This document shows positions 1-64,000 of a stretch of DNA of 64,000 nt, one piece after another (position 1 is the stretch's first letter; every line of letters starts with the position of its first letter). The notes under the pieces are model-generated. The model ran no database searches and was not told the origin of the DNA. It saw only the letters and a list, made by a program, of their open reading frames with translations. This DNA comes from Clostridium sp. 'deep sea' (GTDB lineage Bacteria > Bacillota > UBA994 > PWPR01), in NCBI RefSeq assembly GCF_014931565.1, contig NZ_CP063353.1, forward strand, positions 806,001 to 870,000, written 5' to 3'. Both the position numbers and the translations under genes were made by a program.

Positions 1-420
1 ATCATGCGCCTTTGCAACAATAACATGGCCTTTGCCATTTTCAGTTTCTATATAAACTTCAATATACACCCCCATACCTTTATAGTCCCACTTTATTTCG
101 ATGTTGGCATGCTCCTGCGCAAATGCTCTTACAAAGTCTTCGTCTGGGTTTTTCATATTCTTCAAGACTTCTAAACCTAATTTGGATTGTCCATAAAAAG
201 CACCTAAAACTGCTGGCTCTAAAACGCCTCTAAAAACCGTACCTGGAGTAACAACCGCAATTGAGTTTTTATAGGTATCTTTATCCATAATGACTCTTAT
301 TTTTTTAGGTGTTCCACCCACAATATCTTTAGCTGCGCTTGTGGCAAAAGCAACAGATATTGGACCCGTACATCCTAAGGCAGGTTTTACTTCCTTTTTT
401 AATATATCTAATATCTCCAT
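1..420 (-). CDS. UPF0597 / L-cysteine desulfidase-like protein, partial
   Basis: The N-terminal 140 codons are present and the rest lies beyond the left edge of the window. The start is ATG at 418-420, with GGAG 8-9 bases upstream. The protein opens with MEILDILKKEVKPALGCTGP, very close to the conserved opening of the UPF0597 family (serine dehydratase alpha-like fold; E. coli CyuA/YhaM is a characterised L-cysteine desulfidase). Cysteine in the PALGCT motif is conserved in the family and probably belongs to the iron-sulfur site. A FadR-type regulator lies 117 bases upstream on the same strand, so the pair may be one transcript. Family is fairly sure; the cysteine substrate is inferred from the family. 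Confidence 0.8.
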   Translation of the reverse strand, partial: MEILDILKKEVKPALGCTGPISVAFATSAAKDIVGGTPKKIRVIMDKDTYKNSIAVVTPGTVFRGVLEPAVLGAFYGQSKLGLEVLKNMKNPDEDFVRAFAQEHANIEIKWDYKGMGVYIEVYIETENGKGHVIVAKAHD

Positions 421-537
421 TTTCAAAATCTCCAATCCTATAATATTTTATTAACATCTAACATTTGATACTGATTGCTCTGGTTTAAGTTCTTTAAATT
501 AACCTCTTGGCTATATACATTGCCTTAAATCTCTAGC

Positions 538-1245
538 TCAATAGTTTAATTGTTTTTTTAATTGCCTTTGAACTTCTTGCAAATGATCTCGCATGCTTTG
601 TTTTGCTGACTCAACATCATGATTAATAATAGCCTCATATATTTGTTTATGTTCTTTTTGCTCTTGTTGCCAGTAATCTTTCCAATAGAATTCTTGATTA
701 TTAAGTAAAAACGTTCTCACAGCTTTTAATTCTTTAAATATAGACTTCATCATATTTTCTAATAAAACATTACCACTTAGTTTTAAAATCTCGTGATGAA
801 AATTTATACCTGGGTTAACCGTATCTTTTTTATTCACTAAAGCACTTTCTAACTTTATCCATTTTTCTTTAAAACTATTTAAGGCTTCATCAGAAGCCCT
901 TGCTGCTGCAAACCCTGCTATTTCAACCTCTAAAATAGTTCGTACTTCCATGAGCTCTTTAATTGAAACACTTTGAATAGCCTCTAGCATAATATTTTTA
1001 TTCATTATAACTTCTGCAACTTTTACTGTAAGAAATGTGCCTTTTCCAGCCGTTGATTCAATAATGCCTGCAAGCTCTAATGATTTGGTAGCTTCCCTAA
1101 CACTATTGCGCCCTACACCGAGCAAACGTGATATTTCTGCTTCTGAAGGTAACTTATCACCCTTTTTATAATCACCACTTCTCAACAGATTTAAAATTTC
1201 ATCTATAACCTGTTCACTTAATGATACTCTTTTTATCTTTTTCAA
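538..1245 (-). CDS. GntR/FadR-family transcriptional regulator (FCD domain)
   Basis: This 235-residue protein has an N-terminal winged helix-turn-helix (about residues 8-75) with the GntR signature KLPSEAEISRLLGVGRNSVR. An all-helical FCD ligand-binding domain follows (about 90-225). FCD regulators sense small carboxylates or amino acids, often through a metal; the ligand here is unknown. The start is TTG at 1243-1245, preceded by AGGATGG. The gene lies directly upstream of the cysteine-desulfidase-like gene on the same strand, so a role in controlling that catabolic gene is a reasonable inference. Confidence 0.88.
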   Translation of the reverse strand: MKKIKRVSLSEQVIDEILNLLRSGDYKKGDKLPSEAEISRLLGVGRNSVREATKSLELAGIIESTAGKGTFLTVKVAEVIMNKNIMLEAIQSVSIKELMEVRTILEVEIAGFAAARASDEALNSFKEKWIKLESALVNKKDTVNPGINFHHEILKLSGNVLLENMMKSIFKELKAVRTFLLNNQEFYWKDYWQQEQKEHKQIYEAIINHDVESAKQSMRDHLQEVQRQLKKQLNY

Positions 1246-1591
1246 ATTTTACCATCCTATGTTTTTTATTCTTATAAAAATAGATATTTTTAATACCTAT
1301 AGTAATATATGATTATCCTACATTTGAAATTTTATCACTATAAAACTTTATGTCAATAGTTATATTATAAATTTGCTTATCAGCTCAAAAGCCCAATAAC
1401 ACTTTATATGTATATCAAAAAAAACTACCTATTGAACTAGCTAGTTTTTTTTATTATACAAAAATACACTCCTACTAGTATGCTAAACTTAACCATTAGC
1501 AATAAAGCAATTACTGAAATAACATAACGTTAAACAGTATACTAAGTATTTTAAAACGTATTTAATATTATTATTTATTTTTTTTGCTAAT
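1246..1591. other. 346-base gap between regulator and lipoprotein
   Basis: No convincing reading frame. It holds the regulator promoter (1329-1356) and, at about 1419-1455, an imperfect hairpin: two A-rich/T-rich arms containing ACTA-CTA and TAG-TAG. The hairpin is flanked by A and T runs on both sides and could act as a terminator for the lipoprotein gene at 1592-2308. The remainder is AT-rich sequence without visible signals. Confidence 0.5.
1329..1356 (-). promoter_or_regulatory. Probable promoter of the FadR-type regulator
   Basis: On the minus strand TTGACA (1351-1356) is followed after 16 bases by TAAAAT (1329-1334), a good sigma-A-like pair about 85 bases upstream of the TTG start. 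Seen by eye only. Confidence 0.5.
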
Positions 1592-2308
1592 TTATTTCTT
1601 TGTTAGTTTAATTTTTACATCATCTATATAGGCCTTTATTTCAATTTTAGTGTTTATCTCAATACCCACTAATAAATATAAATCAGTTTTATCTGTTGTA
1701 GTTACATCAAAACTAGATTCTAACATTTTATATTGATATGATTCATCATCACTATTTAATTTACCTATATTACCTAGTGTTTTAAAGTCTTTGCTATCTA
1801 CTCCTTTTTGTCCTATGTCTAAATTTAGTTTGTTAAGCTCATTTTCAGCATTTAACTTAGGCATATCCATAACTACCCCTGCTTTAACAAACACATTATC
1901 TACTGCCTCACTATTTTTACTAGGTACATTACTGGCTAATACTAGTGATAAATCCACTTTATAATTGGTATTTTTTATTAGTTTATCCTGATCATTTAAC
2001 TTTACATAGGTATACAAAAAAATCATATTGTTTATATTTTTGCCCTGTAACATTAGACCTTTGCTCTCTTGACCTGGTACAGGAATATCTTCATGAGCAA
2101 ATTTTAAGTTATACTCAGTACCAACTGTAACAACTGGTACATTAGCAAACTCGCCCTTCCAGCCTTCATCATTCTCATTAAATTTATAATTAATCTCTAC
2201 CGTATTTGTATCAGTTGGCGTAGGTTCTGTTGGAGCACTGTTATTACAGCCAACTAAAGCTACTGCTAACACTAAAATAACTATAATTGCTTTATTTTTA
2301 TTAATCAA
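1592..2308 (-). CDS. Putative lipoprotein of unknown function
   Basis: The best start is TTG at 2306-2308, because AGGTGGTGATA sits directly upstream as ribosome binding site; a longer frame from GTG at 2320 would begin inside that site. The product of about 238 residues begins with a short lysine-containing segment and a hydrophobic stretch ending in the lipobox VALVGC, so it should be lipid-anchored. A Thr/Pro-rich linker follows, then a predicted beta-rich domain containing FNENDEGWKGEF and ending in AYIDDVKIKL, a pattern common in carbohydrate-binding-like jelly-roll domains. No catalytic motif is visible. The gene is isolated, with no obvious operon partner. Confidence 0.7.
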   Translation of the reverse strand: MINKNKAIIVILVLAVALVGCNNSAPTEPTPTDTNTVEINYKFNENDEGWKGEFANVPVVTVGTEYNLKFAHEDIPVPGQESKGLMLQGKNINNMIFLYTYVKLNDQDKLIKNTNYKVDLSLVLASNVPSKNSEAVDNVFVKAGVVMDMPKLNAENELNKLNLDIGQKGVDSKDFKTLGNIGKLNSDDESYQYKMLESSFDVTTTDKTDLYLLVGIEINTKIEIKAYIDDVKIKLTKK

Positions 2309-2405
2309 ATTTATCACCACCTATAATTAGTATATCCAAGCACATAGTGATAAATTCTTACCTTAATACCAGTATTTTTAGTTTATGTAATAGCATTTAA
2401 TCACT

Positions 2406-2942
2406 TTAAACTAAATCAACTTTATATCTACTTACATAACTAACCTTTCGGTTTTTAAACACTGATTCATATAGATTAAGATGCTTTACTGTAAACTGTA
2501 CTTTATTTAAATTAGGCCATTCTTTTAACTCTTTATTAATGATGGCGTCTCGTACTAAAGTGATATGCGGCTTAAAGTTAAAGTCTTTTTTATCATTAAC
2601 TATTTCAGATAAACTATTATGGCATTGTTTTGCTAAAGCATTAAGTTTTACTAAATCACCTGCTAATCCTACCCAAATAATATTACCTTTTGTAGATTTA
2701 AAAGAACCCCATGTTGAGAGACATAAGTTAAATATTGCATTGCTACTGCCTACATTATCCATAATTTTCTTTATTTGTACAAGCTTATCACTGCTAATTT
2801 CACCCAAAAACTTAAGGGTAATATGTAAGTTTGCAGTATTAGTTATTCTATGTCGACTACAATTATTTTTAATAACTTGATGATTTAACTCTATCTCCCT
2901 TTTCGCACCCTTTGATAAATCAAGAGCAATAAATGTTCTCAT
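2406..2942 (-). CDS. thpR: RNA 2',3'-cyclic phosphodiesterase (LigT/ThpR family)
   Basis: The protein has 178 residues and both HxTx motifs that define the 2H phosphoesterase fold: HITL near residue 40 and HITL near 126. It opens with MRTFIALDL, typical of ThpR. The ATG at 2940-2942 is preferred over one two codons earlier because AAAGGA lies 8 bases in front of it. Members hydrolyse 2',3'-cyclic phosphate ends of RNA to 2'-phosphates in the cytoplasm; the first one found ligates tRNA halves in vitro. It is a single gene, diverging from the Nif3-like gene at 3056. Confidence 0.9.
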   Translation of the reverse strand: MRTFIALDLSKGAKREIELNHQVIKNNCSRHRITNTANLHITLKFLGEISSDKLVQIKKIMDNVGSSNAIFNLCLSTWGSFKSTKGNIIWVGLAGDLVKLNALAKQCHNSLSEIVNDKKDFNFKPHITLVRDAIINKELKEWPNLNKVQFTVKHLNLYESVFKNRKVSYVSRYKVDLV

Positions 2943-3055
2943 AATCATTTCCTTTCATAATGTTATTTTACTTTTAGTGCTTAAATTTTAAGCTTATTAA
3001 AGGTATAATATAGCATGTATTGAATTATAACCTATTTAGAATAAGGAGGATATCT

Positions 3056-3883
3056 ATGAATACCAAAGAAATTATGGATATTGCATTAGAACTTGCAGGT
3101 TTAACCGAAATTCCAGCAGATTCAGCTATATTGGTACCTGGTGAAAATATTAAAAAGGTTCTCGTTGGAGTAGATATGGGCACGGCAGAGCTTCTTTTAG
3201 CAAAAGAGTTAGGGGTAGACTGTGTTATTGGTCATCACCCTGTTGGCGGAACAGCACGAGCTAACTTTACAGAAGTGATGGACTCTCAAATAGATCGTAT
3301 GGTTAAAGCAGGTGTTCCTATTAATAAAGCTGAAAAGGCTTTAGCCAAAAAAAGAGGAAAAGTTGAAAGAGGTACCCATGTACGTAACTATGATACAGTA
3401 CATTCTGCAGCTAAATTATTAGGTATGCCTTTACTTAGTATTCACACACCCGCAGATATTTTAGCCGAAAACATTGTTCAAGAAGTTATGGACAAAGTTT
3501 ATGCTAAAAATAATAACTGTAAAATCTCTGACCTAATACATGCCTTAAATGAAATGCCAGAATACCAAAGAGATTTAAATAAACCTGTGGTACGTGTAGG
3601 CAGTAAAGAAAACTACAGTGGCAGACCATTTGTTACAATGGCTGGTGGTACTGGTGGTGGTCCAGATGTATTAAAGGCTTATTTTGAAGCAGGAGTTGGC
3701 ACTATAGTAGCTATGCATATTCCTGAAGAAGATATTAAAGCTGTTAAAGAGCAAAATATTGGCAACGTATTAGTTGCTGGCCACATGAGCAGTGACTCAG
3801 TTGGAATTAACGCTTTCTTAAAAGTGTTAGAAGATAAAGGTATTGAAGTAATACGCATGAGTGGAGTTATTGATCCTCATTAA
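3056..3883 (+). CDS. Nif3-like dinuclear metal-centre protein
   Basis: The start is ATG at 3056 with AAGGAGG six bases upstream, which excludes the longer in-frame reading. The 275-residue product contains GVDMGT, then GHHPVGG, and near the C-terminus GHMSSDSVG, resembling the metal-binding motifs of the NIF3/YqfO family. Members form toroidal hexamers with two metal ions per subunit, and their biochemical role is not settled. The long central insert of classical YqfO is absent, so this is the short form. It is monocistronic by layout, with a terminator-like hairpin just downstream. Confidence 0.78.
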   Translation: MNTKEIMDIALELAGLTEIPADSAILVPGENIKKVLVGVDMGTAELLLAKELGVDCVIGHHPVGGTARANFTEVMDSQIDRMVKAGVPINKAEKALAKKRGKVERGTHVRNYDTVHSAAKLLGMPLLSIHTPADILAENIVQEVMDKVYAKNNNCKISDLIHALNEMPEYQRDLNKPVVRVGSKENYSGRPFVTMAGGTGGGPDVLKAYFEAGVGTIVAMHIPEEDIKAVKEQNIGNVLVAGHMSSDSVGINAFLKVLEDKGIEVIRMSGVIDPH

Positions 3884-3892
3884 TCAATTACT

Positions 3893-3941
3893 AAAGGGAT
3901 AGTTGGGAATAATTTTTTTATTTGCTGGCTGTCCTTTTTTG
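3893..3941 (+). terminator. Possible terminator of the Nif3-like gene
   Basis: Arms AAAGG(G)ATAG and CTGTCCTTT enclose a long loop and run into TTTTTT. The stem has one bulged G and one G-T pair, so this is only moderate evidence. Confidence 0.45.
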
Positions 3942-3999
3942 CTATATAGAGCATTTTCGTTAAACATTAATTTACATACGTTATCTAAATCTCCACAAC

Positions 4000-4021
4000 G
4001 GAATCACACAGAGGTGATTCC
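4000..4021. repeat. Small perfect hairpin
   Basis: GGAATCAC and GTGATTCC form an 8-bp perfect stem with a 6-base loop, 60 bases before the long tandem repeat. There is no T-run, so a terminator is unlikely. Confidence 0.5.
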
Positions 4022-4080
4022 CTACTGACAAACAATTTTGACCAAATAAATCTTCCCCTACCCACATTAGGGTTTACTTG

Positions 4081-4626
4081 CGAAATTTTGTGGCAACGCT
4101 GAGACTATATTGACCTTAAACTTGTGAGAGTTTCATAATTGCTCGCTGTCAAGGCGCAGTAAATTTTGTGGACGAACATAATACGAGTAGTTTATGTTCT
4201 GTCACAAAATTTACTGTAACACCGAGAGCAACCAATTGTGGAACTCGAGCTTAAAATAATTTCAGAATTGATTGCTGTCAAGGCGACCAAATTTTTGCAG
4301 GCGAATGTAATACGAGTAGTATGCATTTGCTTGCGAAAATTTGTGGCAACACCGAGAACTTATTGACCTTAAACTTGTGAGAGTTTCAGAATTGCTCGCT
4401 GTCAAGGCGCAGTAAATTTTGTGGACGAACATAATACGAATAGTATATGTTTGGTCACAAAATTTACTGCAACGCCGAGAGCAACCAATTGTGGAACTCG
4501 AGCTTAAAATAATTTCAGAATTGATTGCTGTCAAGGCGACCAAATTTTTGCAGGCGAATGTAATACGAGTAGTATGCATTTGCTTGCGAAAATTTGTGGC
4601 AACGCCGAGAGCGATTAATTGTGGAA
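4081..4626. repeat. 253-bp tandem repeat made of paired hairpins
   Basis: The gap between the Nif3-like gene and the polymerase gene contains two near-identical 253-bp units (4081-4333, 4334-4586) and the start of a third (4587-4626) that reaches the polymerase stop codon. Each unit is itself two related half-units. The first half has a long hairpin with a perfect 14-bp outer stem (4157-4216 and 4410-4469). The second has a related imperfect hairpin (about 4287-4345 and 4540-4598). Both hairpin tips carry the core TACGA(G/A)TAGT, and both halves share GCTGTCAAGGCG before and CCGAGA after the stem. The frames through it look like shadows. Function is unknown; it could be a non-autonomous mobile repeat or a structured RNA. 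Confidence 0.9.
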
Positions 4627-6420
4627 TTATTTTTCGGACCAGTCTTGTGCTACTAACACCTCCACCTCAATCGGTACACTCTTAATATACACCTCACCAG
4701 CAGCCACCATCTCTTGTCTTACAATCTTTGCTAATATATTCGCATCATTCTCGTTGCATTCAACTACTATTTCATCGTGTACACAATTAGTGAGTTTACC
4801 AGAGGTACCTTTTAACCTATCAAACAATCTTATTAATGCCATTTTTAAAATATCGGCACCGGTGCCTTGAACTGGCGTATTGTATAGCTCAGATACAAAT
4901 CTTTGATCTGTTTTATAGTATCTTTTTCTGCCACTTAGTGTTTCGTTGTACTGCATATTATCGCCATTATTAGCTACTTTTTTATGCCAACTTGCTATAC
5001 CTTTATAGGTTTTAAAAAAAGATGCCCTTATATACTCGGCTTCTGCAAGGTTCATGTCTACACCATAACTTGATTTAGCATACTTCACCAAACCTCGTGA
5101 ACCCATGCCAAATACCAAACCAAAGTTTACAGCTTTTGCCTTTTGGCGATCTATTTTTGTGACATCTTTTTCTTGTTTATTAGATACTATTGAGGCCGTA
5201 ATTCTATGAATATCTTTACCTTCCACAAATGCCTTAATCATTTGTTGATCTTGACTTATCTCACTAATGATCCGCAACTCTACTTGGCTGTAATCGGCAA
5301 TAATTAGTTTTTTATGGGGTGGCGCTACTATTATTTTTCTAAAGTCACCTCGGGGTATGTTTTGTACATTAGGTCCTCCACAGCTCATTCGCCCGCTTGA
5401 GGCACCTATTTGAGAAAAGTTGGCATGCACCCTACCTGTTACAAGATTAGTTCGCTCTTGTAAAGGCCTTAACGCACTACTAATTATTCTTACTATGCTT
5501 TTATGACGTTGCAAAAGTTCAATTTCGGGATACTTTAAAGCATATTCTTTTAAGGCAGCCTCTCGAGTACTGGTAACTTGTATTCCCTTTTTGGAGAGAG
5601 CTTTTTCTATTTGTTGTGGTGACTGTAGATTTATTTCTCCAAAAAAATTTTTAATTTGTAACTTAATTTGCTGTTTTTCATTTAACAAATCACTATATTT
5701 TTGCTTTAATGCTAGTTTATCAACTTTTATACCATTATACATCATAGATGCCATGGCTTTAGTGCATTTAAACTCTAAATCAGCAACATAAACTAGCTTT
5801 TGCTCTACTATTTTTTTTATTAGCTTTTGCCTAAGATCCAATAAAACTGCAGCATCTTTTGCAGCATAATCTAGTTGAAGTGAGCTTAATAAATCAGAGC
5901 TCCAGTTACTGGTTTGCATTGTCTTACTTAAATAACAGCCTAACTCTCTTTCAGTAACTGCTGCCAAGTTGTGTCGGTAACCATAACCATTGTAAACAAG
6001 TTTACTGGCCAACATGGTATCAAAGATTGTACCAAAAGGAATATGATATTTTTCACTTAAAAATTTCAGCTCAAACACTGCATTATGAATTATTTTAACA
6101 GGTTTTTTGGCAGCAAATAGCTCCGTTAAAATTGCTATGTTAGGTACATGTTCTACATCTATTATATATACAGGCATACTATCAGCAGCCAATTGAATGA
6201 GTCTAATGCTATCACTATGGGGGTCTAAGCCACTTGTTTCTATATCTAACCCAATGGCTTTAGTTGTTAACAAACTGGGCAATACTTGTTTTACTTCCTG
6301 TTCAGTTCTTAACAGTTTGTAATTTGGGCATTTATAGGGTGGCAAATCTATTTTACTTACAATATTAATATCAGCAAAGCCAAGTTGCCCAGTTTCGGTA
6401 ATATTAATTGATTTGTCCAT
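4627..6420 (-). CDS. DNA polymerase family A with 3'-5' exonuclease, no 5' nuclease domain
   Basis: This 597-residue protein begins with a DnaQ-like exonuclease domain: DIET at 59-62, then IHNAVFELKFL, then YAAKDA, giving the expected acidic residues. The family A palm and fingers follow, with motif A DYSQVELRI, motif B RQKAKAVNFGLVFGMG and motif C VHDEIVVE. All catalytic residues appear intact. It is much shorter than classical Pol I (about 900 residues) because the N-terminal flap nuclease is missing; comparable stand-alone enzymes occur in phages and in some Gram-positive genomes. AAGGGGG precedes the ATG. The 3' end abuts the tandem hairpin repeat. Whether it is a second polymerase beside a full polA cannot be told from this window. 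Confidence 0.9.
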   Translation of the reverse strand: MDKSINITETGQLGFADINIVSKIDLPPYKCPNYKLLRTEQEVKQVLPSLLTTKAIGLDIETSGLDPHSDSIRLIQLAADSMPVYIIDVEHVPNIAILTELFAAKKPVKIIHNAVFELKFLSEKYHIPFGTIFDTMLASKLVYNGYGYRHNLAAVTERELGCYLSKTMQTSNWSSDLLSSLQLDYAAKDAAVLLDLRQKLIKKIVEQKLVYVADLEFKCTKAMASMMYNGIKVDKLALKQKYSDLLNEKQQIKLQIKNFFGEINLQSPQQIEKALSKKGIQVTSTREAALKEYALKYPEIELLQRHKSIVRIISSALRPLQERTNLVTGRVHANFSQIGASSGRMSCGGPNVQNIPRGDFRKIIVAPPHKKLIIADYSQVELRIISEISQDQQMIKAFVEGKDIHRITASIVSNKQEKDVTKIDRQKAKAVNFGLVFGMGSRGLVKYAKSSYGVDMNLAEAEYIRASFFKTYKGIASWHKKVANNGDNMQYNETLSGRKRYYKTDQRFVSELYNTPVQGTGADILKMALIRLFDRLKGTSGKLTNCVHDEIVVECNENDANILAKIVRQEMVAAGEVYIKSVPIEVEVLVAQDWSEK

Positions 6421-6559
6421 TATAGTACCCCCTTATAGCAGAAAATAATTTTATAGTTTTACGTAACAAAAAGAAGTCAATCTAAATATCTAATTAAATA
6501 TTACCATATATTTAGTTAGGCTTCATTTTATTTTTTCTATTAAGTTTATATTATCAAAA

Positions 6560-6578
6560 GGCGTGCAAAAAGCACGCC
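6560..6578 (-). terminator. Rho-independent terminator
   Basis: GGCGTGC and GCACGCC form a perfect 7-bp GC-rich stem with a 5-base loop, followed on the minus strand by TTTTG. It lies 16 bases after the stop of the gene at 6594-7118. Confidence 0.8.
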
Positions 6579-6593
6579 AAGTTTCCTGTAATT

Positions 6594-7118
6594 TTATTTT
6601 GATGCTACCTCTTGTAATGCTTTTTGAATAAAGTCTGCTAGTGGCATGTTATCAAAGGTAACAATACTGTAATCCATAAAATCTAATCTTATGCTAAAGA
6701 AGTTTAATATTAATTTATTATCCACAATATAATGAGTCTCAGTGTGTAGAGGTAATACAACTACTTCTAGCTCTTCAACATTACTATCAATATTTTCAAT
6801 TAAGCTAGAAATATTTAGAGTTTTAACTGGTTTTATCATTTCACGCATAAAATCTAAATCGTCCATCATCCACATATTGTTATTCCAAAACTTACGTTCA
6901 ATTTTAGAACCATCAAAGATTTCTCGATTAGAGATAGCGCTTAATGCTCTTCTTACTGACTCATCATTAAAATCTTCTGTATATACTGATTTCATGTTGG
7001 CGTCTTCAGCTATGGTCATTATATACTGCTCGCCTACTTTTTCACCATCTTTACTGGCTTCCCAAAAATAAATCATACTCTCTAACACATTTAAATCAAG
7101 TGTTACATTTGCCTTCAT
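6594..7118 (-). CDS. Conserved hypothetical protein
   Basis: The product has 174 residues, is acidic, and has no signal peptide or membrane segment. The ATG at 7116-7118 is preferred because AGAGGTG lies directly before it; a GTG three codons earlier is part of that binding site. It opens MKANVTLDLNVLESMIYFWE and reads as a mixed alpha/beta soluble protein. I recognise no catalytic motif. It starts 13 bases after the stop of the acetyltransferase at 7132-7596 and is followed by a strong terminator, so the two form a small operon. Confidence 0.65.
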   Translation of the reverse strand: MKANVTLDLNVLESMIYFWEASKDGEKVGEQYIMTIAEDANMKSVYTEDFNDESVRRALSAISNREIFDGSKIERKFWNNNMWMMDDLDFMREMIKPVKTLNISSLIENIDSNVEELEVVVLPLHTETHYIVDNKLILNFFSIRLDFMDYSIVTFDNMPLADFIQKALQEVASK

Positions 7119-7131
7119 ATTACGCACCTCT

Positions 7132-7596
7132 TTAAAGTTGTTTTTGATAAATATTATCTTCCCAATCGTTATCTAACTCTGCTAAAAGTTTAAATCCATT
7201 TTTTTTATATAATTTAGCAGCATCTTTAAATCTTCTAGAAGAATCCAGCCACAAATATTGGTATCCTTTATCTTTTGCAAAGCTCTCAGCTAACATGTAT
7301 AGTTTTTTACCTATACCTAAACCTCTGTAGTCTTTGTGTACATAAAGTCGTTTTAATTCAGCTATATTATTGTCTTTGTTTCTTATAGCTACAGTACCAA
7401 TTACATTTTTATTATCTACAGCTACCCAAAAAGATGATTTTTCATTATCATAACTACTTCCACTATTTAAGAGCTCTAAATCTTTTTGTAATCCGCCAAC
7501 GGATATCTTAAAATTATGCTCGGCTAATACTTCTTCTATAAGATTTTTTACTGACTTAAAATCACCTGAAGTATAACGTTTAAATTCAATATTCAT
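7132..7596 (-). CDS. GNAT family N-acetyltransferase
   Basis: The 154-residue protein has the single-domain GNAT layout. The acetyl-CoA loop is seen in RLYVHKDYRGLGIGKKL, with RGLGIG as the R-x-x-G-x-G signature. The C-terminal strand contains YKKNGFK, usual for the family. The start is ATG at 7594-7596 after GGGGGGAGGAAAAGG. The substrate cannot be read from the sequence. It is the first gene of a two-gene unit with the hypothetical protein downstream. Confidence 0.88.
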   Translation of the reverse strand: MNIEFKRYTSGDFKSVKNLIEEVLAEHNFKISVGGLQKDLELLNSGSSYDNEKSSFWVAVDNKNVIGTVAIRNKDNNIAELKRLYVHKDYRGLGIGKKLYMLAESFAKDKGYQYLWLDSSRRFKDAAKLYKKNGFKLLAELDNDWEDNIYQKQL

Positions 7597-7722
7597 ATAC
7601 CTTTTCCTCCCCCCATATATTAGCACATAATTAAGAACAAAAGCCATCTATTTAGGAATAAACTGTACAAGTTTGCTAGATATGATAAAATACTAATGTA
7701 AAACAAGTAATGGAGTTGAGAC

Positions 7723-9867
7723 ATGAATATTATTAAATTTATTGCTGGCAAACACCAAGTTAAAGAGCAACAGGTTGAGAAAACTATAGAGTTGCTCGAC
7801 TCAGGCAATACAGTACCATTCATAGCTCGTTATCGAAAAGAGGCAACTGGAGGATTAACAGACGAGCAAATCTTTAGTATTCAGGAAGATTTACAGTACT
7901 TACGCCAACTTAACAAAAGACGTGAAGAAATTTTAAGAATTATTGAGGAGAGAGGAAAGTTAACTCCAGAATTAAAGGAGAAACTTACTAAAGCTGATAC
8001 TCTTCAAATGCTTGAGGATTTATATTTACCTTATAAAGAAAAACGAAGAACTTTAGCTACAATTGCTAAAGAAAAAGGCTTAGAGCCATTAGCTATAACT
8101 ATTTGGAGTCAAGAGACTAATACTGCACCACTAACATTGGCCACACAGTACATAAATGCTGAGCATGAAATTGAATCAGCTGAACAAGCTTTAGAGGGTG
8201 CCACTAATATAATTGGTGAAATAATCAATGAAACAGCTGTATATAGACAAGTTGTTAGATCACTAACCAGAGGTTATGGCTCTCTAGTTACAAATATACC
8301 AAAGAAAATAGATGCTGGTGTTTATGATATGTACACAGACTTTGAACAAAGCATATCTGATTTACCGCCTCATCGTATTTTAGCTATTAATAGAGGCGTA
8401 AAAGAAAAGATTATTAAGTCAAAAATAGCAGCGCCTACAGAATCTATTTTAAAGAGACTCGAGAGAGATATTATTAAAACAAATTACGAGCCAATTAAGG
8501 TATATTTACAAGAAGTTATTGCGATGTCCTATAAAAAATACTTAGCTCCAGCTATTGAACGAGAAATTAGTCGTCAGTTAACAGAGTTAGCTGAAAAACA
8601 AGCTACTTTATCGTTTCAAACTAATTTAAGACAATTATTAATGCAGCCTCCTGTTAAAGGAATCACTATTATGGGTTTAGACCCAGCCTATAGAACAGGA
8701 TGTAAACTTTGTGTAATTGATAATACAGGTAAGTTACTTAAATTTGATACAATTTATCCTCATCAACCACAAAATAGGTGGCAACAGTCACAAGACTCTA
8801 TTAAAAAGTACGTTAAAGAGTTTGAGGTAACACTTATTGTAATAGGTAACGGTACAGCAAGTAGAGAAACCGAAAAATTAGTGGCTGAATTAACCTCTAC
8901 AGAGCTAAAAGAAACATCATATGTAATAGTAGATGAAGCAGGTGCTTCAGTGTATTCAGCATCTCCTTTGGCACGTAAAGAATTTCCAGAGCTTGATGTT
9001 GCAATGAGGGGTTCTGTATCTATCGCCCGAAGAATATTAGATCCACTTGCTGAGTTAGTTAAAATTGACCCTAAGTCTATTGGCGTTGGTATGTATCAAC
9101 ATGATGTAAATCAAAAGAATTTATCTAAGGCTTTAGAGCAAACAGTTACCTCTTGTGTAAACCAAGTTGGTATTGATTTAAATACTGCCTCTGCCTCACT
9201 ACTAAGCTATATTTCAGGTATAAATAAAACTATAGCTACAAATATAGTTGCATATAGAGATGAAAATGGGGTATTTACTTCTCGTAAAGAGCTTAATAAG
9301 GTTGCTAAATTAGGTAAAAAAACCTTTGAGCAATGCGCAGGATTTTTACGTATTAGAGGTAGCAATGAGTATTTAGATAACACAGGAATTCACCCTGAGT
9401 CTTATAAATTAACCTACTCTCTTTTAAGTGAACTAGGTATAGGAAAAAAACAATTAGAAAAAAAATCTGTAGACTTACAAGAGCTTCTTAAAGATACTAA
9501 CACTGTAGAACTTGCTAAAACCTTAGATGCAGGCATACCTACTATTAAAGATATTATAGATGACCTCAGAAAACCTGGTCATGATCCACGCGATGAGTTA
9601 CCAAAACCAATCTTTAGTACTGATGTTATTTCTATGGAAATGTTGCGTGAAGGTATGATTATGACCGGCACAGTTCGTAATGTTATTGATTTTGGAGCCT
9701 TTGTAGACATTGGAGTTAAACAAGATGGTTTGATTCATATTAGTCAATTAAGTCACTCTTATGTTCGCCACCCAAGCGATATAGTAAAGGTGGGAGACAT
9801 AGTTAAGGTTAAAATAATAGATTTAGATTTAAAGCGTAAACGAATTTCATTGAGCATGAAGTTGTAA
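7723..9867 (+). CDS. tex: Tex-like RNA-binding transcription accessory protein
   Basis: A full-length Tex of 714 residues. The N-terminal Tex domain contains the IARYRKEATGGL motif. A YqgF/RNase H-like domain begins at GLDPAYRTGCKLCVID, helix-hairpin-helix motifs follow in the middle (around TASASLLSYISGI), and a C-terminal S1 domain (about 645-714) includes GTVRNVIDFGAFVDIGVKQD. Tex binds nucleic acids and affects transcription; its exact role is still debated. TGGAG lies 8 bases before the ATG. It is a single gene ending in a good terminator. Confidence 0.96.
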   Translation: MNIIKFIAGKHQVKEQQVEKTIELLDSGNTVPFIARYRKEATGGLTDEQIFSIQEDLQYLRQLNKRREEILRIIEERGKLTPELKEKLTKADTLQMLEDLYLPYKEKRRTLATIAKEKGLEPLAITIWSQETNTAPLTLATQYINAEHEIESAEQALEGATNIIGEIINETAVYRQVVRSLTRGYGSLVTNIPKKIDAGVYDMYTDFEQSISDLPPHRILAINRGVKEKIIKSKIAAPTESILKRLERDIIKTNYEPIKVYLQEVIAMSYKKYLAPAIEREISRQLTELAEKQATLSFQTNLRQLLMQPPVKGITIMGLDPAYRTGCKLCVIDNTGKLLKFDTIYPHQPQNRWQQSQDSIKKYVKEFEVTLIVIGNGTASRETEKLVAELTSTELKETSYVIVDEAGASVYSASPLARKEFPELDVAMRGSVSIARRILDPLAELVKIDPKSIGVGMYQHDVNQKNLSKALEQTVTSCVNQVGIDLNTASASLLSYISGINKTIATNIVAYRDENGVFTSRKELNKVAKLGKKTFEQCAGFLRIRGSNEYLDNTGIHPESYKLTYSLLSELGIGKKQLEKKSVDLQELLKDTNTVELAKTLDAGIPTIKDIIDDLRKPGHDPRDELPKPIFSTDVISMEMLREGMIMTGTVRNVIDFGAFVDIGVKQDGLIHISQLSHSYVRHPSDIVKVGDIVKVKIIDLDLKRKRISLSMKL

Positions 9868-9892
9868 GTTTTGTGAATAGTTTGTAACCTAT

Positions 9893-9917
9893 GGCTGGTC
9901 TTGTGCCAGCCTTTTTT
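9893..9917 (+). terminator. Terminator of tex
   Basis: GGCTGG and CCAGCC form the stem with a 7-base loop, followed by TTTTTT. Confidence 0.8.
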
Positions 9918-9921
9918 ACAT

Positions 9922-9947
9922 AAAAAATGAGGGCTATAAGCCCTCAT
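9922..9947 (-). terminator. Terminator of the pcrA-ligA operon
   Basis: ATGAGGGCT and AGCCCTCAT form a perfect 9-bp stem with a 3-base loop. On the minus strand it is followed by TTTTTTA. It faces the tex terminator 5 bases away, so the two convergent units are separated by back-to-back terminators. Confidence 0.85.
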
Positions 9948-9987
9948 TACTGCAATAATTGTATTGGATTACATAACTTAAATTTAG

Positions 9988-15054
<5,067 letters not shown>

Positions 15055-15183
15055 GACCTAGTATACTTAAATTGTACCATAAAGACATAGTTTATAATTA
15101 ATCTTAGAACATTAATAATAACATAAGTACATGTGTTTGTGTATTTGATTGATAAGATTAAGCTATAATTTAATTAGAAAATA

Positions 15184-15235
15184 AAATGAGGCTATCACAT
15201 TTGCAAAAATGAAATACAAATGAACTAGCCTAACG
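15184..15235 (-). terminator. Possible terminator of the MATE-GNAT operon
   Basis: On the minus strand AGGCTA and TAGCCT form the outer stem and CATTTG with CAAATG the inner stem, followed by CATTTTATTTTC. It lies 36 bases after the acetyltransferase stop. The T-run is interrupted. Confidence 0.5.
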
Positions 15236-15270
15236 ATTAATTGGTTCTATATATGTTTTTGATCGTGCTC

Positions 15271-16083
15271 CTATAAATTAAATCCAATTGAAACTTCTGT
15301 AATCTTAAACTTATTAAATCCATGTTTTTTATAAAGATTATTGGCTCTATTATTTTCACTCCAAACCTCGAGCCTTACTTCATTTATACTGTTATTCTTA
15401 AAATAACTAAAACATTTTGAAATTAAATAGTCTGCTAATCCTTGTTTACGGTATTCTTGTAAAACAAAAATATCCTCTATAACCCCGTATTTATAATCCT
15501 CTTCATACTCATAATTTAGTAGGATATTAGCAACTAAAACATTCTTATAATATATTGCTATATTTCTAAAACCTTCAAGCTCTTGTAGTTCTTTTATTTT
15601 GGCAAGGCTATATGTCAGACTAGTAAACACTTTTGCATGCTGCTTAATAAAACTATTTATCTCAGTGTCTGTGTTTAAACTATTAACTCTCGCACTATAA
15701 CCTTTAGGTAAAGCTATTAATTCTTTAATCTCCTGTAACTCTGCATTTAAAACTAACATTTGCTCATGGCTGTCAAACTCTTCAATACTATTATAAAACT
15801 CAATTTCATTCTTTTGTTCTACTAATAAACAACTATATATTCTAGCTTTAAGCTTAGGGTGATTTTTTGCTTTATGTTTTTCAGCTAATTTAATTAACTG
15901 TTTAACAATCTCTTTCTTATTGCATAGGTTATCTGCCTTTGCTTTTAGAAAATAATTTACACGGTCTTGTTTATATATCTTTGATGCCATAGATTCAATT
16001 ATATAACCCTCGCCAATAATGTTATTTTCAACATCCTTAGCTACGTATTTGTTTTTACTCACTTGTTGTAAATTAATCTTCAT
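15271..16083 (-). CDS. GNAT family N-acetyltransferase with long N-terminal region
   Basis: The 270-residue protein carries a C-terminal GNAT domain (about 125-270) with the acetyl-CoA loop in EDIFVLQEYRKQGLADYLI and a closing NNLYKKHGF. The first 120 residues (MKINLQQVSKNKY onward) do not show the acetyl-CoA loop and may be a degenerate second GNAT half. The ATG at 16081-16083 is chosen because TAAGGTG precedes it and it lies 10 bases after the stop of the MATE gene. The two genes are probably co-transcribed. Substrate unknown. Confidence 0.82.
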   Translation of the reverse strand: MKINLQQVSKNKYVAKDVENNIIGEGYIIESMASKIYKQDRVNYFLKAKADNLCNKKEIVKQLIKLAEKHKAKNHPKLKARIYSCLLVEQKNEIEFYNSIEEFDSHEQMLVLNAELQEIKELIALPKGYSARVNSLNTDTEINSFIKQHAKVFTSLTYSLAKIKELQELEGFRNIAIYYKNVLVANILLNYEYEEDYKYGVIEDIFVLQEYRKQGLADYLISKCFSYFKNNSINEVRLEVWSENNRANNLYKKHGFNKFKITEVSIGFNL

Positions 16084-16093
16084 TTTAAACACC

Positions 16094-17488
16094 TTAAACT
16101 TTAAGCAATTTCCACTTACCTCTAGCATACCTTATGCTAAACATAATGGCTCTTATAAATAAATCAGATACCATTCCTAACCAAGCACCTATTAACCCAA
16201 GCTTAAAGTAAAATACGCCTACTGCAGCAATAGATAACCTTACTAGCCACACACTACTAGCAGTTATTATAGTAACCCATTTTGTATCTCCTGCTCCTCT
16301 TAGTCCACCAGCTATAACTAAGTTTATTGCCATTGCAGGCTGTGCTATTGCTACTAATCGTAATGCCTTAGCTGCCTGTTTAATTACCTCCTGGTCATCA
16401 GTAAAAAACTTCACAAATTGAACAGGAAAAATGAAAAACAGAATACCCATTAAGCTTGATACTAAGATTGCCATATTGCGAGCTACATAACCACTCTCTT
16501 CAGCCAACTCTGGTTCTTTAGCTCCTAAGTTTTGACCTATTAAAGTTGTAGCGGCAACCCCAAAACCCCAGCCTGGCATAAAAGATAATGACTCTGCTCT
16601 TATAGCTATTTGGTGGGCAGCATAAGTAGCTGTACCAATACTAGTAAGTATCATCGTAAAAACTATTTGGGCAAATCTCATAAATATAGCCTCTACCATA
16701 GCAGGAATACCAATATTTAAAATTCTTTTTACAGGGGTCTTTTTTAATCTATAATCATCATTTAAGGTCAGCTTTATTTGTTTATCACCTTTCATAACTA
16801 CTTTAATAATTAAAATACAACCAACTACTTGAGATAATACCGTACCTAAAGCGGCACCAGCCACCCCCATTTTAGGGGCTCCAAAATTACCAAAAATAAA
16901 AATGTAATTGAATATTGGATTTAAAATATTAATTACTATATTTACATACATGGGTGTTTTTGTATCGCCACAACCCCTTAACATACTGGTAAAAATCATT
17001 GTAATTAAACTAAATACTAAACCAAATGATCTCCACCTTATATAACCTATACCTACAGCAACTACATCTGGTTTAGCACCTAGTAGCTTTAAAGAACCCT
17101 CTGCAAATATGTAGAAAATTACAAAGGTAGTAACTGTTAAAATAATGGTCATTGTTACTGATTGACGCGCTATTACATTTGCTCCATCTTCATCTTTTGC
17201 ACCAATATGTCTGGCAACTAAGGCCGTTGTTCCTGTTCTAATTGCAGCAAATGCACTGGTTGCTATCATAACAATTTGTGTACCTAAACCAACTGCTGCT
17301 ATTGATGATGGTCCTAGCCTACCTACCATAGCCATATCTACAATGCCAACAAAAGTAAGTAACATCATTTCCACTATTACGGGCCAAGCCAATAACCAAA
17401 CTGTTTTAGTAAGTTTAGAGTCTCTTAGTTTAACTTTCTTAGGTTTTGCTTCAATATCATAAGTTTTTGAATCATTATTATCATTCAT
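16094..17488 (-). CDS. MATE family multidrug/cation antiporter
   Basis: The product has 464 residues and twelve apparent membrane helices in two similar halves. Early motifs LAWPVIVEMMLLTFVGIVDM and GRLGPSSIAAVGLG, and the second-half SFMPGWGFGVAATTLIGQN, match MATE exporters. It probably exports drugs or cationic metabolites in exchange for Na+ or H+. The ATG at 17486-17488 is preferred because GGGAG lies 8 bases before it. It is co-transcribed with the downstream acetyltransferase and diverges from the MFS gene at 17700. Confidence 0.93.
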   Translation of the reverse strand: MNDNNDSKTYDIEAKPKKVKLRDSKLTKTVWLLAWPVIVEMMLLTFVGIVDMAMVGRLGPSSIAAVGLGTQIVMIATSAFAAIRTGTTALVARHIGAKDEDGANVIARQSVTMTIILTVTTFVIFYIFAEGSLKLLGAKPDVVAVGIGYIRWRSFGLVFSLITMIFTSMLRGCGDTKTPMYVNIVINILNPIFNYIFIFGNFGAPKMGVAGAALGTVLSQVVGCILIIKVVMKGDKQIKLTLNDDYRLKKTPVKRILNIGIPAMVEAIFMRFAQIVFTMILTSIGTATYAAHQIAIRAESLSFMPGWGFGVAATTLIGQNLGAKEPELAEESGYVARNMAILVSSLMGILFFIFPVQFVKFFTDDQEVIKQAAKALRLVAIAQPAMAINLVIAGGLRGAGDTKWVTIITASSVWLVRLSIAAVGVFYFKLGLIGAWLGMVSDLFIRAIMFSIRYARGKWKLLKV

Positions 17489-17699
17489 ACCTACCGCTCC
17501 CATATATTTCGCTTATAGAAGTTTCTTTATAAAACTTATCTTATTATTTAAATATTGTCAAGTAAAAGAGCAATTATGAAGTGTTTTTAATAGCTAGTAA
17601 ATTTTTTATGAAATATTCTTAATAAATGTTTATGTTATTTTGGTAATAATTTTGTTACAATTAATCTGTATATATATGTTGTTTTGTAGGAGGAACATA

Positions 17700-18983
17700 A
17701 TGTCAAAAAAGGGTATATTTTCAACAATGCTCAGCAGAAAAGATATTTTTGGCTGGGTAATGTACGATTGGGCTAATTCGGCTTTTGCCACGACCATTAT
17801 GGCTGCTGTATTGCCTGTTTATTATGCAGATGTAGCTGCTGCAAACCTGAATCACACCGTAAGAACTTCTTATTGGGGTTATACAACCTCAATTGCAATG
17901 TTAATTGTTGCAATATCCACCCCTTTAATGGGAGCAATTTCAGACCACATAAAATCTAAAAAAAGTTTTCTAAGAGTTTTTTCTTACTTAGGCTGTATGG
18001 CAACTATACTATTAGTATTAGTAGGAACAGGTGATTATTTACTATGTTCCATTTTATTTATAGTTGGAAATATCGGTTTTTCATGTGGTAATGTTTTTTA
18101 TGATAGTTTAATTATTAATGTTGCCAAACCTCATGAGATGGATTCGGTATCATCATGGGGCTTTGCCTTAGGATACCTTGGAGGAGGATTGTTATTAGTT
18201 ATTAACCTTGTAATGATTTTGTTTCCACAGAAACTAGGTATAGCTAACAGCATGTGGGCATCTCGACTGGCTTTTGTGTCTGTAGGTGTTTGGTGGTTTA
18301 TCTTTTCATTACCTCTCTTTAAATATGTTAAAGAACCGCATGATAAAACTAAGAAAAATTTTCCGCCTTTATCTGTTGGCTTTAGTAGACTTAAAGCAAC
18401 ATTTAAAGACGCTCGTAAGTACAAAGAGTTGTTTAAATTTATTATTGCTTTTTGGCTCTATAATGATGGAATTGGTACAATAATGAGAATGGCTACTATT
18501 TATGGTAGTGAAATAGGGATAGGTGCAAATGCCTTAATTGGCGCTTTATTATTAACTCAATTTGTTGCATTTCCATTCTCTTTACTATTTAACTTTATTG
18601 CTAAAAAAATTAATATTAAAAAAGCAATTTATGTTACTCTTATTATTTATACTTTTATAGTTTGTTATGGTTATTTTTTAAAGACATCATTAGATTTTTA
18701 TGTTTTAGCTGTTTTAGTAGGAACTGTTCAAGGTGGAGCCCAAGCATTAAGTAGATCTCTTTATGCATCTATGGTGCCCAAAGATAAATCTGCAGAGTTC
18801 TTTAGCTTCTTAGGTATATCTAGTAAGTTTGCTGCGGTAATAGGACCTTTAGTATTTGCAATTGTAGGTCAAGCTACAGGATCAAGTCGTAATGGTATTA
18901 TATCTTTAATTGTATTCTTTATATTAGGATTTATAGTTTTATCTCGGGTTGATGTCGAAAAAGCCCGCGAATTAGCCCAATAA
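17700..18983 (+). CDS. Atg22-like MFS transporter (UMF1 type)
   Basis: The 427-residue protein has about twelve membrane helices. It opens with GWVMYDWANSAFATTIMAA, the hallmark of the Atg22/UMF1 branch of the major facilitator superfamily, and has GGAQALSRSLYASMVP in the second half, also typical of that branch. Yeast Atg22 releases amino acids from the vacuole; the bacterial substrate is unknown. The start is fixed by AGGAGG 6 bases before ATG at 17700. A strong terminator follows the stop. Confidence 0.92.
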   Translation: MSKKGIFSTMLSRKDIFGWVMYDWANSAFATTIMAAVLPVYYADVAAANLNHTVRTSYWGYTTSIAMLIVAISTPLMGAISDHIKSKKSFLRVFSYLGCMATILLVLVGTGDYLLCSILFIVGNIGFSCGNVFYDSLIINVAKPHEMDSVSSWGFALGYLGGGLLLVINLVMILFPQKLGIANSMWASRLAFVSVGVWWFIFSLPLFKYVKEPHDKTKKNFPPLSVGFSRLKATFKDARKYKELFKFIIAFWLYNDGIGTIMRMATIYGSEIGIGANALIGALLLTQFVAFPFSLLFNFIAKKINIKKAIYVTLIIYTFIVCYGYFLKTSLDFYVLAVLVGTVQGGAQALSRSLYASMVPKDKSAEFFSFLGISSKFAAVIGPLVFAIVGQATGSSRNGIISLIVFFILGFIVLSRVDVEKARELAQ

Positions 18984-18984
18984 T

Positions 18985-19011
18985 AAAAAAACCACCAATG
19001 GTGGTTTTTTT
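18985..19011 (+). terminator. Terminator of the Atg22-like gene
   Basis: AAAAAACCACC and GGTGGTTTTTT form an 11-bp stem with a 3-base loop and a T-run. It begins 2 bases after the stop codon and is symmetric, so it may act in both directions. Confidence 0.85.
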
Positions 19012-19035
19012 ATTAACAGAATATTGATATTGTAA

Positions 19036-19737
19036 TTAAATATTTAAAACATATCTCTTCTTCCATAACCTATATGTAAATATATAAAATAAAATTGCTA
19101 TCGTAAAACCTAAATAATAAATCATATTATGTGATATATAACCTGCAGTACTCAAAAAAACAGGGTAGTTAATTAAACCATGAGTTATAGACACAAGTAA
19201 GTAAAACTTTATGCTCTTTTTATTTTTCACACCATAAACAAAACAAGTGGTAGAGGCAACATGAAACATTATTGCCATTACTCGTTCAATAATTGGCAAC
19301 CACATTAATGTTGTTAAATAAGATATAGGGTAGGCAACTAGCCTTATTGCCTCCCATATAGCAAAGCCAAAACCAATGGCTAAAGAATAATTTAACCAAT
19401 CATTTTTATCATTTAACAATTGATTTACCCATAAAAATTTTCTTGAAATAAAAGGTACAGCCTTTAATATTTCTTGAACAAATCCAGAGATTAATGCTAA
19501 TGGCAATAACAATAATAAACAAGTAGCAGCTTGGTTATTAACCAATGAGCTAAATGTTTGTGCCCACCATCTTTGCAAAGGGGGTTGTAGTATTAATGTA
19601 AGTTCAAATGAAGCTACTCCCCATGCCACAAAGATCCACCAACTTATGTTTTTAAATTTTAGTTTACCTAAAATCAATAAAAACACTACAGCTATTAAGA
19701 TAAATATAGCTGAATATATTAACAACCACTGTTTCAA
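19036..19737 (-). CDS. YhfC/PrsW-like glutamic-type intramembrane protease family protein
   Basis: The 233-residue membrane protein has seven or eight helices. Conserved polar residues sit inside the helices in the PrsW/YhfC order: FVQEILKA, then GFGFAIWEAIR, then ERVMAIMFHVAST, then ITHGLINY. This pattern of Glu and His residues defines the CPBP/PrsW intramembrane metalloprotease clan. In Bacillus, PrsW cleaves an anti-sigma factor; nothing nearby indicates the substrate here. The start is TTG at 19735-19737 with AAGGAG upstream. It converges on the Atg22-like gene. Confidence 0.75.
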   Translation of the reverse strand: MKQWLLIYSAIFILIAVVFLLILGKLKFKNISWWIFVAWGVASFELTLILQPPLQRWWAQTFSSLVNNQAATCLLLLLPLALISGFVQEILKAVPFISRKFLWVNQLLNDKNDWLNYSLAIGFGFAIWEAIRLVAYPISYLTTLMWLPIIERVMAIMFHVASTTCFVYGVKNKKSIKFYLLVSITHGLINYPVFLSTAGYISHNMIYYLGFTIAILFYIFTYRLWKKRYVLNI

Positions 19738-19841
19738 AAAATCAACTCCTTACAGTAAATAGTGATGAAGCAAATAATCTAAACTAGCAGGAATAAAACA
19801 TCTTATGTAGAAAGATATTGTACTATATTGGAGGTGTTTAT

Positions 19842-21461
19842 ATGTCTTTGGTGAATAGCCTAGCTGATAAATTAATTGAATGGCAACATGAAACTAATCC
19901 TTTTATTGCAACCCAACGAGGTAAATACTATAACCAAACTAAAGTACCTACATATACAGCAAAGTCTTTCAAAAAACAAGTTAATGATTTAAAGGATTTT
20001 CAAAATAAGTTGTTTGCTATCAAAAAACAAGAACTCTCTACCCATGAGCAAGTGAACTGGCATTTAGTTGACATAACTATCCGTCAACAATTAAGACAAC
20101 TAACAGTAATTAAATATTATGAAAAAGATCCTGGCTTTGTTTCAAGTCAACTTATAAGCATAATTTATGTAATGCTTAGTAGAGAATATGCCCCTATTCA
20201 AGATAGGCTAAATGCCTTAGAGTGTCGGCTTAAACTTACCCAAAGTATGCTTGAAAGTGGTAGAGATTTAGTTAAAAATCCACCAGTTCAATACACTAAT
20301 CAAGCAATTGCTCAGTGTAAACACGGTATTAAATTTTTGACAGTTACTGTACCCGAAATAATAACTGCCCAAAATGGCACTATATCAACTAAATTTAAGT
20401 TTGTATTAAATAACACAATCAAACAATTCACAAAACATGTTACTTGGCTAGAGTCAATATTACCAATTTCTAAAGGTAAATTCGCTATTGGCGAAGAGAA
20501 CTTTAATAATATGTTACAACAAGACTACCTTATGGATTACACAGCAGAAAGCCTAATTAAAAAAGGCAAACAATTATTAAATGAAACTAAACAGCAAATG
20601 ACTAGTTTAGCACAAGAAATAAACCCAAACTTAACATGGCAAGAGATTATAAACGACATGAAGAATTATCATCCTGCTGAACACGAAATACTTGAGGTGT
20701 ATAAGCAGGAGTCTCAAAAAGTAAAACAATTTGTTGTTTCTAACAATATTGCAGATTTTCCTAAGAATGAAGAACTAATATTAATAAATACCCCTTTACA
20801 TATGCGCAGTTTATTCCCTTATGCAGGATATAGTGGACCTGCAGTTTTTGACAAGTTTCAAAGCGGTAGATTTTGGGTTACTCCAGTTGAACCAGAGTGG
20901 AGCACTGATAAAAAAGAGCAAAAGCTACGAGAACACATGTTTTATAAAATTCCAGTATTTGTTTTACATGAGGGTTATCCTGGTCACCATTTGCAAATAT
21001 CTACTCAACACAATTTACCCGAAAACATCCGTAAAATAATGCATAATAATTTATTTTGTGAAGGATGGGCATTTTATTGCGAAGAATTACTAGAAAACCT
21101 GGGTTATATTAGTCATCCTAAAACCAGATTATCTAGATTAAAAGATCAGCTCTGGAGAGCTTCACGGATAATTATTGATGCTAGCTTACACTCAGAGCGT
21201 ATGAGTTTTAATGAAGCTGTTGATTTGCTTATAAATGAAGCTCATCTTGAGAAAATGAATGCGGTTGCTGAAGTAAGCAGATATATTAAAAACCCACTAC
21301 GACCAATGAGCTATTTAATGGGAAAACTCGAGTTACTAGAGATAGCAAAAGACTACAAAGAACTAAAAGGTGAAAGCTATTGTTTAAAAGAGTTTCACAA
21401 TGAGCTACTACAACTAGGGGCAATACCACCTAAATTAGTTAGATTAGAGTTACTAAAGTAA
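19842..21461 (+). CDS. DUF885 family zinc-metallopeptidase-like protein
   Basis: The product has 539 residues, is probably cytoplasmic (no signal peptide), and contains HEGYPGHH near residue 371, the metal-binding signature of the DUF885 family, followed by NLFCEGWAFYCEELL with a likely third metal ligand. Some members are annotated as carboxypeptidases. The start at ATG 19842 is set by GGAGGTG 6 bases upstream. It forms a monocistronic unit converging on the lipoprotein gene at 21534. Confidence 0.88.
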   Translation: MSLVNSLADKLIEWQHETNPFIATQRGKYYNQTKVPTYTAKSFKKQVNDLKDFQNKLFAIKKQELSTHEQVNWHLVDITIRQQLRQLTVIKYYEKDPGFVSSQLISIIYVMLSREYAPIQDRLNALECRLKLTQSMLESGRDLVKNPPVQYTNQAIAQCKHGIKFLTVTVPEIITAQNGTISTKFKFVLNNTIKQFTKHVTWLESILPISKGKFAIGEENFNNMLQQDYLMDYTAESLIKKGKQLLNETKQQMTSLAQEINPNLTWQEIINDMKNYHPAEHEILEVYKQESQKVKQFVVSNNIADFPKNEELILINTPLHMRSLFPYAGYSGPAVFDKFQSGRFWVTPVEPEWSTDKKEQKLREHMFYKIPVFVLHEGYPGHHLQISTQHNLPENIRKIMHNNLFCEGWAFYCEELLENLGYISHPKTRLSRLKDQLWRASRIIIDASLHSERMSFNEAVDLLINEAHLEKMNAVAEVSRYIKNPLRPMSYLMGKLELLEIAKDYKELKGESYCLKEFHNELLQLGAIPPKLVRLELLK

Positions 21462-21465
21462 TACC

Positions 21466-21511
21466 AGATATAGTACTATAATAGGGTTTATCCTTTTATA
21501 GTACTAGTATC
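21466..21511. terminator. Bidirectional hairpin between convergent genes
   Basis: AGATA(T)AGTACTATAA pairs with TTATAGTACT(AG)TATCT around a 13-base loop, between two convergent stops. It could end transcription from both sides, though T-runs are short. Confidence 0.55.
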
Positions 21512-21533
21512 TTACATAAATATTTTATATCTT

Positions 21534-22271
21534 CTATTTATCAATCATATAATAAACCTTATTGTTCTGGTATTTAACTAGCTCTAAATCGTCAATTGAA
21601 TACCAGCATTGTTGTATTATGCCTGTAAATCTGAGCTCAACTTTATAACACTTAATTTCCTTATCATTAACCATAAGGTTATCTTCACTTGTAACTACTA
21701 CTTTGCATGGTGAACTTGTGGCTGAGGATACTACCATATTATTTATTAGTTGTTCATAACCAACCTGTAATGGCATAAACCTAATTATTTGCAGTAGTTG
21801 GTTATTATCTATTACTGGCTTAACTATTTTTGCTGATGCCTTTTTGTCTTCATTACTCACTTTTGCCTCTATGTTTACTTTATTTTCTTCGTAATCATAG
21901 TTTGCTTTTAAACTCACTACTGACCCATTATTATCTAAAGTTAACTCACTAGTAATTGGCTCATATTTTTCATTAGTTGTTACTTTTATATCTTGCACAA
22001 TGTTAAAGGAATTATTGTTTTCATCTATTACTTTTAAATCCTCTGTAGCATAAAAATCTATTGTATCTGTATTATTTTTAACTGTCATGGTTGAAGTACC
22101 TATTTTTTTATTATCACTTATATTATAAATACTATAAATATACTCCCCCAGTTCTCCTTGTACAGTGTTAAAATCTTTCCACTCTATAGCTTTGGTCTGC
22201 TGTTTTTGACATGAGCATAAAAAAAGTATTAATATTAAGCTGCTTAAAATACACAATGTTTTTTTTAACAT
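21534..22271 (-). CDS. Putative lipoprotein, downstream of the gerA operon
   Basis: The 245-residue protein starts MLKKTLCILSSL and has the lipobox LFLCSC, so it is expected to be lipid-anchored on the outer face of the membrane. The ATG at 22269-22271 has AAGGTGG 5 bases upstream. The body is beta-rich and repeats the theme 'DxYATEDLKV ... ITSELTLDNNGSVV', similar in feel to lipoproteins that fold as beta-barrels or beta-sandwiches. No known motif. It follows gerAC after 87 bases on the same strand and may be co-transcribed, which would make it a spore-membrane candidate; that is inference. Confidence 0.65.
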   Translation of the reverse strand: MLKKTLCILSSLILILFLCSCQKQQTKAIEWKDFNTVQGELGEYIYSIYNISDNKKIGTSTMTVKNNTDTIDFYATEDLKVIDENNNSFNIVQDIKVTTNEKYEPITSELTLDNNGSVVSLKANYDYEENKVNIEAKVSNEDKKASAKIVKPVIDNNQLLQIIRFMPLQVGYEQLINNMVVSSATSSPCKVVVTSEDNLMVNDKEIKCYKVELRFTGIIQQCWYSIDDLELVKYQNNKVYYMIDK

Positions 22272-22358
22272 AGTAACCACCTTATTTTTATATTTTTTCT
22301 TTATAAGGTTTAATTCTGGGTAAATAAATTATTACCTTTATTTATTTAAAACCGTAGT

Positions 22359-23474
22359 TTACTTTGTTTTAGTATTACCATATATTCTACCAATCGACTC
22401 TATTTTCACCTTAACGTCTACTGTTATTTGCGAATTTATAAAGTTAGTTGTACTATCTAGTTTACTATCTGCTCCATATTTTGCTATAGCATATTTAGAA
22501 ACATCTAACAAATCCTGCTTATGTATCTTTTGCACCTTAATTATTTCTTGCTCTAAATCTTTTTGTAAATCTGCAGCAAGAATTTTTTCTATCTTACTAA
22601 CTTGCTCTTTATCTAGCTCTTCTTGTAGGAGTGTATCCATAACTAGTGTTCCTACAACTTTAATTTGGATATCATAGTTAAGCTTGTTGTCTGCTTTAGT
22701 TACTTTAACTTTACGTTTACTTTTAGCTTCTATCTCAAGGTAATCATGAGCATCATTTGACTCAATAGAAACTATACCCTTACTACCCGTTGTACTTAAT
22801 ATATTTATTAACTTAGTTTCTTCAATGTCAAGTTTTTTTATCATCTTATCTTCATTAAATACTGCTATACCACTCAATTCAGGTATCTCGTTAATTATTT
22901 CTATATAGGGTAAACAAATTTGTCTACCTTGCTGAAAATGCTTAAATATAAGATCATTAACTGTGTTGTTGCTTGAGTAAAAATACTCATCACTGGCATA
23001 CTGAATTAAATTAGATAATAATTCTGAGGCACTTTCAGTTTTTGATTTTAAGTTAAAATATTCTTCACAACTACCTTTTACTACTGCTACTGAGGCATGA
23101 ATATTAACGTTAAAGCTTCTGAATAAATCTAAAATAATATCATCTATGCCAAACTTAGCTCTGTCCTCACTAATTAAATAAATTAACTCTGAGCCATAAC
23201 CAAATGGTTTACCTTGTTTTACCTTATAGTTTTCAATTGACTGATAAAGTGTATTTCCTTTACCCACATAAAAATCTGAACCAGGCTCTTCTTCAGACTG
23301 TATAGAGATAAATTCAATTACACTTATATACTCAGGTTGAGGGCTAGCAATTTTATCTATATCATAACCAAAACCAAATACTACAGCTAAGTCTTCAATT
23401 GCCGCTCGGCCATGGCAACCACCAAGTATAACTAAGCAAAATAAAAGAATAAATACTAGGGTTTTTCTTTTAAT
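22359..23474 (-). CDS. gerAC: GerAC-type spore germination lipoprotein, probable ATT start
   Basis: Taken from the first in-frame GTG (23267) the protein would lack its signal peptide, but the same frame is open upstream to 23474. It encodes KRKTLVFILLFCLVILGGC, a lipoprotein signal with lipobox, followed by RAAIEDLAVVFGFGYDIDK, the expected start of GerAC. No ATG, GTG or TTG exists in that stretch before an in-frame TAA. The only good candidate is ATT at 23472-23474 with AGGGGG 8 bases upstream. The protein would have 371 residues with the C-terminal GerAC domain (about 210-370). GerAC is the lipoprotein subunit of the germinant receptor. The 5' end overlaps gerAB by 19 bases. Confidence 0.85.
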   Translation of the reverse strand: MKRKTLVFILLFCLVILGGCHGRAAIEDLAVVFGFGYDIDKIASPQPEYISVIEFISIQSEEEPGSDFYVGKGNTLYQSIENYKVKQGKPFGYGSELIYLISEDRAKFGIDDIILDLFRSFNVNIHASVAVVKGSCEEYFNLKSKTESASELLSNLIQYASDEYFYSSNNTVNDLIFKHFQQGRQICLPYIEIINEIPELSGIAVFNEDKMIKKLDIEETKLINILSTTGSKGIVSIESNDAHDYLEIEAKSKRKVKVTKADNKLNYDIQIKVVGTLVMDTLLQEELDKEQVSKIEKILAADLQKDLEQEIIKVQKIHKQDLLDVSKYAIAKYGADSKLDSTTNFINSQITVDVKVKIESIGRIYGNTKTK

Positions 23475-24541
23475 TCTTTATTCCCCCTATACTTTATTTT
23501 TACAATAATCGCTGTGATACTTCCCCACACTAGTGAAAACAATACAAAATAAGGGATTACAGTGTCTAACATAGTTTTTCGATTAAACTCTGGTATAAAA
23601 AATAAAATACAAACAAAGGCAATAATAGAAAAACACCAGCTAGCATAGTTTTGTTTAAGCTTTGTAACTTTGGTAATTATAGAAGTACAAATATAACTGT
23701 GTACAACTAAAATACGTAGAATAATAGCACTCCATAAAAATATAACAATAGCTAAAAAGTTAGAGACTATTGGTAAGTTTACATCTCGCATCATGTATAA
23801 TAACGGGTATTCTAGTTTTGAAGCAACCTGCCACCCAAAATAATAGGTAGCTACAAAAGTAGTAAACAAATATACAAAAGTAATACTTAAAACAGCAATT
23901 ATTCCCGACCTAAAGCTTTTTTCCTTATTAGATACTTTATTTATTATAAAGTAACTGATTTCACAGCCAGTAAAGGCATACAAACTTTCAGGTATAGTTT
24001 TAATCATTTGCTCTATAGACATTTTTAACGGCATTATATTAAGCATTGTACCTTTTGGAAGAATAAAAAGGGGAATAAATAACAAAGGAATTGTTACAAA
24101 GAAGTAAAACTCACAAATTCTAGCAATCATATATACCCCGTTCATTGCCACAAAAGATGTCAATATAAGAGCAGGCAGTATTATTAAAAATGGACTTATT
24201 GCATCTGCTATAGTTATTTTTAGCACATTTGTAAATCCAGATAAAACGCCCACATAAATTGTTAGAATAAATAAAAAAAATATTAAGGCAAAAACTACGG
24301 TTAAGAACTTTCCGTAGATATTACTACACATAGTATAAAAATTTGTTTTTGTTTTTTTATGAATATATGAGGAAAAGCAAATTATAGCAGTTGGATATAA
24401 AAATGCAATAATAATTGTTAACCAACCAGTTTGTTTTCCATACTTACATAAGTTAGAGGCTAGTGACAATACACCTACTCCTAACATAGAACTAAATATT
24501 ATGTACATATACTGATTATGAGTAATTTCATTTTTGCTCAT
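23456..24541 (-). CDS. gerAB: GerAB-type germinant receptor membrane subunit
   Basis: The product of about 361 residues has ten apparent membrane helices and belongs to the APC transporter-like fold (spore_permease). The opening NQYMYIIFSSMLGVGVLSLA is typical of GerAB. The preferred start is ATG at 24539-24541, with AAGGAAGT upstream inside the gerAA 3' end; a longer reading from 24634 adds an atypical basic-hydrophobic N-terminus. It overlaps gerAA by 14 bases. GerAB binds germinant in characterised Bacillus receptors. Confidence 0.93.
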   Translation of the reverse strand: MSKNEITHNQYMYIIFSSMLGVGVLSLASNLCKYGKQTGWLTIIIAFLYPTAIICFSSYIHKKTKTNFYTMCSNIYGKFLTVVFALIFFLFILTIYVGVLSGFTNVLKITIADAISPFLIILPALILTSFVAMNGVYMIARICEFYFFVTIPLLFIPLFILPKGTMLNIMPLKMSIEQMIKTIPESLYAFTGCEISYFIINKVSNKEKSFRSGIIAVLSITFVYLFTTFVATYYFGWQVASKLEYPLLYMMRDVNLPIVSNFLAIVIFLWSAIILRILVVHSYICTSIITKVTKLKQNYASWCFSIIAFVCILFFIPEFNRKTMLDTVIPYFVLFSLVWGSITAIIVKIKYRGNKELKEKP

Positions 24542-26045
24542 CACTTTTACTTCCTTCATCACTTTTACTACTTTTGTCACCATTACTACTATTAGCACTG
24601 TTAGTAAATGTTTCTGTAGTACTTTGTATTTCATTTATAGGCATTCTTACTATGCTGTCCCTGAGGTCTTTAACATACATGGGGGTAAAAGGCGCAAAAT
24701 AAGGTACTCCTAAACTCTCTAAATTTACTAAGTGAGCTATAATAAAAAACAGACCAATAATAACACCATAAAAACCTAACATTTCTGCAATAACAAGTAA
24801 AAAAAATCTTATTAGCCTTATTGAAATGCTCATTTCGTAGTTTGGTATAACAAATGTTGCAATTGCTCCAACAGTTACAACTATAAGAGTAGCAGGACTT
24901 ACTACACTTGCTTGAATCGCAGCTTGGCCTAAAATTATACCGCCTACTATACTTAATGTTTGCCCTACAATTGAGGGTAATCGTAATCCTCCCTCTCTTA
25001 AAAACTCTATTATGATTTCCATTAGCATTATTTCCATGAAGGGAGGCAATGGGATATCTTTTCGAGATACAATAATTACTTTTATAAAATTTAATGGTAA
25101 AAGTTCCACATTATATTTTAGTAGTACTAAATAAATTGGAGCAAGAGAAACTACAACTATAACTGATAAAAGTCTTAAGAATCTATCAAAGTTAGCCAAA
25201 ATTATTCTATTTGAATAGTCTTCAAAGGCTTGAAAAAATTCTATAAATACAACAGGCAAAATTACAGCATAAGCACAACCATTAACAAAGATGGCTGCTT
25301 TACCTTGTAATAAATCTGAAATTACTTTATCTGGTTTTTCAGATGTTTTAGACTGAGGGAAGATACTAAATTTACTTTCATCAATATACTTTGCTAAGTA
25401 CCCTGTATCTGGGATATAGGGGCATTTAATATCTGATAATTTTTTCTTTAATTGCTTCAAGATATTTTCATCTATGAGGTTCTCAATATATACTAAAGCT
25501 GTTTCAGCATTATTATTTTCTCCTAATGTGTATTTATCTACCTTTAGTTGTTTATTTTTTAATTTTTCTTGTATTAGACCAATATTCGAATTAAGAACAT
25601 CTACAAAAGCACTTTTTTCACCTCGTAGAGTCTCTTCGATTTTTATTTCTGAAACATTTTTTAAATTACTCTTTGAGGTACTGCAAATAATTGCCTTATT
25701 TTCATTATTTATAAATACAACTGTGTCTCCAGACTGAATTCTACTTAAAATCATATTTATGTCATTTGAGATACTTGTGTCACTAATAGAGATATACCTT
25801 TGAGCTATAAAATCTACTACACAGCCATCTAAGTTTATTTCATTATCGAATTGAAATAATAAAGGATCTATTATTCTTGCCTCAATTGTCTCTTTGTTGG
25901 AAATATTACTCATATACAATAGAGCACATTTTATGTTTCCTTTTAGGATAATATTTCTTATTACAAAGCTATAATTAACAGGAAAAGCTGCTTTTATTAG
26001 TTCTATATTTTCACTTATATTGTTCGTTAAAAATTTGGCATGCAT
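24528..26045 (-). CDS. gerAA: GerAA-type germinant receptor subunit
   Basis: The 505-residue protein has a soluble N-terminal region (about 1-240), a conserved membrane half with five or so helices including DIPLPPFMEIMLMEIIIEFLR, and a C-terminal tail of Ser, Asn, Lys and Asp. The motif VGGIILGQAAIQASVVSPAT is diagnostic for the GerA family. It forms the oligomeric core of the nutrient germinant receptor in the inner spore membrane. AGGAG lies 7 bases before the ATG. First gene of gerAA-gerAB-gerAC. Confidence 0.95.
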   Translation of the reverse strand: MHAKFLTNNISENIELIKAAFPVNYSFVIRNIILKGNIKCALLYMSNISNKETIEARIIDPLLFQFDNEINLDGCVVDFIAQRYISISDTSISNDINMILSRIQSGDTVVFINNENKAIICSTSKSNLKNVSEIKIEETLRGEKSAFVDVLNSNIGLIQEKLKNKQLKVDKYTLGENNNAETALVYIENLIDENILKQLKKKLSDIKCPYIPDTGYLAKYIDESKFSIFPQSKTSEKPDKVISDLLQGKAAIFVNGCAYAVILPVVFIEFFQAFEDYSNRIILANFDRFLRLLSVIVVVSLAPIYLVLLKYNVELLPLNFIKVIIVSRKDIPLPPFMEIMLMEIIIEFLREGGLRLPSIVGQTLSIVGGIILGQAAIQASVVSPATLIVVTVGAIATFVIPNYEMSISIRLIRFFLLVIAEMLGFYGVIIGLFFIIAHLVNLESLGVPYFAPFTPMYVKDLRDSIVRMPINEIQSTTETFTNSANSSNGDKSSKSDEGSKSDEQK

Positions 26046-26140
26046 ACTTTCTCTCCTAACTTATTAAGCCTTGCTTTAGATTTTAGTTTTACCTTAGTAT
26101 TTTGGTTTATACATTATAAAGGAAAGTTTATTATTATAAT

Positions 26141-26173
26141 AAAAAACTCGCTATTAAAAATAACGAGTTTTCA
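26141..26173 (-). terminator. Terminator of the methionine sulfoxide reductase gene
   Basis: On the minus strand AAAACTCGTTA and TAGCGAGTTTTTT enclose a 6-base loop (one G-T pair), giving a stem followed by a T-run. It separates msrC from the gerA operon. Confidence 0.75.
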
Positions 26174-26194
26174 ATATATTAAATTAAATTTTAA

Positions 26195-26695
26195 CTAAAC
26201 AATTGCAGACCAATCAACATATTTCACTAGTAAACTTACAAAGTTCTCTAAACCAATTAAATCTTCTTCATTAAATCGTTCCAAGATTGGACTATCAATA
26301 TCTAAAACACCCTTTAGTTCACCATCTTTAATGATAGGCACAACTATCTCAGATAAAGTATCTACATCACAGGCAATATGGTCTTCAAACTCTAATACAT
26401 TTTTTACTATTAAAGTCTTCCTATTATTAGCAGCGGTTCCACATACCCCATCTCCAATCTTGATATGAGTACAGGCTGGTTTTCCCCAAAATGGACCTAA
26501 TATTAATTCACTGTTCTTATATAAATATAATCCAGCCCAATTTATTTCGTTTAACATCATGCCTAATAATGCTGCAGCATTACTTAAACTTGCTAACCAA
26601 TCTGATTCATTCTCAATCATACCTTTTAAGATATTATTGATATTATTATATAACTCATTTTTGCTTTTAGTTTTGACCTTTTTAATCTGTTCCAT
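26195..26695 (-). CDS. msrC: Free methionine-(R)-sulfoxide reductase (GAF domain)
   Basis: The 166-residue GAF protein has the three catalytic cysteines expected for fRMsr in the right order: PACTHIKIGDGVCGTAA holds two, and EDHIACDVDT the third. The C-terminal GVLDIDSPILERF is also strongly conserved. The enzyme reduces free (not peptide-bound) methionine R-sulfoxide, giving oxidative damage repair in the cytoplasm. It is a single gene with its own terminator, upstream of the gerA operon. Confidence 0.93.
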   Translation of the reverse strand: MEQIKKVKTKSKNELYNNINNILKGMIENESDWLASLSNAAALLGMMLNEINWAGLYLYKNSELILGPFWGKPACTHIKIGDGVCGTAANNRKTLIVKNVLEFEDHIACDVDTLSEIVVPIIKDGELKGVLDIDSPILERFNEEDLIGLENFVSLLVKYVDWSAIV

Positions 26696-26877
26696 ATTTT
26701 CACTCCTTTACTGGTTCTAATAATATTATATAGTTTTAACAACTAAAAACATATAGGCAGTAACAATTTTTTTAACAAATATTACTACCTATTTATTTTT
26801 TTATTATTTTTATTTGTGTATTAAACATACTTTTTAATAACCTTGCACACTGTTTTTGCACAATAATTATTTCTTAA

Positions 26878-26908
26878 CAAAAAAAATCTCCCCTAAGGGA
26901 GATTTTTA
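26878..26908 (-). terminator. Terminator of the coat protein gene
   Basis: AAAAATCTCCC and GGGGAGATTTTT form a strong stem with a short TTA-type loop and T-run, 13 bases after the stop. Confidence 0.85.
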
Positions 26909-26920
26909 CTGGTCTATACT

Positions 26921-28099
26921 CTAATACCAGCCTTTTTGATGCATATAGTTATATAGTTTTTCGCCGTGTTCTTGTTCTTCTTTTTGAATGTGATTTAGTA
27001 CACTTCTCATTTGTTTATCTGGGCATTCAAAAATTGTAGTGTCGTAGTTCTTAGAAATGTGTTTTTCAGTCATTAATAAGTCCTGACACATTTTTTTATC
27101 GCAGTCTGTTACACCATTTGAGTTACTCATACCACCAGAAGTAGTGCCCGAAGTTGAACTTGATGATGTTCCTGTTGTATTACTACTTGAGGTTGTACCT
27201 ATTGCATTGCTTGTTGAGTTATTTGTAGTTTGAGAACCAGAACTGTAAGAACCACTTGACGATGTCATTGATGAAGTGGAATTACTTGTAGATGGACCTC
27301 CTGCTGTTGCTCCATAAGAGCCATATGAGATACCACCGCTACCCACTACTAGGTCTTCAGCGTCAATGGTATTTTCATAACTTCTCATCATACTGTTACC
27401 ATCATTTTGATTTACATAGCTACCTAAACCACCGCCACCTGTATAACCACTAAATATACTATCAGCTGACATTACAGGATTTTGAGCTGTTGCTGACTGT
27501 TTCTCGTTGAAATCCTTAGTACTAGCAGATAAAGTAGATTGTGGTGGATAATTATATTGCTGTGACTTACTTTTGTTGTTAGTAGTAGATTTGTTATTGT
27601 TATTGCTATTTTTGCTACCACTTGTCATTGATGACGAACCACTTGTTTTACTAGTTGTTGATCCACCTGTGGTTTTTGATGATGCGCTATTTGTGTAGCT
27701 TGTAGTACCAGTTGACTTAGAGCTTGTTGAAGAGTTAATGCCACTTCCTGATGTACTATTGGTATAGTTAGCTGCACTCATAGTACTTCCTGTACCCATA
27801 GTACTGTTAGAACTACTACTATTAGTTGAGCTATTCATACCTGAATTACTTCCACTTGAACCACTATTGCCTACATTAGGGATTGTACCATTTAACATAG
27901 TTTGAATAGTATTGTAGTGTTGTTGTTCACAATTACCTATTTCAGTTAATAATTGAGATAATTGTGGATCTTTTGCTTTAGCAGCATACTCTGTGTATTT
28001 ATCTACACATAACTTCTCGTGCTCTAGTTGATCTTGCAGTAACGTTTGAACTTTTGAAGTTAATCCTATACCATTTGATTGACTACTGTTGTTCAACAT
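26921..28099 (-). CDS. CotF-like spore coat protein with long Ser/Thr/Gly insert
   Basis: The 392-residue protein has two conserved ends and a disordered middle. The N-terminus (about 10-65) is a helical pair with EHEKLCVDKYTEYA and EQQHYN. The C-terminus (about 330-390) is a second pair containing TEKHISKNYDT and HIQKEEQEHGEKLYNYM, matching CotF-type coat proteins. Together the pairs would make one ferritin-like four-helix bundle. The 260 residues between are Ser, Thr, Gly and Asn repeats, low complexity. The ATG is preceded by GGGAGGTG. Expected location is the spore coat. Confidence 0.82.
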   Translation of the reverse strand: MLNNSSQSNGIGLTSKVQTLLQDQLEHEKLCVDKYTEYAAKAKDPQLSQLLTEIGNCEQQHYNTIQTMLNGTIPNVGNSGSSGSNSGMNSSTNSSSSNSTMGTGSTMSAANYTNSTSGSGINSSTSSKSTGTTSYTNSASSKTTGGSTTSKTSGSSSMTSGSKNSNNNNKSTTNNKSKSQQYNYPPQSTLSASTKDFNEKQSATAQNPVMSADSIFSGYTGGGGLGSYVNQNDGNSMMRSYENTIDAEDLVVGSGGISYGSYGATAGGPSTSNSTSSMTSSSGSYSSGSQTTNNSTSNAIGTTSSSNTTGTSSSSTSGTTSGGMSNSNGVTDCDKKMCQDLLMTEKHISKNYDTTIFECPDKQMRSVLNHIQKEEQEHGEKLYNYMHQKGWY

Positions 28100-28191
28100 A
28101 ACACCTCCCAAATTACATATATAGTTTTTCTATATTGGTAGGCCTTTATCCAAAATTACCATTGGTTTTTATGGTAAATTATGTTTATACA

Positions 28192-30183
28192 TTAAATAAT
28201 ATATTCTTTCATCCAAGCTACTGATCTTAAAAAGTAATCAACTACCAAGCTTGGGTTAGTAAAAAGATGATACTGGTTTTTATACCTTACAAATACTGTT
28301 TTTTTGTTTTGACGTTTTAAAGCTACAAACAGTTGCTCACTTTGCGCGATTGGACACCTTAAATCGCTTTCACCATGTAATAATAAAATAGGAGTATTTA
28401 TTTTATCTACATAGTTTAAAGGTGAATAATACAGCAACTTTAAGCCATTACTCCATGGGTTAGCATTTAATTGATGCTCTAAAAAATTATGACCTTTATC
28501 ACATGTTCCATACATACTGTGCAAATTAGTAACACTAGCTCCCGATACTGCTGCTTTAAATCTGTTTGTTTTAGTAGTTATCATATTTGTCATATAGCCA
28601 CCATAGCTTAAACCAGTCACACCTAGTTTTTTGGCATCTGCAATACCTATATTAATTAAGTATTGTACACCTTTCATAATGTCTATATAATCATTATTTG
28701 CCCAATCATTTAAAACCTTTTGAGCAAAATCTAAGCCATAAGATAAGCTACCTCTGGGATTAGTAAAAATAACTGCAAAGCCATTAGCAACATATAATTG
28801 CGCTAAAAACATAAAAGCACTTCCATACATTCCTTGAGGACCACCATGTATTAATAGTATGGTAGGCATCATTTTTTGAGTATAATACCTGGGAACTACA
28901 TACCAGCCATCAATTTGCTCATCATCTGCTCCACTATAAATAAACTTTGTCGTTTTACCAATGTTATAGTCATTAAGCCACTCATTTGCATTTATTAATT
29001 CGATAAGGTCATTATTTTTATACTCATAAATACACTCGGGTTTTTCAGAATCACCTAAAAGTAATAAAATATCGTTGTCTACTCTACTAAAAGCACTTAT
29101 ACTTTGATTGTTATTATAGTACAAAATTTTCACTTGATTAGTAACTTTATTGATTTCAGCTAATACACTTGCTCCTTTATTTGCAAATAAAATTGTAAAT
29201 GCGTTACCATTACTAAGCCACTTATATTTAAGGGTTTTTGAATAAAATCTTATTTCGCTAGCTGGCAGTTCACCAATATTACGATCCAAACCTTTAGTTA
29301 AATCTGTAAGTTGATCTAGTGTAGCATTTTGCTCGTTTATACTACACATATATAGTCTGCTATTGTAGTATTGCTCGTCACTGCTTATTGCAACAAAAGA
29401 TATCTCTAAACTATCAGGAGATAATTGCAGTTGAGACATTAATCCCGTATTTTTAACTAATACGTGTTCTTCTTTTGTTTTTAAATTTATTTTTACTAGC
29501 AAGTACTCTAAAAATAAATTGTCCTTATCCTTAACCTGTTTAACAGCATATACATAGTTATTATTTTTTGAAAATATAGGATTATAATAGTTAAAATTGC
29601 CGAGAGTTATTTCTTTTAAATCCTTAATTTCGTTATTTTTGAGCTTTGCTAGATAAATTTTATTTTTAGCAGAGGTATTATAACCAATACCATCATTCTT
29701 ATAGTCTATATCAGTTACCACATTAATATTCTTATTAAGCAAATTGCTTTCTGTTAAACATGGTGCACCTTGATAGCTATTGAGTGTTTCATGACCTTTA
29801 TCAATTGCTGTAAATACTAAGCTATCACTGTTATTACTCCATATAGGAGCATTACTAATAAAGAGACTTGTTTTAAAGTTATTGTATGATTTAGCTAGTA
29901 TATTATATATTGATATATAATTTTCTTTTTTATCATTATAGGTAAATGATATGTACTTGCTACATAAAGAAAACCGAGCATTTAAAGCATTCATTTTAAA
30001 CTCTGTAAGCTGTGTACTGTTAATATTATTTTTTGATTTTAAAAATATTGCCGTTGTATAACGCTGTTTATCCGCAGCTACTTTACGCTGTAAATAGATA
30101 AAGCTTTGTTTATTAGGACTTAACTGAGGTTCTGCTAACGATTTAAAACAATAAAAATTTTGCGCTTTTAACTTCTTTTTCAT
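28192..30183 (-). CDS. S9 family prolyl-oligopeptidase-like serine peptidase
   Basis: The 663-residue protein has an N-terminal beta-propeller region (about 1-390) and a C-terminal alpha/beta hydrolase. The nucleophile motif GLSYGGY, the acidic residue in LLHGESDLRCPI and the histidine in NQYHLF complete the triad. The oxyanion region HGGPQGMYGSAF is also present. It matches the acylaminoacyl-peptidase branch. No signal peptide, so it likely trims peptides in the cytoplasm. AGGAGG lies 6 bases before ATG at 30183. Confidence 0.92.
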   Translation of the reverse strand: MKKKLKAQNFYCFKSLAEPQLSPNKQSFIYLQRKVAADKQRYTTAIFLKSKNNINSTQLTEFKMNALNARFSLCSKYISFTYNDKKENYISIYNILAKSYNNFKTSLFISNAPIWSNNSDSLVFTAIDKGHETLNSYQGAPCLTESNLLNKNINVVTDIDYKNDGIGYNTSAKNKIYLAKLKNNEIKDLKEITLGNFNYYNPIFSKNNNYVYAVKQVKDKDNLFLEYLLVKINLKTKEEHVLVKNTGLMSQLQLSPDSLEISFVAISSDEQYYNSRLYMCSINEQNATLDQLTDLTKGLDRNIGELPASEIRFYSKTLKYKWLSNGNAFTILFANKGASVLAEINKVTNQVKILYYNNNQSISAFSRVDNDILLLLGDSEKPECIYEYKNNDLIELINANEWLNDYNIGKTTKFIYSGADDEQIDGWYVVPRYYTQKMMPTILLIHGGPQGMYGSAFMFLAQLYVANGFAVIFTNPRGSLSYGLDFAQKVLNDWANNDYIDIMKGVQYLINIGIADAKKLGVTGLSYGGYMTNMITTKTNRFKAAVSGASVTNLHSMYGTCDKGHNFLEHQLNANPWSNGLKLLYYSPLNYVDKINTPILLLHGESDLRCPIAQSEQLFVALKRQNKKTVFVRYKNQYHLFTNPSLVVDYFLRSVAWMKEYII

Positions 30184-30328
30184 AATAAACCTCCTACGTT
30201 TAATAATGCTTATTTTAATCATTTATAGAAATACTCTTATCCACTAACTTATTGGTAGATATTTACTATTATAATAACTACACTATTACTTATATGTACC
30301 TATACATTTTGTAGAATAGTTTTAAAAC

Positions 30329-30356
30329 TAAAAAAGAGCGTTTACACACTCTTTTT
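30329..30356 (-). terminator. Terminator of the GH25 gene
   Basis: AAAAAGAG and CTCTTTTT form the stem around a 10-base loop and end in a T-run, about 80 bases after the GH25 stop. Confidence 0.65.
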
Positions 30357-30434
30357 GCATTATTTCTAAAAACCTATCCACTAGCTATTTACCTTTAGCA
30401 CTTCTTTAATATAAATCAGCTTATTAGCTAAAAC

Positions 30435-31457
30435 CTACTTACAGTAAGTTAGCAGTTTTTTAGATGATATATTTAAATCTACATTACCAGTAATGCCATC
30501 TATACTGCCTTTATCACTAAACTGCCAAACAAACCAGGAGCTCCAGCCACCACTTGGCACTCTATTTGCATAATAGTCTGCTATCCATACTGGATACTTT
30601 AGTAAAACATTATTAGGACTATTAAAGTTATTCCAACTATTAATAAACCAGTTACCAGTATAAACTATTATTTTATGACCTGTGTATTTTTCAAATTCCT
30701 CACAAAATATTGTAGCCCAATTTAATAAGTCTTCAGTATTTAATCCATTTGTACCAGGGTATAATGGATCTTCTAAATCAAGTACTGCAGGTAAATCACC
30801 ATAGTCATTACTCGATAATTTTAGTCTGTTAATAAAGTGTGCTACTTCAGCTTTTGCATCTTCAGCGATTGGTAGTTGTGGTCTGGCATAGTGATAACCA
30901 CCGGCTGAAATTCCTTGTTCTCTTGCACCTTCAAAATGCCTTTTTGCATAAGGATCTTTATAGGTATTACCTTCACTAACCTTAATAAACGCAAACCCTA
31001 CCTTGCTCTCTGCTACCTTTTTCCACTCAATTTCTCCTCTATCACTTTGGTGATGAGATATATCTATACCTAAAATTTCTTCAGAGCTTGTATTATCAAT
31101 TATGCGTTGAAAATTACCTCTATCTGAAATTATTCTATTAAGTTTTTCTACCTTAACAATTGGCTTTACAGGATTTATTGGAGTTTGTGGTTTTGAAGTT
31201 GGAGTTGGTTGATTACTTTTTGATATTGTATCTGGCACCTTAAGTTGTTGTAGGGTCTCAGTTTTTTTAGCTACTATTTTTATAGCCTCTTCTTTTACTC
31301 TAAGTTTTACCTTAACATTATCCACTAATATACTGCCTTTTTGTATCTTAACATCATATTCATGCTTATTACTTACTGCATGAATAGTTGCAAAAACTAA
31401 TATAAAACAAGCTAAAATTATAACACAGCTCAATAAAGCCTTTCTATAGATGCCCAT
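30435..31457 (-). CDS. GH25 lysozyme, membrane-anchored
   Basis: The 340-residue protein has an N-terminal membrane anchor (about 6-27), a Pro/Thr-rich linker (about 80-105) and a GH25 catalytic domain (about 128-338). The catalytic residues are in GIDISHHQ and LDLEDP, and the strand motif AFIKVSEGNTYKD is typical. It hydrolyses the MurNAc-GlcNAc bond of peptidoglycan on the outside of the membrane. It is probably involved in cell-wall turnover or spore and mother-cell lysis; context does not say which. Confidence 0.92.
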   Translation of the reverse strand: MGIYRKALLSCVIILACFILVFATIHAVSNKHEYDVKIQKGSILVDNVKVKLRVKEEAIKIVAKKTETLQQLKVPDTISKSNQPTPTSKPQTPINPVKPIVKVEKLNRIISDRGNFQRIIDNTSSEEILGIDISHHQSDRGEIEWKKVAESKVGFAFIKVSEGNTYKDPYAKRHFEGAREQGISAGGYHYARPQLPIAEDAKAEVAHFINRLKLSSNDYGDLPAVLDLEDPLYPGTNGLNTEDLLNWATIFCEEFEKYTGHKIIVYTGNWFINSWNNFNSPNNVLLKYPVWIADYYANRVPSGGWSSWFVWQFSDKGSIDGITGNVDLNISSKKLLTYCK

Positions 31458-31569
31458 GTTGTACCTCTTTTTTATTACTTTAATAATATTCTATAATACA
31501 ACAATATTTTATTCTACTAATCGCATCAATTCTTCATATTTCTAAATACTGTTAATTTAACAATAAATA

Positions 31570-32410
31570 TTAATTTATGTTTATTAGCTGATTTCTTTTT
31601 TTTATATTAAGCTTTTTATATAGTTTTTCTACATGTGTTTTACCGTATGTTCGCTAATAAATAACTGCTTAGCAACTTGCTTATTGGTTAAGCCGTTTAT
31701 TAGTAGTTCTAAAACCTCCTCTTCTCTATTAGTTAACCTATATTTTTCTTTTAATTGACTAATTCTATTGCTATTACAAATATTATTTTCAGTAATAAAC
31801 ACATTAAAATATATCTCTATGGGTTTATTATCATCAAAATTAAACATTGCTTTAACATTTACAATATAGTCTTGTAGATTAATTTTAATATTATTATTAT
31901 TATTTAAACTTATGTTATTAACATAGGGTTTTATATAGCTTATAAGGCTTTGTAAATTTTCTTCATTAGTTTTCTTTTTGAATATTTTATTACAAATAGT
32001 TATAGTTGCTTTACTATAATTTTTAATTTTAAAAGAGTTATCTAGTGTGATATATGCTATCTGTAGATTAAATAATATATTTTTTAAAAAATCGTTTTCT
32101 AGAACTAAATCATTACGCAGTAAAACATTATTTAAATCAGAACTCACAATTTTACTTATATAGTTTAATATCAATTTTTTTTCAGAAAATTTTCCATATT
32201 TTTTTCTCTAAAAATACCTATTCCACCTGAAAGCTTAGTTTTAGACTTTAAAGGTATGGCAACTTGATAATATAAATCGTCTTTTTTAAAAATATTATTA
32301 TAATACTCAATATTTTCATAGTCTTTATAACTCATTAAATCCGAAATAGTAAGTATGTCTTTAGTTAAATTATGAGGGTAAGCAAAAAAATCTGTGCTAT
32401 GACCAAATCA
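31570..32410 (-). pseudogene. Decayed LuxR-type regulator (two frameshifts, 5' end lost)
   Basis: Three reading frames together give one LuxR-like protein. The largest piece (31629-32174) ends with the helix-turn-helix NREEEVLELLINGLTNKQVAKQ but stops after ISEHTVKHM. Adding one base at the T-run 31638-31641 restores THVEKLYKKLNIKKRN and a stop at 31570, the normal end of such a domain. Upstream, one missing base near 32186-32193 joins it to a sensor-like N-terminal part (DFFAYPHNLTKDI, then QVAIPLKSKTKLSGGIGIFR). The frame runs out near 32410 without a start codon, inside SDR remnant sequence. Confidence 0.82.
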
Positions 32411-32610
32411 TCTTTAGCTATAATGGAAAATCAATTTGCTACTGAAACCCCCATTCGTAGGGTAGGTAAAACTAGCGATGTAGCAAACTTAGTAACATTT
32501 TTATGTAAAGAAGAATCTAGCTTTATTGCTGGCGCAATTTTCCTGTTAATGGAGGTTATATACTAGAATCAGGCATGGATCGATTAATGATGAGTGTTTG
32601 TGCAAAATAA
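32372..32610 (+). pseudogene. C-terminal remnant of a short-chain dehydrogenase/reductase
   Basis: The plus-strand frame encodes ETPIRRVGKTSDVANLVTFL then CKEESSFIAGA, the C-terminal signature of SDR oxidoreductases. One missing base in the T-run at 32538-32541 breaks it; corrected, it continues with FPVNGGYILESGMDRLMMSV and ends at 32608-32610. The Rossmann nucleotide-binding part and catalytic Tyr-Lys are absent. Its 5' end is truncated at the same place as the oppositely oriented LuxR remnant. Confidence 0.8.
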
Positions 32611-32639
32611 CAAAACTACATTAAATAACTAATTAAAGA

Positions 32640-32668
32640 AAAAAAGACATCTTAATAGATGTCTTTTT
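32640..32668. terminator. Bidirectional terminator
   Basis: AAAAAGACATCT and AGATGTCTTTTT form a perfect 12-bp stem with a 4-base loop, with A and T runs on both sides. It serves the 32-residue peptide gene on the minus strand, and could also have ended the SDR gene on the plus strand. Confidence 0.9.
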
Positions 32669-32765
32669 ATATTAAAATTGATGTTACTATTTTTACTGTA
32701 ATTATAATACCTGCAATTAGCAAGGATATTGACATGATTTTTGCAAAATCATTACTACGTGCCAT
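32667..32765 (-). CDS. Small membrane protein, 32 residues
   Basis: ATG at 32763-32765 opens a 32-codon frame: a polar start (MARSNDFAK), one hydrophobic segment of about 20 residues (SISLLIAGIIITVKIV) and a short tail. AAAGGCGG lies about 7 bases upstream. A good promoter (32847-32875) is upstream, and a perfect terminator stem begins at the stop codon. This set of signals argues for a real gene. It would insert once in the membrane. It is downstream of the M14-type deacylase on the same strand but has its own promoter. Function unknown. Confidence 0.7.
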   Translation of the reverse strand: MARSNDFAKIMSISLLIAGIIITVKIVTSILI

Positions 32766-32846
32766 CTGTATCCGCCTTTCTTATGGATATCTAAATATAA
32801 TGACAGGTATTTTACCTTCATATTTATTCTAAAAGAATATAAAGCT

Positions 32847-32875
32847 AATATAACACACCGGTATTATCTTTGCAA
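32847..32875 (-). promoter_or_regulatory. Promoter of the 32-residue peptide gene
   Basis: TTGCAA (32870-32875) and TATATT (32847-32852) are separated by exactly 17 bases on the minus strand, giving a leader of about 75 bases. Confidence 0.6.
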
Positions 32876-32917
32876 CTAAAAATATTAACATATTAATGCA
32901 TTATTTTTACCAATGTT

Positions 32918-33793
32918 TTACATAATATGTGGAGCTAAATTTCCTAAATAAGAACCAATAAAAACATAACTCATTGCTCGTATTCCTGTTACAGTAGCTT
33001 TTGCTGGAGCTAATATTTTTTTACCATTGAGGGTAGCTAATACTTGCCCCTCTTTTACAACCTCGCCACTAATAACATGTGGGATAAATAAACCCTCATT
33101 ATCAGCTCTATAAGGAATTAGCTTATTACACCAAATTGGGTTTGGCTTTTGGTATTCTCCACTAAGCATTTTTAAACCTCTCAACATATTAAGCAATGCT
33201 TGGTACGCCTGCATACCGGCGGTTTGATCTATAACGCCACCTTGTCCTCCGCCTGGCAGTTCAATTATTACAGCAGGCCGACCAGTTTCACAGGTTTCCA
33301 CAAATAGCTGACCCCTAGCCCCTCCGGACTGAACAATAATTGGTATATTTAACATAGCCGCTAATTCTTTTGCTTTTTCATGCTCTTGCCATACTGCTAA
33401 AGTGTAGCTAGAGCCATGAATGCCACAGCAATGTAAGTCTACAATATAATCTGCAGTTTGTGTTTCATTCCAAATAGCGTTAGCTACTCTCTGTGTAATT
33501 GTGCCTTGTTTTGATCCAGGAAAAATACGGTTTAAATCTAAATTATCGTAAGGTGAAGTTCTTTCTAGTCTTCTAAATGCTGTTGGGTTACACAAGCTAA
33601 TTATCTTAACACTGCCATTAAGTAAATTATTTTTCTCTAAATACTTAATAATCTCTCTAGCAGCATAAATACCTGTTGTTTCACCACCATGAATACCTCC
33701 AGTAATAACTACCTCGGGCTTTCCTTCACCAAACACAGTAACATCCAAATTAGAGTTAACACAATCTTTAATATTTAAGTGATATTTTCTCAC
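32918..33793 (-). CDS. Succinylglutamate desuccinylase/aspartoacylase family protein (M14-like)
   Basis: The 291-residue zinc enzyme has the metal ligands HGGE in GGIHGGETTG and the downstream histidine in VDLHCCG. It also has LNRIFPG, and a C-terminal beta domain containing PHVISGEVVKEGQVLATL, typical of the AstE/AspA branch. Members remove acyl groups from N-acyl amino acids. GTG at 33791-33793 is preferred to the GTG at 33802 because AGGTG then has proper spacing. It begins 12 bases after the stop of the amidohydrolase, so both act together, plausibly on N-blocked amino acids or dipeptides. Confidence 0.87.
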   Translation of the reverse strand: MRKYHLNIKDCVNSNLDVTVFGEGKPEVVITGGIHGGETTGIYAAREIIKYLEKNNLLNGSVKIISLCNPTAFRRLERTSPYDNLDLNRIFPGSKQGTITQRVANAIWNETQTADYIVDLHCCGIHGSSYTLAVWQEHEKAKELAAMLNIPIIVQSGGARGQLFVETCETGRPAVIIELPGGGQGGVIDQTAGMQAYQALLNMLRGLKMLSGEYQKPNPIWCNKLIPYRADNEGLFIPHVISGEVVKEGQVLATLNGKKILAPAKATVTGIRAMSYVFIGSYLGNLAPHIM

Positions 33794-33805
33794 TGTTAAC
33801 ACCTA

Positions 33806-34969
33806 CTAATTATCTCTTGAGAAAACTACTTTACCTGCAACAATTACCTTTTTAGTGCTGGTAAAATTACTTAGTGGATGGCCATCCCAAATAACTACAT
33901 CTGCTTCTTTGCCTTTATCTAAGCTACCAAGTTTATCCTGCAAGCCAATAATTTCAGCTGCATTAATTGTAATTGCTTTAAATGCCTCTTCTTCTGGTAG
34001 TCCATATCTTACAGCTAAACCTGTTTGAATTGGCAAGTATTTAGTTGTTGATGATGCATCAACCATTATAGCAATTTTAACACCGGCTTTATGCATAACT
34101 GCTGGAGTAGTCATTCTAACATCCCATAACTCCTGTTTAGCAGGACCCATTAATAGTGGACCAATAACACATGGAATTTGCTTTTTAGCAATAAGATCAG
34201 CCACATGATAACCCTCTGTACAATGCTCCAAAGTAAAATCTATTTTAAACTCCTCAGCAATTCTTATAGCTGTTACAATATCATCTGCCCTATGGCAATG
34301 AATACGCGCCTTTAACTCTCTTTTAAGCACCTTAGCTATTGCCTCCAGACTCAAATCACGCTCAGGCAAGGGTTTGTTATCTTTTTTAGCTTGCTCAATT
34401 TTATTCATATAGTTTTGAGCTTTAATAAATGCCATACGTAAACAAGCAGCATTGCCCATACGTGTAGATGGTAACTGTTTACGCTCTTTATAGTTACGTT
34501 TTGGATTTTCGCCTAAAGCAAATTTCATAGCCTCTGTACCAGGAATAACCATATCGTATACGGTATTTCCTACAGTTTTCATGGCAAATCCAGTTCCACC
34601 AATAATATTTGAGCTTCCTGGTCCTGTGTAAACAGTAGTTACTCCTGCCTGCAAAACCTGTGGGAATGCAATATCGTTAGGATTTAAGGAGTCTATTCCC
34701 CTAATTTCAGCTTGAATAGGCCCAGTTTTTTCGTTTCCATCTGCTGTTGCTGGTATATATGGCTCACCAAATATGCCAATATGAGCATGGGCATCAATAA
34801 AACCAGGAGTTACCCAATTACCTTTTGCATCTATTATTTTTGCATTACTAGGAACACTAAGAGAATTATCTCCTACCTCTTTAATTTTACCATCTTCTAA
34901 AATTAAAGTGCCGTTTTCAATTATGCCATTTGTAATAGTTAATAATTTTCCATTCACAATTGCTAACAT
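33806..34969 (-). CDS. Amidohydrolase family protein
   Basis: The 387-residue protein has the beta-sandwich plus TIM-barrel layout. The metal-binding motif HAHIG is near residue 61, HCHRAD and LEHCTEG supply later histidines, and the acidic residue is in MVDASST. The C-terminus GSLDKGKEADVVIWDGHPL is standard. It groups with imidazolonepropionase-related and dipeptidase-like amidohydrolases; exact substrate unclear. GGGGAG precedes the ATG. First gene of a two-gene unit with the M14-like deacylase. Confidence 0.88.
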   Translation of the reverse strand: MLAIVNGKLLTITNGIIENGTLILEDGKIKEVGDNSLSVPSNAKIIDAKGNWVTPGFIDAHAHIGIFGEPYIPATADGNEKTGPIQAEIRGIDSLNPNDIAFPQVLQAGVTTVYTGPGSSNIIGGTGFAMKTVGNTVYDMVIPGTEAMKFALGENPKRNYKERKQLPSTRMGNAACLRMAFIKAQNYMNKIEQAKKDNKPLPERDLSLEAIAKVLKRELKARIHCHRADDIVTAIRIAEEFKIDFTLEHCTEGYHVADLIAKKQIPCVIGPLLMGPAKQELWDVRMTTPAVMHKAGVKIAIMVDASSTTKYLPIQTGLAVRYGLPEEEAFKAITINAAEIIGLQDKLGSLDKGKEADVVIWDGHPLSNFTSTKKVIVAGKVVFSRDN

Positions 34970-35184
34970 TATCTTTTCTCCCCTTTACGCTCTTTATATG
35001 CTACCATTTACAAATATAACTATAAGTAAACTAATATAACAATTCATGTATTAACAATGATTTTTAATTATTTGCTTATAGAATATCTTCATTTTATCAT
35101 AACTTTTTGCTAAATAGATATGATATTTTGTTTTTATTAAAAAATGTTATATTATAGTACTTAGGTAAAAGTGGAGGAGTAAAA

Positions 35185-36378
35185 ATGACAGAAAAATTAT
35201 TTTATACACATCCCTATCAAACACATACTACAGCTAACGTTACAGCAAAGAAGATAACCCCTGAGGGTTGTTGGATTACACTTGACAAAACTATTTTTTA
35301 TCCCGAGGGTGGCGGTCAGCCTTGTGACCTTGGCACGATTAATAGTATAAAAATAATTGATGTACAAGAAAAAGACAATGAAATTTGGCATTTAGTTAAT
35401 AGTGATATTTCAGCTACAGTTGTTAATTGCGAGGTAGACTGGCTTCGTAGGTTTGATCATATGCAGCAACATGGAGGCCAACATATTATGTCAGGAGTTG
35501 CTTACCATTTATATGGAGCTCAAACAGTGGGTTTTCACTTAAGCGATAGTTATACTACTGTAGACTTAAGACTTAATAATAACCTCACAAAAGAGCAATT
35601 AATAAAAATTGAAGACGAAGTTAATAATATTATTTACCAAAATCTCAATATAAATTGCTTTTTTGCGGATGCTAAAAAACTGAAGCAGCTTACACTTAGA
35701 AAACAGCCACCAGTAAATGAGGACATTAGAATAGTAGAAATAGAAGGTTTTGATCAAAGCCCCTGTTGTGGCACTCACCCTCAAAGAACTGGTGAGGTAG
35801 GACTATTCAAAATACTTAAAACTGAGAAAATACGAAGTGATATCAGGCTATACATTGTAAGCGGTAACAGGGCATTAAAAAACTATCGTTTTAAAAATGA
35901 CCTAGTAAGTTATTTAATTGAACTAACCTCTGCAAATGAAAGCAATTTATATGAATCTATTGAAAAGACCTATAAGCAAGAAAAAAATAAAAATAAAGAA
36001 ATAAATGCCCTAAAAGAAAAATTACTGACTTATCAAGCATTAGATCTAATTAAAAATAGTGAAAACATTAATAATATTAATGTTATAAAATACCTTAGTG
36101 AAGAATTAACTGCTAATGAACTAAAAAAATTACAAAATATTTTATCTAAATCAGCCCCTAACTCATTAATTTTGATGGCTAGTTTACAAGATAATAAACC
36201 CAGAATTGCAGTGTATTTTAATAATACTAATTTTAGTGTTGGCAAGGTATTTAAAAATACTTTAAACAAATATAATGGTAGAGGTGGCGGAAGTAAAACA
36301 GCCGCCCAAGGTGGCTGTAATAACTATCAAGACGCTAAATGTATTATTAATGAATTAATTAGCGAATTTACTAAGTAA
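35185..36378 (+). CDS. AlaX-type alanyl-tRNA editing protein with DHHA1 domain
   Basis: The 397-residue protein corresponds to the long AlaX form. A beta-barrel start (TIFYPEGGGQPCDLG) is followed by the editing site motifs HMQQHGGQH and CCGTH, which bind zinc. A coiled-coil (about 245-290) leads to a C-terminal DHHA1-like domain ending RGGGSKTAAQGG. It hydrolyses Ser or Gly wrongly attached to tRNA-Ala, in the cytoplasm. GTGGAGG lies before the ATG. Single gene, plus strand. Confidence 0.94.
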   Translation: MTEKLFYTHPYQTHTTANVTAKKITPEGCWITLDKTIFYPEGGGQPCDLGTINSIKIIDVQEKDNEIWHLVNSDISATVVNCEVDWLRRFDHMQQHGGQHIMSGVAYHLYGAQTVGFHLSDSYTTVDLRLNNNLTKEQLIKIEDEVNNIIYQNLNINCFFADAKKLKQLTLRKQPPVNEDIRIVEIEGFDQSPCCGTHPQRTGEVGLFKILKTEKIRSDIRLYIVSGNRALKNYRFKNDLVSYLIELTSANESNLYESIEKTYKQEKNKNKEINALKEKLLTYQALDLIKNSENINNINVIKYLSEELTANELKKLQNILSKSAPNSLILMASLQDNKPRIAVYFNNTNFSVGKVFKNTLNKYNGRGGGSKTAAQGGCNNYQDAKCIINELISEFTK

Positions 36379-36440
36379 TTAATCATACCTCCATATAATA
36401 ATGCATATTTTTTAAGTAGGCGTTAAATGGGGGTATTTTT

Positions 36441-36656
36441 ATGATGATTGAAAACTTAAAGAACTTTTTGTTAACATATGGATTATTAATGTTAGTTTGT
36501 TTTTTATCATTTTGTTTTGCTTTACCAATTGCAGCAGAACTAAAATACAAACACCGTAATAAGGCTTTAACTAGATTAGCTCAAATACTTATTACTTTGG
36601 TTTTTACTTTTTTCCTAACAATTGCAGTTTTAGCAATTACAGCATTAATTAGTTAA
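36441..36656 (+). CDS. Small two-helix membrane protein
   Basis: A 71-residue protein with two hydrophobic segments (about 8-33 and 46-69) joined by a basic loop KYKHRNKA. GGGGG is 7-8 bases before the first of two adjacent ATGs, and the gene follows alaX by 62 bases on the same strand. I do not recognise the family. The amphiphilic layout and ribosome binding site argue for a true gene. Confidence 0.6.
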   Translation: MMIENLKNFLLTYGLLMLVCFLSFCFALPIAAELKYKHRNKALTRLAQILITLVFTFFLTIAVLAITALIS

Positions 36657-36810
36657 CTTTATATTCAATAAATTTAACACAACTTATACTTTTGAGTTAA
36701 ATTGTGATGTGAATATTTCCATAAGATAAATAAATAAAATTTCTAGGTTTATTCATTAATATTTATGATAGATAACAAAAATTATTATTTTAACTTAAAC
36801 TAATAAAACA

Positions 36811-36842
36811 AAGCTACCTCTTTTTATAGGGGTAGCTTGTTA
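36811..36842. terminator. Hairpin between convergent genes
   Basis: AAGCTACC and GGTAGCTT form an 8-bp stem around a 12-base loop. The minus strand continues TTGTTTT, so it probably ends the M32 peptidase transcript. Confidence 0.6.
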
Positions 36843-36890
36843 GTAAGTTAATGCCATACCTACTCTATTTTTATTAACAAGGTAATTGCA

Positions 36891-38411
36891 CTATTTTAAC
36901 TGATAAATATCACTGTATTTATTACTTAAATATTCAAAATATGCTTTAGTATTTAATTTATCACCTGTTGACTTCTGTAGTATCTCTTGTGGAGTATATT
37001 TTAAACCATAGTAATGAAGGTTATGTCTAGTCCACTCTAACAGACTACTGTAATCACCATACTCAAACTCCTTTAACATTTGGGGTTGATCTTTTAGAGC
37101 TTGGGCATATAGTTGTGAGGAAGCTAAATTACCTATTGTATAACCTTGGAAACCCCCACCAAAGTTGTTAGTCCAGTGAATATCCTGTAATATTCCGAGT
37201 TTTGAATTAGGAGGAATTACACCTAAGTACTGTTTAAATTTTTCATTCCAAATATCTTCTAAGTCTTCTACCCTATACTTTCCTTCCATAATACCCTTTT
37301 CGATTTCGAATCTTAACATTATATGAAGATTATAGGTTACTTCATCTGCCTCAACTCTTATGTAGCTTGCTTTTACCTTATTTACTGCTTTGTACCAATC
37401 TTTTGCAGATACTCCTTGGGTTTGTAATGGGAAAAAGGCTTTAATAACAGAATAAAAATTCTTAGTAAAGAACCATGACCTACCAACAATGTTTTCCCAT
37501 AATCTTGATGATGACTCATGAATACCCGCAGATATGCCTCCCATTAATGGTGTTCTGCGATATTCTAAAGGCAAGCCTTGCATATACTGACCATGCCCCG
37601 CTTCATGTAAAAATCCAAAGAAACAGGGTCTAAAATCGTTTTCATTAACACGAGACGTAATACGTACATCATTTGGTGAAAAATAAATAGAAAACGGATG
37701 TACAGATGTATCACACCTGCCTTCATCAAGTTTAAAGTTAATAGCTCTAACTGCTGCTTTACCTAGTTTCCATTGTAAATCAGGTTTATAGTATTGTTGT
37801 AAAACTTTATCACTAACCAAATGTTCATTTTGGTTTATCTTTTGCACTAAGGGAACTAAAAACTCTTTTATCTCCTTAAAAAGAACATCTAGTTCCGCAG
37901 TTTTGAAACCTGGCTCATTTTGATTTATTAATGCATCTAGTGGATGTTCTGTGTAACCTAATGCCTCAGCAGTTCTTTTTGCTAAATCTACACTCTTTTT
38001 AAGCTGTGGAATAAACATTTTAAAGTTATTTTCCTCACGGGCTTTCAACCAAGCTAGATATACCTCCGAGGATGTTACTGCTTTTTCTTTAACCAAGCTT
38101 TCAGGCAATTTAGTTGCCTCTTCAAACTCTCTTCTGGCGGCTCTTAACATACCAGCTTCATCTGAGTGATAATCTAACTCACTCTCATGTTTTTCGAGGT
38201 CATGCAATATTTTTGCTAACACAGGTGAGGTGATTTTTTTATGCATTAAACTATTAATTGTGCTTAAATGCTCGCCACGTGCTACAGAACCACTGCTAGG
38301 CATTTTTGTTTGTTTATCCCAATACAAAACCATACTAATAGATTTTAAGTCATCTATTTCAGCCCAGTAGTTTTTTAACTCAGTGATATTTTCCTTAACT
38401 GTTTTACTCAT
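36891..38411 (-). CDS. M32 family (Taq-type) metallocarboxypeptidase
   Basis: At 506 residues it has the standard length. The zinc motif HEAGH appears in FGFLHEAGHGQYMQG with the third ligand Glu in GIHESSSRLWENIVG, both diagnostic for M32. IRVEADEVTYNLHIMLRFEIE and WTNNFGGGFQGYTIGN are further conserved blocks. It removes C-terminal residues from peptides in the cytoplasm, usually not proline. GAGGGG precedes the ATG. Single gene. Confidence 0.95.
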   Translation of the reverse strand: MSKTVKENITELKNYWAEIDDLKSISMVLYWDKQTKMPSSGSVARGEHLSTINSLMHKKITSPVLAKILHDLEKHESELDYHSDEAGMLRAARREFEEATKLPESLVKEKAVTSSEVYLAWLKAREENNFKMFIPQLKKSVDLAKRTAEALGYTEHPLDALINQNEPGFKTAELDVLFKEIKEFLVPLVQKINQNEHLVSDKVLQQYYKPDLQWKLGKAAVRAINFKLDEGRCDTSVHPFSIYFSPNDVRITSRVNENDFRPCFFGFLHEAGHGQYMQGLPLEYRRTPLMGGISAGIHESSSRLWENIVGRSWFFTKNFYSVIKAFFPLQTQGVSAKDWYKAVNKVKASYIRVEADEVTYNLHIMLRFEIEKGIMEGKYRVEDLEDIWNEKFKQYLGVIPPNSKLGILQDIHWTNNFGGGFQGYTIGNLASSQLYAQALKDQPQMLKEFEYGDYSSLLEWTRHNLHYYGLKYTPQEILQKSTGDKLNTKAYFEYLSNKYSDIYQLK

Positions 38412-38472
38412 TAATACACCCCTCTCATCTTTATCTATTCGAGTTTAACCCTTTATTTTCCTTTTATGAGTG

Positions 38473-38874
38473 TTAAACTCCCCAAATTCCACCTACCACT
38501 CCACTAACTAAAAGAGGCCAGTATGAAATAAAAAAGGTAAGAGGTGACATCGCTGTAAATACTGTTCCTAATATAGCCATCATAAACATATAGCTTAAGC
38601 CTGTTAATGCTCCATTTATCCAGCCTTTTTTACCTATTTTTTTACACACTCTTTTACTTGCTAATAATACTGCTACAATACTTAATACTGTTGTAAACAT
38701 TGGAACAATCTTTTCAGGCAATCTTGAGTAAGTTATTAAAAATGATAGTAGCAACAATATAAGTAAGGTTATAAATAGTGCTTTAATTGATCCCAATAAT
38801 ATTATTTTCCAGGGTGCTTTTGGTTTAGCTGCAGACTGCTTCATCTTTTTCTTTAGTTTCGCTATTTTTACCAT
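38473..38874 (-). CDS. TIGR04086-like small membrane protein
   Basis: The 133-residue protein has a basic N-terminus (VKIAKLKKKMKQ) and four hydrophobic segments. The layout, including KKIGKKGWINGALTGLSYM, matches the Firmicute TIGR04086 membrane family, of unknown function. ATG at 38872-38874 follows AAGGAGG by 7 bases; the TTG just before it is less likely. Single gene between the M32 peptidase and the aminotransferase. Confidence 0.7.
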   Translation of the reverse strand: MVKIAKLKKKMKQSAAKPKAPWKIILLGSIKALFITLLILLLLSFLITYSRLPEKIVPMFTTVLSIVAVLLASKRVCKKIGKKGWINGALTGLSYMFMMAILGTVFTAMSPLTFFISYWPLLVSGVVGGIWGV

Positions 38875-39021
38875 CAATAATCCTCCTTAATACTTGTATA
38901 TTAATTATTATTCAATAAACATAGCACTAAGAAGTAAAGTTACCCAATAAGCTTACTTTATTTAAAAAACCATCTATAACAATAAAGCAATTATTATATT
39001 TACTTATTCTTTTGAATACAA

Positions 39022-39058
39022 AATGCGATAATGACCTTTAAAATCAACTATCGCATTA
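39022..39058 (-). terminator. Terminator of the MgtC-aminotransferase operon
   Basis: AATGCGATA and TATCGCATT form a 9-bp stem with a long loop; the minus strand continues TTGTATT. It is 45 bases after the aminotransferase stop. Confidence 0.6.
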
Positions 39059-39103
39059 ATTATTTATTTAATTATAGCTTGCCTAACTGCAGTAAAATAG
39101 TTA

Positions 39104-40237
39104 TTAACTATTTATGTTCTTAACAAACTCTAAGTGTAACTGACCATTTAGAACAACATTATGTTTTTTTAGGCTATTATTTAGGGCTTTAAGAGTTAAA
39201 TAGAGTTTTTCTTCATAACAGTTTTCTCCCATATGGCCTATTCTAAATATTTTATCTTTTAGGTAGCCAAAGGCTCCTCCAATCATTATCTTATAATTAT
39301 TTAACATATCGTTGTATAACTCAGTAAATGAAATCTCTTGAGGTAGCATTACTGCAGTAACTGTATTAGAAAAACTATTTTTAGCATAAAGTTGCAAACC
39401 ACATTTTTGTAGACTTTTTCGTACAGCATCTGCTATAAGATAGTGTCTTTCTAAATAATTATCTGCCAATAACCTTTCACAAGCTTCTCTTAAAGCATAA
39501 ATTTCACTTATAGGCTGGGTATATGGGAACCATTTTTTTTCATACCAATCTTTCCAAATCAATAAGTTGGCATAAAATGATGTTATATCCTGTTTACGAT
39601 TTTGCATGACATGCCATGATTCATTACTTACAGCTAAAAATGTTAAACCAGGAGGTGCCGATAAACACTTTTGAGAGCCACCCAATATTACATCTATATG
39701 CCATTTATCGGTTTGGAGTTCTTCTCCTCCAATTGCTGCTACTGAGTCTACTACTGTTAAAATATTGTGGTCTTTCAGCAATAAAGATATATCTTTAATA
39801 TTATTAGTTATGCCAGATGGTGTTTCACAATGTACAAAGGTAGCCAGTTTAAAATTATGGTCATTATTTAAAAACTCTTTTAGCTTTTGGGCATCTAAAC
39901 CCTTTTCATAATCACTCTTATAATACACAACTTTCGCACCATATATTTTTGCAAAATCTCCAAATCCATTACCAAAGATTCCATTATCTATACAGAGTAC
40001 TCTGTCGCCAGCCTCTATTAAAGAAGCACACGCTGCCTCTAAACCTAAAATACCTTCGCCACTTAAAATTAAAACATCGTTTTGGGTTTTTAATAGCTTT
40101 TGAAGTTGACTAGTTGTTGCTTTATAAAATTCGTAAAAACTTAAATCAATATCTGGATTTGTTATTGGCTTAGCCATTGCCTTTCTTACATCTTCATGTA
40201 CATAGGTTGGCCCTGGTGTCATTATTAAGTTTTTCAC
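39104..40237 (-). CDS. Class V aminotransferase (serine-pyruvate/alanine-glyoxylate type)
   Basis: The 377-residue PLP enzyme starts with MTPGPTYVHEDV, typical of the AGXT branch. The PLP lysine is in GGSQKCLSAPPG and the cofactor Asp in VVDSVAAIGG; HCETPSG is also conserved. It would transfer amino groups between small amino acids and glyoxylate or pyruvate. It follows the MgtC-like gene by 28 bases, so both are probably on one transcript. Exact substrate unknown. Confidence 0.9.
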   Translation of the reverse strand: MKNLIMTPGPTYVHEDVRKAMAKPITNPDIDLSFYEFYKATTSQLQKLLKTQNDVLILSGEGILGLEAACASLIEAGDRVLCIDNGIFGNGFGDFAKIYGAKVVYYKSDYEKGLDAQKLKEFLNNDHNFKLATFVHCETPSGITNNIKDISLLLKDHNILTVVDSVAAIGGEELQTDKWHIDVILGGSQKCLSAPPGLTFLAVSNESWHVMQNRKQDITSFYANLLIWKDWYEKKWFPYTQPISEIYALREACERLLADNYLERHYLIADAVRKSLQKCGLQLYAKNSFSNTVTAVMLPQEISFTELYNDMLNNYKIMIGGAFGYLKDKIFRIGHMGENCYEEKLYLTLKALNNSLKKHNVVLNGQLHLEFVKNINS

Positions 40238-40265
40238 TGTAATTCCCCTTATCTGTTATGGATTT

Positions 40266-40898
40266 TTATTCTATTTCAATACTCCTTACTACGTCCACTT
40301 TGCGTAGTGTTTCTACTACAGCCCCAATATCTGCCTTACCAGGCAACCTAACAGTGAGCTCAATAAAGATATCATTATCTTCTGTTTTTAGCTGCACTGA
40401 GTCAATATCTATATCGTATTCACCTAATATTGTGCCTACTTGCCCTAATAAACCAGGTTTATTTCTTCCTTCTATAATTACTTTTTTACGATATGTAGAA
40501 CTAATTACACCTTTTTCTCTTAAAAGCATTGCTGTTAAAGTTAAAAACACTAATACTGTTGTAATAATTGCTGCCGAAAAATAACCTGTTCCTACAGCCA
40601 TACCAATACCCGCAGTAGCCCACAAGCTGGCAGCCGTAGTTAATCCTTTAACCGATAACCCTTCTCTCATAATTGTTCCTGCACCTAAAAAACCAATACC
40701 ACTAACAATTTGGGCAGCAACTCGACTAGGGTCTGCTCCTGAAAAAGCCTCCATAGAGAGAATTGTCATTAAGGCTGAACCAACACAAACTAAAATATGG
40801 GTACGTAAACCAGCTGGTCGAGCTGTATGCTCACGCTCCCATCCAATAATTCCACCAAGTAATACTGCAACAACAAGCTTTATAATTAGCTCCTCCAT
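40266..40898 (-). CDS. MgtC/SapB family membrane protein
   Basis: The 210-residue protein has four or five membrane helices with the family core GGIIGWEREHTARPAGLRTH and GIGFLGAGTIM. A C-terminal soluble ACT-like domain (about 135-210) follows. Characterised MgtC proteins help survival at low magnesium and regulate ATP synthase; others are uncharacterised. AGGTGGAG precedes the ATG. It is the first gene of a unit with the class V aminotransferase. Confidence 0.9.
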   Translation of the reverse strand: MEELIIKLVVAVLLGGIIGWEREHTARPAGLRTHILVCVGSALMTILSMEAFSGADPSRVAAQIVSGIGFLGAGTIMREGLSVKGLTTAASLWATAGIGMAVGTGYFSAAIITTVLVFLTLTAMLLREKGVISSTYRKKVIIEGRNKPGLLGQVGTILGEYDIDIDSVQLKTEDNDIFIELTVRLPGKADIGAVVETLRKVDVVRSIEIE

Positions 40899-41074
40899 TA
40901 CTCCACCTCTTTTATGTGATATAGTATCTCTAATAGCTTATTAATATTCTCTAAGTATATATTACTATTGTAGTGATGTAAATTTTTACATAATTATTGT
41001 AATCGATATAATAGTAATAAAATTTTATCACATAATTAAAACTAGCTTATCTAATTAAGGCTTGTTTTATATTT

Positions 41075-41899
41075 TTAACTGTGTATTTTAATGTCATATA
41101 AATCGGTACGCCTATTTTTAAGTATAGGTAGTTGTTTACGTATTTCATCAACGTTGCTAAAATCAATTTCCGTGACTACTACATTCTGTTTTTCATCTAA
41201 AGCTACTTCTACCTCTCCCCAAGGATTAGTAACTAAGGAATTACCAAACGATACATACGTACTTTTAGTATTACGTGCAGGGGCACAGCCAATCATATAT
41301 AACTGATTATCTACAGCTCTAGCCCTAAAGGATAAATGCCAATGAGCTGGTCCGGTAGTCATATTAAATGCACCTGGTACAAATATTGCTTTTGCACCTT
41401 GCAATGCCATAACTCTAAACTGCTCAACAAATCTTATATCAAAACAAATGGCTAAACCAAAGGTGCCATACTCCGTATTAAAAATAGTAAATTTATTACC
41501 TGCTGTAAATGTATCCGATTCCTTAAAGTGTATTTTATCTTTTACCTCAATATCAAAAAGATGTACCTTACGATGTTTAGCTATAAGCTCTCCCTTTGGA
41601 TTAAACACATAGCTTGTATTGTAGAGGTGGTTGTCACATTTTTCAGAAATGGAACCTCCAACTAAATAAACTGCCAACTCTTTCGCAGTATTGCTTAAAT
41701 ACTGATACGTTTTACCACCTTGCTCTTCTGCGTTATTTATAAAGCTATTATTTTCATATAAACAGTTAAACATTTCTGGCAAACATACTATTTTAGCACC
41801 TAATTTTACTGCCTTAATAATTAACTTTTTTGCATTATTGAGGTTAGTGTTTTTATTATCTACAACATTCATTTGGCATATGCCAATTTTCACTTTCAT
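41075..41899 (-). CDS. Carbon-nitrogen hydrolase (nitrilase superfamily)
   Basis: The 274-residue protein has the full Glu-Lys-Cys triad: CLPEMFN, HRKVHLFDIE and LAICFDIRF. The size and the C-terminal ...VVTEIDF match the omega-amidase/Nit2-like branch, which deaminates alpha-keto acid amides. It starts 15 bases after the stop of the ECF S component, so the two are co-transcribed. Together they could handle uptake and conversion of a small amide or vitamin-like compound; that is inference. Confidence 0.92.
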   Translation of the reverse strand: MKVKIGICQMNVVDNKNTNLNNAKKLIIKAVKLGAKIVCLPEMFNCLYENNSFINNAEEQGGKTYQYLSNTAKELAVYLVGGSISEKCDNHLYNTSYVFNPKGELIAKHRKVHLFDIEVKDKIHFKESDTFTAGNKFTIFNTEYGTFGLAICFDIRFVEQFRVMALQGAKAIFVPGAFNMTTGPAHWHLSFRARAVDNQLYMIGCAPARNTKSTYVSFGNSLVTNPWGEVEVALDEKQNVVVTEIDFSNVDEIRKQLPILKNRRTDLYDIKIHS

Positions 41900-41914
41900 A
41901 TTACCTCACCACTT

Positions 41915-42454
41915 TTATTCTGTTATATTTAAATAGCGTCTGATAAGCTTATTTTTTCTTAAGGCAGCAGCCAATGGAACACCACCAAATATCCCCACTG
42001 CTAACTGAAGTATATTACCAGGTATAGCTTGAATAGGTCCTACCCAGTTACCGTAAATAAAATACTCTGCTAAAAAGTAGCCACCCATCATAATAATTGC
42101 ACCAAAAAATATTCCTATGCTGTTTAGGGTTATAGATTTGCCTTGTTTTCCGTTTATCCAAGAGAAATATCCTATAGTATAACCCATTGCAAACCTTATA
42201 ATAAAAGTATATGGTGCCCACGCTGCAAATTCTGAAAACAAATCAAAAATAGCCATGCCTAACCCACCAACTATGGCACCTTTTCTTCTCCCTAAAAGTA
42301 TTGCCACTGCAATTAAGGGAATATTGCCAAAGTGAGAATATCCTCCTGGTGAGCCAGTAAAATTAACACCTAAACGTGTACTAATAATAACTACGGCAAT
42401 AAGTGTACTAGTTATAACCATTTCTAATATTTTATTGTGTGTTTTGCTCACCAT
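41915..42454 (-). CDS. ECF transporter S component
   Basis: The 179-residue protein has five or six membrane helices and reads like the ECF-type substrate-binding component family PF07155. Key stretches are GGYSHFGNIPLIAVAILLG and RRKGAIVGGLGMAIFDLFSE. It would bind a vitamin or precursor and work with a shared ECF energizing module encoded elsewhere. The divergent MocR/PdxR-like regulator at 42689 and the operator-like repeats between them suggest a B6-related substrate. The nitrilase gene follows in the same operon. Confidence 0.85.
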   Translation of the reverse strand: MVSKTHNKILEMVITSTLIAVVIISTRLGVNFTGSPGGYSHFGNIPLIAVAILLGRRKGAIVGGLGMAIFDLFSEFAAWAPYTFIIRFAMGYTIGYFSWINGKQGKSITLNSIGIFFGAIIMMGGYFLAEYFIYGNWVGPIQAIPGNILQLAVGIFGGVPLAAALRKNKLIRRYLNITE

Positions 42455-42526
42455 AATACTCTCCTCAACCTATTCTAGTTTATTTTTATAGTTTAACAAG
42501 TAACATTAAAACAGAGTTTGTTTACC

Positions 42527-42608
42527 ATACAATATATTAATGATACAATTGTAATATAGCATTACACCATAATGAAATCAATATTGTAATTGTATGCAAT
42601 ACAATATT
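42527..42608. promoter_or_regulatory. Operator-like repeat cluster for the MocR regulator
   Basis: In the divergent intergenic region the 7-mer ATACAAT occurs at 42527-42533, 42543-42549 and 42599-42605, and its complement ATTGTAT at 42589-42595. A nested palindrome with 9-bp arms AATATTGTA/TACAATATT spans 42580-42608. Such direct and inverted copies are typical binding sites of MocR/PdxR regulators. Confidence 0.65.
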
Positions 42609-42688
42609 ATGCTGTGCTTTTATAACTGTTACAACTAGCCTGTAAAATATACCTTTACAAAGCAAAACTATAATAAAGAGGTTATAGT

Positions 42689-44089
42689 ATGATAGATGAA
42701 TATGGCAACGAAATAACGTGGTACCCTAAGTTAAAAAATAATACTAGATCAGTGACCAAAGAGATAGCTCAATTACTTGAAGACGATATTTTAAGTGGAA
42801 AATTAAAATCTGGTTTTAGACTGCCTTCGCAACGCGTACTAGCTAATTTTTTAAATGTTAACCACAGCACTGTTACTAGAGCGTTTAGGCTATGTGAAGC
42901 TAAGGGTTTAATTTTAGGAGTAACTGGTAAAGGCACTTTTGTAAGTGCAGATGCAGGTATTCCTAGGTATTTGTTAAAAGAACATGAATCTAATATAATT
43001 GAAATGGGTCTGGTCTTACCTTTGTATGAGGTTAACCCCCTTATTGAATCATGTTTGAGACAAATTCAAAATAATATAAACTACAATGATGTATTAAGGT
43101 ATGTTCCACCAGAGGGATCTGCGAAACACCGCTATATTGCTGTTAAATGGTTGCAAAAATTCAATATAAAAGCTGATAACAGTAATGTGATTATTACAGC
43201 AGGAACTCAAAATGCTTTATCTGTAATATTAACCACTCTTTTTAATAAGGGAGATAAAATTGTTGTAGATCAATACACCTATACTGGCTTTAAGTCATTG
43301 GCTACACTGCTAGGTATTGTACTTGTACCAGTTGAAATTAATGAAAATGGTATTAACACCATACAGCTTAAAGAGATTTGTGAAAAAGAGAACGTAAAAG
43401 GTATTTATTTAATACCAGATTGCCACAACCCAACATCTATATCTTTAACAGAACATCAGCGTAAAATTATTGCTGAAATTGTTATAAACTATAACTTACT
43501 ACTTATTGAAGATAGCTACTATGCATTTGCTAGTGAGAATCTTTTTAAACCCATTAGTTTTTTTGCACCGAATAATAGTTTTTATATAGCTAGCTTTTCT
43601 AAATCAATAAACCCTAGTTTTAGAATATCTTATTTGGTTTGTGCTAATTTATACACCAAAAAACTGATAGCCGGTATCAATAACTTAACATGGATGGCTT
43701 CACCAATTAATGCTGAAATAATATCTCAAATGATACGCTTTAAGTTTTATGACGAAATAATTAAAGCTAAGAGGATAGCTATAGTAAAACGAAATAAGCT
43801 TGTAGATGAAATTTTAAAAGATTATGAAATACTACCTAATGATTTTTCGTTTTTTAGATATTTAAAATTACCACAAGGCCTAGGAGGAAGAAACTTTGAA
43901 TTAGAGTGTTTTAAAAAAGGTGTTCAGGTGTTTAGCCTAGATAGATTTTCGGTAGATAAGTTGCATAGTGAAAATTCTGTTCGTATTTCAATTAGTGGGC
44001 CTAAAACTATTCATCAGTTAAAATGTGGCTTAATAATCATTAAAAACATATTAGATAATTTTAAATGCAGTGAAAATATAATTATTTAA
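42689..44089 (+). CDS. MocR/PdxR-type GntR regulator with aminotransferase domain
   Basis: The 466-residue protein has an N-terminal GntR winged helix (about 20-85, including GFRLPSQRVLANFLNVNHST) and a fold-type I aminotransferase domain. In it, GTQNALSV, PDCHNPTS, EDSYYAF and SFSKSINPSFRISY are visible; the last holds the PLP lysine. Such regulators sense PLP and often control vitamin B6 genes. It is divergent from the ECF-nitrilase operon with repeat-rich operator DNA between. GAGG lies 10 bases before the ATG. Confidence 0.92.
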   Translation: MIDEYGNEITWYPKLKNNTRSVTKEIAQLLEDDILSGKLKSGFRLPSQRVLANFLNVNHSTVTRAFRLCEAKGLILGVTGKGTFVSADAGIPRYLLKEHESNIIEMGLVLPLYEVNPLIESCLRQIQNNINYNDVLRYVPPEGSAKHRYIAVKWLQKFNIKADNSNVIITAGTQNALSVILTTLFNKGDKIVVDQYTYTGFKSLATLLGIVLVPVEINENGINTIQLKEICEKENVKGIYLIPDCHNPTSISLTEHQRKIIAEIVINYNLLLIEDSYYAFASENLFKPISFFAPNNSFYIASFSKSINPSFRISYLVCANLYTKKLIAGINNLTWMASPINAEIISQMIRFKFYDEIIKAKRIAIVKRNKLVDEILKDYEILPNDFSFFRYLKLPQGLGGRNFELECFKKGVQVFSLDRFSVDKLHSENSVRISISGPKTIHQLKCGLIIIKNILDNFKCSENIII

Positions 44090-44557
44090 ACTAAAATAAT
44101 ATGCTAAAATAATCATTGTTTTATATATTTACAATAAATTTAAGACCTTTCAAAGAATGAAAGGTCTTTCTCTCGTAGCTAGTAATTGTGCATAACTTTC
44201 TATGGAGATTAAATCTGGCATAAAAATTAGAATTTATATTGCATTTGGTCTTTATATTTGTGTAATATTAACTTACAATATTATATTGACACATTGTTTT
44301 AATTTTAAATATATCTATATTATGTTAATTAAAGAATATAATTTGTGTAAAACTATAATTATAGTATCATTTATTGGCTTTGCATAAATAAGATAATTAA
44401 TACTGTTTAAACTAAGTTATAAGTAAAGCAACTTAATACGCCTAATATAGTAATGGAAACAATAAACACTAATTAATCTGCATGCCTAGTGTAAATTAGG
44501 TAACAAGAAACATCAATATGCTATTTTCAGCACTGTATTAGTACAAAAGGAGATACC
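44090..44557. other. 468-base gap
   Basis: Apart from the terminator at 44142-44172, it is AT-rich sequence. One 61-codon frame (44202-44387) has no ribosome binding site and a composition typical of random AT-rich DNA, so I do not call it. The last 20 bases carry AAAGGAGA, the binding site of the next gene. Confidence 0.5.
44142..44172 (+). terminator. Terminator of the MocR regulator
   Basis: AAGACCTTTC and GAAAGGTCTT form a perfect 10-bp stem with a 7-base loop; the T-run is short (TTCTC). Confidence 0.65.
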
Positions 44558-45892
44558 ATGAATAAGTACAAAGAAATAATAAAACATATTAAAAATCAAA
44601 TTATAAATGGTGAACTAACAGTAGGTAAAAGACTACCTGCAGTTAGATCCTTGGCTAATAAGTTTAACTGTAGTGTAGGTACTGTTTTAAGAGCCTACAA
44701 AGAGCTTGAAATTAATCATATAATTTACGCTAAACCACAAAGTGGCTACTATTTATTAAGCAATTCAACCTCTAAAGAAGAGAAAACCGATATTATTGAT
44801 TTTTCTTCGGGATTTCCCGGATTAACTACATTTCATTATCGAGATTTTCAACATTGTTTAAATCAAGCAATTAACATTTACAAAGAGAGCTTGTTTTCTT
44901 ATAGTAACCCTAAAGGTCTACATACTTTAATAGCCGCTATTAATGATACATTTAAAAAGAGTGATATTTACACTAAAGAAGAAAATATTTATATTACTAC
45001 AGGCTCACAGCAAGCCATAGATATTTTAGTTAGAATGCCTTTTCCTAATAACAAAACAAATGTTTTATTAGAGCAACCTAGCTATTACGGGGTAATAAAA
45101 TCGCTTGAACTTAACAATGTTAAAGCTATTGGAATTACTCGTGACCATAATGGAATTAACTTAAAAAATCTTGAAAACCACTTTAAAAATAGCAATGTGA
45201 AGTTCTTTTTTACAATGGCACGCAACCACACCTTAACAGGCACCTCGTACACTAAAAAAGAAAAAGAAAAAATTATAGAGCTAGCTAATAAATATAATGT
45301 TTACATAGTTGAAGATGATATTATGCTAGATTTTGAAAGAAACAGTAGATCTATGCCTTTATATTACTATGATATTTCAGAAAAAGTTATCTATTTAAAA
45401 AGCTTTTCCAAGATTTTACTGCCAGGTTTAAGAGTTTCAGCTACAATTTTACCTAAAGTTCTTACTGATAATTTTTTGGAATTTAAGCGGTGGACAGATC
45501 GTAATAGTCCCATACTTGCTCAAGGAGCTTTAGAAATATTTTAAAAATATGGTATGTTTGAAAAACATAAATCTAGCATGAAAGGCTTGTATTCAAAACG
45601 ACTAAGCTTTTTACTGCAAACACTAGATAATTTAAACACCAGCTTTATTGAATATACTCGACCTAAAAGTGGCTATTTTTTAAGCTTGTTTGTAAAAAGA
45701 GATATCTATTATAATAAAATTATTGACTCACTAAAAAAGCAAGATATTATAATGTTAGATACTCGTAAATCATTTTTAGCTAGTCATCAGCAAAATAATC
45801 ACTTTGCACTAAGTGTTAGTAGGGCTAATAAAGCTATGATATCTAAAGGAGTACCTATTGTAATATCTACTATTCATAATAACTTTAAATAA
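44558..45892 (+). pseudogene. Second MocR-type regulator, interrupted by an in-frame stop
   Basis: Two consecutive frames in the same phase together give a 444-codon MocR protein: GntR winged helix (KRLPAVRSLANKFNCSVGT), aminotransferase domain with GSQQAIDI, VEDDIMLDFERN and the PLP-lysine motif LKSFSKILLPGLR, then a C-terminal part from MFEKHKSSMK. They are separated only by TAA at 45542-45544, where TTA (Leu) would be expected (EIF-Leu-KYGMFEK). This looks like a single nonsense mutation, recent because the rest of the frame is intact. Read-through or a sequencing error are alternatives. Confidence 0.85.
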
Positions 45893-45902
45893 CTATAATT
45901 AT

Positions 45903-45934
45903 AGGCTTAATGTAAAATTGCATTAAGCCTTTTT
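45903..45934 (+). terminator. Terminator after the second MocR
   Basis: AGGCTTAATG pairs with CATTAAGCCT around a short loop, followed by TTTTG. Confidence 0.8.
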
Positions 45935-46051
45935 GATTTCATTAACAGCTATGTTGAATACTTTTTTAGTTATATACAACCGTTTGTCCAATTTTTGCAT
46001 ATTATAAATAAGAGACAAGTTGTAATAAAAATAACTCAAGGGGTTGTTAAG

Positions 46052-46939
46052 ATGGCAATTGGCATTTCTGTTTTTGAAAACATAGTGTACTATGGCCCAA
46101 ACCCTATTTATTATCCAAAACTAGGTACACTAAAGGCTAAAGAAAAAATAAGAATTTTATGGAGAGAAGATGAATGGCTTTATATAGAATTTTATGATAT
46201 AAACCAAAAAAAAAGAGGATATGTTCAGGACTTATTTGTAAGTTATATTATTGGTAAAATAATATCAGTACCTCTTTTAGCAGAGGTAAAACTATCTAAA
46301 GATAGGGTAACAAGTTACTTGGGTCCAATTCCAAATATATATGCTATAGCTGGCACTGTTTTTGAGTATGAGCCACTAACTGTTTACAATGTAACCTTGG
46401 GAGACTATACTTTTGTAGAATACACAATTAAAAACAATCTAAAAAAAAGAGGGTTTATTCATAATAAAGCCATAGATTATGATGCAAAAAGTGATTTAAT
46501 ACCACTTGTTGGAACTAAGTTGGCTGACTTTAGCAATGAATCCTGTTATGGATCAGGGAGTTTTTATAGAAGGGCCTCTCTAAGAGGTCAATGTACTTGG
46601 TACTGCTGGGGTAGAGCAAAAGAAAAATGCAAAAAAAGATTAATGCTTAAATATCCAAATAATGCCCATAACTGGTTTGAAAATAGTACAAAAGGATTTA
46701 GCCGTAAACTTCTTGAGTCTGCTGCACCAGTGAAAAATTCTATTGCCTGTTTTAAGGGTGGAAACTATGGTCATGTAGTTTTTGTTGAAGAAGTTGAAAA
46801 TAACTTGGTTTATTTTACAGAAGCAAATGCTAATAATAACAGTATTGTGGACTCAACAGATGGTATACTAAAAGTTAAAACTGTAGATGAATTTAAAAAC
46901 CACTTAGGTAAAAAACTTCAAGGATATATTTTATTGTAA
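46052..46939 (+). CDS. SH3-like and CHAP domain protein without signal peptide
   Basis: The 295-residue protein has two SH3-like beta segments (about 1-65 and 75-150; WREDEWLYIEFYD, YTFVEYTI) and a C-terminal CHAP amidase domain. The domain contains the catalytic Cys in GQCTWYCWGRA and His in GNYGHVVFVEEVE. ATG at 46052 is preferred because CAAGGGG lies upstream. No signal sequence or membrane anchor is visible, as in phage endolysins, which need a holin; none is nearby. It may be an orphan prophage lysin or an intracellular peptidoglycan hydrolase. Confidence 0.85.
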   Translation: MAIGISVFENIVYYGPNPIYYPKLGTLKAKEKIRILWREDEWLYIEFYDINQKKRGYVQDLFVSYIIGKIISVPLLAEVKLSKDRVTSYLGPIPNIYAIAGTVFEYEPLTVYNVTLGDYTFVEYTIKNNLKKRGFIHNKAIDYDAKSDLIPLVGTKLADFSNESCYGSGSFYRRASLRGQCTWYCWGRAKEKCKKRLMLKYPNNAHNWFENSTKGFSRKLLESAAPVKNSIACFKGGNYGHVVFVEEVENNLVYFTEANANNNSIVDSTDGILKVKTVDEFKNHLGKKLQGYILL

Positions 46940-46986
46940 CTCTGGGGGTAGCTTTAGCAAGCAACCCCTCTTTAACCATGTTATCT

Positions 46987-49900
46987 TTATTCCTCTATAG
47001 ATTTATTAGCATAACAATTATTAACTGCCTCTACAACTTTTTTAAGCTCTTCTTCACGATTATACCACCAGCGATTTGACCATATTCTATGGATACACCA
47101 GCCACGTGACTCTAAGAATTTTTGGCGATGTATGTCCCGCTGACGGGCATTGATGGTGCCATGAAATGATACCCCATCACACTCTATTCCTAATATATAA
47201 CTAGCAATATTTGCATCATAAATAGCTAAATCTATTCGGTATCCATTTACCCCTACCTGAGATTTTACATTATAGCCCAACTTAAGTAGCTCATCATAAA
47301 CCTCTTCCTCAAAAGGGCTATCAAAATGCAATTCATCTGTATTATGTTCTCTAGAGAAAGTTACTTTAAGATATTCTTCAGCAAGCTTATATTTACCTAG
47401 TGAAACCAACTTGGCATACTGTAAATATTGTTTAAATCGCTTTGGTCCTAAGTTTTTACTATTATCAATATTAAGCTGCTCTGGCTCAAAAGAGGTAATA
47501 ATATATACCTTTTGTTTTGCACGGGTTATAGCAACATTTAAGCGATTTTCACCACTATCTTTAGATAAATCACCAAACTGATGACGGAATTTGCCATTAG
47601 TATCTTTAGCATAACCAGTACTAAAAATAATTATATCTCGCTCATCACCTTGTACATTCTCAATATTCTTTACAAATAAACTAACATCTTCGTCGCCTTT
47701 TTTACGAATAATCTCTTCATTAAAAAGTTGCTCAAAATTATCGTTTTTATTTGCCTCAATACTTAATAAATCGAGTATGCAGTTACGTTGAGTAATATTA
47801 AAAGTAATAATACCTATTGTTTCCTGATTTTTTCTAGATATAAGAATTTGCTTAACTTTATTAACAACTACTTTGGCTTCTTCAATATTTTCACGATCTT
47901 TCCATAAACCATTTTCTACTTTTATACGCTCTATTGGTGGGTTATTATAATCCTCTATCCTATTTGGTGATATTTGTAGGTTTCCTTCATAAAACGCATG
48001 ATTAGAAAAGTTAATTAACTGAGAATAACGAGAGCGGTAATGAAACTGAAGCTGAGATGGAATAAATTTATGCTTAGCTAAATCGAGCAAACTCTCCTCT
48101 TCACTTGCCGCTGCAAACTCTTTACTAAGTGTTGTATTTTCGTCATCATATTTTTTTCTAAAGGTCATTGTTGGCTTTAACTGTTTATCATCACCTGCAA
48201 TAACAACATGTTCACCTCTAAAAATTGTGGGTATAGCATCTTCAATAAACATTTGAGATGCCTCATCAAAAATAATTGTATCAAATAAATGTGCAGCTAA
48301 TGGCAGCACCTCCGAAACAGTTTTTGGACCCATTAACATACAAGGATACAAAGAAATAACTAGCTCTTTAAATTCACTAAAATAAACTCGTAAAGGTCTT
48401 ACTCTACGCTTTAATGCTGCTAACCTTCTAAACTCTCGATAGTCATAATCGTGAGCAGTTTTTAAAAACACATTATTCCAATACACATTAATATAGTATT
48501 GTGAATATAAGTGTTTTTCGGTTATTTTTGTATTTACATCACCTAAGTAACTATTATATTTTTCAATATGACTATTAATTTGTGTAAAAAAATCTGTATG
48601 TTGTAAACTCTCAAGTACAAAAGTTGTCATTAATCTTTTTAAATTTTTAATAACCATAACTGACTTATTAAAATCATTGAGCTTTTGATAACAAGCAGTA
48701 ACAATACCCTTAGCATAGTTACTTAAGCTATTTAACTTATAGATATACTTATTATAGTTAGGTAATTGATTAACTGCTAACTGCAAATTATCTGCTTTAA
48801 TACTAATCTTGCTAAACACTAATTTGCCTAATAAATTATTGCCAAATTCAGTTGTAAAGAGCTGCAATACATCAGTCACGTAGTGTTTTAATTGATTTAA
48901 ACAACCTAATAATTGATCTTTAGCTTTCATAAAGCTGTTAAATATAGTTTGGTACTGACTGTGTCTGTCCTGCTGCTCTTGTTTAAGTTTTTTTCCTGCA
49001 AAAATAGACCTGAAAAATTTATTTGCACCAGTAGCTACAGGCTGCAACAACTGGGGGTATTGTTTTGCAAGATATTGTTTTATATTATCATTTAAACTAG
49101 TGTTCAAATCATCATAAATATTATTAGTATTGATAAAGCCAGAAACTATTTTACACTCATTATTACTTGCAATTAAACTACTATATTGGCCTAATAAATC
49201 ATTAATTTTATTAAAAATCATGATTTTACTTTGCACTAAACGAGGCACAGATTTTTTGTTTAAATTATTAACTAATGTATGTTGCTGTAACAAACTCTCT
49301 AACTCATATTTAGTTTGCATATAATTATCTGCATTTAACTCATTGTGTAACTCACCAATATTTGCTTTAGAAAAACACTCAGCTGGTATGCTCTCTATTA
49401 ATAGTAAAAAGTTATTAAATAACTCTTTTTTATTATTATCCAAATCAAAGTTTGAAAAAGCATTGGCATACATTTCTTTACCTGTAAAACCTGAGTATTT
49501 TGAGGTAAACAAAAATTTATTTATACTGCTAATATCATTAACAGTTTCATCTATACTTTTTGAGGTACTAAACAACTTATTTCTTAGTCGTTCTTCATTT
49601 TCATCACAATAATGCTCTCGTTTATTTTTGTAATGAAAGTCTTTAGGATATCTTGCCTCAAAACGCTCTAGGGTGGCAGTAGTTTTTTTGTAGAACTGTG
49701 ATCTATCATTGTGACTGTCATGAATTAAACATATTTTATCCTGTATACTGCTTAACCTATTATAAATAACATCGAGAGCAGCCTTTTTTTGAGATACCAC
49801 TAATACCTTTTTTCCCTTTGCCATACAATCAGCAACAATATTTGTGATTGTTTGAGACTTGCCAGTACCAGGTGGTCCAAACACCACTAAGCTACCATAG

Positions 49901-51006
49901 TCATTACATTTTTTAAGAGTCAGCTCTTGAGAATAATCTAACCTATTAATATAATAATACTTTTTATCTACAAACTCAGATGAAATCAATGAATCTGAAT
50001 CTCCGTTTTGTGGCATATTTGCCTCTTTATCACCAAGCAAAATTTGCAGAGAATTATTAGCTAGTTCTCCTTGCTCACATAACTCTAATAAATCATTATA
50101 ATCATGGTAAATAGCGTTTGCTGTAGGAAACTGTCCAATAACAAAGTATCCCTTATAAAATAGCTCACCTTCTTGATATTTTTTATAGTCCTTTGCTGTA
50201 TAATTATTAAGTTTTTTCAACTTAATCTTATCAAAATTTAAAATATCTATATCATTAATTTTATAGTACTCAATTAACTCACTAATAACAGCTTGTCTAC
50301 TTTTTAGCTCAAAAATATTATCCTCTTTATTATCAAGATTATTATTTAAGCGGGCAGAAAACAAAAAGACATCATTGGCAACAATATTACTTTCATCAAG
50401 TGTATGTATAAACCATCTTTTATTCTTTTTATTAATAGAAACAGAAATATAACCGAGTGGAGCCCTACAAAAACTATCTTTTGGATTAAACTTACCTTCT
50501 ACAAAATTTACTGCTAACTTTAAATTATGAATACCAGTTTCTTTACGCTCAAAATCAACCTCATAAAAAAGAGTTTGCAAAGCATAGTCATATTGCTCTA
50601 TTAACTCTGTTTTAAAAACAATTTGATCTCTTAAATCTAAAATCAGCTCATTAATATTAGCATAAGCATCTTGTAAAACATAAGAAATATCAAAAAAATA
50701 CTCTTCTACAACCCTTTTTACAGTATCATAATTAAACTCAGGTACATTATTCAGCTCATTTTCAATTTTTTTTATGTACCTATAATACTTTTTACTGAAA
50801 CTTTGAGCAGATGGTAAAATTTCTATACCACTCTTTTTATTAAACACCAAAGCCTCAAAAATTTCAGTTGCTTTATGTAAATAAATATTATCTAAGTCAA
50901 CAAGATCAAAAGCCCGTTTTTTATAAATTTTATTTAAAACTAAACTCCTGTTTCTTTTACTTATATTAATAATTCTGGACTGATATTTTTTTAATAAACT
51001 CTCCAT
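46987..51006 (-). CDS. Hhe-like defence protein (DUF4011-helicase-Vsr)
   Basis: The 1,339-residue protein begins with a DUF4011-type helical region (MESLLKKYQSRIINISKRN). A superfamily 1 helicase follows: motif I GPPGTGKSQT near 385, motif II FDEAS, motif III AGDDKQLKPT, motif VI NVAITRAKQKVY. The C-terminus (about 1220-1335) is a Vsr/DUF559-like PD-(D/E)XK nuclease: FEEEVYDEL, YRIDLAIYD, GIECDG, RDIHRQKFLESRGW. This matches Hhe, described as anti-phage. ATG at 51004-51006 follows GGGGGAAAG. The middle (about 520-800) is divergent and helical. A RAYT transposase lies just upstream. Confidence 0.88.
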   Translation of the reverse strand: MESLLKKYQSRIINISKRNRSLVLNKIYKKRAFDLVDLDNIYLHKATEIFEALVFNKKSGIEILPSAQSFSKKYYRYIKKIENELNNVPEFNYDTVKRVVEEYFFDISYVLQDAYANINELILDLRDQIVFKTELIEQYDYALQTLFYEVDFERKETGIHNLKLAVNFVEGKFNPKDSFCRAPLGYISVSINKKNKRWFIHTLDESNIVANDVFLFSARLNNNLDNKEDNIFELKSRQAVISELIEYYKINDIDILNFDKIKLKKLNNYTAKDYKKYQEGELFYKGYFVIGQFPTANAIYHDYNDLLELCEQGELANNSLQILLGDKEANMPQNGDSDSLISSEFVDKKYYYINRLDYSQELTLKKCNDYGSLVVFGPPGTGKSQTITNIVADCMAKGKKVLVVSQKKAALDVIYNRLSSIQDKICLIHDSHNDRSQFYKKTTATLERFEARYPKDFHYKNKREHYCDENEERLRNKLFSTSKSIDETVNDISSINKFLFTSKYSGFTGKEMYANAFSNFDLDNNKKELFNNFLLLIESIPAECFSKANIGELHNELNADNYMQTKYELESLLQQHTLVNNLNKKSVPRLVQSKIMIFNKINDLLGQYSSLIASNNECKIVSGFINTNNIYDDLNTSLNDNIKQYLAKQYPQLLQPVATGANKFFRSIFAGKKLKQEQQDRHSQYQTIFNSFMKAKDQLLGCLNQLKHYVTDVLQLFTTEFGNNLLGKLVFSKISIKADNLQLAVNQLPNYNKYIYKLNSLSNYAKGIVTACYQKLNDFNKSVMVIKNLKRLMTTFVLESLQHTDFFTQINSHIEKYNSYLGDVNTKITEKHLYSQYYINVYWNNVFLKTAHDYDYREFRRLAALKRRVRPLRVYFSEFKELVISLYPCMLMGPKTVSEVLPLAAHLFDTIIFDEASQMFIEDAIPTIFRGEHVVIAGDDKQLKPTMTFRKKYDDENTTLSKEFAAASEEESLLDLAKHKFIPSQLQFHYRSRYSQLINFSNHAFYEGNLQISPNRIEDYNNPPIERIKVENGLWKDRENIEEAKVVVNKVKQILISRKNQETIGIITFNITQRNCILDLLSIEANKNDNFEQLFNEEIIRKKGDEDVSLFVKNIENVQGDERDIIIFSTGYAKDTNGKFRHQFGDLSKDSGENRLNVAITRAKQKVYIITSFEPEQLNIDNSKNLGPKRFKQYLQYAKLVSLGKYKLAEEYLKVTFSREHNTDELHFDSPFEEEVYDELLKLGYNVKSQVGVNGYRIDLAIYDANIASYILGIECDGVSFHGTINARQRDIHRQKFLESRGWCIHRIWSNRWWYNREEELKKVVEAVNNCYANKSIEE

Positions 51007-51086
51007 ACTTTCCCCCATATAACACTGGCTATATCTATTTTATCTCTTAATTAATTATATAATTTTAATAGTGTTCAGTAAATAAG

Positions 51087-51122
51087 TTTTAGCACATAGG
51101 GACGGTTCTCCTTATGCTAAAA
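51087..51122. repeat. RAYT-associated palindrome, left end
   Basis: TTTTAGCA and TGCTAAAA form the stem; the core GGGACGGTTCTC (51099-51110) is the exact reverse complement of the core at 51948-51959. The hairpin overlaps the transposase stop codon. Confidence 0.85.
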
Positions 51123-51914
51123 AATAGTTTCACTATACTTTTTTAGCGCATATCTAACCTTAGCTACACTCATACCTAATAGTTTAGCAATTTTGCTATA
51201 CGAGTATCCCGTTTGCTCATATAAAATATATATTAGTTCATTAAACAAACACTTATTAGTTTTATACTCATTTAAGATATCTACATTATGTTCTCGATTA
51301 AAATCATTTAAAGTCTGCCAAAACAATTCTTGTATATTTTTAGCAATTTGTTCTTTTGTATCTATAAAATAATCTGCAATCTCTTCTTCTTGATGAAAGT
51401 TAATATATCTTTTTTTGTTGTTTCTAAAATAATCCATGTAAAATTCTTTTAAAGATTTACTTATATATTTCTCTTTATAAATAAATTCAAAATAGCTACT
51501 AAACTTATATTCTTCTATTTTCTCTACAAGACAGGCTTTAGTAGGATTTCTGTGAACATATCTAACAACTTGTTTAAGTGAATTATCATCCTGTATAACC
51601 TCACTTCTAAATCTATCTCCAAATACAGGTCCTACTCTATCATTTGCATTATTATAGTATTTAGCATATTTAAGAAGAACAATTTTAATAAATCTAGAGA
51701 TATTACTTAACTCAGCTTTAACTACTAAATGAGCGTGGTTGCCCATAATGCACCAAGCTAATAACCCTATATAATTTAATTCTACTTGTTCATTTATGTA
51801 TTTAAGTAAAACATATTTGTGCTGATCTGTATTAAAAACTGCCTCTTTATTAATTCCTCTTATCATTAAATGATAAAAGTCAGTAGAGCTTACTTTACGT
51901 GCACATCTTGGCAT
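51117..51914 (-). CDS. REP-associated tyrosine transposase (RAYT, Y1 family)
   Basis: The 265-residue protein starts MPRCARKVSSTDFYHLMIRG, with GGAGGTG upstream at 51912-51914; a longer frame from 52049 runs back into the palindrome. Y1 motifs are the HUH-like HAHLVVK in IMGNHAHLVVK and the tyrosine in KQVVRYVHRNPTKA. A C-terminal helix-turn-helix (SYSKIAKLLGMSVAKVRYAL) is typical for RAYTs of Firmicutes. Palindromes in inverted orientation flank the gene. RAYTs process REP-like sequences rather than moving as ordinary insertion sequences. Confidence 0.92.
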   Translation of the reverse strand: MPRCARKVSSTDFYHLMIRGINKEAVFNTDQHKYVLLKYINEQVELNYIGLLAWCIMGNHAHLVVKAELSNISRFIKIVLLKYAKYYNNANDRVGPVFGDRFRSEVIQDDNSLKQVVRYVHRNPTKACLVEKIEEYKFSSYFEFIYKEKYISKSLKEFYMDYFRNNKKRYINFHQEEEIADYFIDTKEQIAKNIQELFWQTLNDFNREHNVDILNEYKTNKCLFNELIYILYEQTGYSYSKIAKLLGMSVAKVRYALKKYSETIF

Positions 51915-51936
51915 TAGAGCACCTCCAAAACTTGAA

Positions 51937-51968
51937 TTTAGCACAAAGAGAACCGTCCCCATGTGATA
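51937..51968. repeat. RAYT-associated palindrome, right end
   Basis: TTTAGCACAAAGAGAACCGT and the following CCCCATGTGATAA match the reverse complement of the left palindrome, including 12 perfect core bases. Confidence 0.85.
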
Positions 51969-52011
51969 ATTATATTCTTTTATGGTGCATATTGCAACTA
52001 CTTGATAAAAT

Positions 52012-52045
52012 AACAGACAGCTAGCTTTGTAGCTACCTGCCTGTT
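52012..52045 (-). terminator. Terminator of the MarR-ABC operon
   Basis: On the minus strand AACAGGCAGGTAGCT pairs with AGCTAGCTGTCTGTT (a few mismatches) around ACAA, followed by ATTTTA. Confidence 0.75.
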
Positions 52046-52076
52046 TCACTTTTATTTTTAACTGCGTTCTCTAGAG

Positions 52077-53828
52077 CTACTGACCAGCAGCTCCATTTAA
52101 TACACTAAATTGAACTTTATATAAGTTTGCATACTGTCCTTTTCTCTCAAGAAGGATTTCATGAGTACCTATTTCAGCTACGTGGCCAGATGAGTCTATA
52201 ACAGCTATTTGATCTGCGTTTCTTATCGTAGATAATCTATGAGCAATTACAATTGTTGTTCTTCCTTTAGATAATTCCTCTAAAGATTGCTGTATGGCTA
52301 TTTCTGTTTCGTTATCTAGAGCGCTTGTAGCTTCATCTAAAATAAGTACTTCTGGGTTTTTTAAAAATACTCTGGCAATTGAGATTCTTTGTTTTTGTCC
52401 ACCCGAGAGTTTTACTCCACGTTCACCTACATAGGTATCATAGCCATTTTCTAATGTCATTATAAATTCATGTATTTTAGCTCTTTTTGCAGCATCAATT
52501 ATTTGTTCTTGAGTTGCATCTGGCTTACCATAGGCAATGTTTTCAGCTATTGTATCAGCAAACAAAAATACGTCTTGCTGTACTATACCTATATGTTGCC
52601 TTAAAGACCTTAAATTAATATCTTTTATATTAATGCCATCTAGTTTTATGGCACCACCTGTAACATCATAAAACCTAGGTATTAGGTGACATATGGTTGT
52701 TTTACCGCCCCCAGATGGCCCTACTAATGCTGTTGTACTACCCTTTTTAACATGAAGATTTATATTTGTTAATACGTTTTTGTTTTCTTCTTCATCGTTA
52801 TAGGCAAAGGATATATTATCTAAATATATATCACCTTTAACGTCAACTAAATCTACGCTATTGATGTTATTTTTGATTTCTGGCTCTATCTCTAGTACAT
52901 CAACAAATCTAGAAAAACCAGCCATACCTTGCTCAAGTTGTTGGGTAAATGACATAAGCCTTCTTACTGGTTGGAAAAATAGATTGATGTAAAGTAAAAA
53001 TGAAACCAGTACACCTGCCGACATTTGATCTTTGGCATAAAAATAGCCACCAACTGCTATAACTACAACCTTTAAAAAGTTTGACATAAAGGTAATTCCA
53101 CTAATCATTTCACCCATAGCCTTAAACGATTTACCACGGGCATTTTTAAACTTTACATTACCTTCATCAAATTTATTCATTTCGTGTTCTTCATTTGTGT
53201 AAGACTGAACAACTCTAATTCCTGATATACTGCTCTCTAAACGGGCGTTTACATCAGCAATTTCAACAGCAACCTGTCTAAATGCTTTAGACATTTTTTT
53301 ACGTTTACTTATACCATATAACAACATGATAGGTACAAATGCAAATACTATTAGTGTTAATCTAATGTCTTTTCTTATCATTAATATAAAAGATCCTACT
53401 AATGTAATTATAGATAAGAACAAGTCCTCGGGTCCATGATGTGCTAATTCTGTTATGTTTCTTAAATCATTAACTATCCTAGACATTATTTTACCAGTAC
53501 GTATTTTATCAAAATAGCTAAAGGATAACGTTTGAATATGACCAAATATATCTTTACGCATATCATACTCCATACGTGTACCTACAACGTGCCCCCAATA
53601 ATTTACTATGTAGTTGCAAACTGCCCTTAATAAATATAATGCTATCATTATTGCTGCTAAAGTAAATAGTTTGTTAGTATCTTTTGCTGGAATAACATTG
53701 TCTAAGGCATACCTAGTAAACTCTGGAAAAGTTAAGTCTACCAAAGCAATTATTAATGCCGCTAACATATCAAAAATAAATAAAGGCATATGATTTTTAT
53801 AATAACTAATAAAACGTTTTAGAAGCAT
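52077..53828 (-). CDS. MsbA-like ABC exporter (fused permease-ATPase)
   Basis: The 583-residue half-transporter has six membrane helices (about 1-310) and an ATPase domain. In the latter, Walker A is VGPSGGGKTT, the signature is LSGGQKQR, Walker B is VLILDEATSALD and the H-loop is IVIAHRLST. It probably works as a homodimer exporting a lipid, drug or peptide. The ribosome binding site lies in the last codons of the MarR gene, and its ATG is 8 bases after the MarR stop. It is thus the target of that regulator. Confidence 0.96.
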   Translation of the reverse strand: MLLKRFISYYKNHMPLFIFDMLAALIIALVDLTFPEFTRYALDNVIPAKDTNKLFTLAAIMIALYLLRAVCNYIVNYWGHVVGTRMEYDMRKDIFGHIQTLSFSYFDKIRTGKIMSRIVNDLRNITELAHHGPEDLFLSIITLVGSFILMIRKDIRLTLIVFAFVPIMLLYGISKRKKMSKAFRQVAVEIADVNARLESSISGIRVVQSYTNEEHEMNKFDEGNVKFKNARGKSFKAMGEMISGITFMSNFLKVVVIAVGGYFYAKDQMSAGVLVSFLLYINLFFQPVRRLMSFTQQLEQGMAGFSRFVDVLEIEPEIKNNINSVDLVDVKGDIYLDNISFAYNDEEENKNVLTNINLHVKKGSTTALVGPSGGGKTTICHLIPRFYDVTGGAIKLDGINIKDINLRSLRQHIGIVQQDVFLFADTIAENIAYGKPDATQEQIIDAAKRAKIHEFIMTLENGYDTYVGERGVKLSGGQKQRISIARVFLKNPEVLILDEATSALDNETEIAIQQSLEELSKGRTTIVIAHRLSTIRNADQIAVIDSSGHVAEIGTHEILLERKGQYANLYKVQFSVLNGAAGQ

Positions 53829-53836
53829 ATTATGAA

Positions 53837-54295
53837 TTACTCCTCCCTAATATTACTAACAAGCTCACTTAGTAAGTTTGTTAGCATCTCTCTTTTTTCA
53901 GTACTTAAACTCTCTTCTATCTCTAATGCAAACAATCTTTTATGTTCTTCATCTATATAATTTAATAAGTCCTCACCCGATTTATTTAACTCTACAATAT
54001 ATTTTCTTCTATCATTTGGGTTTTGAATTCTTGTAACAAAACCTCTTTCTGCTAAACGAGTAATTCTCTCCGACATAGTATTTTGAGCAACATTACACAT
54101 TTTTGCTAGTTGCCCTACACTATACTCTTTTTTATGCCTTTTTTTAGCTCTTCGCAGTTTCCACAATATCCATACTTGCTCTTTAGACATGTTAAACTGT
54201 GTTGCAACGTCTTTATATTTTTTTTTGTGGTACATCTCATGATGAATTTCATCTAGTAATTGGATTATTCTTGATGAGCTATCAAGCTTACTCAA
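53837..54295 (-). CDS. MarR-family transcriptional regulator
   Basis: The 152-residue protein has the MarR winged helix-turn-helix with a recognition region AKMCNVAQNTMSERITRLAE and the wing RGFVTRIQNPNDRRKYIVEL, both typical. It is the first gene of a two-gene operon with the ABC exporter and has two matching palindromes in its own promoter, so it should repress both. Ligand unknown. Confidence 0.94.
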   Translation of the reverse strand: MSKLDSSSRIIQLLDEIHHEMYHKKKYKDVATQFNMSKEQVWILWKLRRAKKRHKKEYSVGQLAKMCNVAQNTMSERITRLAERGFVTRIQNPNDRRKYIVELNKSGEDLLNYIDEEHKRLFALEIEESLSTEKREMLTNLLSELVSNIREE

Positions 54296-54319
54296 TTATT
54301 TAACCTCCTTTAAAACTTT

Positions 54320-54396
54320 TATCGCTCATACGATTATATAGACTAGAAACAATATCGTTCATACGATATATTATTATATTTTTTATTTTATGTCAA
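54320..54396 (-). promoter_or_regulatory. MarR promoter with twin operators
   Basis: Promoter elements TTGACA (54391-54396) and TAATAT (54368-54373) are separated by 17 bases. Two palindromes share ATCG-N6-CGAT: one at 54352-54369 (ATATCGTTCATACGATAT), overlapping the -10, and one at 54321-54334 with CTCATA in the middle. Their centres are 33 bases apart, about three helical turns. Confidence 0.7.
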
Positions 54397-54513
54397 TATT
54401 TTGTACTAAATTCATAACAAACATTTACTTGTTATCTTTATTAAAATAACCATTAGCAAGTAATTTAAATTAGTAAGTAAGCAGTAGGGATTTTTTGATT
54501 AATATGGAGAGTA

Positions 54514-54545
54514 AAAAAACTACTACATTACGTAGTAGTTTTTAT
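54514..54545 (-). terminator. Terminator of the tRNA pair
   Basis: AAAACTACTAC and GTAGTAGTTTT form an 11-bp stem with a 5-base loop and a T-run, directly after tRNA-Thr. Confidence 0.85.
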
Positions 54546-54620
54546 GGAGCCAATGATGGGACTCGAACCCGCAACCTGCCGATTACAAGTCGGCTGCTCT
54601 TCCAATTGAGCTACATTGGC
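54545..54620 (-). tRNA. tRNA-Thr (TGT)
   Basis: A 76-base cloverleaf with acceptor stem GCCAATG/CATTGGC, anticodon loop CTTGTAA with anticodon TGT, T-loop GGTTCGAGTC and an encoded CCA end. It reads ACA. Confidence 0.95.
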
Positions 54621-54640
54621 CTATTAAGTGAAATTTCTTT

Positions 54641-54717
54641 TGGTCGGGGCACCAGGATTTGAACCTGGGGCCTCCTGCTCCCAAGGCAGGCGCGCTACCA
54701 AGCTGCGCTATACCCCG
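54641..54717 (-). tRNA. tRNA-Pro (TGG)
   Basis: A 77-base cloverleaf with acceptor stem CGGGGTA/TGCCCCG, anticodon loop CTTGGGA with anticodon TGG, T-loop GGTTCAAATCC, discriminator A and an encoded CCA end. It lies upstream of tRNA-Thr, 20 bases apart, so both are likely one transcript. Confidence 0.95.
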
Positions 54718-54933
54718 TACCAGCGAGAATTATTATATATCACATATAGGTGTTGGTCAATAGTTTTTTTAAAATTAATTTATTTTTTTATAATAAACTT
54801 GTGTTTGTTACCCGTTAAACCTATACTTCAATACCTATGTTAAAAGAATGTAAATATTTTAATCGACTATTTTAATCTTAAATCATTATAGTTATACTAA
54901 GAATAGTAGATAAATATTGTAAGGAGGTAACAT

Positions 54934-55683
54934 ATGAAGTTAGTAGCCGATTTACATTGTCATACTGTTGCTAGTGGTCATGCTTACAGCACTGTTAAAG
55001 AAATGGTACAGGGAGCTGCCGATAAAGGATTAGAGCTTATTGCCATCACTGATCATGGTCCAAGTATGCCTGGAGGTCCTCATTTATATCACTTTGGCAA
55101 TTCTGCAGTTATACCTAAGCAAATGTTTGGAGTACAGGTATTAAAGGGTGTAGAAAGTAACATAATTGATCATGATGGTAATATAGATATGCCTGAGCGC
55201 TATTTAAAAAAGTTAGACATAGTTTTAGCTGGCTTTCATAATTATTGTTATCCAGGTGGCAGTATTGAAGAAAACACTAGAGCAATGATTAATGCCATGA
55301 AACATCCTTATGTAGATATTATTGTTCACCCTGGTAATCCCGATTATAAAATTCACATAGAACAAGTTGTAATAGCAGCTAAAGAGTTACAGGTTTTTAT
55401 TGAAATAAATAATAGCTCCTTTTCGGTATCTCGACGAGGCAGTGAAAAAAACTGTTGTGAAATAGCTAAAATGGTAAAAAAACATAATGCTATGATATCA
55501 GTAGGCAGCGATGCTCATATTTTTTTAGACGTGGGTAACTTTGTTAATGCCTTAGAGGTTATTAAAAATGTTGGACTTACTAAAAAAAATGTCTTAAATA
55601 CCTCTGTTAGTTCTATAAATCAATATTTATCGCGTAAAGCTAACGGGCAGGTTCCTAAACAAAAGATATTTCCTACTAATTAA
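54934..55683 (+). CDS. PHP domain phosphoesterase (YcdX-like)
   Basis: The 249-residue protein has the PHP metal sites in order: ADLHCHT, ITDHGP, HNYCYPGGS, VHPGNPD and GSDAHIF. This set and the length match the YcdX branch, trinuclear-zinc phosphatases of unknown physiological substrate. AAGGAGG lies before the ATG. Single gene on the plus strand. Confidence 0.9.
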   Translation: MKLVADLHCHTVASGHAYSTVKEMVQGAADKGLELIAITDHGPSMPGGPHLYHFGNSAVIPKQMFGVQVLKGVESNIIDHDGNIDMPERYLKKLDIVLAGFHNYCYPGGSIEENTRAMINAMKHPYVDIIVHPGNPDYKIHIEQVVIAAKELQVFIEINNSSFSVSRRGSEKNCCEIAKMVKKHNAMISVGSDAHIFLDVGNFVNALEVIKNVGLTKKNVLNTSVSSINQYLSRKANGQVPKQKIFPTN

Positions 55684-55947
55684 TGTAATAAAATTGCCTA
55701 TTAACTTTACTGGTTTTAACTAACTTGTATAAGGTATTATGTATTATTAAAGTTAGAACTATAAAGTAAGCAAAAAAAAACTGTTTTTAATAAAAATAAA
55801 TGAATCGTATCACTTATTTGTTTGCAGTTTACAATACTTTTGATATAATAATAATTGAATAAATAGTTGCTTTTACCTCATATTGCTAAGCTTGTTATAC
55901 TTGTAGCAAATTTGACCTTATGGTCTGTTAAATTTGGAGGATACAAT

Positions 55948-56256
55948 ATGTATAAAGACAAAACTATCACCTGTCGTGACTGTGGCAAAGATTTTGAGTT
56001 TACTGCTTCTGAACAAGAGTTCTATGCCGAAAAAGGTTTTACAAACGAACCAGGCAGATGTCCTGAGTGTCGTGCTGCAAGAAAAAGACAATCTCGAGGG
56101 AGCAATAACCGCGGACGTCATGGTGGTCAACGCCAAATGTATCCTGCAACTTGTTCTGAGTGTGGAAAAGAAACTCAAGTACCTTTTAAACCTTCTGGAG
56201 ATAAACCTGTATATTGTAATGACTGTTTTCAATCAAAGAAAAGAAGCCAGTGGTAA
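55948..56256 (+). CDS. Zinc-ribbon protein (two CxxC sites)
   Basis: The 102-residue basic protein has an N-terminal zinc ribbon (TCRDCGKDF ... GRCPECRAARK), a Gly/Arg-rich linker (about 48-65) and a second ribbon (ATCSECGKETQVPFKP ... VYCNDCF). The second domain matches the short CxxC-VPF-P-VYCxxCF ribbon widespread in Firmicutes. Its role is unknown; nucleic-acid binding is plausible from the charge. GGAGG lies 8 bases before ATG 55948. Confidence 0.85.
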   Translation: MYKDKTITCRDCGKDFEFTASEQEFYAEKGFTNEPGRCPECRAARKRQSRGSNNRGRHGGQRQMYPATCSECGKETQVPFKPSGDKPVYCNDCFQSKKRSQW

Positions 56257-56289
56257 TAATACTGTCTTAATATAGTTTATAAAAACATA

Positions 56290-56325
56290 AAACCAAGATT
56301 TCTATATAAAGATATCTTGGTTTTA
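56290..56325 (+). terminator. Terminator of the zinc-ribbon gene
   Basis: AAAACCAAGAT pairs with ATCTTGGTTTT around a 12-base loop, followed by ATATT. The symmetry would also allow minus-strand function after the MutS gene. Confidence 0.75.
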
Positions 56326-56383
56326 TATTATTAAGAATAAAATAATAATATAAGCTTACACACTTTATGTTAACTGTTTGTAA

Positions 56384-58171
56384 TTAATCTATGCCTATTA
56401 TTTTCATTAATTGAAGGGCATTTCTGGTTTTAGAGATTCCATTTTTGAGCTTATAATCAAATTTTATTTCATCATTCTCATAATACTCTTGAAAATGATA
56501 ATTTTTTATTACCTGGTTTTCTTGAAGATCACCGAGCTCAAGGTCGTGAGTAGAAACTAAGCCCACTGCCCCACTCTCTTTAAGTTTTTTTATTAAACGT
56601 TTTGCCCCAATATGCCTATCATAAGAATTAGTTCCTTTAAATATTTCATCTAGCAAAAAGAACACTTGTTTATCTTTTTTAGTTTCCTCAACTATCTCTT
56701 TTATTCTTAGTAACTCAGCATAAAAAGAAGACAATCCCTTGTTTAAATTATCACTTATTCTCATACAGGTATTAATATTAAAGACAGAACACTTTAAATA
56801 ACTAGCACACACTGGAGCACCAGCATAAGCCAGCACTAAGTTAATACCTATAGTACGTAAAAAGGTGCTCTTACCCGACATATTAGATCCTGTAATTAAC
56901 AATATAGCATTAGGACTTTGCATAGTAATATCATTAGCTACCTGCTTATTGGTTAATAAGGGGTGTGCAATATTTTTAGCCTCAATTACTGAGTCTTGAT
57001 CTGTTATTTCAGGGAATTGCCATTGTGGAAACTCATAAGCAATGTTTGCAAAGCTACATAAGGCCTCTATTTCACCTATAGTAACTAACCAATCTTTAAG
57101 CATAGAGCCACTCTCACTTTTAAACTTCTCTAGCTGTATTAAACACTGGTAATCCCATAGAGTTAAGCCATTAATAGGAAAAAAGGCTTGGTTATTTCTG
57201 TTGCCTATTCTAGTAACTAAACGCTCCAACTTTTTAAGCTGATTTGGAGCTGAAATATTTTTATTATTACTTAACTTTGCCTTTAACTCTTTTAAGTAAC
57301 TTGATTTAAATTTACACTTATCTATTTGGGTTAATATATGTCTGTACGCCTTTATGCTTTTTTGATACTTATATATTAATGTAAATTCTTTATTACGCTT
57401 AGTTATGCTAACTATCAATAATACAAACTGTAATGACACTAAAATAGCTGGAATAAAGCTTGGGCATATACTAAAATACGCCAACACTAAAGTAACTGCT
57501 GTAACAATAGGTAATGTCTTAAGGGTAATAATAACACTTGGTTTTGTGTATAAGCTTTGTTTTGAATTTGCCCAGTTTGTTAAATAATCGGTATCTACAT
57601 TCTCTTCAGTAAACATTTTACCCTCAACTTGTAGCCTTTGACGCCACCATTTTTTAGAGGCCAGCTCTTTTATTGCTTGCTGTTTTTTAATAATTGTTTC
57701 TTTATTAAAGTTATACTTCGTTAACATACTAGCCAGCTTAGCTTTACCTATATAGGTGTTGGCAGTATTTATAAGCTGAAAAAGAGAGCCAACTCCAAAT
57801 AAATCTAAGTCATAAGAGTAATTATGTTCTTCATTAAGGTACCCTTCTCCGTTATTCTTAAAGCTTGTCCACTCGCCATTAATTCTCATTATTGACTGTT
57901 TACTTATCTCGTTAAGATTAGTAAGATATTTATGGCTATCTCTTAGTTTTTTATGTCTAAACACAAAAAAAGCAAAAACTAGTATAAAGCCAGCAGTAGT
58001 TAACCAAGCTATATCATACATTTTATATTCAGTAGTTATTGCTGCTGTAGCTATTAAGGCTATAATAGTTAGTAATCTTAAACGACTTAATAAGCTTATG
58101 TTTTGGTTGAGTTTTTTTAATAAAGTTTCATACTTTTCAATTCTTTTTTTATATTTATTTGTGGGGTGCAT
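56384..58171 (-). CDS. Membrane-associated MutS-family ATPase
   Basis: The 595-residue protein has a C-terminal MutS domain V: Walker A TGSNMSGKST, ISDNLNKGLSSFYAELLRIK, Walker B FFLLDEIFKGTNS and the His switch VSTHD. The N-terminal DNA-recognition domains of MutS are absent. Instead, hydrophobic segments occur at about 30-70 and 215-255, each able to span the membrane twice. Homologs with this layout exist in Firmicutes and Bacteroidetes without a known function. A role in mismatch repair should not be assumed. Confidence 0.87.
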   Translation of the reverse strand: MHPTNKYKKRIEKYETLLKKLNQNISLLSRLRLLTIIALIATAAITTEYKMYDIAWLTTAGFILVFAFFVFRHKKLRDSHKYLTNLNEISKQSIMRINGEWTSFKNNGEGYLNEEHNYSYDLDLFGVGSLFQLINTANTYIGKAKLASMLTKYNFNKETIIKKQQAIKELASKKWWRQRLQVEGKMFTEENVDTDYLTNWANSKQSLYTKPSVIITLKTLPIVTAVTLVLAYFSICPSFIPAILVSLQFVLLIVSITKRNKEFTLIYKYQKSIKAYRHILTQIDKCKFKSSYLKELKAKLSNNKNISAPNQLKKLERLVTRIGNRNNQAFFPINGLTLWDYQCLIQLEKFKSESGSMLKDWLVTIGEIEALCSFANIAYEFPQWQFPEITDQDSVIEAKNIAHPLLTNKQVANDITMQSPNAILLITGSNMSGKSTFLRTIGINLVLAYAGAPVCASYLKCSVFNINTCMRISDNLNKGLSSFYAELLRIKEIVEETKKDKQVFFLLDEIFKGTNSYDRHIGAKRLIKKLKESGAVGLVSTHDLELGDLQENQVIKNYHFQEYYENDEIKFDYKLKNGISKTRNALQLMKIIGID

Positions 58172-58338
58172 AGTTTGCTCCTTGCAGTTTTATTATGGTT
58201 ATATTTTATCATAACTGTTTTATAATAGATACTTAAATAAAAACTGCTACTCACATAATAATGAATAGCAGGGTTGCTATAGGTTAAATTTAGATTTAAT
58301 TATTTTTGCCACCTCTTGAGGTGCTTTATTGGTATTAT

Positions 58339-59202
58339 TTATATTATCGTTTGCTCTAGTTTACTCTTTAATTCATTTGATATTTCAGTTAATGGTAATC
58401 TTACTTCACTCGACTCTATAACACCCATTTTATTTAAACAGTATTTAATAGGTGCTGGGTTAGGCTCACCAAATAATAATGGTATAAAATTAGCAATCGA
58501 TTTCCACTTTTTAAGTGCTAGCTGATGATTGTTATCTTTAATAGCGTTAAAAACTTGTATAAATACTTCAGTTTTCATGTGTGAAGAAGCTAATATACCT
58601 CCATCACCACCAAGATTAAGCGTGGTATAAAATAAAGCATCTTCACCTGTCAAAATCGAAAAATCTTTAGGTGGACTTAATAATAATTGTGTTGTTTGTT
58701 TTATGTCTCCACAAGAGTCTTTAAGTGCTACTATGTTCTTTAATTCTGCTAGTTTATATATAGTTTCATTCTCAATATTTTTACCAGTTCTATAAGGAAT
58801 ATTATATACAATAATATTGCTATCGGTAGACTCGGAAACCTTTAAAAAGTGCTGATATATTCCTTCCTGGCTGGGTCTATTATAATAAGGACAAACAGAT
58901 AAAATACCGTTTAATTTATACTTTTCAGCTAAAGCTACTTGTTTAATAACCTTATAAGTATTATTACCACCAATACCTACATAAACAGGAACACGATTAT
59001 TGTTATACTGCATTGTGTTAACAATAATTTCTTCATACTCATACTCACTAATAGTAGGGCTCTCACCCGTAGTCCCCAATGGAACTAAACCACTTATGCC
59101 TTTATTTATGTAGTAGTCAATCATTTTTTGGTACGAAACAAAATCTACTTTATCATTTAAAAAAGGTGTCACTAATGGGACAAAAACGCCTTGTAGCTTC
59201 AT
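58339..59202 (-). CDS. dapA: 4-hydroxy-tetrahydrodipicolinate synthase
   Basis: The 287-residue class I aldolase has GLVPLGTTGESPT, the Tyr of the proton relay in VYNIPYRTG and the Schiff-base lysine in VALKDSCGD. It condenses pyruvate with aspartate semialdehyde, the first committed step of lysine, peptidoglycan DAP and dipicolinate synthesis. AGGAGG is 6-7 bases before the ATG. No other lysine gene is adjacent; it follows the three-gene cassette at 59285 by 82 bases. Confidence 0.93.
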   Translation of the reverse strand: MKLQGVFVPLVTPFLNDKVDFVSYQKMIDYYINKGISGLVPLGTTGESPTISEYEYEEIIVNTMQYNNNRVPVYVGIGGNNTYKVIKQVALAEKYKLNGILSVCPYYNRPSQEGIYQHFLKVSESTDSNIIVYNIPYRTGKNIENETIYKLAELKNIVALKDSCGDIKQTTQLLLSPPKDFSILTGEDALFYTTLNLGGDGGILASSHMKTEVFIQVFNAIKDNNHQLALKKWKSIANFIPLLFGEPNPAPIKYCLNKMGVIESSEVRLPLTEISNELKSKLEQTII

Positions 59203-59284
59203 GTTATACCTCCTGTTTTGGCTTATGGTATAGTTTATTCTTGGGGTGAAAATCTGATCACATATAGTAGCATATGCAAAATAC

Positions 59285-59857
59285 CTATAGAATTAAATTA
59301 TATTCTTTTATAAAACTACTTAACTTCATAAGCAGAATTCCGTAACTAATTTTACCGTTATATATCTGTCCTATTCTTCCTACATTACTTATACTATTAC
59401 TCCATTTTCTCTTATTATTATGTTGAATGATTGATATGTTCTTACAGCATAAATCTAGGTTATTTTCAAGTATACAATATTTGTAAATTTTAAATACTTG
59501 AAATAATGATAGGCTATCTATACTACTTATATGTATGTCACATTTTTTTATATTCCCAAAAAACAATATTTTAGATATACCTAATTGAAAAGGGCCTATA
59601 GTGTAATTTCTTATAGGTTTGTTTAATATATTACAAAATATCCACTCTAAAAATAGAATAATATACTCAAAGATACGTGCATAAAATGGTCTATAATAAG
59701 TTTCGATAATATACAAAGACATAAGTATACTTGGGTCAATATTATAGTTATCTGCAGCTTCATTAATTTTTTTGGTTCTTTTTTTTAAATGATGTCGCTT
59801 TATATACTTCGATTTCAGTAAACAATAAACTCTATCAATTTCTATTCTATTACTCAT
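59285..59857 (-). CDS. Lysozyme-fold-like protein, third gene of overlapping cassette
   Basis: The 190-residue basic protein has no signal peptide. Three spaced motifs resemble the transglycosylase/lysozyme fold: a Glu in SLYIIETYYRP (about 47-57), TIGPFQLGI (about 83-91) and IYNGKISY near the end. A hydrophobic stretch FEYIILFLEWIFCNIL lies between the first two. Its ATG overlaps the previous stop by 8 bases and has no good ribosome binding site of its own, so it depends on coupled translation. Peptidoglycan is the likely substrate; divergence makes activity uncertain. Confidence 0.6.
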   Translation of the reverse strand: MSNRIEIDRVYCLLKSKYIKRHHLKKRTKKINEAADNYNIDPSILMSLYIIETYYRPFYARIFEYIILFLEWIFCNILNKPIRNYTIGPFQLGISKILFFGNIKKCDIHISSIDSLSLFQVFKIYKYCILENNLDLCCKNISIIQHNNKRKWSNSISNVGRIGQIYNGKISYGILLMKLSSFIKEYNLIL

Positions 59858-60305
59858 CAGAAGAATTTATAATTGTATTTACATAATTTTCTATATTTTT
59901 GACTTCATGTGATATACATATCATAAGTGCAGAAAGTTTAACCAAAATATCATAATTATAGTCATTATTTATATCAATCTCATTTATTTGGTGAAGATCA
60001 TCACTATCTTCACTTTGTAAAACTAGAGAAACAAAATCTCCATATTCATAAGATTTGCAACTAAATAAATAGATATATCCATCTTTGTATGCAGCAAAGT
60101 ATGATTTATCAAGATCAAGATCTATATCCTTTTTATTATTGTATAGATTACCATAATCACTATTTTCTATAATATAATTTCGAAGTTTTCTATTTGATGA
60201 AGAATATATATCCAAGTTAGTTGATATAGTTTTCCATTTGATTTTTTTATCTACTGTTTTAACTTTTATAGCATCAATTAATTCTAGTATTAAGCTTTTA
60301 TCCAT
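59850..60305 (-). CDS. Unknown soluble protein, second gene of overlapping cassette
   Basis: The 151-residue acidic protein begins MDKSLILELIDAIKVKTVDK with KIKWK shortly after, then a beta-rich middle (YFAAYKDGYIYLFSCKS, FVSLVLQSE) and a C-terminal helix (LVKLSALMICISHEVKNIE). No membrane segment or catalytic motif. It reads like a small sensor or adaptor domain. The ATG overlaps the stop of the first gene by 8 bases with GAGGTG 8 bases before it, and its stop overlaps the lysozyme-like gene. I do not recognise the family. Confidence 0.7.
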   Translation of the reverse strand: MDKSLILELIDAIKVKTVDKKIKWKTISTNLDIYSSSNRKLRNYIIENSDYGNLYNNKKDIDLDLDKSYFAAYKDGYIYLFSCKSYEYGDFVSLVLQSEDSDDLHQINEIDINNDYNYDILVKLSALMICISHEVKNIENYVNTIINSSDE

Positions 60306-60777
60306 TGCAAATCACCTCAATTTCAGCTAAGATTAAGCCTATATAATAACATATTTTTGAACTATCACCATTGCTGTATAAATCATCTGAACATAAATTT
60401 TGCATAGCATTTTTTGCTTCTTTATTAAACAATTTTTTAAAATTGTTTAAACTCCCCATACAACTATTTATCTGGGTTTTGAGTATATCTTTTTCTTTGT
60501 AAACTTTACTGCCCTCACCAAGTAAATCATTTATTGCAGCTAGTTTAACTTTTATTGACTTGATTTTTTTATTGGAGTTTAATAAATCTATTTTCTTCTG
60601 TTTAATAGTATACTCTTTAATACTTATACTATTAAACAAAACTACAATTGAAATTAATAAACTTAAATAAGTAGAAATCACTACAAATTTATCTTCAAAA
60701 TTTAAATAACTTACTATAAGATATAGTATTATTGAAGATAATACTATTCCTATGAAAGTATATATTTTTTTATTCAT
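60298..60777 (-). CDS. Two-helix membrane protein with coiled-coil, first gene of cassette
   Basis: The product has 159 residues if it starts at ATG 60775-60777 (MNKKIYTF), or six more from GTG 60795; the binding site does not decide clearly. Two membrane helices (about 4-22 and 28-48) are followed by a charged helical part (KIDLLNSNKKIKSIKV onward) that could form a coiled-coil. The layout is like SLATT or other small membrane effectors of defence modules. Its last codons contain the ribosome binding site of the next gene. Confidence 0.65.
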   Translation of the reverse strand: MNKKIYTFIGIVLSSIILYLIVSYLNFEDKFVVISTYLSLLISIVVLFNSISIKEYTIKQKKIDLLNSNKKIKSIKVKLAAINDLLGEGSKVYKEKDILKTQINSCMGSLNNFKKLFNKEAKNAMQNLCSDDLYSNGDSSKICYYIGLILAEIEVICNG

Positions 60778-61330
60778 ACTAAAGTCCATTTCCACATATT
60801 TTTTGTTAACAAATTCTTATTTAAGCATTCACTTTATATTGACTAGATTCTACTTTAATGCCTTTTATCTTTATAATTTTTTTAAATCAGGTATGTTGAT
60901 TACTCTACATAAATATTGTATAAAAAAACATTAAACTTAACTTATCTTACATATAGGTATTAAAGTTGATTAAATTTTTTACCGTTTTAGTTAAATCTTC
61001 ATGTATAATTATCTTTAGAAGATTCATATACATTTTTGTAATTTTCCTATTACAGGATACTATCCCCTTTCTAATATTTTCATAACATATCTATTACACA
61101 CTGTCATTCCAATTCCTGCCTTTAAAACAAAAAAAAGAGCCACCTAAAGGTATCTCTCTTAATTTTTGAATATCATATGACATTCTAATAAGAATAACCA
61201 ACTAAACGCTTCATTATTCCGTGGCTTACAGAATTGTTTCAGATTAAGGAATAACAAAAATCATCAAAATCATAATTTAAACTAATATATGATTTTGATG
61301 ATTTTTGCGTAAGACGCAGAGCTGGAGCAA
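60778..61330. other. About 550-base gap with terminator and hairpin
   Basis: No supported gene. It holds the presumed cassette promoter region (none clear by eye), the terminator at 61131-61163 and the hairpin element at about 61210-61345. The rest is AT-rich with short broken frames. Confidence 0.5.
61131..61163 (-). terminator. Terminator downstream of the methyltransferase
   Basis: AGAGATACC and GGTGGCTCT pair with a 4-base loop (two mismatches) and end in TTTTTTTT on the minus strand. Confidence 0.75.
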
Positions 61331-61345
61331 TTATGAAAGCGTCCG
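61210..61345. repeat. Large hairpin element related to the 4081-4626 repeat
   Basis: AAAAATCATCAAAATCAT and its exact complement form an 18-bp perfect stem with a 15-base loop (about 61255-61306). Read on the minus strand, the flank TTTCATAATTGCTC is identical over 14 bases to the flank at 4130-4143. The other side has CAATTCTGTAA where the repeat has CAATTGTGGAA. It lies across the 3' end of the methyltransferase gene. Confidence 0.65.
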
Positions 61346-62092
61346 TGGAAATAACCACCTATTAATCAAACAAATAACTACTAAACTCCCCCACTCATCA
61401 ACCCCCTCACTACCATCAAACTCAACCTCAAACCCATACCGCAACAACTCTTCATGAAACTGAACCATAGTATAATGCCTTCGACTAGGTGCATAGGGTT
61501 TACCATCTATTATTTTCATATCAGCGAGTTCTACATTCTCAGGTACTGGTGAATAGACTATACCAGTATCGTTATCTCTTATATCATTTGTATAGTTTTT
61601 GTTTGGTGAATATCCAGCTGATGTTATTATGTGTTTTCCCTTTTCCTTTAAGTGTTTTATTACAAAGTCATAATAGGCAGCTCTATCTTTATCAGTTACA
61701 ATACTCTGTAAACAAGAACTTGAAAAAATAATATCATACTTCTTGTATTTATGTTTTGGTTTTAGAATATCATCTTGCATAAATTTAGCGTTACAGTTAA
61801 TGCTTTTGGCATTAGCTTTTGCTTGATTAATCGCTTCATCTATAATATCTATTGCAGTTACGTTATATCCCATATTATCTAGAATACAAGCATCTGCTCC
61901 TGTGCCTGTTCCTATAACAAGTACATTTGCAGGCGATACATTATTTACTTTTTCGAAAAGGTTATGTATAAAATCATTGTTAGTATACTGAACTATAAAT
62001 GAGTCTCCACCATGTGCTTCATATCTGTTAGTTAAGCCTTTTTTAATCATATCATTATATCTTTTTTGATTTTCGTATTTATGCCATTTCAT
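61331..62092 (-). CDS. Class I SAM-dependent methyltransferase
   Basis: The 253-residue protein has motif I VLVIGTGTGADA, motif II VTAIDIID, DDIL after the second strand and the post-motif region YDIIFSSSCLQSIV. Small-molecule methyltransferases have this layout; no DNA-methylase motif (DPPY or NPPF) is visible, so it is not a clear partner of the restriction gene upstream. The last residues (RWLFPRTLS) are encoded by the flank of the hairpin element, suggesting the original C-terminus was altered by it. Confidence 0.88.
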   Translation of the reverse strand: MKWHKYENQKRYNDMIKKGLTNRYEAHGGDSFIVQYTNNDFIHNLFEKVNNVSPANVLVIGTGTGADACILDNMGYNVTAIDIIDEAINQAKANAKSINCNAKFMQDDILKPKHKYKKYDIIFSSSCLQSIVTDKDRAAYYDFVIKHLKEKGKHIITSAGYSPNKNYTNDIRDNDTGIVYSPVPENVELADMKIIDGKPYAPSRRHYTMVQFHEELLRYGFEVEFDGSEGVDEWGSLVVICLINRWLFPRTLS

Positions 62093-62328
62093 AGTCTTTT
62101 CCTCACTTTTCTATCTTTTAGAAGTCGGTTAAACTCTACCGTAATTTCTCACAGTACTTTATGGCGTTGTCTCTGTTTAAATTAAACCATTTATTACTTT
62201 TTCTATATAGTATTACATAATTTATATACAAGTGAAATTCATTATTTTAAATAGGTGTTGCACACAGAATTATTTGTGTTAAATACATGTTTGCTTATTG
62301 CTTTCATAAGGATATTTGAATTATCTGT

Positions 62329-63969
62329 TTACTTAGCATTAAGTAATTTAGCTTGCTTAAGGTCTATGTGATAACTATATCCATGTTTATGTAACAAGTC
62401 TAATAGTTTATTTCCATCAATCAAAGTAATATTGTGTTTAGAGGCATATTCCCTTGAACTTTCTCCAAATTTAGAAGTAGTTATCAATATACCTCTTATT
62501 GCATTATGATCGTCCATTGATCCTTTAAGAGCACGTACTGGTTCAGGTGTTACTATATTTGTGTACCTTTTAGCTTGAAGTAGTATTGTTCCACCTGAGT
62601 ATGGATTACTATTAAATGCTACAACATCAACTCCTCCATCATTTGAGCACTGTGTATTATTAATTTCAATATTTTGCTCTTTAAATTCAAGCTCAAAAAC
62701 ATCTCTTATTAGTACTTCAAAATCTCTCCAGTCCATTGCTGCAAGATTTGTATCTGCAGATAAATGAGCGAGAATAGGATCTGAATCAATTAATTTAAAT
62801 TGGGATTTATTAGTAAATCGTAATGGTTCAACTCTAGTTATGTTATTAATATCAGGTATTCCTTTTCCTGAAAAGTGTTTAAAAGTCTCTCTAGGATTAA
62901 TATACTCAAAGTTTATTTCCTTAAATTCGCTTATCCTAATTTTTGAAGTCATAATGCAAACATTAAATTTTGTTCCTTTTCTTTTATCAACTCCATTATA
63001 ATAACCATTTAGGACCAAATCTTTAATATAAAACTGTGTATCTATGCGTAAAATTTCAAGAGCAATTGCAATATACAAGCTGTAGTATATGTCTTTAATC
63101 ATTGAGTATAATTCTTTATCTTTAAAACATACCTTACGTATTTCTTTCTTAGTTTTAATATACTTATATTCCCTTTCTATAGGAAAGGTATTTTCTTGAG
63201 GAAATTCAAAACTTACAATAGCTACCTTATCGTCAGTATCAATATCTATATCAAATTCGATTTTATTAAACAATTTATTTAAAGTAGATGAATTGTTAAG
63301 TGTTAACATAAAGTAATCTTTGATAGCCTCTTTTGAGTGTTGCTCTATATACTTTGAGTGTATTTTGTCATATTTCTTTGCTAGCAATTTTCGACTCTTT
63401 ATATATGACTCAAGTATCTCTATATAACTTCTATTAATTTCATTATTTGCTTCGGAAATTTCTTTATAATAATTTAATTTTTCATTATATCTTTGTGTAT
63501 CTTCTTCAAACAATTTATCTAATTTTTTTTGTCTTTCTTTTGAGACTCCTAATAATTTATGATGCCATTTTGCTTCAAATATATACTTTTGATTACTTTT
63601 TAATGGCTTTTGTAGGAGTTTAGGTAAAATAAAATAGTTTGGTTTTTTTGGAGTATGCCCTATTTCGCATATTATTTTTTTTACAGCAAATAGATTGTAA
63701 TAAAAGGGCTTTTCATTACTTATTAGTGTATGTACAATTTTTGCGTTTTCATAAAATGTTTTATTTTTATAATTTTTTACTTCAACAAACCACTCATTAT
63801 TTAGTTGTTCAACTGCTTTATTAAATTTTTGAATATATATTTTATAATCTCTGTGTCTAACTTCTAATGTTTTATCTAATTCAGTATGGTGGATTAAAGA
63901 TTTATAGGCTTTAATTGAGTTATTCTTATAAAATTCTTTTGAGTTTTCAACTCTAATAAAATTACTCAA
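62329..63969 (-). CDS. Mrr-type restriction endonuclease with long N-terminal region
   Basis: The 546-residue protein ends in an Mrr_cat domain (about 415-540): MDWRDFEVLIRDVFE, then NDGGVDVVAF, LLQAKRYTN (the D and QxK catalytic set) and AIRGILITTSKFGESSREYA. The first 400 residues are mixed helical, coiled-coil rich (about 130-185), and have no recognised motif; they may recognise modified DNA or other signals. The start is TTG at 63967-63969 with AAGGAGG upstream. No cognate methylase is visible, consistent with a modification-dependent enzyme. Confidence 0.88.
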   Translation of the reverse strand: MSNFIRVENSKEFYKNNSIKAYKSLIHHTELDKTLEVRHRDYKIYIQKFNKAVEQLNNEWFVEVKNYKNKTFYENAKIVHTLISNEKPFYYNLFAVKKIICEIGHTPKKPNYFILPKLLQKPLKSNQKYIFEAKWHHKLLGVSKERQKKLDKLFEEDTQRYNEKLNYYKEISEANNEINRSYIEILESYIKSRKLLAKKYDKIHSKYIEQHSKEAIKDYFMLTLNNSSTLNKLFNKIEFDIDIDTDDKVAIVSFEFPQENTFPIEREYKYIKTKKEIRKVCFKDKELYSMIKDIYYSLYIAIALEILRIDTQFYIKDLVLNGYYNGVDKRKGTKFNVCIMTSKIRISEFKEINFEYINPRETFKHFSGKGIPDINNITRVEPLRFTNKSQFKLIDSDPILAHLSADTNLAAMDWRDFEVLIRDVFELEFKEQNIEINNTQCSNDGGVDVVAFNSNPYSGGTILLQAKRYTNIVTPEPVRALKGSMDDHNAIRGILITTSKFGESSREYASKHNITLIDGNKLLDLLHKHGYSYHIDLKQAKLLNAK

Positions 63970-64000
63970 AATAAGTACCTCCTTATAATTATTGAAAATT

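What the first reader, a model, noticed from the sequence alone, without database searches (positions are those of the whole stretch)
4081..4626. 253-bp tandem higher-order repeat built from alternating hairpins
Two full units and part of a third, each with two related hairpins sharing TACGA(G/A)TAGT tips and GTCAAGGCG/CCGAGA flanks. The A-type stem is 14 bp perfect and shows compensatory-looking variation only in the tip. It abuts the polymerase stop. It could be a non-autonomous mobile element or a structured RNA family.
Basis: seen in the sequence. Interest (0 to 1): 0.6.

Follow-up and report, generated by a model that had tools for sequence, protein, structure and literature searches.

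The report
Hairpin repeats inserted behind stop codons
The repeated hairpins beside the DNA polymerase gene are one local cluster of a genus-specific, genome-wide family of small hairpin elements that are placed, nearly always in one direction, right behind the stop codons of genes, which makes them probable mobile elements with an unusual choice of landing site.

Summary
In detail: a 253-bp unit repeated 2.1 times (4073-4626), each unit holding two related hairpins. It is not unique. A covariance model from 7 copies finds about 43 copies in this 3.83-Mb genome, one more in this window (61225-61338), and over 80 in its only held congener (MAG PL25a_bin.78). It finds none in 59 other relatives, plasmids or phages. 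Over 65 copies the hairpin has very strong covariation: 94.5% of cells paired against about 40% when slid, and 27 of 35 pairs with double changes. The strand that folds well is the one antisense to the neighbouring gene.

Copies start right behind a stop codon (38 of 54 arrays in the congener, 19 of 37 here), in one orientation. That stop is TAG in 26 of 36 genes, against 28% elsewhere. Most orthologues in the other species lack the element and have another stop, mostly TAA; the window's own locus is empty in the congener.

Best reading: a small non-autonomous mobile palindromic element, in the class of bcr1, EFAR and REP, with unusually exact placement at stop codons. Its mobilising enzyme was not found: no Y1 transposase carries it, and the congener shows no reverse transcriptase or integron integrase.

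The parts
4073..4626 (+). whole tandem array: 2.1 copies of a 253-bp unit, two related hairpins per unit
   Evidence: TRF and the repeat finder; fold z-score -14.4 on + strand
4073..4106 (+). tail of a fifth, truncated B-type hairpin (end coordinate approximate)
   Evidence: register with the 253-bp repeat
4130..4243 (+). hairpin element copy W1 (A-type)
   Evidence: model R1, 105.9 bits
4259..4367 (+). hairpin element copy W2 (B-type; its 3' outer arm is different from W4)
   Evidence: model R1, 72.3 bits
4383..4496 (+). hairpin element copy W3 (A-type)
   Evidence: model R1, 117.6 bits; found independently by model R2 built only from type-2 copies elsewhere, E = 1e-13
4512..4626 (+). hairpin element copy W4 (B-type), ends at the base before the polymerase stop codon
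   Evidence: model R1, 113.2 bits; model R2, E = 1.8e-12
4627..6420 (-). DNA polymerase I-like gene (597 aa) whose TAA stop codon abuts the array; its orthologue in G001 ends in TGA with no element behind it
   Evidence: ORF; orthologue comparison
61225..61338 (+). another copy of the element in the same window, at the 3' end of a minus-strand gene
   Evidence: model R1, 70.8 bits; context

Best explanation
The array is a cluster of a genus-specific, non-autonomous mobile palindromic element of about 170 bp. SHOWN: the unit is a long imperfect hairpin with variable stems kept paired by double changes, a conserved asymmetric internal loop (gene-sense CTCnGCGT opposite CCTTGAT) and a conserved tip (ATACTnnnnnGTAT). 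It is repeated dozens of times per genome, often head to tail, lies in intergenic DNA immediately behind stop codons in one orientation, and is missing at most orthologous sites in the sister species. INFERRED: it spreads by being recognised as a folded single strand. The strand antisense to the upstream gene is the likely substrate, because its mismatches are the tolerated G.T/G.U type and it folds better in nearly every copy. The insertion joins the element to the TA of a stop codon (TA|G..., ending ...GTCGTTTA), or to the T-run of a terminator, so TAA stops become TAG. New copies joining at the same place would give the arrays; later duplication gave the 253-bp period here. The enzyme is supplied in trans and is not identified. 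For the host the element is probably near-neutral, a long 3'-UTR hairpin that may protect or end transcripts.
For: Copies elsewhere in the genome and in the congener, none in 59 other relatives. Two independent models recover the window copies. Covariation on a structure-blind alignment of 65 copies: 94.5% of cells paired against 39-41% slid; 283 double-change cells against 80 shuffled. 5' end at a sense stop codon: 38/54 arrays in G001 (null 15%, p = 9e-20) and 19/37 in G000 (null 11%, p = 9e-10); other end near an opposing stop 3/54 and 2/37. Stop codon TAG 26/36 against 82/293 in G001 (p = 5e-7) and 10/19 against 19/113 in G000 (p = 0.0014). Orthologues: most of the pairs compared lack the element in the other species, two loci share it, and the window locus is empty in G001. 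Units abut exactly at G001:C86 6719-6888/6889-7060/7061-7168. Antisense strand folds better in 62/65 copies, -45.1 against -36.5 kcal/mol; A.C 57 against G.U 23 in the sense reading.
Against: No autonomous partner or mobilising enzyme was found: none of 13 Y1 transposases in the two genomes has a copy within about 1.5 kb. No target-site duplication could be proven, because the two species are too diverged to align intergenic DNA base by base. No transposition was observed. Array polarity, newest copy next to the stop, was not significant (11:9). The antisense-fold tests use related copies, so the cells are not independent.
Confidence: 0.72

Rival explanations
1. A structured 3'-UTR RNA, such as a lineage-specific terminator or mRNA-stabilising hairpin, kept by selection for its RNA function rather than by mobility.
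For: Very strong covariation, position right behind stop codons in gene-sense orientation, no terminator between stop and element in the loci read.
Against: The mRNA-sense strand folds clearly worse than its complement. Restricted to one genus, with most orthologous genes lacking it. Conserved unpaired arms and exact head-to-tail copies look like propagation. Stems are A+T-rich without a classic G+C stem plus U-run.
Confidence: 0.2
2. A REP-like element mobilised by a RAYT/IS200-type Y1 transposase.
For: Y1 transposases exist in both genomes (9 and 4); the substrate looks like a one-strand hairpin; REPs are also found under 20 bp from gene 3' ends (PMC3733652).
Against: The unit is 169-172 bp, not 20-40 bp; no Y1 gene has the element nearby.
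Confidence: 0.25
3. An attC-like recombination site moved by a tyrosine recombinase: a bottom-strand hairpin just behind a stop codon.
For: Same geometry: directly behind stop codons, fixed orientation, the strand antisense to the gene folds, variable tip with conserved unpaired bases.
Against: No integron integrase over the curated cut-off; no inverted RYYYAAC...GTTRRRY core pair at the ends of the units read; the neighbours are syntenic chromosomal genes, not cassettes.
Confidence: 0.1
4. A retro-copied RNA joined to mRNA 3' ends, or primed at a nick behind the stop codon.
For: Sites are stop codons or terminator T-runs in sense orientation; the 5' junction is variable and G-rich while the 3' end is fixed.
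Against: No RVT_1 reverse transcriptase in G001, where the element is most abundant (the MAG is 94% complete).
Confidence: 0.07

Closest known systems
bcr1 repeat of the Bacillus cereus group
   Same: 100-400 bp class of genus-group-specific intergenic repeats, tens of copies per genome, MITE-like, mobile features, often part of UTRs (PMC6542083, PMC3446304)
   Different: bcr1 mobility is linked to a TTTAT motif; no exact stop-codon placement, TAG bias or one-strand fold is described in the passages read; no sequence comparison with bcr1 was made here
EFAR elements of Enterococcus faecalis
   Same: listed among bacterial MITEs (PMC3733652); from memory: about 170 bp, folded, integrating into pre-existing stem-loops and leaving stem remnants at the ends, which resembles the locus-specific outer stems of copies lacking canonical arms (z = -3.5)
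   Different: from memory EFAR is a two-hairpin L-shape; the original paper is not in the held library, so this is a lead and not a test
REP sequences (GTAG/CGTC families) with RAYT transposases
   Same: extragenic palindromes, many copies, most under 20 bp from ORF 3' ends (PMC3733652)
   Different: 20-40 bp, often head-head dimers; here 169-172 bp, direct arrays, no transposase gene flanked by the element
SPRITE, RUP and BOX repeats of Streptococcus pneumoniae
   Same: short intergenic hairpin repeats, clustered, some terminator-like (PMC10969869)
   Different: different hosts; stop-codon anchoring is not described in the passages read
integron attC sites
   Same: works alike in geometry: hairpin on the antisense strand directly behind a stop codon (attC features from general knowledge)
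   Different: no core boxes seen, no IntI, neighbours are not cassettes

Membership tests
small non-autonomous palindromic mobile repeats (broad class) | many dispersed copies in one lineage | tested here: met
   about 43 in G000, over 80 in G001, none in 59 others
small non-autonomous palindromic mobile repeats (broad class) | no coding capacity | tested here: met
   frames broken by stops and by units that are not multiples of three
small non-autonomous palindromic mobile repeats (broad class) | presence/absence at orthologous sites | tested here: met
   empty sites in both directions
MITE | terminal inverted repeats shared with a parent transposon | tested here: inconclusive
   arms pair only in part; no flanking transposase found
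MITE | target-site duplication | tested here: inconclusive
   junctions TA|G and ...TTTA fit a TA target, but no base-level empty site exists
REP/RAYT | 20-40 bp palindrome with GTAG or CGTC tag | tested here: not met
   unit is 169-172 bp; CGTC occurs near the 3' end only as part of TTTCGTCGTTTA
REP/RAYT | Y1 transposase gene flanked by the repeat | tested here: not met
   0 hits around 13 Y1 genes
integron attC | inverted RYYYAAC / GTTRRRY core sites | tested here: not met
   unit ends read; G001 ends are GTTTA
integron attC | integron integrase in the genome | tested here: not met
   TIGR02249: 0 of 3 genomes over the cut-off
bcr1 | sequence homology to bcr1 | not tested
   no bcr1 sequence was fetched; genome contigs pattern scan found only PL25a_bin.78
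EFAR | integration into target stem-loops with stem remnants at the ends | tested here: inconclusive
   locus-specific outer stems in 19 copies without canonical arms (z = -3.5), not in canonical ones
known Rfam RNA family | score at or above a curated threshold | tested here: not met
   only far-below-threshold microRNA hits
retroelement | reverse transcriptase available | tested here: not met
   none in G001 (MAG 94% complete)

The most novel reading that the evidence does not exclude
The element is targeted to translation stop codons as such: an enzyme acting on the folded antisense strand joins the element to the TA of a stop codon, turning TAA into TAG, and does so again to build arrays. 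That would be a class of mobile DNA whose landing site is the end of the reading frame rather than a sequence motif.
Probability: 0.25. Interest if true: 0.8.

Novelty: new variant of a known kind. Interest (0 to 1): 0.55.

Why it matters
Small palindromic repeats are common and most have no known engine. This family adds three sharp features that narrow the mechanism: exact stop-codon adjacency in one orientation, a shift of the stop codon to TAG, and a fold kept on the strand antisense to the gene. Together they suggest a single-strand substrate and a target linked to gene ends, and strand-specific binding and cutting tests could check this directly. It also shows how a 3'-UTR architecture can spread over a genome without touching proteins.

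Tried and rejected
Protein-coding reading: some copies read as a repeated peptide (VELTNYQLGTTWLTEL...), but frames are broken by stops and the units are not multiples of three; rejected. Replication-strand targeting: copies are mostly oriented against the leading strand (about 30:10), but the orientation is explained better by the adjacent gene. Reverse transcription: no RT in G001. Integron: no integrase. RAYT: no flanking copies. Array polarity: 11:9, not significant. A short pattern in viral contigs gave 120+ hits, uninformative because the pattern was too loose. Consensus in plasmids and phages: no match. An explicit search for a longer element with shared ends showed only the short unit and its fragments.

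Full report
OBSERVATION. The tandem repeat is present as described. The array spans 4073-4626: two full 253-bp units at 94-95% identity plus part of a third. It carries four complete hairpins, W1-W4, and a truncated fifth. The + strand of this stretch folds far better than shuffled sequence (z = -14.4) and better than the - strand. The claim of compensatory variation inside the window is not borne out: W2 and W4 share the same hairpin sequence, and W1 and W3 differ only in the loop and the 3' arm.

A DISPERSED FAMILY. The genome holding the window (G000, 3.83 Mb, one contig) has related hairpins elsewhere. Seven copies gave a covariance model, R1. R1 finds about 43 distinct copies in G000, including one at window 61225-61338. 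Of 61 genomes searched only G000 and its single held congener G001 have it. G001 corresponds to MAG PL25a_bin.78, the only named genome hit by an exact motif scan of 84,980 species. G001 has over 80 copies. A second model, R2, built from a diverged type-2 subfamily that excludes the window copies, recovers the window copies at E = 1e-13 to 5e-7 and again hits only the two congeners among 41 genomes. Plasmid and phage collections have no match, and Rfam has none.

ANATOMY. Read in the sense of the upstream gene, the unit of the congener is roughly GGTTATTGCTTCTTTCCACGGAGGC-TCCCATAATT...CTCGGCGT...[variable stem]...ATACTACTCGTAT...[variable stem]...CCTTGATCTAG..CAATTCTGTGAGCCACGTTATGCCTTACGTTTCGTCGTTTA, 169-172 bp. 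Units abut exactly at G001:C86 6719-6888/6889-7060/7061-7168. On a structure-blind MAFFT alignment of 65 copies, 94.5% of cells pair. Sliding one arm by 1-3 columns drops this to 39-41%. 27 of 35 pairs show double changes, and 283 cells change on both sides against 80 in shuffles. Stems vary freely while pairing is kept, and the internal loop and tip are conserved.

WHICH STRAND FOLDS. Departures from Watson-Crick pairs in the gene-sense reading are A.C rather than G.U (57:23; 17 columns against 4, p = 0.007), whereas unpaired columns lean the other way. The antisense strand is more stable in 62 of 65 copies with RNA energies and in 65 of 65 with DNA energies, and its consensus fold energy is -35.4 against -14.7. 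The selected fold therefore appears to be that of the strand complementary to the mRNA. Copies are related, so these p-values are optimistic.

PLACEMENT. In G001 38 of 54 arrays, and in G000 19 of 37, begin directly behind a stop codon of a gene read in the same direction. The null fractions of intergenic bases that close to a stop are 15% and 11% (p = 9e-20 and 9e-10). The other end lies near an opposing stop in only 3 and 2 arrays. A few of these ORFs run into the element and use a stop inside it. Several remaining copies sit right behind terminator T-runs (L086, L090, L018, L089, L121, L053). The stop codon at the element is TAG in 26 of 36 genes of G001 against 82 of 293 elsewhere (p = 5e-7), and in 10 of 19 against 19 of 113 in G000 (p = 0.0014). 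Tandem junctions read ...GTCGTTTA|G..., so TA|G is the shared junction.

EMPTY SITES. For the G001 genes with an element whose G000 orthologue was found, most orthologues have no element and end mostly in TAA, often followed by a plain terminator; two loci share the element. In the other direction most G000 sites tested are empty or hold a different hairpin in G001, one type-2 locus (secF-like gene) is shared, and the window's own polymerase locus is empty in G001, ending in TGA. C-termini mostly end at the same position, so the genes are not truncated by the insertion.

ENGINE. Y1 (IS200/RAYT-type) transposases exist in both genomes, 9 and 4, but none has a copy within about 1.5 kb. No integron integrase passes the cut-off. 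G001 has no RVT_1 reverse transcriptase. The mobilising enzyme is therefore unknown. Copies lacking the canonical arms have locus-specific outer stems (z = -3.5 against re-paired flanks), as if they lay inside an older stem-loop. This recalls, from memory, the reported integration of EFAR elements into stem-loops.

VERDICT. The thing works like a small non-autonomous mobile palindromic repeat, and belongs to that broad class by the features tested. It cannot be filed as REP/RAYT (length and flanking transposase not met) or attC (core boxes and integrase not met); bcr1 and EFAR membership were not decided. Proximity to gene 3' ends is known for REPs (PMC3733652), so that alone is not new. The exact and oriented stop-codon junction with its TAG shift, together with the antisense-strand fold, is the unusual part.

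Noticed in passing
L016 (G000:C1:2738000-2745000) and L013 around 1600-1640: An IS3-like element (ends TGAACTGAYCC...) is inserted in the loop of one hairpin copy in L016, and an IS fragment sits at the same loop position of a copy in L013, as if the hairpin loop were an IS target, like IS1397 in REPs (from memory).
   Followed up: partly
window 51546-51875 (-): A Y1 (IS200-like/RAYT-type) transposase domain in an ORF of 317 aa; no copy of the element next to it.
   Followed up: partly
G000:C1:1143187-1144134: A six-unit direct array of the type-2 subfamily, spaced about 165 bp, behind a secF-like gene; the orthologous gene in G001 (L337) also carries a type-2 array.
   Followed up: partly
G001 loci such as L081, L084, L118: Other minisatellite-like intergenic repeats (GGCAATTGGTTGGCAATTG...) follow many arrays.
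   Followed up: no
G000 near 5S rRNA genes (L027, L031): Type-2-like hairpins sit beside 5S rRNA sequence in two places.
   Followed up: no
G000 whole contig: GC skew places the origin near 2.65-2.75 Mb and the terminus near 0.41-0.6 Mb; the two congeners differ strongly in G+C, about 31% and 41% in samples.
   Followed up: partly
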